A stretch of 64,000 bases of DNA from contig CAMVDX010000010.1 of NCBI GenBank assembly GCA_947166355.1, positions 20,225-84,224 of the forward strand, written 5' to 3'. Position numbers and translations under genes: made by a program. The notes below the pieces were generated by a model. That model ran no database searches. It was not told the DNA's origin and saw only the letters and a list, made by a program, of their open reading frames with translations. Below, one piece after another: positions 1 through 64,000 of the stretch (positions are counted from its first letter, which is position 1; each line of letters opens with the position of its first letter). The stretch is from an uncultured Treponema sp. (GTDB taxonomy: Bacteria > Spirochaetota > Spirochaetia > Treponematales > Treponemataceae).

Positions 1-4
1 AATA

Positions 5-295
5 ATGAATGGTTATATTTCCTATAAAAAGCCTTATTTATATAAACAGAATGGTCGTATTAAAGAAATTAAAGTTACCGGATTAAAGAGTGGAAATGAA
101 CAGATTGTTACTGTATTAGATACTCCTCATCCGCAGACGGTAGACATTTCTTTTATAAAAGAGGCAGAAGATATAAAAATTACAATTGTCTCCGTTTACG
201 AAGGAACCAAATATGAAGATACCTGTATTAATTATATGGTAACTTTCCAAGATGAAGTTATTCCTTATGAAAACAGTATTGGAGAAAATGAATAA
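5..295 (+). CDS. C-terminal part of a hypothetical protein with an NGY/NGF (NADase-type glycan-binding-like) domain
   Basis: ORF runs to the window edge, so the 5' end is likely truncated. MNGYISYKKPYLYKQNGRIKEIKV...YEGTKYEDTCIN aligns by eye with the C-termini of ORFs 458-1309 and 3335-4531. Confidence 0.5.
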   Translation: MNGYISYKKPYLYKQNGRIKEIKVTGLKSGNEQIVTVLDTPHPQTVDISFIKEAEDIKITIVSVYEGTKYEDTCINYMVTFQDEVIPYENSIGENE

Positions 296-387
296 TTAAG
301 GGATGTTGCGGAGCCATTTATGGAAAATAGAACGCCCTCACTAGAAAGGGTGATGGGCAACGAAGTGCACGCGTATGGTTAGACTAA

Positions 388-477
388 GAATTTGAAGACT
401 TCCTAAAACGTAATAATATTAAGTCTGGAGATATAATAAAAGGATCAATAAAGGAGGATGTATATTTTGGACCATAG
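388..477 (+). pseudogene. Possible remnant of a toxin-tip C-terminus
   Basis: Stop-free fragment EFEDFLKRNNIKSGDIIKGSIKEDVYFGP* ending at the start of the next gene, as in the other tip/immunity junctions here. No start codon or RHS core attached. Confidence 0.25.
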
Positions 478-1309
478 AAAAGATTTGTTTATTATTCGAT
501 ATTTGTTTATTTTATTTGTTGCTTTGTTTAGTTCATTAAAATTATATGCAAAGGAATATGTTTTTGAAGATATAGAATGGATAACAACTCTGTCAGAGAA
601 TTATTCATTTACGAATGGTATTTATTGCGAATCAATTTGTGACTTAAATGAAAACTGGACCGAGTTAAAAGGAAAATATAGAATTTATGAAGAAAACTCT
701 TATTTAATGGCGGAAATACAGTTTAAGGACTTTACGTCAAAATACTTTGTTTTCTCAGCAAATGATAAGCATTTAATTCTGTATGATACTTATAGAAATA
801 AACAGATTGAATGTACTAATTCAAAATATCATATAGATGAACCTTGGATCTGGCCAATTTCACAGTGTGCAGCATCATCGTTCTTGGTTGAAAAACTAAA
901 AAATGATTTAGTAGAGTATAAACCCGAAAATTTAACAGATAAAGATATCTCGAAGAATTGGGTTGAAGGAACAGAAGGGCTAGGAATAGGTGAGTCATTT
1001 ACGATAAAAAATGATATTTTGCCAGCCAGAAAATTCTATATCATTAATGGCTTTTTTTGTCCTGATAAAACGTCTTTATTTTATTCTAACGGTAGGGTCA
1101 GAAAATTATTAATGGAATGTTTAAGTTCAAATGGAGTTATATGTAAAAAGGAGGAAATCATTCTTGAAGATGCAGGTAAACTTCAAGAAATTGATACAAA
1201 AGGAAAATATGATTTTATAACATTTACAATTATGGAAGTATATCCTGGTATGCAATATCAAGATACTGCTATATCATCCATATTCGTAGATGGATTAAGT
1301 GCATTATAA
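458..1309 (+). CDS. Secreted or membrane-anchored hypothetical protein with C-terminal NGF domain; candidate immunity/accessory protein
   Basis: Hydrophobic N-terminus. AAGGAGG abuts ATG 458, so TTG at 467 may be the true start. C-terminus FYIINGFFCPDKTSLFYSNGRVRKL matches the two paralogues. Confidence 0.6.
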   Translation: MYILDHRKDLFIIRYLFILFVALFSSLKLYAKEYVFEDIEWITTLSENYSFTNGIYCESICDLNENWTELKGKYRIYEENSYLMAEIQFKDFTSKYFVFSANDKHLILYDTYRNKQIECTNSKYHIDEPWIWPISQCAASSFLVEKLKNDLVEYKPENLTDKDISKNWVEGTEGLGIGESFTIKNDILPARKFYIINGFFCPDKTSLFYSNGRVRKLLMECLSSNGVICKKEEIILEDAGKLQEIDTKGKYDFITFTIMEVYPGMQYQDTAISSIFVDGLSAL

Positions 1310-1511
1310 TTTTTTAAGTAATATTTTCAGAAAATAAATGAATTACAAGAATCAATGATAAAATATGTAATTATGGCTCAAATTGATTATTCCGCGTGAA
1401 AAGCACCGCCAAATTTAAAATTCGGCTCCGGCAATTCACGCAGAAAGCTCCTTTAAAACGTGGAGGTATAAGATTGTAATTCAGGAGTATGACAAAGTCG
1501 GAAGGGAAGCA

Positions 1512-3323
1512 TTGAGAAAGTTTTGTAACGGCACATCAGAACAGACTCTATATGATAAAGCAGGACGCGAAACTGTTAAGACTCAGAAAAACAGCCGCGG
1601 CGAGCTGTTGTGGGGAGAGGGGGATGTTTACGGCAGTGACGGCAAACGTACTGCAACGGTTGATAACCTCGGACGAATTACATTCTACGAATACAACAGT
1701 AAAGGACAACTCAGTGCAGTTTACTATCCTTATACCGACGAGATGATTAGGAATCTGAAGGCGGAATCTGAAACAAACGGGCTTGCCACAACAGCTGAAG
1801 CAGGTGAGAATCGTTTTATTACGAGCACAGAAAAAGCCGACCTTGTTCCGCTTCTAAACTCCATGCAGTACGGACTTGCCTATAACCTAACAAGCCTCCA
1901 GGTTTTCATAAAAGAAAGTTATGCCTACGACAGAAACGGCAACCGCACTGTAAAAACAACCCCTTACGGAAAAATTGAATACACTTATGACAGGGAAAAC
2001 TGCCTGTTGACTAGCAGCTCAAAAGGACAGACTTTCATAAACTATACTTATGACAGAATGGGAAATCTCCTCACAGAAGCAAGTGCAAATAAAACAGTAA
2101 AATATGCTTATAACGCTCAGAACCGCCTGATTTACTGCGAAGTAACAGATAGAGCAGCAAAAGAGTATTCTCAGACAACCTATGCCTACGATGCATTCGG
2201 CCGCAGAATTCTTGTTCAAGACAAAGGTGAAGCTGCTTTGAGAACTCTTTACGATGGTCTTACCTTTGACATCATTAAGCAGGGACCGACCTTTGCAAGC
2301 GGCCAGTTCACTGATTCAGGCAGCGGCATAAAGTTCAGCAGCACCGGCCGCCCGACCGGAGACCGCTACCGCTACTTAGGCGACGAAGACAAAAAAGACG
2401 GCAGTCGCTATTTCTATCTCGACGAGGGAACCTACAAAAATGTAAGCAGCCGCTACCGCGGCGAACGCACCACAATAAACGTAAACGGCACCCTCGCCGC
2501 CCAGACCACCTCGGATGGAACAGACTATTTTTCAACCGACCTCTTAGGTAGCGTTACATCAATTACCGATACCTACGGCGCACAGAAATCTTCTTATATC
2601 TACGATGCCTTCGGTTCTCTCATACAGGGCAACCTCACCGACACCACCGATCACGGCTACCTGGGCAAACAGCAAGACCCGACAAGTCACCTTTACAATT
2701 ACGGATACCGCGACTACAAACCGCAGACTGCCCGTTTTACCACCCTCGATCCAATCCGCGACGGTAACAACTGGTTCTCCTATTGCAATAACGATCCTGT
2801 AAACTTTATAGACTTCTGGGGGTTGGAATTGATATTAATTCTTGACAAAGATAATTTGACTTTGGATATACTCTATAAGGAAGATGGTAAAATTCAAGAT
2901 GTAATGCATGTAAAAGGAGATAATGGTAATCTTGAAAAATCACCAATTACTACGGCCGTAAAAAGTCATGATAATTCAACTGATATCGATAAAGGAAGAG
3001 AAACTGATTATGGTAGTAATCCCAAACGAATGCCAGATGGAGAATGGAATATAACAGGAATAGAGAAGAATCCAAAGTCAAATCCTGCTTTTGGGGAATT
3101 TTGGTTAACGACAGATGCTTGGCAATATGAACCTTATCCAGATGGTAGCTTAAAAAAAGGACAAGGTTATGATATCCATTTAACTCCATTTACTAATACT
3201 AACGGTTGTTTAGGTATACATGATAAGATATTAATGAATAAACTTATTGAACTATATTGTAAAAATGAAGAAAGAGAACCAGGAACTTCAAAATTAAAGG
3301 TTTATTCCAATAAAACTAAATAA
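1512..3323 (+). CDS. Truncated RHS/YD-repeat protein with a variable C-terminal toxin-like tip
   Basis: YD repeats (YDRNGNRTVKTTPYG, YTYDRMGNLLTE) and the RHS hyperconserved end (YNYGYRDYKPQTARFTTLDPIRDGNNWFSYCNNDPVNFIDFWGLE), then a ~165 aa unrelated tip. Frame is open upstream to ~1419; no N-terminal region. Confidence 0.85.
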   Translation: MRKFCNGTSEQTLYDKAGRETVKTQKNSRGELLWGEGDVYGSDGKRTATVDNLGRITFYEYNSKGQLSAVYYPYTDEMIRNLKAESETNGLATTAEAGENRFITSTEKADLVPLLNSMQYGLAYNLTSLQVFIKESYAYDRNGNRTVKTTPYGKIEYTYDRENCLLTSSSKGQTFINYTYDRMGNLLTEASANKTVKYAYNAQNRLIYCEVTDRAAKEYSQTTYAYDAFGRRILVQDKGEAALRTLYDGLTFDIIKQGPTFASGQFTDSGSGIKFSSTGRPTGDRYRYLGDEDKKDGSRYFYLDEGTYKNVSSRYRGERTTINVNGTLAAQTTSDGTDYFSTDLLGSVTSITDTYGAQKSSYIYDAFGSLIQGNLTDTTDHGYLGKQQDPTSHLYNYGYRDYKPQTARFTTLDPIRDGNNWFSYCNNDPVNFIDFWGLELILILDKDNLTLDILYKEDGKIQDVMHVKGDNGNLEKSPITTAVKSHDNSTDIDKGRETDYGSNPKRMPDGEWNITGIEKNPKSNPAFGEFWLTTDAWQYEPYPDGSLKKGQGYDIHLTPFTNTNGCLGIHDKILMNKLIELYCKNEEREPGTSKLKVYSNKTK

Positions 3324-3334
3324 AAATTGAGGCG

Positions 3335-4531
3335 ATGTATATGAAAAAAATAAAAACTGTTTTTTTGATACATATAATTATACGTTGTATGTGTTTGTTT
3401 TCAAATTCTCCAAAAGATTTATATCCATCATTATTCATTAATTGTGAAAGACTTATCTTTGCAAAACCCAGCCTGCAATCTAATGAAATATTTTATTGTT
3501 ATACTGAGTTTAACAATAAACAGCGATATTTAAGATTTATCGGGTTAAAAGAGAATGTAATTAGTTACAACATACAATTACGACTAGATGTCGATCCAGA
3601 TGTTTTGGAATACATCAAAATAGATGATAATGCACTACGTTTTATTGTAAATGGAATTGAGGGAATGGAGGACTATTATCTAAATTTACAAGACGGAAGT
3701 TATAAGATAATAAATAAAAAAACACATGAAGAGTTTTGGAAAGAATTCGGAAGAGTGCCATTTAAGAAGGATTTTATCAATTCAACAGGTGAAGTAGTAG
3801 TTTTATCTCCTTTTTCAATAAGAATCAACAATATAGAAAAGCAAGGTATCTTTAGTAAACAAGAAAACCAATATTTTTTTGCGACAGATGAAAAAAAATA
3901 CATAGTTTTATTTACAAGCCTTTATAATACAAATTTTTTGTTTTTAGTTGATAAATCTTCCGATAATAAGCCTCTCTATTGCAATGATACACAATTATTT
4001 TACCAATCTTCTCTTGTAGAATATGCAGAATCTCCAAAACTGAAAGGTGTTCAAATAAAAAATGTCGAAGATTATATTACTGAAATTGATTCAAAAAAAA
4101 GAAGAGTAGAATTTAAGCCTTCAGACACTTTTGATTTAACTGGAACTCCATGGGCTGTAAATTCTAAATCAGAATATAAAAATATTACTATAAGGGTTCC
4201 AGAGTTTAATAGAAAATCTTTTCCTATAAAGTATTTAATTTTTGTAAATGGTTTTGTTAATGCAGAAAAGTCTTATTTATTTAATCAAAACTCTAGAGTT
4301 AAAGGAATGAAAATAGAAACAAAATCGTTTTCCTTTGAAACAGAATTAGAAGATAGTGGTAATCTTCAATTGGTAAAATTACCTGAAGATTTGGCAGATG
4401 AAGAGATCATTGTAAGAGTATTAAGTAAATATGACGGAACAAAATATTCAGATATTGTATTATCAGGAATATATTATTTTGTTCCATTAAAATTAAATCA
4501 AACAAGGGACGGGACTATTGAGGAATCTTAA
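3335..4531 (+). CDS. Hypothetical protein with C-terminal NGF domain, directly downstream of the RHS tip; candidate immunity/accessory protein
   Basis: C-terminus YLIFVNGFVNAEKSYLFNQNSRVKGMKIE...YDGTKYSDIVLSGIY is paralogous to ORFs 5-295 and 458-1309. Confidence 0.6.
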   Translation: MYMKKIKTVFLIHIIIRCMCLFSNSPKDLYPSLFINCERLIFAKPSLQSNEIFYCYTEFNNKQRYLRFIGLKENVISYNIQLRLDVDPDVLEYIKIDDNALRFIVNGIEGMEDYYLNLQDGSYKIINKKTHEEFWKEFGRVPFKKDFINSTGEVVVLSPFSIRINNIEKQGIFSKQENQYFFATDEKKYIVLFTSLYNTNFLFLVDKSSDNKPLYCNDTQLFYQSSLVEYAESPKLKGVQIKNVEDYITEIDSKKRRVEFKPSDTFDLTGTPWAVNSKSEYKNITIRVPEFNRKSFPIKYLIFVNGFVNAEKSYLFNQNSRVKGMKIETKSFSFETELEDSGNLQLVKLPEDLADEEIIVRVLSKYDGTKYSDIVLSGIYYFVPLKLNQTRDGTIEES

Positions 4532-5354
4532 AAATATCACGAAATCAAAAATCGTACTCTATGATAAAAGCGTTTTGTTTACAGTAAAAAAACAGAGAAA
4601 CAACCGCTACCACTACCTCGACAAGCAGCACGACACAACAAGCCACCTTTACAATTACGGATACCGCGACTATAATCCACAAACCGCAAGATTCACCACC
4701 CTCGACCCAATCCGCGACGGCCACAACTGGTTCTCCTACTGCAACGGTGATCCTGTGAATTTTATTGATCTCTTAGGTTTAATTCAGAATCAAGTAGCAT
4801 CAATTTATACAATGCAAGGCAAGGAATGGAAAGATATTCCGTTGAAAGAATGTACAGCTACAATAGAGACTGCGGGTTGTGCAGTAATATGTATATCAAA
4901 TATGCTAGAAAAATCGCCTTTAGAGATTAATAAAACTTATGTATCAAAAGGAGATATACAATGGGATAGAATTGCAAAAGATATTGGTGCTGAATTAAAA
5001 GTTGAAAATACATCTTTTACTAAGAGGGATTTTTATCAACAAGCGTCTGATACAGATTATTATTATACAACTTTTATTAATGTAAATTGGAATGATGCTA
5101 ATTCAGACCATTGGGTAATTTTAAATGGAATGACCACCATTAATGGCAAAGACTATTGTATAATTACACCATCTTCAGATAATGATTGGGTTATTACGAA
5201 TAATACTATAAAAATAAAGAATGGTGTGTATTATTATGATGCGTATGGAAATAACAGATTAGGAAAAGGTTGGATAAATGAGAATGGGCAAGTATTAATT
5301 CCTATAGATCAGGTAAAAAGATATGTTTCATTTAGTTTTAAGTGTACTAAGTAA
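4518..5354 (+). CDS. Orphan RHS C-terminal tip (short RHS core end plus C39/papain-like peptidase domain)
   Basis: YLDKQHDTTSHLYNYGYRDYNPQTARFTTLDPIRDGHNWFSYCNGDPVNFIDLLGL, then TAGCAVICISNML ... DHWVILNG, compatible with a Cys/His peptidase fold. No upstream RHS core. Confidence 0.7.
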   Translation: MRNLKNITKSKIVLYDKSVLFTVKKQRNNRYHYLDKQHDTTSHLYNYGYRDYNPQTARFTTLDPIRDGHNWFSYCNGDPVNFIDLLGLIQNQVASIYTMQGKEWKDIPLKECTATIETAGCAVICISNMLEKSPLEINKTYVSKGDIQWDRIAKDIGAELKVENTSFTKRDFYQQASDTDYYYTTFINVNWNDANSDHWVILNGMTTINGKDYCIITPSSDNDWVITNNTIKIKNGVYYYDAYGNNRLGKGWINENGQVLIPIDQVKRYVSFSFKCTK

Positions 5355-5367
5355 ATTATTAAGGAGT

Positions 5368-6033
5368 ATGAGAAAAATGAAAAAACAAATAGTAATACTT
5401 GTAATTATTTTTGCTGCTTTACAATGTTTTTGCGAAGAGAAACGATTTCAACCACTTAGAAATAATGAGTCTTTTTCGTTAGATTATTCTAGTACATTAC
5501 AGGTTTTTAGAAAAACAGATAATAGCTATGATTTCTATTGTAATATAGAAACAGATTGGGGAATGTACCAACTGTCTAAAGATAAACGTCAGTTACTTGT
5601 CTTTGAATACAAAGAAAAAATGTTTTATCTTTTAGATGGAGAAACAGGTGTATATAAACCATTTATAAAAAAACCTCTTAATGCAAGAACTTCATTTGAT
5701 TTTAATTATATTATCTGGGAGAAAGAGTTTGATTCTTCAAAAGATAGATCTAAAATGCCTGTTATTGTCATAACAAGCTTAAAAGATGATAAGGATCTTT
5801 TTGAAATATCATGGGAAGAACTGAATCAAGATTATAAAGAGGACTATTCTTTTGGCTATCATTTTATTCGTTCAAATGAACCTGAATATGATTTTTTTGT
5901 TTATGCAAAAGGGGAAGGTGCAGGTAATTATTTAGGCTTTATGAAAATCAATAGTGCCAATAAAGTTATAAAGAAGTTTTATAGGAATGAAATCCCTAAG
6001 CAGGACTATCCGCCAGAATGTTATGGTATGTAA
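5368..6033 (+). CDS. Secreted hypothetical protein downstream of the orphan tip; candidate immunity protein
   Basis: AAGGAG at 5361-5366 before ATG 5368; MRKMKKQIVILVIIFAALQCFCEE resembles a signal peptide. Confidence 0.55.
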   Translation: MRKMKKQIVILVIIFAALQCFCEEKRFQPLRNNESFSLDYSSTLQVFRKTDNSYDFYCNIETDWGMYQLSKDKRQLLVFEYKEKMFYLLDGETGVYKPFIKKPLNARTSFDFNYIIWEKEFDSSKDRSKMPVIVITSLKDDKDLFEISWEELNQDYKEDYSFGYHFIRSNEPEYDFFVYAKGEGAGNYLGFMKINSANKVIKKFYRNEIPKQDYPPECYGM

Positions 6034-6092
6034 AAACTAGCTCGCCTTATAAGATTAAGATATTTGACCAGCTAGGGTGTTCTTCCAGTTTG

Positions 6093-6150
6093 TCCGGTCT
6101 GTCGAAAGCCCTTACATATTATGTAAATTGATTTCGACAAACCAGACCTT
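6093..6150. repeat. Imperfect long inverted repeat (GGTCTGTCGAAA..TTTCGACAAACCAGACC) with palindromic centre TTACATATTATGTAA
   Basis: Read directly from sequence between the RHS island and the CobW-type gene. Confidence 0.6.
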
Positions 6151-6209
6151 TATAGTTGTATGAATGAGATTAAGGAAGCGTGGGGGAGTGTTTTTTTTCC
6201 CCTGTTTTT

Positions 6210-7472
6210 TTAATCCAGACAATCATCAAGATTTTTACAGATTTCTTCCTTGTTCAGGTGGCGGCCGATGATTACCATTTTGATCATGCGGTCGCCGACT
6301 TTTTCGTCCCAGTCTTTTTTCATTTCTGGTTCTTCGGCAAGAACACGCTTCTGTTCTGCAGGAGGACAGCTTGCGAGCCAGTTTCCGGAATAGCCTGCCT
6401 GAATCTGACGGCCCGAGGTCTCAAGAACATACGCCATATCTTCTTCATCACTGAACCATACTACGCCCTTAGAGCGGATAATATTGCGCGGCCATTTTGA
6501 CGCGAATTCATCAAGCTTTGAGCGGTTGAACGGACGGCGACGATAATAAACGAATGAGCCGATTCCATATTCATCTTCGCTTTCACCTTCATGTTTGTGT
6601 TCGTGGTGGTGATGGTGTCCGTGGTTGCCGTCCTTACTGTGATGCTCGTGCTCATCGTCGTCATCATCATGGTGATGCTCGCCTTCGTGATGGTGTTCAT
6701 GTTCGTCATGATCGTGGTGATGTTCGTGCTCGTCGTGATCATCATCGTCGTCGTCATCTTCTTCGTGTGCATCGTGCTCTTCGAGCGCTTTTACCCAGCC
6801 GGCACTTGCATAAACAGTTTCGAAATCAAATCGGTCTGTTCCAATAATTTCTTCAACCGGAACCTCGCAGCGTGTAGTTTCAATAACCTTTACAGTTGGC
6901 TGAATCTTGTTAATTACGGCACGAACCATTTTCATCTGCTCGTCTGTAACGAGGTCGCGCTTGTTTACGATAAGGGTCGAACAGAATTCAATCTGCTGGA
7001 TAAGAAGGGACTCAATATCTTCTTCATCAATTCCTTCCTTCAGCAAAGCCTTACCTTCATCAAACTCATCAACAAGGCGGCTTGCATCTACAACGCCTAC
7101 AACATTATCAAGCTTACCAATTTCAATCTGCTGAATAGCCTGAGCAATTGGCATTGGCTCGCACACACCGCTGGCTTCAATCATAATGTAGTCGAACTTG
7201 CCGCTCTTCATCAGGTTTTCAATCTGATTTACCATGTCACTTTTGAGGGTACAGCAGATACAGCCGTTTGTAAGAGGAACAAGGCTGCTTGAATCTTCGA
7301 TTTTTGCCTCTTTAGAAATAAGGCGTTCATCAACGTTTACTTCACCAATATCATTTACGATAACGGCTACTTTGTAGCCCTTCTGATTTGTAAGAACGCG
7401 GTTAAGAAGAGTTGTTTTTCCTGCTCCGAGATATCCGCATAAAAGTGTAATAGGAATCTTTTTATTTGACAT
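6210..7472 (-). CDS. CobW/G3E-family GTP-binding protein with His/Asp/Glu-rich metal-binding insert
   Basis: [15 protein letters not shown] (P-loop), GCICCTLKSDM (CxCC), NKRDLV, and a ~70 aa HEEDDDDDDDHDEHEHHHDHDEHEHHH... insert. Confidence 0.93.
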   Translation of the reverse strand: MSNKKIPITLLCGYLGAGKTTLLNRVLTNQKGYKVAVIVNDIGEVNVDERLISKEAKIEDSSSLVPLTNGCICCTLKSDMVNQIENLMKSGKFDYIMIEASGVCEPMPIAQAIQQIEIGKLDNVVGVVDASRLVDEFDEGKALLKEGIDEEDIESLLIQQIEFCSTLIVNKRDLVTDEQMKMVRAVINKIQPTVKVIETTRCEVPVEEIIGTDRFDFETVYASAGWVKALEEHDAHEEDDDDDDDHDEHEHHHDHDEHEHHHEGEHHHDDDDDEHEHHSKDGNHGHHHHHEHKHEGESEDEYGIGSFVYYRRRPFNRSKLDEFASKWPRNIIRSKGVVWFSDEEDMAYVLETSGRQIQAGYSGNWLASCPPAEQKRVLAEEPEMKKDWDEKVGDRMIKMVIIGRHLNKEEICKNLDDCLD

Positions 7473-7492
7473 ATTTATACCTCGTTTGTAGT

Positions 7493-7560
7493 AGATTCCC
7501 GGGGCAAGCCTGGGAATGACATAATTAAAATTGTCATTATCGGGTTTGACCCGACAATCT
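7493..7560. repeat. Pair of oppositely oriented family-B palindromic repeats
   Basis: AGATTCCCGGGGCAAGCCTGGGAATGACA (7493-7521) and TGTCATTATCGGGTTTGACCCGACAATCT (7532-7560). Confidence 0.85.
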
Positions 7561-7649
7561 TTTTCTTTCTATATAATATAATAAAAAAAACTCATAAAGT
7601 ATATATTTTTTCTATATATCTACAATAAAGTTGTGATATAATAATATGG

Positions 7650-9623
7650 ATGAAACGAAAAAGAATTTGTCTTGTTACTATTGCACCTGAAGCAGAGTAT
7701 TCCCGCAGGGTGATTTCTGGTGTTCTTTCTCAGTGTAAAATATACGGTTATGATGTAGTTATTGTTTCTGCGCTTGTTTCGGTCTGTAATTATTATAAAA
7801 ATTATCTCGATGGCGAGCTTAATATTTATAAAATTATTAATTTTGATCTTTTTGATGGATTTATCATTACTCCTATTCCAATGACTGAAGACAGTAATAT
7901 GTTTCTATATGAGTCGCTTTTGAAACAATTTAAGTCCTGTTCTAAGCCTGTCGTTTCTCTTGATAAAGAATTCGGCGATTTTCCAGTAATTTACACGGAT
8001 GATAAAACTCCTTTCAAAAAAATTACAGAACATCTTATAAGAAAGCATGGTTGCCGAGATTTTGATATTCTTAGTGGCTCAGATGAATCTCCTCTTACAA
8101 AAATGCGTCTTGAAGGGATTCTTGAAACACTTGCAGAAAATAATATTCAGATTTTCGAGAATAGAATTGTCAAAGGAGATTACTGGTATTCAGGTGGTGA
8201 ACGTCTTGCTAACCGTTACATTACAGGTGAGCTTGATTTACCAGATGCTGTAATCTGTCTTTCTGATCACATGGCAATAGGTCTTGTAAGCCGTCTGGAA
8301 AAAAATAATATTCATGTTCCGGAAGATGTGATTGTGACTGGCTTTGGAGCAGTGCGCGAGGCTGCAATTAATACACCACCAATTACTTCGTTTGTTCCGT
8401 ATCAGGCAAAGACCGGAGTTGAGGCCGTAAACTATCTGCGTTCTATTATAGACCCGGCTGCTTCTGTTATTCCTTTTGATGATGAAGACGAGAATTATCT
8501 GAAAGTGGGCGCTTCCTGTGGATGTGATGAAGACTTTTCTTATACCCGTGCATATTTTCATGATGAACAATGCGGAATCAAATATAACTACGATGATACA
8601 GATGTCTGGAATCATATAAATATGACTATGCTTCAGGAAAGTTATATGGCAGAACTGCTTACCGGTGCTGAAACTCCAAAAATCTGCCTTGGTAAAATTT
8701 ACGAATCAAAATATCTGATTAAACCATATAAGCGTTTTTACATTTGTCTTAACGATAACTGGCTCAATACAGATTGTGATATAACAGAAGGTTATTCAGA
8801 AAAAATGCTTCTTGCAGTTTCTGCGGAATCGGGTTCAAAGCTGCATGGTTGGGATAATCATGTGTTTATAGGAGAGGGCAGAGAGCGTTATTTTTTAAGT
8901 CGCGAAATGCTGCCGGCCTTTGATGAAGACCAGAAGGAACAGTTTAAGGAGCCGCAGGTTTTTTATTTTACTCCGATTCACTTTGGTAATGTGAGCCTTG
9001 GATATGCTGTGCTTCAAAATGATTTGAGTGATCCTTGTTGTATCGGCGAGGTTTTTAGAAATTATCTGCGTAATATAAACAATGCCCTTGAAATGAGTCG
9101 GGCTAAATATCGTTCTACCTATCTTGCAGAACATGATTCTATGACTGGGCTTAAGAACCGTCGCGGTATGGAAAATGCTCTGGAATTCAAAATTAAAACG
9201 GCAGCGGAGAATTCAAAAATTTTTGCAATTGTAATAGATATGGACGGACTTAAAAAACGTAATGATAATCACGGCCATTCCGAAGGTGATAATGGAATCA
9301 TGCTTGTTGCAAAAGCTGTTCGCTGTATAACTGGAGATGGAGAAGTTTGTGTTCGCGGTGGCGGTGATGAGTTTTTTGTTCTCGGAGTTGGCGATTATAC
9401 TGAGCATCAGATGCGTGAAAAGCTTTCTCAGTTCCGTGGTTATCTTGAAACTGCTAATGAAACTATGAACATTCCTGTAGAAGCAAGTATTGGATATGCG
9501 CTCAAGCCTCTGGATAAGAAAGAAGGCTTTCAGGTTGTACTGGACAAAGCTGATGTTAAGATGTATGAAGATAAGCGTTCAAAAAAATCTACATCTTCTG
9601 TAAAAACTGAGGCTAAAAAATGA
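7650..9623 (+). CDS. LacI-type periplasmic-binding-like sensor domain fused to a GGDEF diguanylate cyclase
   Basis: N-terminus resembles a LacI effector domain without HTH (MKRKRICLVTIAPEAEYSRRVISGVLSQ...); C-terminus has DGLKKRNDNHGHSEGD and RGGGDEFFVLG. Confidence 0.85.
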   Translation: MKRKRICLVTIAPEAEYSRRVISGVLSQCKIYGYDVVIVSALVSVCNYYKNYLDGELNIYKIINFDLFDGFIITPIPMTEDSNMFLYESLLKQFKSCSKPVVSLDKEFGDFPVIYTDDKTPFKKITEHLIRKHGCRDFDILSGSDESPLTKMRLEGILETLAENNIQIFENRIVKGDYWYSGGERLANRYITGELDLPDAVICLSDHMAIGLVSRLEKNNIHVPEDVIVTGFGAVREAAINTPPITSFVPYQAKTGVEAVNYLRSIIDPAASVIPFDDEDENYLKVGASCGCDEDFSYTRAYFHDEQCGIKYNYDDTDVWNHINMTMLQESYMAELLTGAETPKICLGKIYESKYLIKPYKRFYICLNDNWLNTDCDITEGYSEKMLLAVSAESGSKLHGWDNHVFIGEGRERYFLSREMLPAFDEDQKEQFKEPQVFYFTPIHFGNVSLGYAVLQNDLSDPCCIGEVFRNYLRNINNALEMSRAKYRSTYLAEHDSMTGLKNRRGMENALEFKIKTAAENSKIFAIVIDMDGLKKRNDNHGHSEGDNGIMLVAKAVRCITGDGEVCVRGGGDEFFVLGVGDYTEHQMREKLSQFRGYLETANETMNIPVEASIGYALKPLDKKEGFQVVLDKADVKMYEDKRSKKSTSSVKTEAKK

Positions 9624-10462
9624 AACGAATTATTACAGTTCAGGATATTTCCTGTGTAGGAAAGTGCTCGCTCACAGTTGCGCTTCCTGTTATTTCTGCT
9701 ATGGGCGTAGAAGCCTGTGTACTTCCTACTGCGGTGCTTTCTACTCATACGGCCTTTAAAGGTTTTACTTTCCGCGATTTGACGCAGGATATTTCAAAAA
9801 TTACGGAGCACTGGAAGTCAGAAAAAATTTCTTTTGACGCAATATATACCGGCTATCTCGGTTCTTTTGAACAGATAGAATTAATGCACTCACTGATTAA
9901 GGATTTTGGCCGTGGTGGCACGCACGTAATTGTGGATCCTTGTATGGGAGATAACGGTGCACTTTATTCAGGCTTTACTCCAGATTTTGCTAAGGCTATG
10001 GCCGGTCTTTGCTCAGAGGCAGAAGTGATAGTCCCAAATCTTACTGAGGCCAGTTTTATGCTCGGTATTCCCTATATTGCAAATGGATACACAAAAGAAT
10101 ATATAGAAGATTTATTAAAAAAGCTTTCGGAGTTGGGCTCGCGTAAAGTTGTGCTTAAAGGTATTTCCTTTGATGATAAAAAACTTGGCATTGCAAGTTA
10201 TGATTCACAAACCCAGAAAATTAACTGGTATTTCCATGAAAAAATGCAGCAGAGCTTTCACGGCACGGGAGATATTTTTGCGAGTGTACTTACTGGCGCA
10301 CTTGTTCGCGGAATGTCGCTGGACAAAGCCTGCCGCCTGGCAGCAGACTTCGTAGTAGAATCAATCAAAGCAACACTTAGTCATAAGGATTATAACTGGT
10401 ACGGTGTCGATTTTGAGAGTGCTATACCATATTTGCTAAGTCAACTTTACCATTGCGAGTAG
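9620..10462 (+). CDS. pdxY: Pyridoxal/pyridoxamine kinase
   Basis: Ribokinase-like: VQDISCVGKCSLTVALPVISAMGVEACVLPTAVLSTHT, DPCMGDNG, HGTGDIFASVLTG. ATGA overlap with the preceding gene. Confidence 0.85.
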   Translation: MKRIITVQDISCVGKCSLTVALPVISAMGVEACVLPTAVLSTHTAFKGFTFRDLTQDISKITEHWKSEKISFDAIYTGYLGSFEQIELMHSLIKDFGRGGTHVIVDPCMGDNGALYSGFTPDFAKAMAGLCSEAEVIVPNLTEASFMLGIPYIANGYTKEYIEDLLKKLSELGSRKVVLKGISFDDKKLGIASYDSQTQKINWYFHEKMQQSFHGTGDIFASVLTGALVRGMSLDKACRLAADFVVESIKATLSHKDYNWYGVDFESAIPYLLSQLYHCE

Positions 10463-10482
10463 CGTTGTATAGGCGCCTTTAT

Positions 10483-10538
10483 ATCGATGATGCTAAAATG
10501 ACCCGCTGACGCAGCTCATTTTTTAACGCATCTTCGAT
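10483..10538. repeat. Family-E hairpin downstream of pdxY
   Basis: ATCGATGATGCTAAAATGA / TCATTTTTTAACGCATCTTCGAT arms. Confidence 0.55.
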
Positions 10539-10545
10539 TGTCGGC

Positions 10546-10599
10546 GGGTACGGAGTGGACTTCGAGAGTGCTATACCATATTTATTAGATCAGATTTAA
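10546..10599 (+). pseudogene. Displaced second copy of the pdxY 3' end
   Basis: Encodes GYGVDFESAIPYLLDQI*, matching YGVDFESAIPYLLSQ at 10400-10447 with mostly synonymous differences. Confidence 0.8.
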
Positions 10600-10608
10600 T
10601 CTCAATAA

Positions 10609-10697
10609 TAGATTGCCACGTCGTCCTGGCGGATTCCTCGCAATGACGTAAACACGACGTTTGTCATTGCGAGGAGCGTAGCGACGTGGCAATCCAT
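10609..10697. repeat. Family-A palindromic repeat
   Basis: AGATTGCCACGTCGTCCTGGCGGATTCCTCGCAATGACG..TTGTCATTGCGAGGAGCGTAGCGACGTGGCAATCC. Confidence 0.85.
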
Positions 10698-10716
10698 TAC
10701 ATGCGGCAATTCTCCA

Positions 10717-10745
10717 TGTCATGCTCGGGCTTGACCCGGGCATCT
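10717..10745. repeat. Family-B palindromic repeat
   Basis: TGTCATGCTCGGGCTTGACCCGGGCATCT. Confidence 0.85.
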
Positions 10746-10748
10746 TTC

Positions 10749-12722
10749 TTACTTGGCAGCTTTCTGATAACTTGCTCTTATGCCGTCTGCAAACAGTTTG
10801 TTCTGGTCTTTACGTTCCGGTACAGAGAACATAGGTTTTCCATCTGCTTCTGAAACTCGCCAGATATGCATAGGGTCTGTAGTATAGGCCGGGCTTCCAG
10901 GATTATTAATCCACCAGTCAAGAACCGCTATAAAGCAGAGTGTATACTTGAGCAGGTTTGCATTGCTTGCTGTTGTGTTTGCGGTTTTATTCTGAGCTCC
11001 GAGTAAAACATCGAGACGTTTAGAAACTTCGTTTGGAATATCAAACTTATAATGTTCCCACGGATTTTCAATCAGAGAGCAGGAAGCTTTTGTTGCGGCC
11101 TTTTGGTCACATTCGTTAATTACGAGAGTAAGGAACTTTCTGGCAAAGTCTGTGCGATGGAAAAGCGGGCGGTATTTACTTTCATCTGTCGGGTGTTCAA
11201 GTAAAAGCTGTTCAAATTTAAAGTTCGGCATATAATGATAGGTTGTCTGCCATAGCAGCGAAGTAATCATTTTTTTACCGATGTGAGATTTATCAAAGTC
11301 TGGCTGAGAATAAACCGAGTTCACAAGATCACATAACGGCTCACAATAAAGCTGTTCAAAGGTATCTTCTCGGTAGGCCGACCAGTCATCCATAATAGAA
11401 GTAATACTGTCTGCTCCTTTTTTCTGTTCGGCAGGCTCAGGGAATTTAATATTGCGGCATCCCTGGAAACAGTCTTCAATAATGTGCTGAAGAACACAGA
11501 TTACCTGAATTGGATTATCCGGTGAAAGAATATTAAATCCGTCTTTAAAATGGAAAAGCGGCTGAAAGTAAGGATACATATCAGGATGCTCATCCAGCTT
11601 ATCAAAGCCTGCTTCCGGGAACATCTGATTCAAAAGTTTAAGACCTGTAATTACAGTAGAATCCTTAATTCCTTTTTCAGGTGGAGCAACTTTAGGCTTC
11701 TTTTCTTCAGGTGCGGGCTCCTTAGGTTTATCCGGCAAAAGAAGGTCAAATTTATGAAGACCTACAAATTTCAGAATTTCACCAACCTTAACGTTAAAGA
11801 AATTAGGGTAAGTTTCATAAGTATCAGAGCACATACGCATCAAAAGAGGGTAGAGCTTTTTGATTAATTCAGTTTCTATATAAAGCCATTCTGTAATAGC
11901 CTGTTTTGCGTATTGAGAAAGCTTATCCTTTGGAGAATCCGGATAGGCTGCTTCATCAGAATAAATTTCTTTAATGAGCTTTGGAATCTTTGTATTTCCA
12001 TAGTAATAAACAGTAATAAGAGGCTTGTAAATTGCCCGTACAAGAGGAATCAAATCTGCAACAAGCAGTTCGCCCTGTCCCTGCAGATTAAAATATTCGA
12101 CCTTAATCGGCTGCATAGCCCAGCCTGCAACATTTCGCAGAAACTTAAACTTTGATTCAGTGCCATTTGCAATTTTTGATTTATAAGTTGCCGGAGCAAT
12201 TTGAATAAGAGTTTTTATTACAGTGATAAAGCCTTCCATGTGATCAAGAGTCTGCTTTATTGTGTACTCATAAAACTCGGTAACAATTTTTTCAGTTCCG
12301 TTTTTCTGAAAAGAGCGTATAAAATTGAAAACTCCGTAATTCGGTTTGATTTTATATTCCGCTGACATCATCAGCTTGTCCATAAGTGTAGCTGCTTTTT
12401 TAGGAATTACAGGGAGCTCTTCCTTTCTTCGTCTTGTGCCGCCAGCTGTTCCGATTCCGCCAGAACCTCCGGCACCACCTCCAGAACCGGTGCGCGCTCC
12501 TGCACCTCCAGAACCTCCGGCTCCTCCCTGTTGCCTTACAATTCTTCCGGCTTTATTGGCGCCTCCGGCACCACCTGAGGTTGATCTTTCATAAAGAACT
12601 TCTCCCCCGAGTTTTTTTGCCATTACAGCGGCATCTTTATCACTTATTTCTCCTATGTTTTTGCGAGTCTTGTCTAATGTTCCTGGTGCCCAATCGGCAG
12701 TTCCGTTTATTTTTTCAGCCAT
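10749..12722 (-). CDS. Conserved-looking hypothetical protein with Gly-rich linker
   Basis: 657 aa ORF; GGAGGSGGAGARTGSGGGAGGSGGIGTAGG low-complexity segment; no family recognised with confidence. Confidence 0.75.
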   Translation of the reverse strand: MAEKINGTADWAPGTLDKTRKNIGEISDKDAAVMAKKLGGEVLYERSTSGGAGGANKAGRIVRQQGGAGGSGGAGARTGSGGGAGGSGGIGTAGGTRRRKEELPVIPKKAATLMDKLMMSAEYKIKPNYGVFNFIRSFQKNGTEKIVTEFYEYTIKQTLDHMEGFITVIKTLIQIAPATYKSKIANGTESKFKFLRNVAGWAMQPIKVEYFNLQGQGELLVADLIPLVRAIYKPLITVYYYGNTKIPKLIKEIYSDEAAYPDSPKDKLSQYAKQAITEWLYIETELIKKLYPLLMRMCSDTYETYPNFFNVKVGEILKFVGLHKFDLLLPDKPKEPAPEEKKPKVAPPEKGIKDSTVITGLKLLNQMFPEAGFDKLDEHPDMYPYFQPLFHFKDGFNILSPDNPIQVICVLQHIIEDCFQGCRNIKFPEPAEQKKGADSITSIMDDWSAYREDTFEQLYCEPLCDLVNSVYSQPDFDKSHIGKKMITSLLWQTTYHYMPNFKFEQLLLEHPTDESKYRPLFHRTDFARKFLTLVINECDQKAATKASCSLIENPWEHYKFDIPNEVSKRLDVLLGAQNKTANTTASNANLLKYTLCFIAVLDWWINNPGSPAYTTDPMHIWRVSEADGKPMFSVPERKDQNKLFADGIRASYQKAAK

Positions 12723-12745
12723 AATAATCTCCTTTTCAACTCTGC

Positions 12746-13816
12746 TTAAAGTCTCAGCATGCCTTTTTCAAGCACGCCCGGAAAATTTTTAAGAACTATT
12801 TTTTCGCCGTCTTCTGTAAGCAGTACTCCTTCAAAAGTGCCGTACATAGTGTTATAGGCGGTTCTAAGTGCAATCAGATTTAGGGTTCGGGAATTCAGTG
12901 AAAGTGGGGTAAAAGTTAAATCTACCATACTTTCGGTATCCTGAATAATCCAGTTTTTATCAATTCCAAAAGGATGTGTAATATAAACCGGCGGAAGTGC
13001 AGTCTGTTTTCCGTCTGTTACAAGTATATTGCAGTTATAGGAATCAGAATCCGCCGCATCCATATTAGAAGTTTTTAGATAAAATATAATTTCTTTTCCT
13101 TTATTATTGCCGATTCCATGAACACAAACTGATTTTGAATGCATTTTATAATAGGCGCGGTTGAGCACCATCATTCCAAGCCCGGTAGAATCATCTGCCT
13201 GCTCACCGTTCAGAGCTATGTGGCCCTGTGTTTTCATTGTAGAAATCCAGGTTGCGGTACAGCGTGAAGAAGCCGGAGAAGGACTTACAAAAAGCAAATC
13301 AGTGTGCATATCGTCCTGCATTGGTGAAATTACATATCCTTCTGCATTTGGCCTTGCGTTGTCGCCCTTTACCTTAAAGGTTAGCGCATGATGTTGATGT
13401 TGTCTTCCCCAGGATATTTTGATAAAACGGGATTTTCTGTAGCAGGCACAAATGCCCCGTTTTGTCAGTGTTGGTACAAAACGGCGGCGCGGCGACATAA
13501 TTGTATGATATACATATTTTTTGCCGGTTTCTTTATTCCAGAAAATGATTTCACCAAGTCCGATTGCCTTAAAATCATAGAATTGTGAAATGCCTATAAA
13601 TTTTTCTATATTAAAAATGTAAGCCAGACGGCTTTTTATTCTGAGATTTGATATAAATGATGGCATAGGGATTCCTGCATACGGCGCATGCATTCCTCTT
13701 ATGTCAATCTTCGGAGAAACTCCTATATATGAGCCGAACTGTGCTTTTCCATTATGAACCAGCAGCTCAGGCGGCTCCCTGAATTTTCGCGAATACATTC
13801 TTCTATTATAAAACAA
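12746..13816 (-). CDS. DUF2804-like protein
   Basis: 356 aa ORF; general resemblance only (YAGIPMPSFISNLRIKSRL...; NRAYYKMHSKSVCVHGIG). Confidence 0.6.
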   Translation of the reverse strand: MFYNRRMYSRKFREPPELLVHNGKAQFGSYIGVSPKIDIRGMHAPYAGIPMPSFISNLRIKSRLAYIFNIEKFIGISQFYDFKAIGLGEIIFWNKETGKKYVYHTIMSPRRRFVPTLTKRGICACYRKSRFIKISWGRQHQHHALTFKVKGDNARPNAEGYVISPMQDDMHTDLLFVSPSPASSRCTATWISTMKTQGHIALNGEQADDSTGLGMMVLNRAYYKMHSKSVCVHGIGNNKGKEIIFYLKTSNMDAADSDSYNCNILVTDGKQTALPPVYITHPFGIDKNWIIQDTESMVDLTFTPLSLNSRTLNLIALRTAYNTMYGTFEGVLLTEDGEKIVLKNFPGVLEKGMLRL

Positions 13817-13896
13817 ATTAATGGAAAATACAATTTGATTTGTGTTATTAGAAAAATGGATTTATAATTTAACTACAACACATCACGGAGGTCGCT

Positions 13897-15321
13897 ATGG
13901 CTATTAAATGTTTCTCACTCGGTGCTGCAGAAGAGGTTACCGGTTCAAAGCATATTTTTCAGATTGATGACAGAATGTTTATGATAGACTGTGGTTCTTT
14001 TCAGGGAAAACGAAAGGAATCTGACGAAAAAAACCGCAACTTTGATATAGACCACGAAAGGCTGGAATCTGTAATTCTTACTCACGGACACCTTGATCAC
14101 TGTGGCCTTCTACCGCTTTTAACACGCAAGGGCTACAAGGGGAATATCTACGCAACTCCTGCCACCCGCGATATTGCAAACCTTGTTATGATGGATTCAG
14201 CGCGCATTCAGGCTCATGATGCAGAATTTCTTGCAAAACAGGCCCGCAAAAAAGGCGAAAAGTTTACCTGGAAGCCGCTTTACGATGAGGTTGACTGCGT
14301 AAATGCTGCAAATCAGATTATTTCCCTCTCTTACAATAGAAAGATGTATATTGCTCCAGATGTTCAGCTGGAATTTTTTGATGCCGGACATATTCTGGGT
14401 TCTGCTTTTGCGCATGTTACCATTAATCCAAATCCTAAAGAGCCAGAAAAAGAAACCCGCCTGCTCTTTACCGGAGATATTGGCCGTAAATGTAAGCCAA
14501 TCATCCGTAATCCTGCTACAGATATGCCGGCTCCGGATTACATCTATCTTGAATCTACTTATGGAAATAAGCTTCATGATAATCACGACCTTGCAATGAA
14601 GGAGCTTATCCGCATTGTGCGTGAAACCTGTCAGAAAAAGGGTAAAATCATTATTCCTTCTTTCGCAATTGAACGTGCTCAAGAGCTTGTTTTCTATTTA
14701 CATCTTCTTACAGACCAGAAAAAAATTCCTGTTGTTCCAATTTATGTTGATTCACCTATGGCAAGTAACGCAACTTCGGTTTTCCGTGTTCACCCGGAAT
14801 GCTATGATGAAAGTGTAAATGAAGCCTTCCTCAAGCATCATAAAAATCCATTTGGTTTCAATTCTTTGATTTATACAACCAGCGTAGAAGATTCAAAGGC
14901 CCTCAATAAAAAAGAAGGTCCTATGATTATTATTTCTGCTGATGGTATGTGTGAAGCAGGCCGAGTTCTCTATCATCTTGCGAACGAAATTTCAAATCCG
15001 CGAAATACAATTATGATTGTAGGTTATATGGCAGAAAACACTCTTGGTCGCCGCATCTTTGAAGGCCAGAAAGAAGTTTCTATTCTTGGCGACAAATATA
15101 AGGTAGAAGCAAAAGTAGAGAAGTGTAACGGATTTTCAGCCCACGCTGATTATTCAGAAATGATTGAATGGCTTGGCGAGATTGATACCAGCCGTTTAAA
15201 GAAAATCTTCCTTATACATGGTGAACTAGACCAGCAGGAAGGCTTTAAGCAGCACCTGATTGAGGCCGGCTACCCGAATGTTGAAATCGTTGCACCTGAA
15301 AAGGAATATGAATTAGGCTGA
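13897..15321 (+). CDS. MBL-fold/beta-CASP metallo-hydrolase (RNase-like)
   Basis: LTHGHLDHCGLLPLL, GHILGSA, LFTGDIG, ESTYGNKLH, FSAHADYSEM; GGAGG upstream of ATG. Confidence 0.9.
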   Translation: MAIKCFSLGAAEEVTGSKHIFQIDDRMFMIDCGSFQGKRKESDEKNRNFDIDHERLESVILTHGHLDHCGLLPLLTRKGYKGNIYATPATRDIANLVMMDSARIQAHDAEFLAKQARKKGEKFTWKPLYDEVDCVNAANQIISLSYNRKMYIAPDVQLEFFDAGHILGSAFAHVTINPNPKEPEKETRLLFTGDIGRKCKPIIRNPATDMPAPDYIYLESTYGNKLHDNHDLAMKELIRIVRETCQKKGKIIIPSFAIERAQELVFYLHLLTDQKKIPVVPIYVDSPMASNATSVFRVHPECYDESVNEAFLKHHKNPFGFNSLIYTTSVEDSKALNKKEGPMIIISADGMCEAGRVLYHLANEISNPRNTIMIVGYMAENTLGRRIFEGQKEVSILGDKYKVEAKVEKCNGFSAHADYSEMIEWLGEIDTSRLKKIFLIHGELDQQEGFKQHLIEAGYPNVEIVAPEKEYELG

Positions 15322-15322
15322 T

Positions 15323-15706
15323 ATGGATTGCCACGGCCTTCGGCCTCGCAATGACGTCAATACGCGAAGTCTTTCGTCAGTGCGAGCACAGTCTGGCACG
15401 AAGACCTCGTCATTGCGAGCCAAAGGCGAAGCAATCCATATTATTGCAGCCAGCGTCGTCTTGGCGGGCTCCTCGCAATGCCACATCTTTCGTCAGTGCG
15501 AGCACAGCCAGACACAAAGCCTTCGTCATTGCGAGCCAAAGGCGAAGCAATCCATATTATTGCAGCCAGCGTCGTCTTGGCGGGCTCCTCGCAATGCCAC
15601 GTCTTTCGTCATTGCGAGCACAGCCTGACTCGAAGCCCTCGTCATTGCGAGACCAGTCTGGCACGAAGCCCTCGTCATTGCGAGCCAAAGGCGAAGCAAT
15701 CAACAA
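15323..15706. repeat. Family-A repeat array with a 116 bp direct repeat
   Basis: CGTCATTGCGAGCCAAAGGCGAAGCAATCCATATTATTGCAGCCAGCGTCGTCTTGGCGGGCTCCTCGCAATGCCAC... begins at 15408 and again at 15524, with partial copies at 15640 and 15673. Confidence 0.9.
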
Positions 15707-15812
15707 TACTGGCGAACTTCGCAAATTCCAGAGGGTAAAAATCCCGTTGGTCTCTTTACATAATATATCTGAATTCGTTATTCTATATGTATATTTTTTT
15801 GAGGTATATTCG

Positions 15813-16400
15813 ATGAAAAAACTTACAATTTTTGCATTGCTTGTCGTACTTTTTTGTGGAACTGCTTTATCTGCAAAAGATTTCGACTGGTCAGAATGCT
15901 GGTGTAATTATGGTGGCGGAGTCGAAAAGGGTGATTTAATTATTAATCTTGGTGGCGGCTTTTATTATTCAGACCTTGATTATGCAAAATATGATGATTT
16001 CTGGTTTATTCCTCCTGCAATGGTAGAAGTTCAGTTTGCTCAGCCAATCTGGAAGCTTCCATTTACCTTTGGTGCCTATGCAGGATTTCATGGATATCAT
16101 TATAATTATAATACACTCGAAAATGGAAAAACAGTAAAGAAGGATGCTTATTTCTGGGGAACATTCTTTGGTGGCGAAGCCGCTTATCACATTATGCTTC
16201 CGCCAGACGGACTTGACCTTTATGCTGTTACAAGAGTTGGAGGCAGCATTCCTTTTGTAAAGCCTGGTTCTTACTGGGAGCCTGACTATTTTCATGTAGG
16301 CGAGGCTATTGGTGCTACCTGGTATTTTGGAAAGGTTTTCGGACTTAATCTTGAATTCGGATATCCATTTAGTAAGGTTGGTGTATCTTTTAAGTTTTAG
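15813..16400 (+). CDS. Outer-membrane-like protein with signal peptide
   Basis: ATG 15813 after GAGG; MKKLTIFALLVVLFCGTALSAKD; ends LEFGYPFSKVGVSFKF. The longer ORF from 15351 reads through the repeat array and is probably not translated. Confidence 0.75.
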   Translation: MKKLTIFALLVVLFCGTALSAKDFDWSECWCNYGGGVEKGDLIINLGGGFYYSDLDYAKYDDFWFIPPAMVEVQFAQPIWKLPFTFGAYAGFHGYHYNYNTLENGKTVKKDAYFWGTFFGGEAAYHIMLPPDGLDLYAVTRVGGSIPFVKPGSYWEPDYFHVGEAIGATWYFGKVFGLNLEFGYPFSKVGVSFKF

Positions 16401-16404
16401 GATT

Positions 16405-16432
16405 ACAAAAACACTAGATATAGTGTTTTTGT
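16405..16432 (+). terminator. Hairpin terminator
   Basis: ACAAAAACACTA-GATA-TAGTGTTTTTGT just after the stop codon. Confidence 0.7.
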
Positions 16433-16502
16433 GCTGAAATTCTAGTATTTTAAGTACGAATTTGCTTGATAAGTTGTACACAATGTATTATTATGTAATC
16501 AG

Positions 16503-16599
16503 ACCGATACGGAAAGTTTTTCCATTTCGCAGAGGAATCATAAAGGAGTCTCCTGCGAAAATCGGTAAATAAATAATCTGCGGGAATCATAAAGGAGTC
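16503..16599 (+). promoter_or_regulatory. Structured 5' leader of pflB with duplicated GGAATCATAAAGGAGTC
   Basis: Copies at 16534-16550 and 16583-16599, each in the loop of a possible hairpin (GAGGA..TCTCC; GGGA..TCCC). Confidence 0.5.
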
Positions 16600-16619
16600 C
16601 CAAAGAAAAGAGGTTTTAT

Positions 16620-18917
16620 ATGACTTTAAGACCAGAATGGGAAGGATTTAATCCTGACGGTTTATGGACAAGCGAAATCAACGTTCGCGACTTTATTCAG
16701 GCTAACTACACACAGTATGATGGAGATTCATCATTCTTGGCTGGCCCTACAAAGACAACAGAAAAACTTTTTGATGAACTTCAGAAACTTCAGAAAGAAG
16801 AGCACAATAAGAAGTCTGTTGGACTTGATGGAAAGGAGAGGACAGGAGTTCTTGACCTTGATACAGATGTTGTAACAGGCCTTACTTCTCATCCGGCTGG
16901 ATATATTTGTCCGGAAGGAAAGGAGCTTGAGCAGGTTGTAGGTCTTCAGACTGACAAGCCTTTGAAGAGAGCTTTCATGCCTTTCGGTGGAATCAAGATG
17001 GCAGAGCAGTCTTGCGAAATGTATGGTTACAAGCCAAACGCAGAGCTCCACAAGATCTTCACAGAGTACCACAAGACTCACTCAGACGCTGTATTTGATG
17101 TATACACTCCAGAGATCCGCAAGGCTCGTAAGGCACACATCCTTACTGGTTTGCCAGATACATACGGACGTGGACGTATCGTAGGTGACTACCGCCGTGT
17201 TGCTCTTTATGGTATCGACTACCTCATCGAGCAGAAGGAAGCTGACAAGGCTAACTGCGGAAACGGTACAATGACAGAAGAAGTAATCCGCCAGCGCGAA
17301 GAGCTTGCTGAGCAGATTAAGGCTTTGAAGAGTATGAAGGCTATGGCTGCCCTTTACGGTTTTGATATTTCTAAGCCAGCTACAACAGCAAAAGAAGCAT
17401 TCCAGTGGCTCTACTTCGGATACCTTGCTGCTATCAAGACACAGAACGGTGCCGCAATGTCTGTAGGACGTATTTCTACATTCCTGGATTGTTACATCGA
17501 ACGCGATCTTAAGAAAGGCATCCTTACTGAAGAGAAAGCTCAGGAACTCGTTGACCATATGGTAATGAAGTTCCGCATGGTACGCTTCGCTCGTATCGAA
17601 TCTTACAACCAGCTCTTCTCTGGTGACCCAATCTGGGCTACTCTTGAAGTTGCAGGTCTTGGACAGGACGGACGTTCACAGGTAACAAAGAACGACTTCC
17701 GCTTCCTCCATACTCTCGAAAACATGGGACCTTCTCCAGAGCCAAACATCACAGTTCTGTACTCAAAGAGACTCCCAGAAAACTTCCGCAAGTACGCTGC
17801 AAAGATTTCTATTGATACATCTTCTATCCAGTACGAGAACGACGACATCATGCGCCCAATCTGGGGTGATGACTACTCAATCTGCTGCTGTGTATCTGCT
17901 ACACAGACTGGTAAGGAAATGCAGTTCTTCGGTGCCCGCGCTAACTTGGCTAAGGCTCTTCTTTACGCTATCAACGGTGGTAAAGACGAAGGTGCTGGAC
18001 TTACACCATATGCTCAGGTTGGTCCTGAATTGCAGCCAATCACTTCTGAGTACCTCGACTACGACGAAGTTATGCGCAAGTATGATGTAATGCTTGAATG
18101 GCTCTGCGACCTCTATGTAAACACATTGAACGCTATCCATTACATGCACGATAAATACTACTACGAAGCTGCTGAAATGGCTCTCATCGATACAGATGTT
18201 CGCCGTACATTCGCAACTGGTATTGCAGGTTTCTCTCACGTAGTAGATTCTCTCTCTGCTATCAAGTATGCAAAGGTTAAGGTTATCCGCGATGACCACG
18301 GTCTTGCATGCGACTTCAAGCCAGAAGGAGACTTCCCACGCTACGGTCAGGATGATGACAGAGCAGACGAAATCGCAGTATGGCTCCTTAAGACATTCAT
18401 TGGAAAGATTAAGAAGCACCCAACATACCGCAATGCTGAGCCTACAACATCTATCCTTACTATTACTTCTAACGTTGTATACGGTAAGGCTACAGGTGCT
18501 CTTCCTAACGGACGTCCAGCTCACGCTCCATTCTCACCAGGAGCTTCTCCATCTTACGGTGCAGAAACAAAGGGACTTATCAAGTCTTTGAACTCTGTTG
18601 CTAAGGTTCCATACAAGTACTCACTTGATGGTATCTCTAACACACAGACAATCAACCCTTCTGCTCTTGGTCACGATGAAAATGAACGCGTTTCTAACCT
18701 TGTAAACGTTCTTGACGGATACTTCTCTAAGGGTGCTCACCACCTGAACGTAAACGTATTCGGCGTTGAAAAGCTCAAGGACTGCCAGGCTCACCCTGAA
18801 AAGCCTGAATATGCTAACTTCACAGTTCGTGTATCTGGTTATGCAGTACGCTTCATCAACCTTACAAAGGAACAGCAGGACGACGTTATCGCTCGTACTT
18901 GTCACGCATCATTGTAA
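16620..18917 (+). CDS. pflB: Formate C-acetyltransferase (pyruvate formate-lyase)
   Basis: [60 protein letters not shown]-terminal [21 protein letters not shown]. Confidence 0.96.
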
Positions 18918-18928
18918 GATGATACAAA

Positions 18929-18968
18929 CGGTGGTTGAGTGATGCGAAGCATCGTATCGAAACCACCG
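18929..18968. repeat. Family-C palindromic repeat
   Basis: CGGTGGTTGAGTGATGCGAAGCATCGTATCGAAACCACCG. Confidence 0.85.
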
Positions 18969-18978
18969 TTTCACCAAA

Positions 18979-19015
18979 GAAACGCCGCTTCTTAAACGAG
19001 CGGCGTTTTTTTTCG
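18979..19015 (+). terminator. Rho-independent terminator of pflB
   Basis: AACGCCGCT-TCTTAAACG-AGCGGCGTTTTTTTT. Confidence 0.9.
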
Positions 19016-19031
19016 TTTTGCGGAGTCTTAA

Positions 19032-20942
19032 TTGATTTATAATGTTAATTACGATATAGCTTCAATTTTTATTTATACATTTATCCTCATAGTATTCTTT
19101 CTTAAAAAAGAGTTAGACAAAACCAGTAATAAGTTTTTTATGGTTCTTGCCGTATTAGGAATTATAACTTCAATTTCAGACGTAATCAGTTCTATCGGAA
19201 ATTCGTACATTGAGGAGTGGAGTTTTGTTGCCAGAGACTTCTGGAATTATTTATATCTTACGGCCCACAATACGGCTTCAATGATATTTACTTTATATAT
19301 CATCTTTTTGCTTGGTATAAACCGAAAAATGACCAGACGTCATTTTATTGTTTGTCTTATGCCGTATGCTTTTGTAATTGCAGGCCTTCTTTTAAATCCT
19401 TTTTTGCATTGGATTTTTTATTATGATGAAAACAAGATTTATAGCCACGGCTTATATATGTGGCTCTTGTATATAATATCTTTTTTATATCTTGGGGCAA
19501 CAATTTATTTTACAATCCGCTATTTCAAAGCCTTGAACAAAACTAAGCAGGTTGCTCTTGCTTTCTTTATTGGCTTTAGTATTATTCCGATTGTAATTCA
19601 GATATTTTTTGAACATCTTCTGATTAGTGTTTTCTGTCAGTCTCTTGGTATTCTTGGTGTTCTTCTTTCTATTGATAATGAAAATGAAATTATAAATCAT
19701 TTAACAGGAGTTTATAACCGGTATTGTTTTATTCAGGATACTGAAGCTGCTATAAAAACCGGGATTCGTGTTCATTTTACCCTCATTAAGCTTGCTGAAC
19801 TTGATTATTACAATTCTACTTTTGGTTTGAAATTTGTTACAGAATTACAAAAGCGCACCGTTGAAAAATTGAAGAATATAGATCGAAAAGCAGTGTGCTA
19901 TGATTTTGACAGCGGCCATTTTGTTCTTCTGCGTTACAATGCAGAAGAATCTACAGAAAAAGATTTTATTGAAGAAGTAAGCAGAATTATTGAAGAAGAA
20001 CAGTCTATCAATGGTTTGCAGGTTACTGTTCATGCACAACTAAGTCTTATTCGTAGTCCCGAAGATAATCTTACTCTCGAACAGATTCTTATGAATATAG
20101 ATATTCCGATTTCACGAACTGTTCATAAAACTGCGTTGATTCAGAATGATATATTTACTGTCTATCACAGAGAGATGCAGATAGAAAATCTTATTCGAAA
20201 ATCCCTTGAAAACAATACGCTTGAGGTTTGTTATCAGCCGATTTATGATATTCATTCAAAAAAAATAAAATCTGCAGAAGCTCTGGTCAGATTACATGAT
20301 GCAGAAATCGGTAGTATTTCGCCGGAAGAGTTTATTCCAATCTGTGAAAAAAATGGTCTTATTATTCAGCTTGGTGAATTTGTTTTTGATACGGTATGTC
20401 ATGATTATATGACTTTTGATTTTGAAAAGAAAGGAATAGAATATGTTGAAGTCAATCTTTCTGTTGTTCAATGTATGAATACAGAGCTTTCTGAATCATT
20501 TGAAAAAATCATTTCAAAATATCAGATTTCACCTTCTCATATCAATCTTGAAATAACAGAATCTGCTGCAGTTTCAAATCAAACAATTCTATCCCGTTCT
20601 GTCTCTAATCTACAAAAAATGGGCTTTTCTTTTTCTCTTGATGATTATGGAACCGGATATTCAAATTATACATATATGTATTCTCTCCCATTTAACCTGA
20701 TCAAACTTGATAAGAGTATTCTCTGGCTTGCTACTGAAAATGAGAATAATTACATACTTTTACAAAGTACAATTGAAATGCTTCATAAGATGAATTATCA
20801 CATTGTTTGCGAAGGTGTAGAAAAAGAGGAACAGGTAAAATTACTGCAAAAACTCAACTGCGATTATTTACAGGGATTTTATTTTTCAAGACCTGTTGCA
20901 CCTGATGTTTTTCTGGCATTTGTGAAAGCTTATAATGATTAA
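19032..20942 (+). CDS. Membrane sensor with degenerate GGDEF and EAL domain (c-di-GMP phosphodiesterase)
   Basis: Multiple N-terminal TM segments; CYQPIYDIHSKKIKSAEALVRL (EAL), DDYGTGYSNYTY; no intact GGDEF. Start codon uncertain. Confidence 0.88.
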   Translation: MIYNVNYDIASIFIYTFILIVFFLKKELDKTSNKFFMVLAVLGIITSISDVISSIGNSYIEEWSFVARDFWNYLYLTAHNTASMIFTLYIIFLLGINRKMTRRHFIVCLMPYAFVIAGLLLNPFLHWIFYYDENKIYSHGLYMWLLYIISFLYLGATIYFTIRYFKALNKTKQVALAFFIGFSIIPIVIQIFFEHLLISVFCQSLGILGVLLSIDNENEIINHLTGVYNRYCFIQDTEAAIKTGIRVHFTLIKLAELDYYNSTFGLKFVTELQKRTVEKLKNIDRKAVCYDFDSGHFVLLRYNAEESTEKDFIEEVSRIIEEEQSINGLQVTVHAQLSLIRSPEDNLTLEQILMNIDIPISRTVHKTALIQNDIFTVYHREMQIENLIRKSLENNTLEVCYQPIYDIHSKKIKSAEALVRLHDAEIGSISPEEFIPICEKNGLIIQLGEFVFDTVCHDYMTFDFEKKGIEYVEVNLSVVQCMNTELSESFEKIISKYQISPSHINLEITESAAVSNQTILSRSVSNLQKMGFSFSLDDYGTGYSNYTYMYSLPFNLIKLDKSILWLATENENNYILLQSTIEMLHKMNYHIVCEGVEKEEQVKLLQKLNCDYLQGFYFSRPVAPDVFLAFVKAYND

Positions 20943-21059
20943 AAATCAGCTATAACATTTTTTATTGAAGATATAAATAAATAATATACAAAACCTATTG
21001 ACGTACTAGGTAAATAAGTGTAGGCTAAGTCAACTTGTTATACAACAGGAGGTTGATTT

Positions 21060-21905
21060 ATGAAAAGAGAATTAAAAATTTTATTTGCTGCAGCATTTGC
21101 TTTGCTTGCCATTTCACCACTTTTTGCTGCATCAAAAACAAAAAAATCTAAAACAAAGGTCCGCACAATCAATGTTGCCCACACAGTAACAAATGTGCCT
21201 TATGACTTCCTCGATGAAAAGGGGAATGCAGATGGCTTTGAAATTGCAGTCCTTAAAGCAGTAGACGAACTTCTTCCAGAATACGAATTCAAGTTTCACG
21301 GCGTTAGTGATGAAGAACTTTTGATAGGAACTGAATCTGGAAAATATCAGGTAGGTACAAAGGGTGCCTGGATTACAGAAGAACGCAAAAAGAAGTTTTT
21401 GATTCCATCAAATCCTCTGGCTGCAAGTGTAATCGGAATTGCCTTCCGTGCAGAAAATGCTGATCAGATAAAGGACCTGGAAAGCTTTGCCCGCTATTCT
21501 GGAAAGCTCATTCCAATTTCTCCACAGAGCGCACAGTTCTCTGTAATTCAGGAGTTCAACGAAAAGAATCCTTCAAATCAGATTAAGCTTGTTCCTTCTG
21601 ATGTTTTTGATATTGCTGATTCTTATCTTTGGGTACTCGAAGGCCGCTACGACGCTTACTTTGTACTCAAGCTTTCTTACGAAAAAAATGTCTTGAAAGA
21701 AAATGGCCCTTATCATCAGTTTGCAGACAAACTTGCCTACGTTCCATACAAGGGAATTCCAACCTGGCCGCTTTTCAACAAAAAAGAAACTGAACTTGCG
21801 GCTGCCTACGACAAGGCCGTGCAAACCTTGAAAGAAAATGGTACAATATCAAAACTGTCACTCAAATACTTTGGAGAGGATGTATTTAATTTTGTGACCG
21901 ACTAA
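21060..21905 (+). CDS. ABC transporter substrate-binding protein (polar amino acid type)
   Basis: Signal peptide, SBP_bac_3-like sequence, adjacent to permease and ATPase genes. Confidence 0.85.
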   Translation: MKRELKILFAAAFALLAISPLFAASKTKKSKTKVRTINVAHTVTNVPYDFLDEKGNADGFEIAVLKAVDELLPEYEFKFHGVSDEELLIGTESGKYQVGTKGAWITEERKKKFLIPSNPLAASVIGIAFRAENADQIKDLESFARYSGKLIPISPQSAQFSVIQEFNEKNPSNQIKLVPSDVFDIADSYLWVLEGRYDAYFVLKLSYEKNVLKENGPYHQFADKLAYVPYKGIPTWPLFNKKETELAAAYDKAVQTLKENGTISKLSLKYFGEDVFNFVTD

Positions 21906-21919
21906 TAAAATAACCGATA

Positions 21920-21982
21920 GTGGTTTCGATACACCGCTGTCGCGGCACTCAACCACCGGTGGTTGAGCCTGTCGAAACCACC
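21920..21982. repeat. Paired family-C repeats
   Basis: GTGGTTTCGATACACCGCTGTCGCGGCACTCAACCACC-GGTGGTTGAGCCTGTCGAAACCACC. Confidence 0.85.
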
Positions 21983-21999
21983 TTTTACGGGAGTAGGGA

Positions 22000-22710
22000 A
22001 TGAATAGACCTTTTTCGCCAGTCCAGATCTGGAATAGTTTTCTGAAAATCATTCCCTACATCGGCGTAACCTTCGGCGTTGTTCTTGGAACGGTCTGTCT
22101 GGCCCTTCTGCTCGCCGTTGGTCTCTTTTGCCAGAAGCAGAGCAAAAAGCGCTGTCTGCGTTCACTTGCCGACGGCTACATAAATGTAATCCGCTGTACA
22201 CCCAGCATAGTTCTTCTTTTTATTGTTTATTACGGAATCCCAAAGCTTGCTCTAGGGCTTTTTGGACTCGACCTTAATTTTTCTTCCAAAATCATCTATG
22301 TGATTATTTCACTTTCCCTGCTTTATTCGGCAACGCTTGCAGAAATTATACGCTCGGCTTATCTGGCTCTTGGTCGCCAGCAGTATGAGGCGGCTCTTTC
22401 TATCGGTCTTACTCCCGCTCAGGCAGTGCGACGGGTTATGCTGCCTCAGGGGCTTGTAGTTGCCCTGCCGAATCTTGGAAACTCCCTCATTTCACTTTTT
22501 AAAGAAGGAAGCCTTGCTTTTACAATTGGTTTGATTGATATGATGGGGGCGGGAAATCTTATAATTTCCCGTAATTATGGCGCTTATTCACTTGAGACTT
22601 ATCTTGCGCTTGCTGCAATTTACTGGGCGCTTACACTTATCATAGAACAGATTTTTCTGCGTTTAGAAAAGCATTATTCAAAAGGCAGGAGGAATCTAAA
22701 TGCAGCTTAA
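22000..22710 (+). CDS. Amino acid ABC transporter permease
   Basis: EAALSIGLTPAQAVRRVMLPQGLVVALPNLGNSLISLFKEGSLAF (HisM/GlnP-type loop). Confidence 0.9.
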   Translation: MNRPFSPVQIWNSFLKIIPYIGVTFGVVLGTVCLALLLAVGLFCQKQSKKRCLRSLADGYINVIRCTPSIVLLFIVYYGIPKLALGLFGLDLNFSSKIIYVIISLSLLYSATLAEIIRSAYLALGRQQYEAALSIGLTPAQAVRRVMLPQGLVVALPNLGNSLISLFKEGSLAFTIGLIDMMGAGNLIISRNYGAYSLETYLALAAIYWALTLIIEQIFLRLEKHYSKGRRNLNAA

Positions 22711-23416
22711 TTTTTCTTTCCTGATTCATACCTTCTGGCTCTGTGTAAAAGCGATTCCGGTTACTCTTGAAATCACAATCGTTTCTCTTTTGCTGGCGGT
22801 AATTCCTGCTCTTTTAATTGCTCTTGCCCGCATTCATAAAATAAAAGTACTGGAGCTGATTTGCCGCATTTTTGTTTCTTTTATCCGTGGTACTCCAATT
22901 GTTCTTCAGATTCTGATTGTCTACAGCATTATGCCAAGCTTACTGAACAGCTTTGCAAAAGGTGCCGGCCTGCAAATTAATGTTTTTGAAATAAATCCGA
23001 TTGTTTATGCCTTTGTAGTTTTCGGAATTAATTCTACTGCAACTCTCAGCGAAGTTTTTCGTCCTGCAATTTCTTCTGTAGACCGCGGTCAGCTTGAAGC
23101 AGCCCTTAGTATTGGTGACACTCATTTTCAGGCTTTTTACCGTATAGTATTGCCGCAGGCCCTTGTTTCTGCTCTTCCAAATCTTTGCAGTACTACGGTT
23201 ATCCTTATCAAAAATACGTCTCTTGCCTTTATGATGACCGTTCGCGAAATTACAGGTGTTGCCAAAATAGAAGCAGCCTATGGTTATAACTATGTTGAAT
23301 CATATATCGATATTTTTGTTATTTACATATTTGTCTGCCTTGCGGTAGAATTGGTCTTCAGAAAGATAGAAAGAAGAGTTGTGTTTGCTGGAGTTCGTCG
23401 TGCTAAAACTAACTAA
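22700..23416 (+). CDS. Amino acid ABC transporter permease
   Basis: [45 protein letters not shown]. Confidence 0.9.
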
Positions 23417-24125
23417 CGTTCATAAGTCATTTGATAAAATAGAGGTTCTCAAAGGTATTTCTCTTACTGTAGAAAAGGGGAGTGTAACTGCAATTATCGG
23501 GCCATCAGGAGCCGGAAAAACAACTCTTTTACGCTGTATGAATTTTCTGGAAAAGGCAGATTCAGGTAATCTTGAATTTGATGATATTCATGTTGATTTG
23601 GAAAAAGTTTCAAAAAAGACGATGCTTGAAATTCGCCGTAAAACAGCCTTTGTGTTTCAGAATTATAATCTTTTTGCAAATATGACAGCTCTTGAAAATG
23701 TTATGGAGGGGCTTGTAACGGCCAGAAAAGTTCCGAAGAGCGTAGCAAAAGACAAGGCTCTTAAGGCTCTGGAAAAAGTTGGACTTCGAGATAAGGCGGA
23801 TTTTTATCCTTCAAGTCTTTCCGGCGGTCAGCAGCAGAGAGTCGGAATTGCTCGTGCTATTGCAGTAAATCCGGAAGTAATATTATTTGATGAACCAACC
23901 TCGGCACTGGATCCGGAGCTTACAGATGAAGTTCTTTCTGTAATTAAGCAGCTTGCTTCTGAAGGTACGACAATGGTTATTGTGACTCATGAGATGTCAT
24001 TTGCCCGTGATACAGCAGACAATGTTATCTTTATGGAAAAAGGGGTGATTGTTGAGGAAGACGAGGCAACTGATATTTTTACTAATCCCAAGAATGAAAG
24101 AACCAGACAGTTTCTAAAGATATAG
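23379..24125 (+). CDS. Amino acid ABC transporter ATP-binding protein (likely start GTG 23400)
   Basis: [13 protein letters not shown] (Walker A), [15 protein letters not shown] (signature), [14 protein letters not shown] (Walker B). Confidence 0.95.
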
Positions 24126-24180
24126 ATTGCTTCGCCTTCGGTTCGCAATGACACAAACTGAGCGACGCGGCAATCCATTA
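24124..24180. repeat. Family-A repeat filling the gap between two convergent genes
   Basis: AGATTGCTTCGCCTTCGGTTCGCAATGACA..GCGACGCGGCAATCCATTA; abuts or overlaps both stop codons. Confidence 0.8.
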
Positions 24181-24384
24181 GCCTATATACTCATACCCTG
24201 CCTCTGTAACAGCAGCCTTCATAGCGCCCTCTGTAACAGCTTTTGACAAAGTCAATTTTACTTCGCCTTTTTTATGATCAGCTGCTGCGGTATCAATTCC
24301 ATCAATTGCTTCGAGTGCTTTTTTTACATGCATTTCACAGTGTTCGCACATCATTCCTTTAACTTTAATTGTTCTTTCTTCCAT
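24178..24384 (-). CDS. Possible internally initiated CopZ-like chaperone (68 aa)
   Basis: GGAGGA seven nt upstream of the internal ATG at 24384, in frame with copA. Confidence 0.45.
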   Translation of the reverse strand: MEERTIKVKGMMCEHCEMHVKKALEAIDGIDTAAADHKKGEVKLTLSKAVTEGAMKAAVTEAGYEYIG

Positions 24385-26796
24385 TTTATTTTCCTCCATA
24401 ATTTGTTCTGAAATCTCCGGTCGAGCCTGTGGCTGACAACAATTTGTGTCATTGCCCGGCTTGATCGGACAATCTTTATTCTTCATCTTAAATAAATTCA
24501 ATCTTAAAGCATTCGAAACTACACAGAAGCTAGAAAGACTCATTGCAGCTGCACCAAACATCGGATTCATATCAAGCCCTAGCTTGTGGTAGACACCGGC
24601 TGCAATAGGAATCAAAAGCACATTGTAGAAAAATGCCCAGAAAAGATTTTCGTGAATATTTCGCAAGGTTGCACGGCTCAATCTTATTGCAGACGGAATA
24701 TCTGAAAGTCTGCTTTTTACAAGAACTATATCTGCAGCATCAATTGCAACATCTGTTCCAGCTCCAATTGCCGTGCCAATATCAGCAGTGGTAAGAGCTG
24801 GTGCATCATTAATTCCGTCTCCTACCATCATAACTTTACCCTGTTTTTTAAGTTTCTCTATAACGGCAGCTTTTCCGTCCGGCATGACTCCGGCAATTAT
24901 TTCATCGACACCGGCTTCTTTTCCAACAGCCTTCGCAGTACGCTCATTGTCGCCGGTAAGCATAACTGTTTTTATACTGAGTTTTTTCAGCTCGCTTATG
25001 GCGGCGGCACTGTCTTCTTTTATAATATCTGCGACAGCAATGATTCCGATTATTGTTGCTTCCTTAATATTTTTTTTGATAAAGAACAAAGGAGTTTTTC
25101 CCTGTTCGGCAAAAGTTTCTGCCTGCTGTAAAAGTCTGTTGTTAGGAGAAGCTATGCTTTGTGCAAATTTAAGGCTTCCTCCAAAAATCTCCTCAGAGCC
25201 ATCAGTTCCCCGTACACCGCTTCCTGCCATAGCCTCGAAATCAGTTATATTATGTAGTGTAAGCTTCCGTTTTTTAGCTTCTGAAACTATTGCCTTTGCA
25301 AGCGGGTGTTCACTTTTTGCTTCAATACTTGCCGCAAGTTCCAGAAGGTCAATGTCAGAAAAGTCGCTGGCTGGAAAAATATCTGTAACGACAGGTTCTC
25401 CCTTTGTGATTGTTCCGGTTTTATCAAGAACGACAATATTTGTTCTGCCGGCTGCTTCAAGGGCGGCAGAGGTCTTAAACAAAATTCCGTTTCTTGCTCC
25501 TTTTCCATTTCCCACCATAATAGCGACCGGAGTTGCGAGTCCGAGCGCACATGGGCAGCTTACTACAAGAACAGCAATAGACCTGCTCAAGGCGAAGCTG
25601 AACTCTGCACCTAGAATCAGCCATATCACAAAAGTAACTGCAGCAATACCTATTACTGCCGGAACAAATACTCCTGCAACCTTATCTGCAATGCGGGCTA
25701 TAGGGGTCTTTGTTGCCGCTGCATCGCTTACCATTTTTATTATCTGCGAAATTGTTGTATCTTTTCCAACACGAGTGGCACGGCATTTTATAAAGCCGGA
25801 GGTATTGATTGTTGCCGCAGAAACAAAATCGCCTGTCTGTTTATCAACCGGTACAGACTCTCCTGTTAGGGCTGATTCATTTATTGCAGTATTTCCCTCT
25901 ATTATTATGCCGTCTACAGGAATGTTTTGTCCCGGCCGAACTACAAAAATATCATTTTTATGAACCTGCTCAACCGGAACTTCGCGTTCTGTTCCATCTG
26001 AAATTATAAAGGCAGTTTTTGGAGCAAGCTTCATCAGGCTTTTTAATGCATCTGTAGTGCGTCCTTTTGAAATTGATTCCAGAAGCTTACCGACAGTTAT
26101 GAGGGTAACTATCATTGCAGCTCCTTCAAAATAAAGGTTATGCATAAAATGCATAGTTCGCTGACTGTCTCCAGACGTAACAGAAGCTGTCATTCCAAAA
26201 AGCATGACTACGCTGTATATAAAAGAAACTCCGGAACCCATTGCAACAAGGGTGTCCATATTAGGAGCTCCGTGTATGACACTCTTAAATCCGCTTATAA
26301 AAAACTTTTTATTAATCAGCATGATTATTGCTGCGAGAATCATCTGTAAAAGTCCCATTGCAAGATGATTGCCGTTGAACCATGAAGGTAGAGGCCAGCC
26401 CCACATAGTGTGTCCCATGCTGATATACATTAGAATAAGCAGAAATCCTGCTGATGTAAAAAGCCTTTTTATAAGAAGAGGACTTTCCCTGTCTTTTAGA
26501 GAATCTGATTCAATTGAGACAGCGCCGTGCTTTGTTGTTGTTGAACTGAAGTTCGTGTCGGCTGAGCGCTGATTTTCGGATTCTGCGGTTGTTGAATCAT
26601 TCTGAAGGCTTGCACCATAGCCTGCATTTTCAACAGCTTTTATAATTTCGGTTGCGCTGGCAGAGCCTTCTACTCCCATAGAATTTGTAAGCAGACTTAC
26701 CGAGCATGAAGAAACTCCTTCCACTTTATTAACTGCTTTTTCAACACGTGCCACACAGGCCGCGCAAGACATTCCTGTAACTGTATATTTTTCCAT
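24178..26796 (-). CDS. copA: Copper-translocating P-type ATPase with C-terminally fused copper chaperone (HMA) domain
   Basis: N-terminal MSCAACVARVEKA, SCPCALGLATPVA, DKTGTITKGEP, GDGINDAPAL; C-terminal MEERTIKVKGMMCEHCEMHVKKAL. Confidence 0.93.
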   Translation of the reverse strand: MEKYTVTGMSCAACVARVEKAVNKVEGVSSCSVSLLTNSMGVEGSASATEIIKAVENAGYGASLQNDSTTAESENQRSADTNFSSTTTKHGAVSIESDSLKDRESPLLIKRLFTSAGFLLILMYISMGHTMWGWPLPSWFNGNHLAMGLLQMILAAIIMLINKKFFISGFKSVIHGAPNMDTLVAMGSGVSFIYSVVMLFGMTASVTSGDSQRTMHFMHNLYFEGAAMIVTLITVGKLLESISKGRTTDALKSLMKLAPKTAFIISDGTEREVPVEQVHKNDIFVVRPGQNIPVDGIIIEGNTAINESALTGESVPVDKQTGDFVSAATINTSGFIKCRATRVGKDTTISQIIKMVSDAAATKTPIARIADKVAGVFVPAVIGIAAVTFVIWLILGAEFSFALSRSIAVLVVSCPCALGLATPVAIMVGNGKGARNGILFKTSAALEAAGRTNIVVLDKTGTITKGEPVVTDIFPASDFSDIDLLELAASIEAKSEHPLAKAIVSEAKKRKLTLHNITDFEAMAGSGVRGTDGSEEIFGGSLKFAQSIASPNNRLLQQAETFAEQGKTPLFFIKKNIKEATIIGIIAVADIIKEDSAAAISELKKLSIKTVMLTGDNERTAKAVGKEAGVDEIIAGVMPDGKAAVIEKLKKQGKVMMVGDGINDAPALTTADIGTAIGAGTDVAIDAADIVLVKSRLSDIPSAIRLSRATLRNIHENLFWAFFYNVLLIPIAAGVYHKLGLDMNPMFGAAAMSLSSFCVVSNALRLNLFKMKNKDCPIKPGNDTNCCQPQARPEISEQIMEENKMEERTIKVKGMMCEHCEMHVKKALEAIDGIDTAAADHKKGEVKLTLSKAVTEGAMKAAVTEAGYEYIG
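24447..24475. repeat. Family-B repeat inside the copA-copZ linker coding sequence
   Basis: TGTCATTGCCCGGCTTGATCGGACAATCT, read as ...KDCPIKPGNDT... on the minus strand. Confidence 0.85.
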
Positions 26797-26923
26797 ATCT
26801 TCCTTTGTTTGTTGCGTCTAACATATAATATAATGCTAAAATATGTAAAAATCAATTGCATACAATATAAATCATAAAAAATCTGTAGTTATTTATTTAT
26901 CAAAATGCTACAATTTCACAACT

Positions 26924-27853
26924 ATGGTAAAAGCATCAACAGAATATAAGCGGGTTCATAAAGCAGATTATGGCCGCGAAAAAATAGAACTTCTCTACCA
27001 CGACCAGTGGATAGCAGTAATCAATAAACCAAGCGGGCTTCTTTCTGTTCCTTATCCCGGAAGTAAGGTTCGTACCGCACAGTTGGTTCTTGAAGAAATG
27101 CTTCGTAAACAGGGTGAGGTTAACTCAAAGCATAAGCCTTATGTAGTTCACCGCCTGGACCGCGACACAAGCGGAGTTATGATGTTTGCCCTTACCGAGC
27201 AGGCTCAGGAAAAAATCATGAACAGCTGGCATCAGATGGTAACAGAGCGCCTCTATCATGCAGTCGCAGAAATCAGCCGCAATGCAGAGCCTCTGCCGGA
27301 ATCTGGGCTTATTGATGATCCACTTGCCCAGAATGCTCATAACGTCGGCTTTGTTCCAAAAAAGGGTGATAAAGATAATAAAGGGCATGACTTTAAAACT
27401 GTTGCGGCCCGCACCAATTACAAAATGATTTTGCAGGGATCGACTCATATTCTTTTTGAACTATCGCTTGATACCGGAAAGAAAAATCAGATTCGTGCTC
27501 ACCTTGCAGCTCATGGATATCCTCTTGCTGGAGATGAAGAGCACCGTGCTCATACAGATCCTTTCAACCGGCTTTGTCTGCATGCCAGAACTCTTGAGTT
27601 TGACCATCCTTTTACCGGCGAGCATATGAAGTTTGAAGTTCCGGAGCCGGAAGAGTGGGGTGAGTATGTAAAAAAAGGCGATAAACATCCGAAAAAGCCC
27701 GTTTGGGATTTACCGCAGAATCGCCCACATACAGCGCATTCTGCATCGCGCGGCCAACACCGCGACGAACTTCAGCTCGGTCAGCGCCGGCTTTCCGCCA
27801 AAGATAAAGCCCACATGGATTTTATAAAAAGTGGAAAATCTTTTAGAAAATAG
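26924..27853 (+). CDS. RluA-family pseudouridine synthase
   Basis: VINKPSGLLSVP, VVHRLDRDTSGVMMFA, KKNQIRAHLAAHGYPLAGD, LCLHARTLEFDHP. Confidence 0.93.
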   Translation: MVKASTEYKRVHKADYGREKIELLYHDQWIAVINKPSGLLSVPYPGSKVRTAQLVLEEMLRKQGEVNSKHKPYVVHRLDRDTSGVMMFALTEQAQEKIMNSWHQMVTERLYHAVAEISRNAEPLPESGLIDDPLAQNAHNVGFVPKKGDKDNKGHDFKTVAARTNYKMILQGSTHILFELSLDTGKKNQIRAHLAAHGYPLAGDEEHRAHTDPFNRLCLHARTLEFDHPFTGEHMKFEVPEPEEWGEYVKKGDKHPKKPVWDLPQNRPHTAHSASRGQHRDELQLGQRRLSAKDKAHMDFIKSGKSFRK

Positions 27854-27867
27854 ATATATTATAGATA

Positions 27868-28013
27868 TGGGTTGCTTCGCACTTCGTGCTCGCAATGACG
27901 TTACACTTCGTGCTCGCAATGACGTTACACTTCGCGTTTGCAATGACGTTGCATAGCGTGCGTATTATTCGTCATTGCGAGGAGTGAGCGAAGCGAACGA
28001 CGTGGCAATCTAC
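27868..28013. repeat. Family-A repeats with internal ~24 bp tandem copies
   Basis: CACTTCGTGCTCGCAATGACGTTA repeated with variation; ends CGTCATTGCGAGGAGTGAGCGAAGCGAACGACGTGGCAATC. Confidence 0.8.
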
Positions 28014-28027
28014 AATAAGGAGACCTC

Positions 28028-28807
28028 ATGGAATCAAAAGGCTACATTCACCAGCTCGAAAGCTTCGGCTGTGCAGACGGACCGGGAAGCCGTTTTATTA
28101 TTTTCTTTTCAGGCTGCCCTCTGCGCTGCCTTTACTGCCACAATCCGGATACCTGGAAAATGACAGACGGAAAGCTCTACACTGTAGAAGAGCTTGTAAA
28201 CGAAGCAATGACCTGCAAGGAATACTGGGGCAAAAAGGGCGGTGTAACCGTTAGTGGAGGAGAGCCTCTTTTTCAGATTGATTTTCTGATTGAACTTTTT
28301 ACTGCCTTTAAGAAGCTTGGTGTTAATACCTGTATTGATACTTCCGGTGCTCCTTTCCGTAACGGCGAAGCTGCTGATGCTTCAGAAGAAGATAAAGCCT
28401 GGTTTGCAAAGTTCCAGAAGCTTATGGAAGTAACGGATATTCTTTTGATGGATATCAAGCATATCAACGAAGATGAGCATATTAAGCTTACCGGCAAGTC
28501 TGGAAAAAATATCCGCGAGATGTTTGCTTATCTCGACAAAATCAATAAGCCAATCTGGATTCGCCACGTACTTGTTCCTGGCATTACTGATAATGATGAA
28601 TACCTCACTCAGACCCGTGACTTTATCCGTACACTTCACAACGTTGAGCGTGTTGAGATTCTTCCATATCACGGACTTGGCGCCATGAAGTACAAGGATT
28701 TGGGAATAGATTATGTTCTTAAAGACCTCGAAAGTCCTACACTCGAGCGGGTAGCAAATGCCAAGAAAATCCTTGAGTGTGATAAATATACTAAGTGGAG
28801 CGAGTAA
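28028..28807 (+). CDS. pflA: Pyruvate formate-lyase activating enzyme
   Basis: GCPLRCLYCHNPDTW (radical SAM CX3CX2C), VTVSGGEPLFQ, MDIKH. Confidence 0.93.
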   Translation: MESKGYIHQLESFGCADGPGSRFIIFFSGCPLRCLYCHNPDTWKMTDGKLYTVEELVNEAMTCKEYWGKKGGVTVSGGEPLFQIDFLIELFTAFKKLGVNTCIDTSGAPFRNGEAADASEEDKAWFAKFQKLMEVTDILLMDIKHINEDEHIKLTGKSGKNIREMFAYLDKINKPIWIRHVLVPGITDNDEYLTQTRDFIRTLHNVERVEILPYHGLGAMKYKDLGIDYVLKDLESPTLERVANAKKILECDKYTKWSE

Positions 28808-28809
28808 AA

Positions 28810-28894
28810 TAGATTGCCACGGCTTCGCCTCGCAATGACAAAGTTCGGTCGTCATTGCGACCCCGAGCATAGCGAAGGGGGAAGCAATCCATAA
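28810..28894. repeat. Family-A palindromic repeat
   Basis: AGATTGCCACGGCTTCGCCTCGCAATGACA..GTCATTGCGACCCCGAGCATAGCGAAGGGGGAAGCAATCC. Confidence 0.85.
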
Positions 28895-28907
28895 TTAGGA
28901 GATATCA

Positions 28908-29312
28908 ATGAGTAAATACTTAGACCGCGCAAAAGAAATCCGCGCAATTGTTGAACCACATCATAACTGTGCACAGTCAGTGCTTATGTCTTTTACCCAG
29001 AGCCTGAACTTAGACGACGAAACCGCTTACAAAATTGCTACAGCCTTTGGTGGCGGTATGAAGTCGGGAATTACCTGCGGTGTAATTACAGGCGGCCTTA
29101 TGGTACTCGGTCTTTTTGATGTTGATGCCCCTGAAGATACTCAGGCACTCGTTAAATATTTTCAGAGCCGTCACAGTGATATGTTGAACTGTGCCGACCT
29201 CCTCAAAGCCAATGCCGCAGCCGGCGGAACCCGTAAACCTCACTGCGACGCCCTCGTTTACGAGATGGTAGAATATGTAGAAAAGATTCTCAAAGAAAAA
29301 GGAAAAATCTGA
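28908..29312 (+). CDS. C-GCAxxG-C-C family (putative redox) protein
   Basis: HHNCAQSVLMSF, FGGGMKSGITCGVITGGLMVLGL, two C-terminal Cys. Confidence 0.85.
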   Translation: MSKYLDRAKEIRAIVEPHHNCAQSVLMSFTQSLNLDDETAYKIATAFGGGMKSGITCGVITGGLMVLGLFDVDAPEDTQALVKYFQSRHSDMLNCADLLKANAAAGGTRKPHCDALVYEMVEYVEKILKEKGKI

Positions 29313-29403
29313 TGTTAACAACCTCATATTCCGATATGAGGTACCTCATTTTAATATTGTAAAAAAATCTCATGACTGTATTATTTACGGCGTGAGGTTT
29401 TTT

Positions 29404-30801
29404 ATGAAGAAATTATTCTTGATTTTGATGATGGCTTTGAGTACAGCCTGCCCGATGCTTTTCGCCGCTTCCTTTACCCAGAACGATTCCCGTCTTTCGC
29501 ATTTTACTGAATATCTTGATGAGATAAACAAAGCCTACCACATTCCTGGAATGGCAGTTCTTATCACAAATCCGGATGAAACTCTGCTTGAAAAAGCTTA
29601 CGGCCAGTGCACAAGTCTGGATCAGCTCTTTTATATCGGTTCAATGAGTAAGTCTTATACTGCGGTCTGCATTATGCAGCTGGTTGAGAAAGGTCTTGTA
29701 AAGCTTGAAGATGACATTTCTGTTTATCTTCCGGATTATAAGTTTTCAAGGCCGGTTACAGTTCTTGCGCTGTTAAATCATACAAGTGGCTTTGATACAC
29801 ATGCAAAGCTTTACAATGTTAGGCAAAAAGATTCTTATGGACACTATGAATATGCAAACGTAAATTATGATTTGCTTGGAAAAATCATAGAAGCAGTCAG
29901 CGGTCAGACTTATGAAAACTATATTCAGCAGAATCTTTTTGAGCCGCTTGATATGGATGCTTCACGAGCAAATGCCCGGGCTGTAAAGGATAGTCCTAAA
30001 CTGCTTTTAGGTAACCGAAATTACTTTGGATTTTTTAAGCAGGGTCAGACTGATATTCCGACAGAAAAATCCTGGTTTCATGAGCCGGCCGGTTATATTG
30101 CAACAACACCACATAATCACGCAAAGTATTTGAGAATGTATCTGAATGAAGGAAAGTCGGGCGGTTCTGAGAACTCGGAGAATTCAGGTAATTCAGAAAA
30201 TTCAGCAGCCCTGATTCTAAGCCCTGAAAGTATTCAGAAAATGTGGTTTAAAAATGTCAGTGAGGAGTCAAAGCAGTTTGACGTTTATTACGGCATGGGT
30301 TGGAATTACATGAACTGGCAGGGACAGCCAATGCTCTTCCATGGCGGTCAGGTTGAAAATGGGATTACTTTTCAGTATATCCTTCCCGACAAAAAGCTCG
30401 CCGTCTGTTTTATGATAAATGCCAGCGACTATCTTGTGATGAATAACCTTATGAACAACGTTATTTTTGATAGTGTGGCTATTCTGAACGGGGAAGAGGT
30501 TCCTGTAATAAATCATACCAAATGGTTTTTACTTCACCTTGCTTTGAATGCTATTTATTTTGTTATGGCAGGTCTTTCTGTGTTCTTCCTGATTAAAGTC
30601 AGAAAAACAATTCCTTGTATTATCTGCTTCCTTGTGTGGCCGCTTTTCCTTCTTACCTTTACAAAGCTTTTGCTGTCAACTCCGCTTTGGGTTGTAAGAC
30701 TTTTCGTACCTGATTTTTACGGAGTGATTATTGTCAGCGCTGTAATTGCATTTGCCGGCGGCCTGATAAGACTGTTTCGAAAATTTATTTTTGATAAATG
30801 A
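29404..30801 (+). CDS. Serine hydrolase (beta-lactamase/PBP-like) with C-terminal TM segments
   Basis: ATG 29404; signal peptide; IGSMSKSYTAVCIMQ (SxxK), YANVNYDLLGK (YxN), LFHGGQVENG. Confidence 0.88.
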   Translation: MKKLFLILMMALSTACPMLFAASFTQNDSRLSHFTEYLDEINKAYHIPGMAVLITNPDETLLEKAYGQCTSLDQLFYIGSMSKSYTAVCIMQLVEKGLVKLEDDISVYLPDYKFSRPVTVLALLNHTSGFDTHAKLYNVRQKDSYGHYEYANVNYDLLGKIIEAVSGQTYENYIQQNLFEPLDMDASRANARAVKDSPKLLLGNRNYFGFFKQGQTDIPTEKSWFHEPAGYIATTPHNHAKYLRMYLNEGKSGGSENSENSGNSENSAALILSPESIQKMWFKNVSEESKQFDVYYGMGWNYMNWQGQPMLFHGGQVENGITFQYILPDKKLAVCFMINASDYLVMNNLMNNVIFDSVAILNGEEVPVINHTKWFLLHLALNAIYFVMAGLSVFFLIKVRKTIPCIICFLVWPLFLLTFTKLLLSTPLWVVRLFVPDFYGVIIVSAVIAFAGGLIRLFRKFIFDK

Positions 30802-31519
30802 TTTTCGCGTTTGAATAAATAGAAAGAAAACCGATGCGGTCGCCGGTCTCAAGAATGTGATAAAGCTTATTGAGACGATTTTGAACGGTTCCGAGAGTCA
30901 GTTCAAAATCAATGGCGATTGCTTCGTATTTTACTCCCTGCTGAATAAGCTCCAGCCACTGGGCGTCACGCTTTGTTGTTTCAGGATAATCTGCAATATT
31001 CAAAACCTTGTCTTCAGCATTTTGTGATTTCATGTATTCATACAAAATAAAAATGATACAGAAGGTGATGGGGATAAGCTGAATTGCGTCAAAGGCTCTG
31101 TTAAAGAAAGTCTCTCTTCCAAATCTGAGTCCCGAAAAAAATGGAACAAGGTAGAGTAGTAAAATCCCGATGATTTTCGGCACCTTATGACATCTGAAAA
31201 ATCCTCGTATCCAGAGCAGCAGAACCGCGAGCTCCATCAGAATAACAGGAAATGCCGGATTCGAATCTCCTATAGAATTTGTGATAGAAAAATACAAAAG
31301 TGACGGAACAAATAAAGCAAGCTTTTCAGGCTTTGCAATTATAAAAGCTAAAATTACCAGACTGACCGGCCCGAATACAAGTCCGAATATGCAGGGATAA
31401 TCATGCAGGAAAAAAACATCATAAACAGCATGCCCTGTCAGATAAAGAAGAATTGCAATGAAAAGAATTGAAACCAGACGGATAAAGCGCAGAAAGCTTT
31501 TGGAATAAATTGACTTCAT
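30785..31519 (-). CDS. Membrane protein with C-terminal HTH-like domain
   Basis: Several TM segments, then LIQQGVKYEAIAIDFELTLGTVQNRLNKLYHIL (HTH-like). Overlaps the convergent serine hydrolase gene by 17 nt. Confidence 0.7.
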   Translation of the reverse strand: MKSIYSKSFLRFIRLVSILFIAILLYLTGHAVYDVFFLHDYPCIFGLVFGPVSLVILAFIIAKPEKLALFVPSLLYFSITNSIGDSNPAFPVILMELAVLLLWIRGFFRCHKVPKIIGILLLYLVPFFSGLRFGRETFFNRAFDAIQLIPITFCIIFILYEYMKSQNAEDKVLNIADYPETTKRDAQWLELIQQGVKYEAIAIDFELTLGTVQNRLNKLYHILETGDRIGFLSIYSNAKIIYQK

Positions 31520-31582
31520 ATATTAATTATATTGTGGTAACTTCTTTTTTTCTATATAATATTTGCATTATTTCAGTTATAA

Positions 31583-31611
31583 AGTCATTGCCGTGCCTGA
31601 CACGGCAATCT
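31583..31611. repeat. Family-B palindromic repeat
   Basis: AGTCATTGCCGTGCCTGACACGGCAATCT upstream of gatB. Confidence 0.85.
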
Positions 31612-31634
31612 AGATATTCAAATTGAGGATAAAA

Positions 31635-33170
31635 ATGATAGATAAGTGGGAAATTGTAATCGGTTGCGAAATTCATACTCAGCTTTTGACTAAAACCAAG
31701 GCCTTTTGTGCCTGCGAAAACCGCTACGGCGGAATGCCAGATACCCGCGTGTGTCCTGTATGTCTGGGACTTCCGGGCGCTATGCCACGTATTTCAAAAG
31801 GTTATGTAGAACTCGGAGCCGTTGCTGGTCAGGCGCTCAACTGCAATATTGCACGCTTTACAAAATTCGACCGCAAGCATTACTTTTACCCTGACCTTGC
31901 AAAAGGCTATCAGATTACTCAGTATGATATTCCACTTTGTACAGACGGTTATGTAGACCTTCCGTTCAGAAGCTACCCAAAGGATGAACAGCCGGGCGGT
32001 GCAAAGTGCCGCGAAAAGAACTTTATCGGCCAGAATTGTATCGTAGGTGATGGAAAATACCGCCGTGTCCGCGTAGAACGCATTCACCTTGAGGAAGACG
32101 TAGGTAAGTCTCTTCACCTTCAGGGCGCTCACTCTTACATCGACTACAACCGCTGTGGTACACCACTTATCGAAATTGTAACAAAACCTGATATGACTTC
32201 TCCTGAAGAAGCCGCTCTCTTTATGCAGACTGTTCAGGAAATCCTGCGTTACGTAAAGGTAACAAACGGTAACCTCGAAGAAGGTAACATGCGCTGCGAT
32301 GCCAATATCAACCTCAACGTTTGGGAAGACGGAAAGCTCTGGCACACACCAATTTCCGAAATCAAGAACCTGAACTCTTTCAAGGCAATCCGCGAGGCTT
32401 GTACTTACGAAGCACAGCGCCAGCTCAAAGAGTTCCAGGAAGACCGTCAGGAATTCAATCCTGGCTTCAAAGTTACTATGGGTTGGGATGAAGAAAAAGG
32501 ACAGACCGTTGTTCAGCGTACAAAGAACTCTTTCGTAGACTACCGCTTTACAACTGAACCTGATATTAAGCCTTTCACTGTAAGCGAAGAACTTATTGCA
32601 AACGCAAAAGAAAAGGTAGGCGAGCTTCCTGAAGCAAAACGCCAGCGCTATAAGGCTCAGTACGGCATGACAGATTTCGACGTAGAAACAATTACTTCTA
32701 CCCGCGACCTGGCTCTCTTCTTTGAAGATGCCGCAACAAAATCAAAGAATCCTAAACGCGCAGTAAACCTTATTCTTGCAGAACTCCTTGCAGTTCTCAA
32801 CGAAAAGAAAATTGCCATTACAGATATCAGCTTAACACCGGCTCACATTGCAGAGCTTGCCGATGCCCTCGAGGATGGAAAGATTACATCAAAGCAGGGT
32901 AAGGAAGTGTTCGCCGAAATGCTTGAAACAAACAAAATGCCGTCAATTATCATAAAAGAGAAGGGCATGGAAGTTGTAAGCGATGCCGGCGAAATCGATA
33001 AGATTGTTCAGGACGTAATTGCCGCTAACCCTAAGGCTATTGAAGACTACAAGGGCGGAAAGACAAATGTTGTGGGCTGGCTCATGGGGCAGGTTATGAA
33101 ACAGTCACATGGTAAGGCTAACCCTAAGCAGGCAACTGAACTGCTTACAAAACATTTGGCAGAATTATAA
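31635..33170 (+). CDS. gatB: Asp-tRNA(Asn)/Glu-tRNA(Gln) amidotransferase subunit B
   Basis: WEIVIGCEIHTQLLTKTKAFC, LEEDVGKSLH, YNRCGTPLIEIVT, EEGNMRCDANINL, C-terminal GatB tail. Confidence 0.96.
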   Translation: MIDKWEIVIGCEIHTQLLTKTKAFCACENRYGGMPDTRVCPVCLGLPGAMPRISKGYVELGAVAGQALNCNIARFTKFDRKHYFYPDLAKGYQITQYDIPLCTDGYVDLPFRSYPKDEQPGGAKCREKNFIGQNCIVGDGKYRRVRVERIHLEEDVGKSLHLQGAHSYIDYNRCGTPLIEIVTKPDMTSPEEAALFMQTVQEILRYVKVTNGNLEEGNMRCDANINLNVWEDGKLWHTPISEIKNLNSFKAIREACTYEAQRQLKEFQEDRQEFNPGFKVTMGWDEEKGQTVVQRTKNSFVDYRFTTEPDIKPFTVSEELIANAKEKVGELPEAKRQRYKAQYGMTDFDVETITSTRDLALFFEDAATKSKNPKRAVNLILAELLAVLNEKKIAITDISLTPAHIAELADALEDGKITSKQGKEVFAEMLETNKMPSIIIKEKGMEVVSDAGEIDKIVQDVIAANPKAIEDYKGGKTNVVGWLMGQVMKQSHGKANPKQATELLTKHLAEL

Positions 33171-33215
33171 CCTGCCCCATTTCATGGGACCGCTCGATAA
33201 ATCTCGCGAGCATTT

Positions 33216-33270
33216 CAGAAGTAGAAGCTAAAAAACAGTCCCGATGGACTGTTTTTTTTAACGCTTCTGC
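33216..33270. repeat. Family-E hairpin downstream of gatB
   Basis: AGAAGTAGAAGCTAAAAAACAGTCC-CGAT-GGACTGTTTTTTTTAACGCTTCTGC. Confidence 0.65.
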
Positions 33271-33278
33271 TATTTGAG

Positions 33279-33359
33279 CAGGTTATGAAGCAGTCTCACG
33301 GTAAAGCTAACCCTAAGCAGGCAACAGAACTTCTTAATAAACATCTTGCAGCATTGTAA
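33279..33359 (+). pseudogene. Displaced second copy of the gatB 3' end
   Basis: 81 nt encoding QVMKQSHGKANPKQATELLNKHLAAL*, same length as 33090-33170; 12 nt differences by my count, mostly synonymous. Confidence 0.9.
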
Positions 33360-33362
33360 GTT

Positions 33363-33435
33363 GGTTTCGATACACCGCTAACGCGGCACTCAACCAACGG
33401 TGGTTGAGTAGGCCGAAGGCCGTATCGAAACCACC
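33363..33435. repeat. Paired family-C repeats
   Basis: GGTTTCGATACACCGCTAACGCGGCACTCAACCAACGGTGGTTGAGTAGGCCGAAGGCCGTATCGAAACCACC. Confidence 0.85.
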
Positions 33436-33436
33436 A

Positions 33437-35683
33437 TTACGAATGCAGTTTAATAAACTGTACGAAGTCCTGTTCAGACAGCGGGCGGGAATAGAAGAAT
33501 CCTTGTGCCTGGTCGCATTCAATTGAGCGCAGAAAATCTCTTTGTGCCTGAGTTTCGACACCTTCAAAAACCGTCTGCTTATCAAGATTTTTGCTCAAAT
33601 CAATCAGAATATGAATGAACTTTTCTGATTTTTTATCAATACGCCCTTCTTCATCTGTAGAGGCATCCAGAAATTCCCGGTCAAACTTTAATACATCAAC
33701 TGGAATTTTTGTGAGCATATTAAGAGAAGATTCCCCGCTTCCAAAATCATCCATTGCAACTGTAAAGCCTTCTTTATGCAGTTTTTCTGTAATATCCTGA
33801 AGTGTAGTGTTATCCATTACGGAGCGTTCCAGAATTTCAAGCTGAATAAGATTTGCCGGAATAGAATATTTATTGAAAATTTCCATAAAGTCGTGCATGA
33901 ATTTTTCCGGGCGGTTATGATTACGTGACATATTTACAGAAATCGGTACAACCGGCTGTCCCTTTGAAAGTCTGCCCTGAATGAATTTAAAAACTTCTTC
34001 ATAAACATAATAGTCAAGCTTTGTGATAAAACCATTGCGTTCAAAAAGCGGAATGAATTTATCTGGTGTTAAAAGGCCGAACTTCGGACTGTTCCAGCGA
34101 ACAAGTGCTTCTGCTCCGACAATCTTATCATCTGCAAGCGATATTTTTGGCTGATACATTACAAAAAACTCTTTATCATCAAGAGCCTGCTGCATATGGC
34201 CTTCTATAAAGCGTTCTTCATTGATTTTTTCCAGAAGCTTGGAGTTATAAATTGAATATTGAGTTAAAAGATTGTCTTTTATAGTGCTTTTTGCAAAAGA
34301 GGCTTGACCTATAAGACTCTGGATTGTAGTTTTTTTAGAATTGTCGCCCGGCATATGAAAGGAAACACCAAATTTTGGGAAGAACGGAAGTTCATAGTTT
34401 TTCAGTTCTTCTGAAAATTCATTTATAACATCCTTAAAAGTAGCCATCGCTTTATGAACAGAAGAAATTTTAATAAGAACATAAAAGTGATCTGCAAAGC
34501 CTCTTCCTATAATTGCATGATAACCGCTTATAAAATTGTTTAAGGCCTTTGAATAATAAAGAATCAGTTTATCAGCTGCTTCTTCTCCATAATTCTGATT
34601 GATGAATTTGAAGCCACGTATATCTGCTTCTATAAGCATGAATTTTGCCTTTGGATAAGTTCTCATCATTTTTGCAGCTTCTTTTTCAAAACGCTGTCTT
34701 GTCCAAAGATTTGTAAGAGGATCATATACAGTAGCAATAATTTGCTTGCGCTGGAAAAAGTCCAGGACTTTTGCTTCTATAAATACAAGCAAAACAATTA
34801 TTAAAAATGAAATAATCACAAGCATTAGTTTTTGTCTTTTTTCAGGAGTGTAGATATTTTCAATATCTGTCATAGGAACTTTTATTGCAAGAGTCCAGCC
34901 AGTTTCAGGAATTCTGATTGTCATAAGATACATAAGATTTCCTGCATCATCAATTGTTTTCACAATGGTTGATTTTTTCTGTGCTATATCATGTGAGCCA
35001 GTACCTTTATATTCTTCGTTTTCAGGAGTGTAGGAATGTCCGATAACATCTTTACGCGGGTGAACCATAAAAATACCCTGCCTGTCACAAATCATAAAGG
35101 AATCTTTTGTTCCAAATTTTATTCCAAGAATTTTTTGGGCAAAACTGTCTGTTTTTACAGAGGCTCCGATTACTCCTATTAAGCGATTGTTATTATCATA
35201 AACTGCTTCTTCAACTGCAAAGGTCATTGCCTTTGTTCCGGGCAAATTTCCTAAATCACTAAAGTAATATTTTTGCTTTCCCAGTAACCCCGGATGCTTT
35301 TGAACATGCATTTTTACTTCAGCACCACTTGATAAAATTGCGTTTCCTTCTAAATCAACAAAATATATTCCAAGAAATGAATCATCCATTCTGTAAGAGT
35401 ATTTATGGAAGAAATCTTTTATAACTTCTTTGTTACCTTCGTTAAAAAATTCATCTGCATAAAAAGCATGCAATGAGCTCCTGTAGCTTGCAAGCTGAAG
35501 AGATACGATTTTCTGATAACCTTCTATTGTTTTTTCGAGACTTTCAAAATACTGTGATTCTGCTTTTTTTAAGAAATGATTAGTAAAAAGACTGGAAAGA
35601 GTAAGCACAATAAGCATGAATACAGAGGCTACAAGCAGTGTTGAGATTATTTTTGCTTTTTCGGGCGAAATTGATTTTTTCAC
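33437..35683 (-). CDS. Membrane sensor (Cache-like) with degenerate GGDEF and EAL phosphodiesterase domain
   Basis: TM, extracytoplasmic region, TM; MYQPKISLADDKIVGAEALVRW, MDDFGSGESSLNML; GRGFADHFYVLI replaces GGDEF. Confidence 0.9.
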   Translation of the reverse strand: MKKSISPEKAKIISTLLVASVFMLIVLTLSSLFTNHFLKKAESQYFESLEKTIEGYQKIVSLQLASYRSSLHAFYADEFFNEGNKEVIKDFFHKYSYRMDDSFLGIYFVDLEGNAILSSGAEVKMHVQKHPGLLGKQKYYFSDLGNLPGTKAMTFAVEEAVYDNNNRLIGVIGASVKTDSFAQKILGIKFGTKDSFMICDRQGIFMVHPRKDVIGHSYTPENEEYKGTGSHDIAQKKSTIVKTIDDAGNLMYLMTIRIPETGWTLAIKVPMTDIENIYTPEKRQKLMLVIISFLIIVLLVFIEAKVLDFFQRKQIIATVYDPLTNLWTRQRFEKEAAKMMRTYPKAKFMLIEADIRGFKFINQNYGEEAADKLILYYSKALNNFISGYHAIIGRGFADHFYVLIKISSVHKAMATFKDVINEFSEELKNYELPFFPKFGVSFHMPGDNSKKTTIQSLIGQASFAKSTIKDNLLTQYSIYNSKLLEKINEERFIEGHMQQALDDKEFFVMYQPKISLADDKIVGAEALVRWNSPKFGLLTPDKFIPLFERNGFITKLDYYVYEEVFKFIQGRLSKGQPVVPISVNMSRNHNRPEKFMHDFMEIFNKYSIPANLIQLEILERSVMDNTTLQDITEKLHKEGFTVAMDDFGSGESSLNMLTKIPVDVLKFDREFLDASTDEEGRIDKKSEKFIHILIDLSKNLDKQTVFEGVETQAQRDFLRSIECDQAQGFFYSRPLSEQDFVQFIKLHS

Positions 35684-35900
35684 TAAACCCTTTTCCGAAT
35701 ATTAAGATTTCCTTCCACCATTTAAAATCATAGCACAGTTTTAAATAAAGTCAAAAGAATATTTTTTTATATTATAGAAAAGATTGTATGTCTGCTAAAA
35801 AGGAATTGAGATGAAGAACTGCTCAAATATGCTTTATAAATGGCAATAAAGTTATGAAAAAATGGAATAAATATGCAGAAGAACTTGTTTTTAACTTTAA

Positions 35901-35934
35901 GAAAACGTTGTAGTTGACAATGAAAACGTTTTCG
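35901..35934 (+). promoter_or_regulatory. Candidate LacI-family operator pair flanking a TTGACA -35-like box
   Basis: GAAAACGTTGTA (35901-35912), TTGACA (35914-35919), palindrome GAAAACGTTTTC (35922-35933). Confidence 0.55.
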
Positions 35935-36086
35935 CTTGAAAAAAAATGAAAAGTTAAACGATTAACTTGCTCAAATTTCACTGAAATTTGATATTTTTAT
36001 TTTGCAAATTCAATGTATTTGAGTTACAATAATATTTGTTAGGGTGTATGCCCTATTAAAAAAAAACTTTACAAGAGGAAAGGAAA

Positions 36087-37412
36087 ATGAAAAAAATTCT
36101 TTCAGTTATTTGTGGCCTCGCAGTAGCAACTTCTTTGTTCGCTGCAAAGGCAAAGGCACCTGTAACAATCAATCTTTGGGCGTTTACAGATGAAATTCCA
36201 GGAATGGTTGAGAAGTGGAATGCTAATCATCCAGAAGTAAAAATTAATACTACTATCGTTGCTACAACAAACGGTGAGTATCAGCCAGCACTTAACACTG
36301 CTCTTATGAACGGTGAAGTTGATATCTATGCTGCTGAAGCTGCATTCATCTTGAAGTATGCTAAGGGCGATATGTCTGACTATGCTGCTTCATACAAAGA
36401 TCTTGGTATCAAGATTGACAAGGCAATCAAAGATGCTGATATCGCTTCTTATACAGTAGATATCGGTAAGAACCCTAAGGGACAGGTTGTAGGTCTTGGC
36501 TATCAGGCTACTGGTGGATGTTTCATCTATCGCCGCTCAATTGCTAAGAAAGTATTCGGTTCAGATGATCCAAAAACTGTACAGGCTGCTATCGGTGGTG
36601 GTTCACAGTCTTGGACAAAGTTCTGGCAGGCTGCTCAGAAATTGGCTGACAATGGTGTAGCAATCGTATCTGGTGACGGTGATATCTGGCACGCATATGA
36701 GAACTCTTCAGACAAGGGTTGGATTGTAGACGACAAGCTCTACATCGATCCAAAACGTGAAGCTTTCCTTGACGCTTCTAAACAGCTTACAGACAAGGGT
36801 TGGTCAAACGGTACACAGGACTGGACAGAAGCTTGGTATGCTGATATGCAGGGTAAGGGTCCAAAGCCAGTATTTGGTTTCTTCGGACCAGCTTGGCTCA
36901 TCAACTACGTAATGGCTGGAAACTCAGGTGGATCTAAAGTAGGTGAAGGTACATACGGTGACTGGGCTGTTTGTAACTCTCCAATCGGATTCTTCTGGGG
37001 TGGTACATGGGTACTCGCTTCTAAGAACGCTGCAAAAGACAAGAACAAGAAAGCTATCGTAAAAGAAATCATCGAGTGGATCACACTTGATACATCAAAC
37101 GATGGTCTTCTTTACAAGTGGGCTAACGGTACTTTGAATGGCGAAGGCGGAACAAAAGATACAGTTTCTTCTGGAGTTGTAATGAAGAAGTCTAACGGTA
37201 CTCTTGACTTCCTCGGTGGTCAGAACATGTTCGACTACTTCGTACCTGCTGGAGCTTATGCTAACGGTAAGAACCTCACACAGTATGATGAGGAAATCAA
37301 CCAGATTTGGCGTGACCAGGTTCGTGCTTATGCTAACGGACAGAAGTCAAAAGCTGATGCAATCAAAGACTTCAAGCAGACTGTAGCTGACAAAGTTGGT
37401 GTTGACCTCTAA
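36087..37412 (+). CDS. Carbohydrate ABC transporter substrate-binding protein
   Basis: Signal peptide; SBP_bac_1-like sequence; followed by two sugar permeases. Confidence 0.9.
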   Translation: MKKILSVICGLAVATSLFAAKAKAPVTINLWAFTDEIPGMVEKWNANHPEVKINTTIVATTNGEYQPALNTALMNGEVDIYAAEAAFILKYAKGDMSDYAASYKDLGIKIDKAIKDADIASYTVDIGKNPKGQVVGLGYQATGGCFIYRRSIAKKVFGSDDPKTVQAAIGGGSQSWTKFWQAAQKLADNGVAIVSGDGDIWHAYENSSDKGWIVDDKLYIDPKREAFLDASKQLTDKGWSNGTQDWTEAWYADMQGKGPKPVFGFFGPAWLINYVMAGNSGGSKVGEGTYGDWAVCNSPIGFFWGGTWVLASKNAAKDKNKKAIVKEIIEWITLDTSNDGLLYKWANGTLNGEGGTKDTVSSGVVMKKSNGTLDFLGGQNMFDYFVPAGAYANGKNLTQYDEEINQIWRDQVRAYANGQKSKADAIKDFKQTVADKVGVDL

Positions 37413-37439
37413 TAGTCGGTAAACTAACTGCATAAAATA

Positions 37440-37465
37440 TTAGGGCTGTCGAAAGGCAGCCCTAA
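37440..37465 (+). terminator. Hairpin after the SBP gene
   Basis: TTAGGGCTG-TCGAAAGG-CAGCCCTAA; weak T-tract, so possibly attenuating or mRNA-stabilising. Confidence 0.6.
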
Positions 37466-37488
37466 TTTGTACAATGACAATTAAGTTT

Positions 37489-37515
37489 GTCATTGTCCGG
37501 CTTACCGGACAATCT
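37489..37515. repeat. Family-B palindromic repeat
   Basis: TGTCATTGTCCGGCTTACCGGACAATCT. Confidence 0.8.
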
Positions 37516-37570
37516 AAAAAAGTACGGAATTTCTGATTATTTAATTAATTTATATTTGGGGTGTCCACTT

Positions 37571-38575
37571 ATGGGAAAAAATGCCATTAAGGAAAGAAAA
37601 CATAGTATCAGTTATGCTAGATATGGCTACTTCTTCTGCATTCCTTTTGTTATTGCATACTTAATCTTTTCTTTTTATCCAACATTATATACAATGATTA
37701 TTGGTTTTACAGACCTTAGAGGTGCGGGAAAAACAACCTGGCATTTCTTGAAGGGTAGTAAATTTTTTGAAAATTACAAAGCTATTTTGACAATGCCTAC
37801 ATTCCATATTGCATTGAGAAATACTGTAAAAATCTGGCTTTGTAACTTTATTCCACAGATGATTATGGCACTTTTGCTTTCTGCCTGGTTTACTAACCGC
37901 CGTGTTAAGATTCCTGGAGAGGGAGCATTTAAAGTACTTTTCTATATGCCAAACATTATTACAGCTGCTACAGTTGCAATTTTGTTCGGAACTCTTTTTG
38001 GTTATCCAATGGGACCTGTAAACGACTTGCTTACACGTTTCCATATTATCGATAAACCATTCTATTTCTTGAACAACAGAAAGGCTGCTCAGACTATTAT
38101 CATATTTATCCAGACCTGGCAGTGGTATGGTTATACAATGATTATTCTTATTTCTGGTGTTCTTGGTATTGACCCTGAAATCTTCGAAGCTGCTGACATT
38201 GATGGTGCAAACGGTTGGACTGTATTCTGGAAGATTACTATTCCAAGTATCAAAACTATCCTCCTGTTCACACTCGTAACTTCACTTATCGGTGGTTTGA
38301 ATATGTTCGATATTCCAAACCTTTTTGTTCCTAATAGTGGTCCTGATAACGCAACTCTTACAACAAGCGTTCTTATCAATGCAATGGCATTCAAGGGTAG
38401 TTACAGATATAACCGTGCTTCTGCCCTCAGTATGATTATGTTTATCATCATCGTAATTTGTTCTGCAATTATGTTCTACGCATTACGCGATAAAGATGAA
38501 GCAAGAATCAGAAAAGCTAAAAAGCAGCAGATTAAGGCCGCAAAACAGGCAGCTAAAGGAGTTGTAAATGAGTAG
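37571..38575 (+). CDS. Carbohydrate ABC transporter permease (MalF-type)
   Basis: ATG 37571 preferred over the longer ORF, which begins inside a repeat; EAADIDGANGWTVFWKITIPSIK (EAA loop). Confidence 0.9.
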   Translation: MGKNAIKERKHSISYARYGYFFCIPFVIAYLIFSFYPTLYTMIIGFTDLRGAGKTTWHFLKGSKFFENYKAILTMPTFHIALRNTVKIWLCNFIPQMIMALLLSAWFTNRRVKIPGEGAFKVLFYMPNIITAATVAILFGTLFGYPMGPVNDLLTRFHIIDKPFYFLNNRKAAQTIIIFIQTWQWYGYTMIILISGVLGIDPEIFEAADIDGANGWTVFWKITIPSIKTILLFTLVTSLIGGLNMFDIPNLFVPNSGPDNATLTTSVLINAMAFKGSYRYNRASALSMIMFIIIVICSAIMFYALRDKDEARIRKAKKQQIKAAKQAAKGVVNE

Positions 38576-39413
38576 TCAGAATAGAAATATGCCAATCTTT
38601 AAGATTTTGGTATTAGTAATTTGTGTATTTCTTGCTATTTTGAGCTTGTTCCCGTTTGTTGTAATGATTATAAACTCAACCCGTTCAACAACTCAGATTC
38701 AGCAGCATGCAGTATCTTTGATTCCTTCTAAGTATTTTCTTAACAATATTAGAATTCTTACAGGAAAGTCATTTAATCCTGCAAAGGGTTTTATGAACTC
38801 AATTATCATTTCAGTTGGTGTTTGTGTTTGTTCTTTGTACTTCTCTACAATGACAGCTTATGCTCTTGTAATGTATGAATGGAAGCTCAAGAATGTATTC
38901 TTTGGTTTTATTATGGGTATTATGATGATTCCTGCAACTGTAACTATCATTGGATTCTTCCAGATGGTTTACAAGGTTCACATGACTAACCATTTAATAA
39001 CCTTGATTTTACCGGCAATAGCCTCCCCAAGTATGGTCTTCTTTATGCGTCAGTATATGAAGCCTGCTGTTTCAGTTTCTCTTGTTGAATCTGCACGTAT
39101 TGATGGTTCAAAAGAATTCTGGACATACAACGTGATTGTACTTCCAATCATGAAGCCGGCTATTGCTACTCAGGCAATCTTTACCTTCGTAACAAGCTGG
39201 AATGATTTGTTCCGTCCATCTGTAATTCTTACAAGTCAGAGCAAGTATACATTGCCAATTATGGTATCTCTCCTTAATGGTGATATTTACAAGCGCGAAC
39301 ATGGTGCTATTTACGTTGGTCTTACCCTTACAGCTTTGCCACTGATTATCGTGTACTTTATTCTTGCTAAGTACATTGTAGCCGGTGTTGCACTTGGTTC
39401 TGTAAAAGGTTAA
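38568..39413 (+). CDS. Carbohydrate ABC transporter permease (MalG-type)
   Basis: ESARIDGSKEFWTYNVIVLPIMKPAIATQAIFTFVTSWNDLFRP. Confidence 0.92.
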   Translation: MSSQNRNMPIFKILVLVICVFLAILSLFPFVVMIINSTRSTTQIQQHAVSLIPSKYFLNNIRILTGKSFNPAKGFMNSIIISVGVCVCSLYFSTMTAYALVMYEWKLKNVFFGFIMGIMMIPATVTIIGFFQMVYKVHMTNHLITLILPAIASPSMVFFMRQYMKPAVSVSLVESARIDGSKEFWTYNVIVLPIMKPAIATQAIFTFVTSWNDLFRPSVILTSQSKYTLPIMVSLLNGDIYKREHGAIYVGLTLTALPLIIVYFILAKYIVAGVALGSVKG

Positions 39414-39428
39414 TTCTTTAATTAGAAA

Positions 39429-39472
39429 TTCAAAAAGGCTGTCGGACTTATGTCTGGCAGCCTTTTTTTTGT
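39429..39472 (+). terminator. Rho-independent terminator
   Basis: AAAAAGGCTGTC..TGGCAGCCTTTTTTTT. Confidence 0.8.
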
Positions 39473-39546
39473 CCTGTTCAATATTAATATAGTGTAAATC
39501 CTTTATGGACTTATGGACAATCATAGGATAAACTTCTTATATTATA

Positions 39547-39573
39547 GAAAACGTTGTCGTAAAATAATACGAC
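39547..39573 (+). promoter_or_regulatory. Candidate operator upstream of the GH94 gene
   Basis: GAAAACGTTGTCG matches the sites at 35901/35922; overlaps GTCGTA-AAATAA-TACGAC. Confidence 0.5.
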
Positions 39574-39603
39574 ATAGGCTATAGGTAAGCCGAGGAAGGA
39601 TTA

Positions 39604-42030
39604 ATGAAATACGGTTATTTTGATGATGACAAGGCGGAATATGTTATTACCCGCCCGGATACTCCGACATCCTGGAGTAATTATCTTGGTTCTACAGTTT
39701 ACGGAGCTGTAATAACCAACAATGCCGGTGGCTATGGCTTTTACAAGTCTGGCGCACAGGGACGCTTTATGCGTTTACGTTTTAATTCCATTCCTATGGA
39801 TCAGCCGGGCCGTTATTTTTACCTTCGCGATCAGGATGATGGAGATTTCTGGTCTGCTTCATGGCAGCCGGTTGGAAAACCTCTTGATCAGTATAAGAGT
39901 GAATGCCGTCATGGTACTGCGTATACAATAATTACTTCTGAATACAAGGGCATTAAGAGTGAAACAAAATATTATGTTCCTCTCGGACAGAACTTTGAAT
40001 ACTGGCGCCTTAAGGTAACAAATACATCTGACAAAAAACGTAAAATCCGCGTATTCTCATACTGTGAATTTACTAATCAGTGGAATACAACTCAGGATCA
40101 GGTAAATCTTCAGTATTCTCTCTTTATTGTAAAAGGACAGAAAGTAGGGGATAACCTTCTTCGATATTCTATTCAGGATAATCTTTACATTCAGCACCCC
40201 GAATATGAGGTTGGCGGCGCTTATATGAGCGAGTGGGTTGCTCTTATTGGTACTCCTATGACAGGTTTTGATACAAGCCGCGAAGCCTTTATTGGAACTT
40301 ACGGTTCGTATGAACATCCTAAGGCTGTAGTTGACGGTGCATGTACTAACTCAGAAGCCTTTGGTGATAACTCTTGTGGTACTGTTCAGGGCGATTTGGA
40401 ACTTGAACCTGGCGAGACTAAAGAAATCATGCTGATGCTCGGTATTGATGATGCACTTGCTGTTGGTCAGAAGATTGTAAATGAGTTCGGTAATTTTAAG
40501 AAAGCTGATGAAGAATTTGAAAAGCTTGTTGCAGCATGGCATGCAAAGCTTGGTTCTTATAAAGCAATAACTCCAGATGAAGATATTAACCATACTGTAA
40601 ATGTATGGGGACTTTATAACTGTTTGATTACATTTGCCTGGAGCCGAGCTGCTTCTCTTGTTTACAATGGAGAGCGTGATGGTCTTGGTTACCGTGACTC
40701 TGTTCAGGATATTCTTGGTGTATCTGCTGCAATTCCGGAAGAAGCAGAAGAGCGCCTTGTTCGTATGATTTCTGGCCAGTGCCAGAATGGTGGTGCTGTT
40801 CCTGTAATTTCTAAGGATTTTAATGCAGGCCACGAAAAGGCTCCAAAGCCGGAAGAGTTCCGTTCTGACGACTGTGAATGGTTCTTTAACGCAGTTCCTT
40901 GCTATGTAGCCGAAAGCGGAAATTTTGACTTCTATAATAAAGTTGTTCCATATGCTGATGGCGGAGAAGCTACTGTTTATGGACACCTTAAGCGTGCACT
41001 TGAATTCAACCTTGAGAGAATGGGAAAAGATGGACTTCCTTGCGGCTTGCTTGCCGACTGGAACGACTGTCTTAAACTCGGCTACCACGGTGAATCTCTC
41101 TTCGTAGCCTTCCAGCTGCGCCTTGGTCTTACAACTTATGCTGACATAAGCGAACGTCTTGGAAAGAAAGATGAAGCTGCATGGGCTTTGAAGGAACGCG
41201 ATACTCTTGATGCAAATATTCAGAAGAAGTGCTGGGACGGCAAGTGGTTTATCTGGGCTGTAGGCGAGGATGGAACTGTTTACGGAACTCAGTCTATCGA
41301 AGAAGGTCAGATTTACTTTAATACTCAGGTTTGGGCTGTTATGTCTAGCGCCGCTACAGCTGAGCAGGCCCGCATTTGTATGGAATCTGTAAAGGAAAAG
41401 CTTGCTACTCCTTATGGTCTTATGCTTTGTGCTCCTCCATTTGTAAAGACAAGAAGTGATATTATGTCTTCTGTAGTATTCCTTCCTGGTATCAAGGAAA
41501 ATGCAGGTATCTTCAACCATACTCAGGGCTGGGGTGTAATTGCAGAAACTATGCTTGGAAACGGTGACCGTGCTTATGAGTACTGCAAGGCTTCTATTCC
41601 AGCTGCTTATAACGACAAGGCAGAAATCCGCCAGAGTGAGCCTTATGTAGTTGGTCAGACAACTTATTCTACATTCTCTAAGCGTCCTGGTAATACAAGA
41701 ACTTCATGGCTTTCAGGGGCTGGAACCTGGTCTTACTATGCAATTACTCAGTATATGCTTGGTATTAAACCTCAGTATGACGGACTTTTGATTGATCCGT
41801 GTATCAAACACGACTGGGACGGCTACACTGTAGAGCGCCGCTGGAGAAAGATGAATCTTCACATCGAAGTAAAGAATCCTCAGCACGTTTGCAAAGGTGT
41901 TGAGTACATCGAAGTAGATGGAAAGCGCATTGATGCTGCTGTAATTCCTGTAGATATGCTCCACGATGGTTCTGTAATCGTTGCTCATATGGGAGCGGAT
42001 GCTAAGTCGGTACCAATTGAAAGAGTGTAA
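39604..42030 (+). CDS. GH94-family glycoside phosphorylase (cellobiose/chitobiose phosphorylase-like)
   Basis: MKYGYFDDDKAEYVITRPDTPTSWSNYLG, GYRDSVQDILGV, DWNDCLKLGYHGESLFVAFQL, GTRTSWLSGAGTWSYYAITQYMLGIKPQYDGLLIDP-type end. Confidence 0.92.
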   Translation: MKYGYFDDDKAEYVITRPDTPTSWSNYLGSTVYGAVITNNAGGYGFYKSGAQGRFMRLRFNSIPMDQPGRYFYLRDQDDGDFWSASWQPVGKPLDQYKSECRHGTAYTIITSEYKGIKSETKYYVPLGQNFEYWRLKVTNTSDKKRKIRVFSYCEFTNQWNTTQDQVNLQYSLFIVKGQKVGDNLLRYSIQDNLYIQHPEYEVGGAYMSEWVALIGTPMTGFDTSREAFIGTYGSYEHPKAVVDGACTNSEAFGDNSCGTVQGDLELEPGETKEIMLMLGIDDALAVGQKIVNEFGNFKKADEEFEKLVAAWHAKLGSYKAITPDEDINHTVNVWGLYNCLITFAWSRAASLVYNGERDGLGYRDSVQDILGVSAAIPEEAEERLVRMISGQCQNGGAVPVISKDFNAGHEKAPKPEEFRSDDCEWFFNAVPCYVAESGNFDFYNKVVPYADGGEATVYGHLKRALEFNLERMGKDGLPCGLLADWNDCLKLGYHGESLFVAFQLRLGLTTYADISERLGKKDEAAWALKERDTLDANIQKKCWDGKWFIWAVGEDGTVYGTQSIEEGQIYFNTQVWAVMSSAATAEQARICMESVKEKLATPYGLMLCAPPFVKTRSDIMSSVVFLPGIKENAGIFNHTQGWGVIAETMLGNGDRAYEYCKASIPAAYNDKAEIRQSEPYVVGQTTYSTFSKRPGNTRTSWLSGAGTWSYYAITQYMLGIKPQYDGLLIDPCIKHDWDGYTVERRWRKMNLHIEVKNPQHVCKGVEYIEVDGKRIDAAVIPVDMLHDGSVIVAHMGADAKSVPIERV

Positions 42031-42034
42031 ATAA

Positions 42035-42190
42035 AGATTGTCGGGTTAAGCCCGACAATGACTATGCAAACATGTCATTCCCGTGCTTGACACGGGAGTC
42101 TTTGTTTAGCAGCCCTCCGGGGCTGTTTTTTTGTCATCCTCGGACTTGCTCCGAATAATATTGTCATATTCGGGCTTGACCCGAATATCT
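42035..42190. repeat. Cluster of about four family-B repeats
   Basis: Reverse copy 42035-42062; forward copies 42073-42101, ~42132-42156 (degenerate) and 42162-42190. Confidence 0.8.
42110..42132 (+). terminator. Rho-independent terminator
   Basis: CAGCCC-TCC-GGGGCTGTTTTTTT. Confidence 0.75.
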
Positions 42191-42258
42191 TGAATTGACA
42201 AAGATATGTGTGGGTGAATAATATAAAATATACTTTTCAAAACAATGGGGTTTCTTCT

Positions 42259-44457
42259 ATGTGTAAGACAAAAATCATTTTTAGAAGTTTATTATGCGGT
42301 GTTCTGGTTGCAGTTCTTTTTGCCTGTTCTACACCAACATTAGATACATCTGGTTCAGGAGGTTCTGGACAAGGTTCAAGTACGAGTGGCGGCACAGAAC
42401 AAGGGGGAAGCGGTGCTGGTACACAGCCGACGCAAAACAATAGAACATATTATACTGTTACCTTTGATACAGATGGTGGCAGTGATATTCCTTCTCAGTC
42501 AGTAGAAGCTGGCCACTTTGTAGATAAACCTGCTGACCCTGTAAAAGAAGGTTTTGTCTTTGGCGGCTGGCTGATTGCTGAGGGCGATTGTAATTACAGT
42601 AAAAGGGATGATGGTACTTTTGTTTTCACTTCTAGTCCTATAATAGCTAATTTAACATTAAAAGCAAAATGGTATGATCTGTATGAGCTTAAAACTGGCG
42701 CCAATATTAATGGTATGATTAAAAGTTCAAGTGAATTGAATGCCAGAGCTGCCGAACATTTTGCAAAGGCCACGGCTGCTCCAGAGTCTGTCCAATACTG
42801 GCTGGACTGGGGAGAAAGAACTATCCCTGTCTGGTATGACGAAGGATCCAAAACAATATATTATTATATTGCAGATACAAAAAAGCTTATTCTTAATTCT
42901 GATTCTTCCGGAATGTTTGAATGTTGTTATAACTTAAAAACTGTTGAAACATGTGATTTTGATACTCATAAGGTAACAAATATGTGCAGTATGTTTTATG
43001 ATTGCTCGACTCTACAAAACCTTGATTTAAGAAGCTTTGATACAAGTAAAGTAACTGATATGAGATCTATGTTTATGGGTTGTGTGAAATTGGGGTCTCT
43101 TGATATAAGCAGTTTTGATACTAGTAATGTAACAGGTATGAGTGGCATGTTCCACTCTTGTGAATTTCTTTTGGATCTGGATGTTAGTTCATTTAATACC
43201 AGTAAGGTAACAAATATGTTAGAGATGTTTGCTTATTGTAAGCTTGTTACAACACTTGATTTGAGTAATTTTAATACCAGTAATGTAACGGAAATGAGTG
43301 GTATGTTCGAGTACTGTGAAGCTCTTACAAGTCTCAATATAAGCAGTTTTGATACCAGCAAAGTAACAGGTATGGAAAAAATGTTCGAAGGTTGTAAGGA
43401 ACTTACGACTCTAAATTTGAATAATTTTGATACTAGTAAAGTAACAAATATGAAGTCAATGTTCTATGGCTGTGGCTCTCTTACAACTCTTAATATAAGC
43501 ACTTTTAACACTGCAAATGTTACAAATATGAAGTCTATGTTCAGAGGGTGTTCTGTTACTACACTTGATGTCAGCAACTTTGATACCAGCAAGGTATCAG
43601 ATATGTACAGTATGTTTAGTGGATGTGTGGCTCTTACGACTCTTAACGTAAGTAATTTTAATACAGGTAATGTAACTAATATGGGTGGAATGTTTTACAA
43701 CTGTAAGGAATTAACGACCATTAATGTAAGTGCATTTAATACTGCCAAAGTAACAGACATGTCATCAATGTTTTGTTACTGTAATAAGGTTACAAGTTTA
43801 GATGTGAGTCAGTTTAATACAAGTAGTGTTGAATCAATGAGCAGTATGTTTAAAGGTTGTAACGCTGTTACTTCATTAGATGTGAGTAATTTTAATACCA
43901 GCCGGGTTACAGATATGAGTGATATGTTTAATGGCTGTAAAGTTCTTACTTCTTTGAATCTAAGCAGTTTTGACACAAGTCGGGTAACGAATATTTCGTC
44001 CATGTTTAGAGACTGTGAAGCTATTACTTCATTGAACTTAAGCAATTTTAATACCAGTAGAATTAATGGAATGAATTATATGTTCTATAACTGTAAAGTT
44101 CTTGGGACTGTTAATTTAAGCAGCTTTGATACCAGTAAAATTGCAGAGATGAGATATATGTTTTATAACTGCAGAACTTTAACGATTCTTGATTTGACCA
44201 GCTTTGATTTTAGCAGAGTAACTGATATGAGTGGAATGTTCTATAACTGCATAAATCTGACAACTATTTATACAAAGGCAAATACAAATAAGACTTCTGT
44301 TAGCAGCAGTTATGATATGTTTGAAAACTGTACGAGTCTAACTGGTGGGGCAGGTACGGCGTATAGCAGCAGTCATATAGGAAAAGAGTATGCCCGTGTA
44401 GACGGCGGTACAGATAGCCCAGGTTATTTTTCTGTTAGACCTGCGCAGTCAGAATAG
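42259..44457 (+). CDS. Lipoprotein with InlB B-repeat-like domain and ~18 BspA/DUF285-type repeats
   Basis: LLCGVLVAVLFAC lipobox; TYYTVTFDTDGGSDIPSQSVEAGHFVDKPADPVKEGFVFGGW; ~26 aa units of SxMFxxCxxLTxLxxSxFDTSKVTxM. Confidence 0.9.
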   Translation: MCKTKIIFRSLLCGVLVAVLFACSTPTLDTSGSGGSGQGSSTSGGTEQGGSGAGTQPTQNNRTYYTVTFDTDGGSDIPSQSVEAGHFVDKPADPVKEGFVFGGWLIAEGDCNYSKRDDGTFVFTSSPIIANLTLKAKWYDLYELKTGANINGMIKSSSELNARAAEHFAKATAAPESVQYWLDWGERTIPVWYDEGSKTIYYYIADTKKLILNSDSSGMFECCYNLKTVETCDFDTHKVTNMCSMFYDCSTLQNLDLRSFDTSKVTDMRSMFMGCVKLGSLDISSFDTSNVTGMSGMFHSCEFLLDLDVSSFNTSKVTNMLEMFAYCKLVTTLDLSNFNTSNVTEMSGMFEYCEALTSLNISSFDTSKVTGMEKMFEGCKELTTLNLNNFDTSKVTNMKSMFYGCGSLTTLNISTFNTANVTNMKSMFRGCSVTTLDVSNFDTSKVSDMYSMFSGCVALTTLNVSNFNTGNVTNMGGMFYNCKELTTINVSAFNTAKVTDMSSMFCYCNKVTSLDVSQFNTSSVESMSSMFKGCNAVTSLDVSNFNTSRVTDMSDMFNGCKVLTSLNLSSFDTSRVTNISSMFRDCEAITSLNLSNFNTSRINGMNYMFYNCKVLGTVNLSSFDTSKIAEMRYMFYNCRTLTILDLTSFDFSRVTDMSGMFYNCINLTTIYTKANTNKTSVSSSYDMFENCTSLTGGAGTAYSSSHIGKEYARVDGGTDSPGYFSVRPAQSE

Positions 44458-44463
44458 GGGGGA

Positions 44464-44602
44464 AGATTGTCGGGACAAACCCGACAATTACATGTAATGG
44501 ATTGCTTCGCTTCGCTCGCAATGACGAGATTGCGAGCGGGCGAACTAATGAACGTCATTGCGAGGAGCGCAGCGACGAAGCAATCCAACGAAGCAATCCA
44601 TT
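44464..44602. repeat. Family-B repeat followed by family-A repeats
   Basis: AGATTGTCGGGACAAACCCGACAATTACA, then GGATTGCTTCGCTTCGCTCGCAATGACG..CGTCATTGCGAGGAGCGCAGCGACGAAGCAATCC. Confidence 0.85.
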
Positions 44603-44604
44603 TT

Positions 44605-45435
44605 TTATTTCTTCAGTAATTTTTCTACTGTTTCTGCGGCGTCTTTTAGTTCCGGAATATCGAGACTTTCGATGTCGCCTGCATCAACTGCGCGGCTGGT
44701 TTCTTCCTGCATAGGGATGCGGGCCAGAACCGGAATATTAAAGGTTTTTGCGATTTCATCAATATTGCTTTTACCGAACACTGTGATTTCTTTTCCACAA
44801 TCCGGGCATTTTACATAGCTCATATTTTCAACAATTCCAAGGATTGGAATGTTCATCATATTTGCCATATTTACAGCCTTTTCTACAATTACGCGAACTA
44901 GCTGCTGTGGTGAGCTGACTACAATAATTCCATCAATTGGGAGTGATTGGAAAACTGTAAGAGGTACATCGCCTGTTCCCGGCGGCATATCTACAAACAT
45001 AAAATCTACATCTTTCCATATAACGTCAGTCCAGAACTGTTTTACGGCTCCTGCAATTACCGGTCCTCGCCAGATAACTGGATCTGTTTCGTTCTGAAGC
45101 AAAAAGTTCATAGACATAAGTTGAATGCCAGAATCTGTAATAACAGGTGTAAGTGCATCTTCTCCTTCTACTGCCTGTGCACGTTCATCTCCAACTCCAA
45201 AGCTCTCTGGAATAGAAGGACCTGTAATATCAGCATCAAGAATTGCAGTGCGGAAACCATCTTTGTTTATGTGTGCTGCAAGAAGACTTGTAACAAGTGA
45301 TTTTCCTACACCACCTTTACCGCTTACGATTCCAATAACCTTCTTTACTTTGCTGTCTTTGTGCAAATTAACATGAAAATCTCTTTTTTCGCATTTCTCT
45401 CCACATGAGTCGCAATTGTGTGTACATTCAGACAT
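44605..45435 (-). CDS. Mrp/NBP35-family ATP-binding (Fe-S carrier) protein
   Basis: IGIVSGKGGVGKSLVTSLLA, DADITGPSIP, DMPPGTGDVPLT, NMSYVKCPDCGKEITVFG. Confidence 0.95.
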   Translation of the reverse strand: MSECTHNCDSCGEKCEKRDFHVNLHKDSKVKKVIGIVSGKGGVGKSLVTSLLAAHINKDGFRTAILDADITGPSIPESFGVGDERAQAVEGEDALTPVITDSGIQLMSMNFLLQNETDPVIWRGPVIAGAVKQFWTDVIWKDVDFMFVDMPPGTGDVPLTVFQSLPIDGIIVVSSPQQLVRVIVEKAVNMANMMNIPILGIVENMSYVKCPDCGKEITVFGKSNIDEIAKTFNIPVLARIPMQEETSRAVDAGDIESLDIPELKDAAETVEKLLKK

Positions 45436-45473
45436 ATTTATACCTCAATTTAAAATATAATTATTTATATCTT

Positions 45474-45662
45474 AAAAGGCAAGAATAAAAAATTCAGGGG
45501 CTTCCGCTGCACCGATGCAAAACTGCGGGCGAGCTGGTTTTTGTGAAAAAATCCTGCGGTTTTGCTTCGCAAAATCCTCGGATTTTTTTTATGGCTAAGC
45601 GCCAAAGACCCCTCGATGCAGTTTTGCATCCGTTCCGCTCACGCCCCTAAATTTTTTATCCG
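45474..45662. repeat. Foldback element with ~40 nt outer arms and nested inner hairpin
   Basis: AAAAATTCAGGGGC..CGATGCAAAACTGC pairs with GCAGTTTTGCATC..GCCCCTAAATTTTT; inner AAAAAATCCTGCGGTTTTGC-TTC-GCAAAATCCTCGGATTTTTT. Confidence 0.75.
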
Positions 45663-45764
45663 AGTTCTCAAATAATTATATTTACTTTGAGTTACTATTA
45701 ACAAGAACAAGAAAAATAAGTATAATTAAAAAGTTATATTATTCTTAAAAAATGAGGTATAAAA

Positions 45765-47327
45765 ATGACTTCGCAATTGATTGGAAAGATTATTGCCTTT
45801 GTGCTTTATCTTGGTCTTATGGTTTTCATTGGACTTCGTAATGCAAAAGACAACAATTCTGCATCTGACTTTTTCCTTGGCGGACGCAAACTTGGTCCTT
45901 GGGTAACAGCCCTTTCTGCAGAAGCTTCGGACTCTTCTGCCTGGGTTTTGATGGGACTTCCAGGTCTCTGTTATCTTGGTGGTTTTAAAGAAACCTTCTG
46001 GACTGCAATTGGTCTTATAGTCGGAACTTACCTTGCCTGGCTTTTGATTGCTAAACCTTTACGCAAGTGTTCTATTACTTACGGTGACTCAATCACAATT
46101 CCTGAATTCCTTACAAACCGTTTTAAGGACAAAACACATATTCTTTCAATTGTATCATCTATTTTTATTGTACTGTTCTTTACTATATATACAGCATCTG
46201 GATTCGTTGCATGTGCTAAGCTTTTCCGTTCTGTATTTGGACTCAGCTGGAATACAGGTCTTTTGATTGGTTTTGTTATCATCCTTTCTTATACAATTCT
46301 TGGTGGATATAAGGCTGTTTGTACAACTGATTTTATTCAGGGTAGTTTGATTTTTATTGCCTTCATTATTTCTGGAATCGTAATTGTTGCTTCACTCGGT
46401 GGCTTTGGCAACGCTATTGAACAGGTTTCAAGCTTTACAGACAGAGCTCTCAGCGGAGAGTTTGGTTCTGCAATGGTAAAATCAATTACCGGCAACAAAT
46501 CTTTCAGCGCAATGTCTGCAATTTCAGCCTTTTCATGGTGTCTTGGTTACTTTGGTATGCCACACATCATCATTCGCTTTATGGGTTGCCGCTCAAATAA
46601 AGAAATTACAACAGCACGCCGTATTGGTATTGTATGGATGATTATTTCTTATATCGGTGCAGTTTTGATTGGTGCTCTTGGAACAGCTTATCTTTTGAAC
46701 AAGGGTATTATTCTTGGTGCTAATCCGGAAGAAGTTCTTACAGCTGGACTTAAGGCTCTTGGTACAGGAACTCAGGAAGCAGTATTCAGTGAAACAATGC
46801 TTAAGATGTTCCCAGCCTTTATTGCAGGTCTCTTCCTTTGTGGTATTCTTGCCGCTTCAATGTCTACAGCAGACTCACAGCTTCTTTCGGCTTCATCTGC
46901 AATTGGACAGGATATTTACAAGGGACTTATCAAAAAGAATGCAAGTGACAAAAACGTACTTCTCATTAGCCGAATTTGTGTATTTGTAATTGCTATTTTT
47001 GGACTTCTTCTTGCTCTTAATCCGGAAAGCTCAATCTTTAATCTTGTAGCTTTTGCATGGTCAGGCTTTGGTGGAACTTTTGGTCCGCTTATTATTCTGG
47101 CTCTTTACTGGAAGCGTACAACAGCTCCTGGTGCAATTGCAGGACTTATCTGTGGTGGTGTTACCGATGTTGCATGGCACTATCTACACGGTGGTCTTTT
47201 TGATGTATATGAAATTCTTCCTGCTTTCATAGTTTGTTTGGTTGTAACAGTAGTTGTTTCTCTGTTCACAAAACAGGATGAAGAAGTTGCAGCTAAGTTT
47301 GAAGAATACAAGAATTTAGCTGACTAA
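45765..47327 (+). CDS. putP: Sodium/proline symporter (SSS family)
   Basis: FFLGGRKLGPWVTALSAEASDSSAWVLMGLPG; GILAASMSTADSQLLSASSAIGQDIYK. Confidence 0.92.
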   Translation: MTSQLIGKIIAFVLYLGLMVFIGLRNAKDNNSASDFFLGGRKLGPWVTALSAEASDSSAWVLMGLPGLCYLGGFKETFWTAIGLIVGTYLAWLLIAKPLRKCSITYGDSITIPEFLTNRFKDKTHILSIVSSIFIVLFFTIYTASGFVACAKLFRSVFGLSWNTGLLIGFVIILSYTILGGYKAVCTTDFIQGSLIFIAFIISGIVIVASLGGFGNAIEQVSSFTDRALSGEFGSAMVKSITGNKSFSAMSAISAFSWCLGYFGMPHIIIRFMGCRSNKEITTARRIGIVWMIISYIGAVLIGALGTAYLLNKGIILGANPEEVLTAGLKALGTGTQEAVFSETMLKMFPAFIAGLFLCGILAASMSTADSQLLSASSAIGQDIYKGLIKKNASDKNVLLISRICVFVIAIFGLLLALNPESSIFNLVAFAWSGFGGTFGPLIILALYWKRTTAPGAIAGLICGGVTDVAWHYLHGGLFDVYEILPAFIVCLVVTVVVSLFTKQDEEVAAKFEEYKNLAD

Positions 47328-47388
47328 AGGGTAAAAAGTTTGGCATTACGAGGTTACAAAGTTCTGCCATAACGAAGTTGAAAAGTTC

Positions 47389-47461
47389 CGTCATTGCGAG
47401 CCGAAGACGAAGCAGTTCATAATTGTTGATTGCTTCGTCGCTGCGCTCCTCGCAATGACGT
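47389..47461. repeat. Family-A repeat
   Basis: CGTCATTGCGAGCCGAAGACGAAGCAGTTC..GATTGCTTCGTCGCTGCGCTCCTCGCAATGACG. Confidence 0.85.
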
Positions 47462-47534
47462 TGAAGCCATGATGACTATGCCCTCGCAATAACGAAGTAT
47501 TTGCAATTTCTTAATTTTCTGTTATACTGTTTCT

Positions 47535-47852
47535 ATGGATAATAACGAAGTAAAAAAAGGAATTTCTGAAGAGGAAATCGCTGCTACTATAAAAGAACTC
47601 TGTCATTTGATAAAAAAATCAGACGATGAGGCTTTTATTTATGATTTTTTCAATTGTCTGTTCACAAAACCGGAGCTTAAGGATATTGCAAACCGCTGGC
47701 TTTTAGTAAAGGAAATTGACGCAGGAACTACACAGCGTGAAATAGCAAATAAATTCAGTATGTCGCTTTGTAAAATTACCCGTGGTTCACGCGAGCTTAA
47801 TAAGGCTGACAGCGCCTTTAGAAAAATGCTGGAATTATTAAAAAATCAGTAA
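47535..47852 (+). CDS. trpR: TrpR-family regulator (Trp repressor or YerC/YecD-like)
   Basis: LFTKPELKDIANRWLLVKEIDAGTTQREIANKFSMSLCKITRGSRELNK. Confidence 0.8.
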   Translation: MDNNEVKKGISEEEIAATIKELCHLIKKSDDEAFIYDFFNCLFTKPELKDIANRWLLVKEIDAGTTQREIANKFSMSLCKITRGSRELNKADSAFRKMLELLKNQ

Positions 47853-47914
47853 ATTGAACTTCATTTTTCCCCGATAAATTGACTATAGATATGTATAAAT
47901 TTAAGAGGGGAAAT

Positions 47915-50701
47915 ATGAAAAGAAATTCGATATCAGGAATTCTTATTGTTGCCGGACTTTTGTTTGTTTCCGGCTGTGCATCTGCTCCTAAAAAAACTAC
48001 CAATAATGATACATCTGCAAAACTTACTCCGCAGGAGCTTCTTAAACAGAACAGAATAGATGAAGCAAAGCAGGAATTTGTAATGCCTTCGGATATAAAT
48101 GCTGTAGACGAAGATGGAAATACAGTACTGCACATTGCAGCACAGATAAATGATGCTGAACTTATTTCATATTTTATTTTTAAGGGAGCAGACCCTGAGC
48201 TTAAAAACTATGAAGGGGATACTCCGCTGCATGTTGCAATCAAAAATGATTCAATAGATGCTGCAAAAGCAATTTCTTCTGCAAGTAATACTCTTTTTTC
48301 ACGCGATTCTGAAGGATATACTGCTTTAGACCTTGGATTAGCTAGAAATGATGCCTATTATGATATCTTTATTACAACTAAGGCTGGTGAAATCCGTGAT
48401 GTTGACGGCCAGACTATTGTTCATTACTTTGTGCGGACAAAAAATCTTAAGGCAATCAGAAAATGTCTTGAAACTGGAATTCCGGTTTCTGTAAAGGATG
48501 ATAATGGTAAAACTCCGCTTGATGTAGCTTTTGAGAATCTTGATGATGAAGATTACGTAGAAATCGCTGCAGAACTTATTATGGGCGGTGCAGATGAAGT
48601 AGAAACCGAGTTTTCTTATTTTCAGGATGCTATGCTTGCCCGCAATGTAAATTCCCGCTTTGATGATGGCCAGACTCCGCTTCATCTTGCAGCAATCTAT
48701 GGTCATAATGCAATTGCAAAATACCTTTTGGAATGTGATGCTGATACAACTGTTCAGGACAGTTCGGGAGCAACTCCGCTTCATGAGGCTGTACGTTACG
48801 GTCACCTTGAGATTGCAAAGGCTCTTTTGAATTCTGGTGCTGATGTGAATGCAAAAGACAATTTAGGTAAAACTCCAGTAATGCTGATTCTTCCAAAAGA
48901 ACATCTTCTTGAAACATATAAGCTTCTTATAAATTATCGTGCCGACATCTCTCAAAAGGATATGTTTGGTGATACCATTCTTCATACTGCGGCAATGCAG
49001 GCAGTGGGAGCTTCTGTATTTTCACTTTTGATTTCGGCTGGTGCTGATATTGATGCACGAAATAAGGAAGGTGTAACTCCTCTTGCAATTGCAGTTCAAA
49101 AAAATGATCTTGAAACTGTAAGACTTCTTACTGCTGCCGGAGCAAATATTCATACTCAGGATACTAACGGAAATTCTCCGCTTGCTGTAGCTTTTGCTTC
49201 ATCTGAAGAAATGCTTGAGGCTATTGTAAATTATAATAATGCGGGACAGCAGGATTCTGAAGGTAATACTCCGCTTCATCTTGCTTTGATTACAGATGCT
49301 CCTCTTGCAAAGATTCAGTATTTGATTAGTCTTACAAATGATGTAAATATCCGAAACCGTGACGGTAATACGGCCTTATTCCTTGCAATTCTTAAAAATC
49401 GTCAGAAGGTAGGTGAACTGCTTCTTGCAAAGAATGCGGATATTTTTTCTGTAAATACTAATAGTAATTCTCCTTTGCGACTTGCCTTAAAATATGGCGG
49501 TTCTGTCCAGGACTGGCTTATTACTTCAAAGACTATTAAGGCAAAGGATGGAAGTGGTAATACTGTGCTTCATTATGCGGCCGAATGGAAGTATAAGGAT
49601 GCTGTTTCAAATCTTGTTCTCAAGGGTGCTGATATAAGTGCTAAAAATGCGAACGGAGAAACTCCGCTGTTTAGTGCCGTAAAGACTAATGATCCTGAAG
49701 TAATTCAGGTTGTAGTTGATGCCGGTGCTGATGTTCATGTGCGCGATAATCTTGGAAGCACCGTAATGCATACTGCTGTACGCTGGGATGCTCCGGCTTC
49801 TATTATGAAGCTGCTTGAGCTTGGGGTGAATGTAAATGCGCAGAATACCTCGGGTAAGTCTCCGCTTGCAGAGGCTGTTGTTGCGGGTAAGTATGATATT
49901 GCAAGAACTCTGCTTTCTAACGGGGCAAATGCAAATATCTGCGACTCAAATGGTGTTTCAATTTTGATGGATGCAATCCGCGGCTGTAGTAAGGAAAGTG
50001 TTCAGCTGCTTTTGAGTTATGGCGCAAATCCTAATGTTCAGGAAGTAAATGGACGTAATGCTTACCATGAGGCTGCTTACATGGCTGATAAGGATATTAT
50101 CAGACTTATAAGAAATGCGGGCGGAAATGCTCTTTCTCGTGACAAGCAGGGAAATACTCCGTTTTCTATTGTGCTTGGAAAGGATGAAAGCATAATTAAA
50201 GAGATTCTTGGTGATAATTATACAATTACTGATAGTGATGGTAATACTCCGGTGCATATTGCAGTTAAGGCAAAGGCTTCGGCAAGTCTTATTCAGAAAT
50301 TAATTGATGATGGATATCCGGTGGATACAAGGAACGCGGACGGTTATACAGCGCTCAATTATGCGATTGAGATGAATGACCTTCGTTCTTCTCTGGTACT
50401 GCTTGAAAACGGAGCAAATCCATTCCAGATGATTGATAAAAAAGGTAAAAACGGAATTTCGATTGCACTTGAAAATGGCAACGGAAATATGATTTCGAAT
50501 ATTGTAAAATATGCCGGAAAAATGACAGATGTTCAGGGAAATACAATTCTGCACTATGCAGCTAAAACAAGCTCTGCTGAAATGGTAAAGAAACTGATTT
50601 CTTATGGAATTGATAAAACTGTAAAGAATGTTTCCGGTGATACAGCGTATACAATTGCGGTAAGATGGCGACGCCCGGAAATTGCAGCGTTGCTCAAGTA
50701 G
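47915..50701 (+). CDS. Long ankyrin-repeat lipoprotein
   Basis: ATG 47915; IVAGLLFVSGCASAP lipobox; many units such as GQTPLHLAAIYGHNAIAKYLLECDAD. Confidence 0.92.
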   Translation: MKRNSISGILIVAGLLFVSGCASAPKKTTNNDTSAKLTPQELLKQNRIDEAKQEFVMPSDINAVDEDGNTVLHIAAQINDAELISYFIFKGADPELKNYEGDTPLHVAIKNDSIDAAKAISSASNTLFSRDSEGYTALDLGLARNDAYYDIFITTKAGEIRDVDGQTIVHYFVRTKNLKAIRKCLETGIPVSVKDDNGKTPLDVAFENLDDEDYVEIAAELIMGGADEVETEFSYFQDAMLARNVNSRFDDGQTPLHLAAIYGHNAIAKYLLECDADTTVQDSSGATPLHEAVRYGHLEIAKALLNSGADVNAKDNLGKTPVMLILPKEHLLETYKLLINYRADISQKDMFGDTILHTAAMQAVGASVFSLLISAGADIDARNKEGVTPLAIAVQKNDLETVRLLTAAGANIHTQDTNGNSPLAVAFASSEEMLEAIVNYNNAGQQDSEGNTPLHLALITDAPLAKIQYLISLTNDVNIRNRDGNTALFLAILKNRQKVGELLLAKNADIFSVNTNSNSPLRLALKYGGSVQDWLITSKTIKAKDGSGNTVLHYAAEWKYKDAVSNLVLKGADISAKNANGETPLFSAVKTNDPEVIQVVVDAGADVHVRDNLGSTVMHTAVRWDAPASIMKLLELGVNVNAQNTSGKSPLAEAVVAGKYDIARTLLSNGANANICDSNGVSILMDAIRGCSKESVQLLLSYGANPNVQEVNGRNAYHEAAYMADKDIIRLIRNAGGNALSRDKQGNTPFSIVLGKDESIIKEILGDNYTITDSDGNTPVHIAVKAKASASLIQKLIDDGYPVDTRNADGYTALNYAIEMNDLRSSLVLLENGANPFQMIDKKGKNGISIALENGNGNMISNIVKYAGKMTDVQGNTILHYAAKTSSAEMVKKLISYGIDKTVKNVSGDTAYTIAVRWRRPEIAALLK

Positions 50702-50704
50702 GTG

Positions 50705-50827
50705 TTAGCTTTTAGCTTTTAGCTATTAGCCATTAGCCATTAGCCATTAGCCATTAGCCATTAGCTATTGGTAGGGGGAGACTTCCCCCTTTATTGCTAA
50801 CCGCTAACCGCTAACCGCTAACCGCTT
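50705..50827. repeat. Two opposed heptamer arrays flanking a hairpin
   Basis: Nine TTAGCNN units (50705-50767), AGGGGGA-GACT-TCCCCCT (50773-50790), four GCTAACC units (50796-50823). Confidence 0.9.
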
Positions 50828-50833
50828 AAAAAA

Positions 50834-52183
50834 CTATGCTTCTTCGCGAGACAACATCAAGTTAGTAAGAATACCGAGAATAAGCGCACATGCTACGGTA
50901 CGAATCTCTACTGCGCCGAAGCTTACTACCATTCCGCCTACACCAGTTATGAAGATTACAGATGCAACGAAGAGGTTTTTGTTCTTGTTGAGGTCTACTG
51001 TCTGGAACATCTTGAAACCTGATACTGCAATGAAACCGTAAAGTGCTACGCAGACACCGCCCATTACACAGCTAGGAATTGTTTCGAGAAGTGCTACGAG
51101 TGGCGAAATCATTGAGAATATGATACAGATAAATGCACAGCCCCAGATAGAAATTGTTGAAGCGTTGCGTGTGATTGCTACACAGCCGATTGATTCTCCG
51201 TAAGTTGTGTTAGGACAGCCACCGAAGAATGTACTTACCATTGTTCCAACACCGTCTCCAAGCAATGTGCGTGTAAGGCCTGGTTCTTTGAGAAGGTCTG
51301 TACCAACGATTGTTGAGAGGTTTTTGTGGTCTGCGAGGTGTTCTGCAAATACTACAAAGGCAACCGGAACGTAAGCTGTGAACAGTGTGAGAAGATATTT
51401 TCCAGAGATTGCCTTGAGGCCTTCTGAACCACCGAGAAGGAAGGTGAACTTTGGAAGTGAGAGGTAGCCGTAGATTGAAGAGAAGTCGAGGCTCTTGAGA
51501 GCTCCGTAGTTGATTACTACGAGGCTGGCATTACCGCTGAGATTTCCGATAAGTGCGAAAATTGAAGCGAGAATATATCCTGCAAGGATTCCAAGAATGA
51601 ACGGAATAAGGCGTCCTACTTTTTTACCGTAAGTAGAACAGAGCATTGTTATGGCAAGTGTGAAAAGTCCGCAGATGAGGGCAACATAAGTGCTTCCGCC
51701 TTCTACGCTGGACTTCATAAGATCGCCGATGGCATTGCCTGAAAGGCTGAGTCCGATGATTGCAACTGTCGGTCCGATGATTACCGGTGGCATGAGTTTG
51801 TTAATCCATTCTACGCCGCAGACTTTTACGATGATTGCAATGATTACATATACGAGGCCTGCCATGAGGGCACCGATTATCAAGCCCCAGTAGCCTGCCT
51901 GCTCTGAAAGGCCGAGTGTTGCAGCACCTGCGAAAGCGCTGAACATTGAGCCGATGAATGCAAATGAGCTGCCTAAAAATACAGGGCTGGAACTTTTTGT
52001 GAACAGAAGGTAAACAATTGTTCCGACTCCGGCTCCGAAGAGTGCTGCAGAAGCTGTGAGTCCGTGGCCTATAATGGCTGGAACGGCAATTGTTGCTGCC
52101 ATAATTGCAAGAAGCTGCTGTAATGCGAACAGTACAACTTTGCCGAATTTTGGCTTGTCCTTGATTCCGTAAATCAAATCCAT
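50834..52183 (-). CDS. uraA: Uracil/xanthine permease (NCS2 family)
   Basis: QQLLAIMAATIAVPAIIG; VAFVVFAEHLADHKNLSTIVGTDLLKEPGLTRTLLGDGVGTMVSTFFGGCPNTTYGES. Confidence 0.92.
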   Translation of the reverse strand: MDLIYGIKDKPKFGKVVLFALQQLLAIMAATIAVPAIIGHGLTASAALFGAGVGTIVYLLFTKSSSPVFLGSSFAFIGSMFSAFAGAATLGLSEQAGYWGLIIGALMAGLVYVIIAIIVKVCGVEWINKLMPPVIIGPTVAIIGLSLSGNAIGDLMKSSVEGGSTYVALICGLFTLAITMLCSTYGKKVGRLIPFILGILAGYILASIFALIGNLSGNASLVVINYGALKSLDFSSIYGYLSLPKFTFLLGGSEGLKAISGKYLLTLFTAYVPVAFVVFAEHLADHKNLSTIVGTDLLKEPGLTRTLLGDGVGTMVSTFFGGCPNTTYGESIGCVAITRNASTISIWGCAFICIIFSMISPLVALLETIPSCVMGGVCVALYGFIAVSGFKMFQTVDLNKNKNLFVASVIFITGVGGMVVSFGAVEIRTVACALILGILTNLMLSREEA

Positions 52184-52276
52184 TTTGATTCTCCTTTTTT
52201 GATTGTTGAATTTAAACTATTATATTATATTAAAAGTAGGTGGTAAAGAATTTTAACATGGGAGGATTGCATTTTT

Positions 52277-53440
52277 ATGGCTGATTTTTTTGATTATCTT
52301 AATTGGCGCGGAGATTTGAGTTTTGATCAGGCTCCTTTTAACAAGATTGATGCGCTGTTACTTGCCCATGTAACATATTCGATTTTTGATGGAGTAGTTT
52401 CCGAATCATTTGACAACCGAAAAACCTTTGCTCAGGTTGCAAAGGACTTTGCGGCTATGCCGGATTATGAGGAACGTATAAATATCGGCTTTTTGATTAA
52501 TAAACATACTGCGGAGTTAATGTTTAAGTGTGCCGAATGTGAGCGTTACCGTAATGTTGAGCTTTGTGGCTTTAGAAATATTTATAGTGAAGAAAGAGTA
52601 GAGCAGTTTGCTGCGGTTACTTATCTTATAGAAGGAAAGCATGATGGGGTGGACTCTTGTAAGTTTCCTGTTATTGCCTTGCGCGGTACTGATGATACGA
52701 TAGTAGGCTGGAAGGAAGATTTTAATATTGCCTGGCTTCCTCAGATTCCGGCTCAAAAGGATGCTCTTGAATATTTTAATGAGGCGGCAGCAAGCCTTGA
52801 TGGAGATTTTATTTTTACCGGACATTCTAAAGGTGGAAATCTTGTTATAAATACTGCTGTTAATTGTGATAAAGCTTTGCAAAAGCGTATAAGTAAGGTT
52901 TATAACTTTGATGGACCGGGTTTTGAGAATGATTTTTTTAATACTCCGGAATATAAGACTGTGGAAAATAGAATACTCTCATTCTATCCAGGCTTTTCTG
53001 TAGTAGGAATGATTTTTCATCATCCGGCTAACTACGAAATTGTAAAAAGCGAAGGATTTGCTTTCTGGCAGCATGATGCAATGAACTGGCAGATTATGGG
53101 CTGTAACTTTGTGAACGAAGCGGAGTTTACTGAAGAAAGCCGGCTTTTTTACACTGCCTTTAATGAATGGATAGATAAGCTTAATACTGAACAAAAAAAG
53201 AACTTTGTTGAAACAATGTTTTGTATTCTTGAAGCTTCTGGTGCAAAAACAAATAACGAAATAGAAAAGGATGCTATAAAAGCAACTGCCCGCATGGTAA
53301 CTGCCTATGCAGAAATGGACAAATCTCGCCGTAAGGAATTGAAAACGATTCTGAGTATGTTTAAGGATGTTATTGCAGATGATATTCCTATCTTTAAGCC
53401 GCTTGTTCTGTTAAAAAATAATTTGCGAATAATGAACTAA
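52277..53440 (+). CDS. Mbeg1-like (DUF2974-type) alpha/beta hydrolase
   Basis: MADFFDYLNWRGDLSFDQAPFNKIDALLLAHVTYSIFDG; GHSKGGNLVINTA (GxSxGG). Confidence 0.85.
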   Translation: MADFFDYLNWRGDLSFDQAPFNKIDALLLAHVTYSIFDGVVSESFDNRKTFAQVAKDFAAMPDYEERINIGFLINKHTAELMFKCAECERYRNVELCGFRNIYSEERVEQFAAVTYLIEGKHDGVDSCKFPVIALRGTDDTIVGWKEDFNIAWLPQIPAQKDALEYFNEAAASLDGDFIFTGHSKGGNLVINTAVNCDKALQKRISKVYNFDGPGFENDFFNTPEYKTVENRILSFYPGFSVVGMIFHHPANYEIVKSEGFAFWQHDAMNWQIMGCNFVNEAEFTEESRLFYTAFNEWIDKLNTEQKKNFVETMFCILEASGAKTNNEIEKDAIKATARMVTAYAEMDKSRRKELKTILSMFKDVIADDIPIFKPLVLLKNNLRIMN

Positions 53441-53457
53441 GGTTTTATAATTTAGAT

Positions 53458-53802
53458 ATGAGTGATACAACAATTGTTACAGGCAGTCCTGTAGGACGCC
53501 ATCTGGATTCTCTTGGTGAAGGAAAGCCTGCTTCTTATCTTATGTTTAATCATAAAAAGGTTGAACTGATTGCCAAAATTACTATTGGTCGTGATACCGA
53601 CAACGATGTGGTTGTTGATAATAAACTTGCAAGCCGCCATCATGCTATGATTCAGAAAATCAAAGATGCATATTTTATTAAGGATGTTGGAAGTACAAAC
53701 GGAACCTTTATTAATGGAGCCCGCATTCCGAATGAAAAATATGTAAAGCTGAATCCTGGTGATAAAATTTCGATTGGTAACATGAGTCTGGTGGTTTCAT
53801 AA
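53458..53802 (+). CDS. FHA-domain protein
   Basis: ITIGRDTDNDVVVDNKLASRHHAMIQKIKDAYFIKDVGSTNGTFING. Confidence 0.93.
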   Translation: MSDTTIVTGSPVGRHLDSLGEGKPASYLMFNHKKVELIAKITIGRDTDNDVVVDNKLASRHHAMIQKIKDAYFIKDVGSTNGTFINGARIPNEKYVKLNPGDKISIGNMSLVVS

Positions 53803-53808
53803 TTGCTT

Positions 53809-53835
53809 TGTCATTCCGAACTTGATTCGGAATCT
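53809..53835. repeat. Family-B palindromic repeat
   Basis: TGTCATTCCGAACTTGATTCGGAATCT. Confidence 0.85.
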
Positions 53836-53841
53836 CTTGTT

Positions 53842-53948
53842 GCAGATGCTGAAACATAGGGAGCGACACTGCTATGCAGTGTAAAAACAGTCCAGTGGAC
53901 TGTTTTTAGCGAGTCTCCGAGCTGCTATGCTGCGAAGGTTCAGCATTA
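53842..53948. repeat. Long hairpin, family-E-like
   Basis: GATGCTGAA..TTCAGCAT outer pairing; inner TAAAAACAGTCC-AGT-GGACTGTTTTTAGC resembles the gatB-tail hairpin. Confidence 0.6.
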
Positions 53949-53958
53949 CGTTTTAAGG

Positions 53959-55023
53959 ATGCTGGCTTTGGATTCAATCTATAAAAAGATTTCAGATATA
54001 CTTTCCTCTAATACGCTGCCAGTTTATGATGTTTTCTTTGAGCTTTTAAATGAAGTTTCGGAATTGCTTGAAAATGAGAAAACTGGGGCGTCGGGCTATC
54101 GGCCTGCTGCATCAGATGGCGGAGTAGGCGGTCTTCTGGATTTTCATAAGGATGAGCTGCCGGTTGTTGTAATTCCTGATTTTCATGCACGACCTTATTT
54201 TTTACAGAATATTCTGAATTATAAGATTTTTGATGATGCTACGGTTTACGAAGCAATTGCTGAGGCCAGAGTTCGACTTTTGAGCGTGGGTGATATTCTT
54301 CATACTGAAAGAGGAACCCGTGAACGGTGGATTGCGGCCGAGGCTGAATTTAACAGCGAAATATTTACAGGGCCTGCGATGTCTGCGGAGATGCTGGAAG
54401 GTTTGAGCCTGTGGTGTGCCCTTATGGAATTGAAAAAAAGTTATCCTGATAGAGTACATATTCTGAAAGGAAATCATGAAAATATTCTGAATGAAACCGG
54501 CGGTGGAGATTTTGCATTCCGAAAGCTTGCTGACGAGGGAGAAATGTGCCGCTGTTTTGTTCAGGAATATTACGGTGATGATATTCTGTATCTGATTAAT
54601 TGTATAGAAAAGAGTCTGCCTCTTTATTTTTTCGGAAAGCGATGTGCTGTATCTCATGCTGAGCCTATGCGTGTTTTTTCAAGGGAAGAGCTTATTGATG
54701 CCAGATTGTATTCAGGTGTTGTAAAGGGATTAATCTGGACAAATAATGGTGAAGCTATGCCGGGTAGTGCTGCGGGAACTGTCAGCAGACTTTTTGAAAG
54801 TTCTGTAGCCGCAGGGGAAAATGATGTAAAAAAATCTGGTAGTGTGTATGTGCCCGAAGGTTATGTAAGTCTTGGAGGACATAGACCTGTTACTGGAAAT
54901 TATAAAATTTTGCAGAACGGAACTTATATCCAGATTCATAATCCTGCAAGACAGAATATTGTTTTTGTACGGCCGGAGCGAAGTATAAATTTAGAAAGTG
55001 ATATTTTAGGGGTAGCAATATGA
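53959..55023 (+). CDS. Calcineurin-like/PPP-type metallophosphoesterase
   Basis: IPDFHARPYFLQNIL, GDILHTERGTRERW, KGNHENILNETGGGDFAF, SHAEP. Confidence 0.82.
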   Translation: MLALDSIYKKISDILSSNTLPVYDVFFELLNEVSELLENEKTGASGYRPAASDGGVGGLLDFHKDELPVVVIPDFHARPYFLQNILNYKIFDDATVYEAIAEARVRLLSVGDILHTERGTRERWIAAEAEFNSEIFTGPAMSAEMLEGLSLWCALMELKKSYPDRVHILKGNHENILNETGGGDFAFRKLADEGEMCRCFVQEYYGDDILYLINCIEKSLPLYFFGKRCAVSHAEPMRVFSREELIDARLYSGVVKGLIWTNNGEAMPGSAAGTVSRLFESSVAAGENDVKKSGSVYVPEGYVSLGGHRPVTGNYKILQNGTYIQIHNPARQNIVFVRPERSINLESDILGVAI

Positions 55024-56732
55024 GCGATGAATTTCCACCTATGATTGGAAAGTATAAAGTACAGGGGATTATTGCAAAAGGCGGAATGGGGGTAGTTTAT
55101 AAGGCTATTCATCCGTCTCTCAAACGTTATGTCGTAATTAAAAAAATGACAGCCAGAGGACATGCGGGAGATGCCGGACGTTTTAAACGGGAAGCTCAGT
55201 TATTGCTTGATTTGCAGAGCCCTTATATTGTTCATCTTTTTGATTATTTTACGGAAGCAGGTTACCGTTATATGGTAGAAGAGCTTGTTGATGGAACTGC
55301 TCTTGATGCCCTTATTAAAAGACAGACTTCGCTTCCGGTCCCTATTGCCATGCTTCTGATGCAGGATTCCTGTTATGCTTTAAATTATGCGCATTCAAAG
55401 GGAATTGTACACCGTGACATTAAGCCTGGAAATATTCTTCTTTCTAAGCGTGGCGAAATAAAGCTTGCTGATTTTGGTATTGCAAGTGATCATGCAGAAA
55501 GCAGCAGTGCGGGTTCGGAAATGGCTGGAAATGCGGCCGCAAAGCTTACGGGAAATACGAATACTGTTACTACGGGAGATCTTACTCAGTCTGGGGTGGC
55601 TTTAGGAACTCCTGCATATATGCCTCCCGAGCAGTTTGAAGACAGTGCTCGTGTAGATCATCGGGCAGATATTTATGCTTTGGGAATTATGCTTTATGAA
55701 ATGGTGACAGGTACCAAGCCGTATCCTGGAACTCTTTCTATGGAAACTTTGAAGGTAATTCGTAAAGGCCGGTATATTTCGCCTAAGAAAATTGACAGAA
55801 GTATTCCAAGAGAAGTGTGTCATCTTATTTATAAAATGACCAGGCCAAAAGCAAAAAGACGGTATCAGTCTATTGATGCAGTGTTGCGCCAGGTTAAGAA
55901 ATATCTGCATCATTATGATGTTCATGAACTTCGGGTTCAGCTTGCAAAAAGTGTGGTGGCAGGAAAGCTGTATTCGTTTGCCCCTGAATCGCTGGTTCAA
56001 AAAGACAGGGTGAGACGCATTATCAGGCGTGTATGTTTAGGCGTTGCTGCGGTGGCGGCTGTTTTTGCGGGATTATGGTACTGTGGACTTGTTCATAAAA
56101 TTGCTTTGAAAAAATGGTATACCGAAGTAACTGTAGAACTTCAGATGCCGCGTTCTCTTTATGAGAATATGGATTTACCTGCAAGAGCTTTCTTTTTTGA
56201 AAATGATAGTGCGGAAATACCTGAGGTCTCTGGAACACGCAGAATATTTTCAGAACGCGGAAAAGCCTTTTATGAAAAACTTATTTTCTGGTCTCCACGG
56301 ATAGACTCTGAAAGGGCTGCTTCAAAAAATAAAACTTATACTATGAGGCCTGTTTACCTTAAAAAAGGTGATTACCGTATAAAGATAGTTGTTGGGCCTT
56401 ATGTGTGGTGGAGAAGTTTTACCTGTAATGACGAGCCGTGTGTAATAGACTGTGATTTTCTGAAGAATGCAAAACGAAAGCTTTCAATTAATGCAGTTGC
56501 TTATGACCGTTTATCAGGTTCTAAGATAGAAGATGTCCAATTTAAAATTCTGTATAAAAATAAGTGGCAGCCTATGGAAACAGTTCCTGTCGAAGAACTT
56601 GAATCAGGTACGGTTTGGAAAATCCGTGCTGAAGCAGAATCATATAAAACTGAGGAATTTTCTCTTTTGATTGACTGGTATCAGGATGCACTTGTAATTT
56701 CGTCTGAACTTGAACCGGATAATGGCTTGTAA
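55020..56732 (+). CDS. Serine/threonine protein kinase with TM segment and C-terminal extracytoplasmic region
   Basis: IAKGGMGVVYKAIHPSLKRYVVIKKM, HRDIKPGNILLSKRGEIKLADFG, GTPAYMPPEQF. Confidence 0.95.
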   Translation: MSDEFPPMIGKYKVQGIIAKGGMGVVYKAIHPSLKRYVVIKKMTARGHAGDAGRFKREAQLLLDLQSPYIVHLFDYFTEAGYRYMVEELVDGTALDALIKRQTSLPVPIAMLLMQDSCYALNYAHSKGIVHRDIKPGNILLSKRGEIKLADFGIASDHAESSSAGSEMAGNAAAKLTGNTNTVTTGDLTQSGVALGTPAYMPPEQFEDSARVDHRADIYALGIMLYEMVTGTKPYPGTLSMETLKVIRKGRYISPKKIDRSIPREVCHLIYKMTRPKAKRRYQSIDAVLRQVKKYLHHYDVHELRVQLAKSVVAGKLYSFAPESLVQKDRVRRIIRRVCLGVAAVAAVFAGLWYCGLVHKIALKKWYTEVTVELQMPRSLYENMDLPARAFFFENDSAEIPEVSGTRRIFSERGKAFYEKLIFWSPRIDSERAASKNKTYTMRPVYLKKGDYRIKIVVGPYVWWRSFTCNDEPCVIDCDFLKNAKRKLSINAVAYDRLSGSKIEDVQFKILYKNKWQPMETVPVEELESGTVWKIRAEAESYKTEEFSLLIDWYQDALVISSELEPDNGL

Positions 56733-56840
56733 ACCTGCCGGTGCAGACAGGGCTTTTTTGTCGATGCTCCGGGAGTTTACAAACTATGGCTGTGATTTTC
56801 CCGGGTGACCGCGCTTTTCCCAGACTTTATTTCCCACAGG

Positions 56841-57047
56841 GCTTCCGCATTATAAAAGATTTACGTAATCTTGGCGCGAGGGAGCGGGGCGTGGTACAAA
56901 AACACTCTTTTTGTGGCTGCCGCGGAAGCGGCAGGTGTAATAGTTTCTATACCACAAAAAGCGTGTAGCGCATTATTGCGCGGTTTTGTACCACGAAGCC
57001 GCGACCGGAAGCCATATTTTCACAAATTCGTTTTATAATGCGGAAGC
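56841..57047. repeat. MITE-like foldback element with 17-nt perfect terminal inverted repeats
   Basis: GCTTCCGCATTATAAAA (56841-56857) vs TTTTATAATGCGGAAGC (57031-57047), with at least three nested internal inverted repeats. Confidence 0.8.
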
Positions 57048-57101
57048 TCTTATTTCAACGGCACTTGCAAATAGTGCTTATTTCTTCCATAATTAACATA
57101 T

Positions 57102-58670
57102 ATGAAGAAGATTGAAATCCTTGATTCGACTTTACGCGATGGGGCACAGGGTGAAGGTGTTAGTTTTTCAGTGCAGGATAAGGTGCACATCTGCCAGGCT
57201 TTAGATGAGCTTGGAGTTACATATATTGAAGCTGGCAACCCGGGTTCGAATCCTAAGGATATGGAATTTTTTAAAGCGGTGGCTGAGGTTCCTCTTAAAA
57301 ATGCGCGCGTGTGTGCGTTTGGTTCTACTCGGCGAAAAAATTGCCGTTGTGAGGACGATGTAAATCTTAAAAGTCTGCTTGCGGCGGAAACTAAGGATGT
57401 TGTGATTTTTGGTAAGTCGTGGACTTTTCAGGTTACGGATATTTTAAAAACAACGCTTGAAGAAAATCTTCTTATGATTAAGGAATCGTGCGCTTTTCTG
57501 GTGGAAAACGGGCGGCACGTTATTTATGATGCGGAGCATTTTTTTACGGCGTTTGAAGAGGATAAGGATTATGCGCTTGAGACGCTGCGCGCTGCTGTAG
57601 AAGGCGGGGCTTCGGTTCTGTGTTTGTGTGAGACTAAGGGCGGCTTTATGATTGACGAGTGCCGCCGGGCGGTGCGTGAGGTGGTAAAACTGTTTGGTAA
57701 AAAGGTGACGGTTGGTATTCATACACATAATGACTGTGGTCTTGCGGTTGCTAATTCTATGGTTGCGGTGAGTGAAGGTGCTACGCATGTTCAGGGGGTT
57801 CTGCTTGGTTTTGGTGAGCGCACTGGCAATGCTAATCTTTCTACTATAATTCCAAATCTTCAGCTTAAAATGGGCTATGAGTGTATTCCGCCGGAGAATA
57901 TGAAAAATATTACTGCGATTTGTAAACGGGTTGCGGAGCTTACGAATATCCGTGTGAATCCGCAGTCGCCTTATGTTGGTTCTGATGCTTTTGCTCATAA
58001 GGCCGGCATGCATATTGATGCAGTTTTAAAAAATCCGTTTGCTTATGAGCATATTACGCCTGAGTCTGTGGGTAACAGCCGCGTCTTCCTCATGAGCGAG
58101 GTTGCTGGGCGCAGTACGATTCTTGAGAAAATAAGACGCTTTGAGCCTGAGGTTCGCCGTAATGATGCGGTTGTCGGTTCTCTTATGAACCGCGTTAAAG
58201 AACTTGAGGCGTGCGGGTATCAGTTTGAGGGTGCGGACGGCAGTTTTGAGCTTCTGGTTCGTAAGGAACTCGGAAAATATAAACCGTTTTTTAAGCTTCA
58301 TTATTATCAGACAACGGGGTCTAATCCACGGCCAGAAGAGGGGGTTTGCTGTTGTGCTCAGATTAAGGTTGAGGTGGACGGCAAGATTGAGATTACGGCG
58401 GGCGAGGGTGATGGTCCTGTAAATGCGCTGGATATTGCGCTTCGTAAGGCTCTGGAAAAGTTTTATCCGGTTGTGTCAAATTTCCGCCTGGTGGATTATA
58501 AGGTTCGCGTAATTGATTCTAAATCTGCAACAGCTGCGAGGGTTCGTGTAATTATTGAAAGTACGGACGGGCAGTCCAGCTGGACTACTGTTGGTGTTTC
58601 TTCGGACGTAATTGAAGCTTCGTGGATTGCACTTGTTGATTCGTTTGAGCTGAAGCTGAGTAATGTTTGA
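57102..58670 (+). CDS. cimA: Citramalate synthase (2-isopropylmalate synthase/homocitrate synthase family)
   Basis: LDSTLRDGAQGEGVSFSVQDKVHICQALDELGVTYIEAGNPGSNPKD; HTHNDCGLAVANSMVAVSEGATHVQG. Confidence 0.88.
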   Translation: MKKIEILDSTLRDGAQGEGVSFSVQDKVHICQALDELGVTYIEAGNPGSNPKDMEFFKAVAEVPLKNARVCAFGSTRRKNCRCEDDVNLKSLLAAETKDVVIFGKSWTFQVTDILKTTLEENLLMIKESCAFLVENGRHVIYDAEHFFTAFEEDKDYALETLRAAVEGGASVLCLCETKGGFMIDECRRAVREVVKLFGKKVTVGIHTHNDCGLAVANSMVAVSEGATHVQGVLLGFGERTGNANLSTIIPNLQLKMGYECIPPENMKNITAICKRVAELTNIRVNPQSPYVGSDAFAHKAGMHIDAVLKNPFAYEHITPESVGNSRVFLMSEVAGRSTILEKIRRFEPEVRRNDAVVGSLMNRVKELEACGYQFEGADGSFELLVRKELGKYKPFFKLHYYQTTGSNPRPEEGVCCCAQIKVEVDGKIEITAGEGDGPVNALDIALRKALEKFYPVVSNFRLVDYKVRVIDSKSATAARVRVIIESTDGQSSWTTVGVSSDVIEASWIALVDSFELKLSNV

Positions 58671-58690
58671 TTTCTGTAGAAGTTTGAGAA

Positions 58691-61261
58691 ATGAATACGA
58701 TAATAATTACACCGCCGGTTGTTCAGTTTAATTCTCCTTATCCTTCCGGGGCATATCTTAAGGCTTTCTTTGAACAGTTTGCAAAAAGAGATGTGCGCTG
58801 GTTTGATTTGAATATCAGTCTTTTTTATGAAATTTTCAGCAGGGCCGGACTTGAGCGTCTTTTTAAGCTTTCGGAAGCTAAAGCTTTACAGCTTGCAGAT
58901 GAGGCTGAAAGTAGGGGAGATGATGATACTGCTTTTAATCTGCGCCGTTATGTAAGTCAAAAAGAAAATTGGATTGAATGGATTGATTTTATAACTGCAA
59001 TTTTGTGTTCAGGTGGAAATGTTAAAAAGTCTGACAAAACATCTGATGAAAATTCTGGTGTAAAATCTGGTGATTTTTTCTGTCAGAAATCTGCCGGTAT
59101 TTCCGGACGTGAAAAAGCTCATCAATTTTTATATTCACCTTTCGCTCCTCGTGGCGCCCGCATGGAAAATTATCTTTCCTCTCTTGCAGAAACTGGTCGT
59201 GAGCCTACAGTAGATGACATGCGTTTTTTGTGCAGCTTTGCGCTTGCAGATTTATCTGATTATATTACTGTTGCCTTTGATCCACAGTTTTCGCTTGTTC
59301 GTTATGCAGAGTCTCTTGCTGTAGATACCCGCAGCTTTTCTGATTTTGAAAAACAGCTCGACTCTCCGGTTATGAAGCATTTTTATGAGCCGGTTTTAGA
59401 AAAGCTTTTTCAGGAGCTTCCCGCAGCAAGCGGCGGTCGGGCTTTCCGCTGTTCCGCTGACGCTCCAGCCGCTTCCCTCGCTTCACTAACTAACGTTAGT
59501 TCGCTCAGTCCAGTGGCCGCCTGCGGCGCAGCTCCAATCCCTAAGCCAGGCAGTTTTCTCGTTTGTATTTCCATTCCCTTCGCAGGAACCTTTTTGCCGG
59601 CACTTTATACTGCACGCTATGTAAAACAGAAACTCGGCAGCAGTGCCTTTGTCTGCATAGGTGGCGGCTTTGTAAATACCGAGCTCCGCGAGGCACGTGA
59701 CCCGGCCCTTGCAAAATACATCGATGCCATTTCCTACGACCGCGGTTACGGCTCTTATCATGCCCTGCTGAAAACCCGTCATGCAGAACAAACAAATTGT
59801 CATGCTGAACAAACAAATTGTCATGCTGAACAAACAAATTGTCATGCTGAACTTGTTTCAGCATCTCCTTTATACAAACTTCGCCTCTTCACACCACAGC
59901 CCGACGGCACTGTAAAAGTAACCGAGCCCCTCTGGAAGTCTCCAGACTTCGAAAAATACGAAAATGATCTAACTGCAAAGATTATTCCAGACTACTCTGA
60001 TATTGATTTTTCAATTTATCCGCGAATGTGTGATGACAAAAATGCCATGCACCGTATCTGGACTGATGGTACCTGGATAAAGGCTTATCTCGCTCACGGG
60101 TGTTACTGGCACCGCTGTGCATTCTGCGACACCACGCTCGATTATGTTTGCGGCTACAAACCTACAGATATCGAACCTCTTTATAATGGACTTCTTAAAA
60201 CAGCCCGCGAAAAAGGAGTTTATGGAATCCATTTTGTAGATGAGGCTCTACCGCCGGTGGCACTCAAAAAATTTGCCCTCTTAAATGCGCGTTCCGGAAA
60301 TCCTCTTTACTTCTGGGGTAATGTTCGCTTTGAAAAGACCTTTACAAAAGACCTTGCAGCCTTTTTGAGCTACTGCGGACTTGGCGGAGTTTCCGCAGGA
60401 ATCGAATCTGCAACCGGAACTGGGCTCGAATCAATCAACAAAGGAACTGACATCGCTTCAATCACCCGCGCCTGCTGCGCATTCAAAGAAGCTGGAATTC
60501 TCGTACATGCCTACATGATTTACGGTTTCTGGAATGATACGCCGCAGACTGTTGTGGATTCTATGGAAACTCTCCGTCAGTTTTTTGAAGCGGGACTCCT
60601 CGACAGTGCCTTCTGGCATAAGTTTGTTCTTACAAGGAATTCGACTGTTTACAATCAGTGGCAGAAGGAGGGGAATCTCAGTCTTGTTTCGAGCGAAGAA
60701 GCAAGCTCTGCATTTGCCCGTAATAATCTGCACTTTAAGGGCGAAGAGAAATTTAATAAATTTGGCCCCGCCCTCGAGACAGCCCTGAACTCCTGGATGC
60801 ACGGCGACCGCCTCGCTCAGAATGTCCAGAAATGGTTCGACTTCCAGGTACCAAAGCCTGCAGTTCCCCGAGACTTCATCAAAAATCAGATAGAGCAATA
60901 CGAACAGAAAAACCGCGAACATGCCGCCGCCCTTAACACTAATACTGCGCGAAATCTCTGGTGGCTCGGCGGCACCCCGGTCCTTTGTGGCGGTATACAG
61001 CCCGCAGGTTCAAAGTCTGCCGCAAGTTCAGACCGTTCCACCCGCATCGCCCAGTCCGAATACCGCTGGCTCTATCTAATGGAAGAACAGTCTGCTCCGG
61101 CCGAAAAACTTACAGAACTCGTGCCTCTGCTTCTTGCATTGCGACCGGAAGCTTCAGAAGCCGACCGCACTAGCGCGTTAAATAAAATAACCGCGGCACC
61201 TTCAGTTCTTTCATATCTGAAAAAACTCCTGGGCCGCGGCCTCGTATTATTAGACTTATAG
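58691..61261 (+). CDS. Radical SAM protein with B12-binding-like N-terminal region
   Basis: HGCYWHRCAFCDTTLDYVCGY Cys motif; GIHFVDEALPPVALKKFALLN; GGVSAGIESATGTGLESINKGT. Confidence 0.85.
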   Translation: MNTIIITPPVVQFNSPYPSGAYLKAFFEQFAKRDVRWFDLNISLFYEIFSRAGLERLFKLSEAKALQLADEAESRGDDDTAFNLRRYVSQKENWIEWIDFITAILCSGGNVKKSDKTSDENSGVKSGDFFCQKSAGISGREKAHQFLYSPFAPRGARMENYLSSLAETGREPTVDDMRFLCSFALADLSDYITVAFDPQFSLVRYAESLAVDTRSFSDFEKQLDSPVMKHFYEPVLEKLFQELPAASGGRAFRCSADAPAASLASLTNVSSLSPVAACGAAPIPKPGSFLVCISIPFAGTFLPALYTARYVKQKLGSSAFVCIGGGFVNTELREARDPALAKYIDAISYDRGYGSYHALLKTRHAEQTNCHAEQTNCHAEQTNCHAELVSASPLYKLRLFTPQPDGTVKVTEPLWKSPDFEKYENDLTAKIIPDYSDIDFSIYPRMCDDKNAMHRIWTDGTWIKAYLAHGCYWHRCAFCDTTLDYVCGYKPTDIEPLYNGLLKTAREKGVYGIHFVDEALPPVALKKFALLNARSGNPLYFWGNVRFEKTFTKDLAAFLSYCGLGGVSAGIESATGTGLESINKGTDIASITRACCAFKEAGILVHAYMIYGFWNDTPQTVVDSMETLRQFFEAGLLDSAFWHKFVLTRNSTVYNQWQKEGNLSLVSSEEASSAFARNNLHFKGEEKFNKFGPALETALNSWMHGDRLAQNVQKWFDFQVPKPAVPRDFIKNQIEQYEQKNREHAAALNTNTARNLWWLGGTPVLCGGIQPAGSKSAASSDRSTRIAQSEYRWLYLMEEQSAPAEKLTELVPLLLALRPEASEADRTSALNKITAAPSVLSYLKKLLGRGLVLLDL
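59778..59866 (+). repeat. In-frame 21 bp tandem repeat (3 units) ending in a family-B repeat, inside the radical SAM gene
   Basis: GTCATGCWGAACAAACAAATT at 59778, 59799 and 59820; then TGTCATGCTGAACTTGTTTCAGCATCT (59840-59866). Confidence 0.92.
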
Positions 61262-61266
61262 CATTA

Positions 61267-61361
61267 CGGTGGTTGAGTAGGCCGGAGGCCATATCGAAAC
61301 CACCGCAGTCAACGAAATGGTGGTTTCGATACACTTCGCTTTGCGAAGCACTCAACCACCA
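61267..61361. repeat. Paired family-C repeats
   Basis: CGGTGGTTGAGTAGGCCGGAGGCCATATCGAAACCACCG..TGGTGGTTTCGATACACTTCGCTTTGCGAAGCACTCAACCACCA. Confidence 0.85.
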
Positions 61362-61369
61362 TCATAGAT

Positions 61370-62653
61370 CTATTCGATTTCTACCTTTTTAATCTTTGCA
61401 CCTAATTTTTGTAACTGTCCCACTAAATCTTCATAGCCTCTTTCAATCTGATAAACATTACTGATTCGGCTTGTTCCGTGCGCACACATTGCGGCAATAA
61501 CCATCGCCATTCCCGCACGAATATCCGGAGAAACCAGATGGTCGCCGTGAAGCATGCTGGGACCGCAGACAACAGCACGGTGAGGGTCGCACAGAGTAAT
61601 TTTTGCGCCCATAGAAATCAGTTTATCAACAAAGAACATTCGGCTTTCAAACATTTTCTCGAAAATCAAAACTGTTCCGTTTACCTGAGTTGCAGTTACA
61701 GTCATAATTGAGGTAAGGTCTGCAGGAAATCCCGGCCACGGCATATCATCAATTTTTGGAATTGCATTCCCAAGATCATCATTAACCTTGAGCTCCTGAG
61801 TGTTAGGTACAGTTAACTCGTCGCCGTTTATACTCCAGCTGATTCCAAGCTTTGCAAAGCTGTATTTGAGCGGACGCATTTCTTCCGGTCGAACACCCTT
61901 AATCGTAATTTTCCCTTTTGTAGCGGCTGCCATTCCGATGTACGAACCGATTTCAATATAATCAGGTCCAATCGTAAACTCGCAGCCATGAAGCTTTTTT
62001 ACACCCGTAATGTGAAGAATGTTACTTCCTATTCCGCTGATTTTTGCCCCCATTTCAACGAGCATCTTACAGATATCCTGAACATGAGGTTCGCTTGCAC
62101 AGTTCTGCAAAACAGTTTCACCTTCAGAGAGGGCAGCGGCCATAACGGCATTTTCTGTAGCGGTTACCGAAGCTTCGTCAAGAAATATGTCTGCACCTAC
62201 GAGTTTTGTTGCAGAAAATTCAAAGCGTCCGTTTACATGAATATTTGCACCGAGTGCTTTGAGTGCAAGAAAGTGAGTATCTACGCGGCGTCGGCCGATA
62301 ACATCACCGCCCGGCGGAGTCATTTCACATTTTCCCTTGCTTGCAAGCAGCGGTCCTGCAAATACAATGGAACCGCGCACTTTTTTTGTAAGGTCGCTTG
62401 GAAGCTCTGTAGTTTTAATTTTATCGCACTGGATTTTCCAGTTATGTTTACTTATTTTTTCAACCTTTGCACCAAGAGATTTTAAGATTTCAAACATTAC
62501 GTTTGTATCCTGAATCTCCGGAATATTGTGCAGAATGACCGGTTCGGTTGTCATAAGTGTTGCGGCAATACATGGCAAAGCTGCATTTTTATTTCCGCTT
62601 GCTGTAACTGTCCCCTGAATCGGATATCCACCCTCAATTACATACTCGTGCAT
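61370..62653 (-). CDS. murA: UDP-N-acetylglucosamine 1-carboxyvinyltransferase
   Basis: GGYPIQGTVTASGNKNAALPCIAATLM; KVRGSIVFAGPLLA...PPGGDVIGRRRVDTH; RAGMAMVIAAM. Confidence 0.95.
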   Translation of the reverse strand: MHEYVIEGGYPIQGTVTASGNKNAALPCIAATLMTTEPVILHNIPEIQDTNVMFEILKSLGAKVEKISKHNWKIQCDKIKTTELPSDLTKKVRGSIVFAGPLLASKGKCEMTPPGGDVIGRRRVDTHFLALKALGANIHVNGRFEFSATKLVGADIFLDEASVTATENAVMAAALSEGETVLQNCASEPHVQDICKMLVEMGAKISGIGSNILHITGVKKLHGCEFTIGPDYIEIGSYIGMAAATKGKITIKGVRPEEMRPLKYSFAKLGISWSINGDELTVPNTQELKVNDDLGNAIPKIDDMPWPGFPADLTSIMTVTATQVNGTVLIFEKMFESRMFFVDKLISMGAKITLCDPHRAVVCGPSMLHGDHLVSPDIRAGMAMVIAAMCAHGTSRISNVYQIERGYEDLVGQLQKLGAKIKKVEIE

Positions 62654-63882
62654 TATTTCACCTTTTGTGTCAGTAAGTTAATTAATACATCGGCACATTT
62701 TGACATTTGGTTTAGAGAACACCATTCATTTCGTGAATGAAATTCATGAGCCCCTGTAAAGATATTCGGAGTTGGAATTCCAAGCTCTGTAAGGCGTGAG
62801 CCGTCTGTTCCACCGCGAATCGGCTGTTTTCGAACCTTTACTCCGGAATCTGCATAGGCTTTTTCCAGCCTGCTCATAATTTCCGGGTGTTCATCAAGCT
62901 TTTCTTTCATATTAAGATACTGCTGCTTAAAGGATAGCTCATAGCTTCCTCCTGATTTGGAAACGACGCTTTCTGCAATATCCTTGATAATCTGCTTTTC
63001 TTTTTCAATTTCTTCTATATTAAACGAACGTAAAAGCATTTCTACGCTGGAGCTTTCAATAGTTCCGCTGATTTCCATTGGTGCAATAAAGCCTTCGTAG
63101 CCTTCTGTAGATTCGGGAGCCATTTCGCGTGGCAGCTTTGCGGCAAAATCACCCGCAAGTGAAACGGCATTAACCATTCCGCCGGCCTTTGCACTTCCTG
63201 TATGACAGGCTTTTCCTGTAAACTTTACAGTGCACGCCCAGGCATTAAAGCATTCTGCTTCAAGTTCTCCTTCATCGCCGCCGTCCGCAGTAACTGCGAA
63301 ATCAGCTTTCAGAATATTCATCGGAACCTTATCCATTCCGTGTCCGGTTTCTTCATCCGGGCTGAACATTACTTCAATCGGGCCGTGCTTAAGATTTTCA
63401 TCTTCATAATGATTCATAAGATATTCAACTGCTGCCATAATTGCAGAAACTCCAGCCTTGTCATCGGCGCCAAGTAGGGTAGTACCATCAGATTTGATGA
63501 TTGTGTCTGACTGTCCGGTTGGTGATTCTTCTGCTGAAAGCATGGAGATTACAGGCTTGACGTTTTCACCAGTAACTTCATCAACTGTATCCATATGAGC
63601 CATCAAAAGAATTGTCGGGTACTTTTTTCGTTCCTCCGGCTCTGTGATGTTTGAATCGATTTTTGCAACTACATAACAGTAATCTGTAAGATAAACGTTT
63701 CGGGTTCCAAGATTGCGAAGCTCCTTCACAAGCACCTTTGCAATATCCCACTGCCTCTCAGTAGAAGGAAAAACTCCGTTGTCTGCGGCTTTTCCATCAC
63801 TTTCCGACCAGATTTTTACATAACGGCAAAATCTGTCCAGCAATTTATTTTCTTCGTCTTTATTTCCATAAATATAATTCAT
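62653..63882 (-). CDS. pepT: Peptidase T (tripeptidase)
   Basis: LLMAHMDTVDEVTGENVKP, LLGADDKAGVSAIM, FSPDEETGHGMDKV, IRGGTDGSRLTELGIPTPNIFTGAHEFHSRNEW. Confidence 0.95.
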   Translation of the reverse strand: MNYIYGNKDEENKLLDRFCRYVKIWSESDGKAADNGVFPSTERQWDIAKVLVKELRNLGTRNVYLTDYCYVVAKIDSNITEPEERKKYPTILLMAHMDTVDEVTGENVKPVISMLSAEESPTGQSDTIIKSDGTTLLGADDKAGVSAIMAAVEYLMNHYEDENLKHGPIEVMFSPDEETGHGMDKVPMNILKADFAVTADGGDEGELEAECFNAWACTVKFTGKACHTGSAKAGGMVNAVSLAGDFAAKLPREMAPESTEGYEGFIAPMEISGTIESSSVEMLLRSFNIEEIEKEKQIIKDIAESVVSKSGGSYELSFKQQYLNMKEKLDEHPEIMSRLEKAYADSGVKVRKQPIRGGTDGSRLTELGIPTPNIFTGAHEFHSRNEWCSLNQMSKCADVLINLLTQKVK

Positions 63883-64000
63883 AAAATGATTATATTAAAA
63901 ATATAAAAAAAAATCAAAAAAATAAGAAAAAACGTATAAAAAATGATGGTGAGGACTTGACACTTTTTAGAGAGAGGTATATATTCTTATTCACCGTCGC

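Follow-up and report, generated by a model that had tools for sequence, protein, structure and literature searches.

Candidate gene-less hairpin units and displaced 3′ ends of gatB and other genes in rumen Treponema

The window analysed here is a stretch of 64,000 nucleotides (G000:C10:20225-84224) from a Treponema MAG near T. bryantii that is 89% complete. On its forward strand, which also carries the features of the gatB and pdxK-like loci described below, gatB (31623..33170) encodes subunit B of the Asp/Glu-tRNA amidotransferase and consists of a native body whose final 27 codons are replaced, as seen from the ORF list and a mosaic test. These 81 nucleotides are present twice, namely as tail 1 (33090..33170), the incoming functional gatB 3′ end, and as tail 2 (33279..33359), the displaced native end including its stop codon, which is assigned from the layout in relatives, the mosaic test and a tree. 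The copies align without gaps and both terminate in TAA. In agreement with the initial annotation they differ at 12 of 81 nucleotides and in 10 codons, eight of which are changed synonymously; the two protein-changing differences are T20N and E25A.

The target site X (ATGGGGCAGGTTAT, 33084..33097) spans the insertion point CA|GG. Its 14-nt inverted copy, already noticed in the initial annotation and confirmed here as exact, is the segment X′ (33167..33180), the reverse complement of target positions -8 to +6 relative to the insertion point. X′ overlaps a fold-back CCCAT-TTC-ATGGG (33176..33188), which contains the left half of the target in both orientations, was found by folding and is present in the yak copy of the locus as well. 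It is followed by a left hairpin (GCTCG-ATAAATCTCG-CGAGC, 33192..33211), recognized from sequence and fold, and by a right hairpin (RE, 33221..33270) comprising stem1 GTAGAAGC/GCTTCTGC, the asymmetric pair CTAAAA/TTTTAACG and a variable apical hairpin, as defined by an alignment of 49 sequences, covariation and the covariance model R1. The right end of the element, TATTTGAGCA, occupies 33271..33280, with the junction CA|GG after 33280. According to the ORF list the spacer of about 108 bp between the tails harbors no ORF. The inserted segment had initially been put at only about 108 bp, which holds for the hairpin part, whereas the whole unit amounts to about 190 bp (new tail of 81 plus about 108). 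Folding of the strand between 33165 and 33290 gives three arms, with X′ and the beginning of tail 2 forming the closing stem; the energy is -30.5 kcal/mol versus -10.4 +/- 2.5 for shuffles (z = -8.1). Immediately 3′ of the displaced tail, positions 33360-33437 are occupied by a palindromic repeat (GTTGGTTTCGATACACCGC...) with about 50 matches elsewhere in the genome, which is also located behind gatB in XBD1002 and NK4A124.

A gatB match was obtained in 92 of the 98 genus genomes searched, and alignment of the 3′ regions depicts a single tail in the relatives. Tail 1 is identical to a water-deer Treponema MAG (L104) at 79 of 81 positions (98%), other relatives differing at 11-24 sites, while the gatB body shares about 90% identity with L104, a value not above that of other relatives. 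The closest upstream mismatch to L104 lies 3 nt ahead of the target/insertion-point motif. In the trees tail 1 clusters with L104 (bootstrap 97%), and the window's gatB body is placed elsewhere. Tail 2 together with the palindromic repeat just after its stop is arranged as in T. bryantii XBD1002 and NK4A124, which have the native layout. As tail 1 resembles L104 with a break at the insertion point and tail 2 is native, a foreign 3′ end was inserted at the gatB insertion point and the native end was displaced, just as had been proposed from the window alone; the foreign origin of tail 1 was tested for gatB only.

The same arrangement of gatB is found in an independent yak-rumen MAG (L043/L150), and other genes show it in other assemblies, including the two-contig G077 and the four-contig G042, so the gatB duplication is not an assembly slip of one genome. 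A plain tandem copy of the gene end, or an error of assembly, would account for the close proximity of the two copies, but is scarcely credible in view of the foreign tail 1 and native tail 2 of gatB, the nearly exclusively synonymous differences and the recurrence in independent assemblies, near-complete ones included.

Eleven tail pairs of protein genes contain 71 synonymous versus 7 non-synonymous codon differences, whereas random changes would be 77% non-synonymous (p = 5e-38). Because the differences are overwhelmingly synonymous, the displaced tails spent most of their history inside working genes, and for gatB, where the native layout is seen in addition, the initial view of a copy that evolved within a functional gene and was later displaced is borne out. 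Either the units were inserted recently, or exchange continues between alleles that have the unit and alleles that lack it. Diversity-generating retroelements likewise have a second gene 3′ end behind a hairpin. As a candidate they were rejected since the tail differences are not A-specific; unlike in these systems, the changes between the tails are synonymous and no reverse transcriptase is seen nearby. Closer in outcome are fungal mitochondrial endonuclease ORFs, which supply a new C-terminal end to atp6, atp9, cox2 and nad3 in Allomyces, Rhizopus and Glomus (PMC3630166). In those hybrids, as here, a foreign tail (in our case that of gatB) completes the gene, the displaced native end is closest to relatives, and changes are mostly synonymous. 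The mitochondrial elements encode an endonuclease of the LAGLIDADG or GIY-YIG type. The Treponema units, by contrast, are non-coding with no ORF between the tails; they use many genes, tRNA genes among them, possess a segment complementary to the target and occur in arrays.

In an unbiased scan the last codons of 930 ORFs were compared with their own downstream DNA, covering 1.24 of 3.25 Mb (38% of the window's genome). On the protein level gatB (122) and a pdxK-like gene (75) rank as the top two, with a shuffled maximum of 42. On the DNA level the downstream regions of other genes served as null; against these the best score is 14 (916 ORFs) as compared to 55.8 for gatB, and chance is excluded as the source of the gatB duplication. 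Further genes with a second copy of their own 3′ end were found within the 1.24 Mb, namely the pdxK-like gene (30.0), ilvC (23.6), asnS (21.4) and argB (17.4), next to an ABC-transporter gene (L259, 19.8). The matches of gatB, ilvC, asnS, L259 and argB end at the stop codon, that of the pdxK-like gene does not. L294 and L289 also score above the null, but their matches look repetitive or spurious; L293, with a weak 15.6, has the appearance of a tandem gene family. Behind asnS, ilvC and argB a second, double-hairpin family is located, ilvC and argB each containing three successive tails; gdhA (L002) has its third tail behind this type as well. The strict double-hairpin motif has 7 matches in 1.24 Mb (one site counted twice), all except that of L278 at duplicated tails. 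The family (e.g. GCGAGTTTGCGAAGCAAACTCGTTAGTAAAATTGCGTGAGCAATTTTACGAC; L250, L245, L266, L242, G000:C1) is nearly confined to duplicated gene ends (asnS, ilvC, argB, gdhA). L259 displays a third hairpin type, which probably behaves likewise.

Beyond what the initial annotation could see, the gatB case is one of a large family of hairpin elements. Their layout is target, new tail, X′, left hairpin, right hairpin (CTAAAA…TTTTAACG), about 9 nt and the junction with the old tail. It recurs in many Treponema assemblies and is found in gatB (2 genomes), gdhA (4 genomes with two tails), topA and pdxK, and in genes for tRNA-Pro, tRNA-Val, tRNA-Leu and tRNA-Glu. When the region was compared with its own genome by blast, the hairpin turned up behind gdhA as well, likewise accompanied by a second tail, and a genus-wide pattern search added the yak gatB, gdhA of G194 and two tRNA genes. 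The gdhA genes of G026 and G025 carry the layout too, a remnant is found in G016, and tRNA-Pro(TGG) units are present in five genomes. The unit of the pdxK-like kinase gene is the second instance in the same window; here tail 1 forms the 3′ end of the gene (9620..10462), followed by the right hairpin (CGATGATGC...GCATCTTCG, 10485..10536) and tail 2 (YGVDFESAIPYLLDQI plus stop, 10546..10599), which differs from tail 1 by 7 synonymous and 2 non-synonymous codons among 16 compared. All copies obtained are 100-400 bp long with left and right hairpins intact. Tandem arrays of two to six units are observed at tRNA-Glu, tRNA-Pro(CGG), tRNA-Val and tRNA-Leu, some including bare hairpin units devoid of tails; in arrays the gene-adjacent unit is the newest and older tails lie further downstream. 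Comparison of gdhA in G000 and G194 depicts an almost identical hairpin part but a tail 1 that differs at 7 of 66 sites, hence tail and hairpin do not always travel together. No pair of empty and occupied sites was seen inside one species.

Likewise beyond the initial reading, complementarity to the target is a general property of the segment seen as an inverted repeat in gatB. Of 12 cases tested, 10 have an X′ that pairs with its own target across the junction over 9-16 nt (shuffle p <= 0.004); the 14 nt of gatB were reached in 0 of 2000 shuffles. With other targets X′ pairs over 3-8 nt, except for relatives of the same or similar genes. In gdhA it tracks the local codons, AGCGCCAGC facing GCTGGCGCT in G000 and AGCACCAGCTAC facing GTAGCTGGTGCT in G026. 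X′ is decayed or missing in pdxK, gdhA of G025, tRNA-Leu and tRNA-Glu and is thus not strictly needed for persistence. No core sequence common to the compared targets was found.

The alignment of the right hairpin comprises 49 distinct copies. Stem1 positions 1-4 are paired in all 49, and at positions 2 and 3 G-C, C-G, A-T and T-A pairs occur, that is, compensatory changes. By eye, an extra outer stem enclosing the spacer is visible at the hairpin base. Of 121 order-wide genomes searched with the covariance model, six contain 20 to 43 copies, three contain one to four and 112 none, the last group including many of the same genus; this patchy distribution fits a mobile family. In the window's genome about 35 copies are not accompanied by a tail duplication and often lie antisense immediately behind stop codons. 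Rfam yielded no family match to the region, only tRNA and one sub-threshold chance match; the hairpin part is unmatched in plasmid and phage collections, and in G077 the hairpin copies show no replication-strand bias.

Taken as a whole, these features are probably best explained by non-autonomous, hairpin-ended units that home to gene 3′ ends and are moved in trans. The gatB locus would represent one non-coding unit of the order replacement tail, X′, left hairpin, right hairpin, CA, inserted close to the 3′ end of its target gene at one defined position. As the unit's own tail would complete the gene, the insertion would be harmless and the resident tail would come to lie behind the hairpins. 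Each target (gatB, gdhA, topA, tRNA-Pro and others) would have its own unit, and arrays would arise by repeated insertion or local amplification. We infer that the unit may act in folded, single-stranded form. X′ would pair with target sequence on both sides of the junction and could also close a stem over both hairpins; the strand would be cut at a fixed distance past the right hairpin, and a trans-acting recombinase would join it to the target, in possible analogy to single-strand attC cassettes or folded attP sites. An excised circle would have the junction TTTGAGCA|tail 1. Later homologous exchange between occupied and empty alleles would keep both tails coding-like. Points that count against this reading are the decayed or missing X′ of several units, the separate histories of tail and hairpin in gdhA, the lack of strand bias in G077, the roughly 35 copies that have no duplicated tail, and the failure to find a moving enzyme.

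The main rival dispenses with a dedicated enzyme. DNA of a related strain, consisting of a tail and the hairpin terminator following it, would be joined by homology on the left and by microhomology or template switching on the right, a stalled polymerase leaving at the hairpin and resuming where it left, with X′ as a short templated inverted insertion. Short inverted insertions of this kind are typical of template switching, hairpin elements are often located immediately behind stop codons, and at least two unrelated hairpin families, probably also the third one (L259), act alike. However, within the hairpin family the right boundary is constant, about 9 nt past the right hairpin at many targets, X′ occupies the same place in several genes and follows the target of each genome, and four or more lineages share one gdhA insertion position. 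We regard the enzyme-free route as somewhat unlikely and retain the trans-mobilized units as the favored explanation.

No moving enzyme was found, the candidates tested being Y1 transposases and IntI. The IS200/IS605 and REP/RAYT systems resemble the units in two subterminal imperfect hairpins, a right end at constant distance from the hairpin, a guide beside the left hairpin that acts by base pairing, and the lack of a short target duplication. They differ from the Treponema units, which have no associated Y1 transposase, possess a guide of 9-16 nt matching the target gene, and bring a replacement tail. TnpA of IS200/605 was rejected as mover: the window's genome contains a lone IS200, and no Y1 gene is flanked by the hairpins. 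Y1 genes are present in 26 of 98 genus genomes, and 30 Y1 loci (87.6 kb) are devoid of the right hairpin, about 2 being expected by chance; the element-bearing G048, G063, G053, G008 and G026 have no Y1.

In an integron-like scheme the right hairpin would be a divergent attC and the units 'tail cassettes' moved by IntI. Integron cassettes are similar in being hairpin-ended units with a fixed crossover near the hairpin base and in forming tandem arrays, and the hairpin with its unpaired spacer and mismatches is reminiscent of attC. Moreover IntI (TIGR02249, 400.7 bits at a cut-off of 265) is encoded in the element-rich G077, G042, G129 and G098, as well as in G048, G025 and G194. On the other hand, it was not found in the 89% complete genome of the window nor in the element-rich G110, it is also common in genomes without right hairpins, and the 15-16 kb around intI of G042 and G077 do not contain the right-hairpin core. 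A canonical attC was rejected, as the 49-hairpin alignment lacks the R boxes (RYYYAAC/GTTRRRY, crossover G^TT) that are present in the canonical attC beside intI of the same genus (e.g. GCATAAC...GTTATGC). Unlike cassettes, the units have no R box at the junction, use gene 3′ ends instead of attI and carry the end of the target gene as cargo. This scheme is considered unlikely. The integron integrases L361 and L362 (of G129 and G077) possess an N-terminal extension of about 80 residues.

The initial annotation had likened gatB to integrative elements that target gene 3′ ends. This likeness holds in so far as the 3′ end is restored and the old end is kept as the far repeat, but not with respect to coding content, the units having no ORF and no encoded or flanking integrase. 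In Dehalococcoides, ssrA islands accumulate in tandem with gene 3′ ends as direct repeats (PMC3146451). tRNA/tmRNA islands agree with the units in the restored 3′ end, the old ends forming downstream direct repeats, the newest copy being gene-adjacent and a conserved motif just upstream of the repeats. Islands, however, span kilobases, encode a recombinase and use one target, whereas the Treponema units are gene-less, about 100-400 bp long and occupy many unrelated targets. The units might be relics of such islands that lost integrase and cargo, as the tandem accretion suggests; this is very doubtful, since the 100-400 bp copies retain both hairpins, no large element with such ends was found, and the targets have no common core. 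An autonomous partner was sought beside the G053 tRNA-Pro unit and rejected, the neighboring ICE having its own, different att core. This ICE-like element (L209, G053:C19), with ParA, ParB, SSB and a very large helicase/methylase-like protein, resides in tRNA-Pro next to the hairpin unit.

Small size and lack of coding capacity separate the units from known 3′-end-targeting islands, and a limited literature search yielded no description of such gene-less miniature units. They may, more tentatively, constitute protein-less homing elements new to bacteria, combining an X′ guide with a spare 3′ end, moved in trans by a recombinase, and repeatedly rewriting the C-termini and the tRNA 3′ halves of the host, with successive older ends left downstream as dated layers. 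The findings indicate that the last codons of essential housekeeping genes and tRNA 3′ halves are replaced horizontally by gene-less elements of 100-400 bp, the foreign tail being established for gatB. The displaced tails form a fossil record in which events are datable and donors traceable. Should X′ be a guide, the units would amount to small insertion elements that can be programmed, a short stretch of base pairing determining their target.

Several tRNA loci display further arrangements. In the window's genome (L159, G000:C1 ~215907-216272) three tandem tRNA-Arg-like copies with a 166-bp period are each broken near the anticodon by the right hairpin, an intact tRNA-Arg(CCT) being located downstream. 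tRNA-Pro(CGG)-like half genes, interrupted by or situated behind a hairpin, are found in L202/L350 (G000:C51), L345 (G110:C10) and L208 (G063:C10); here the intact tRNA-Pro(CGG) lies downstream, which is the reverse order compared to T-arm insertions. In L123 (1500-1530) and L211 (480-620) tRNA-like genes are broken by a different hairpin (ACAGTCC-N4-GGACTGT / GGACTAT) and are possibly decoys or pseudogenes. The tRNA-Pro units of G063 (L210, 4600-5400) contain another hairpin-like insert (AAGGGATTTGAAGCGGAGTGAGCG...GTAACGC), which begins with an inverted copy of the tRNA 3′ end and finishes with a direct one. In the tRNA-Leu(CAA) array of G077 (L348) the displaced tails (GTTCAAGTCACCACTCC) would not pair with the present 5′ T-stem, which suggests that they derive from a different tRNA-Leu version.
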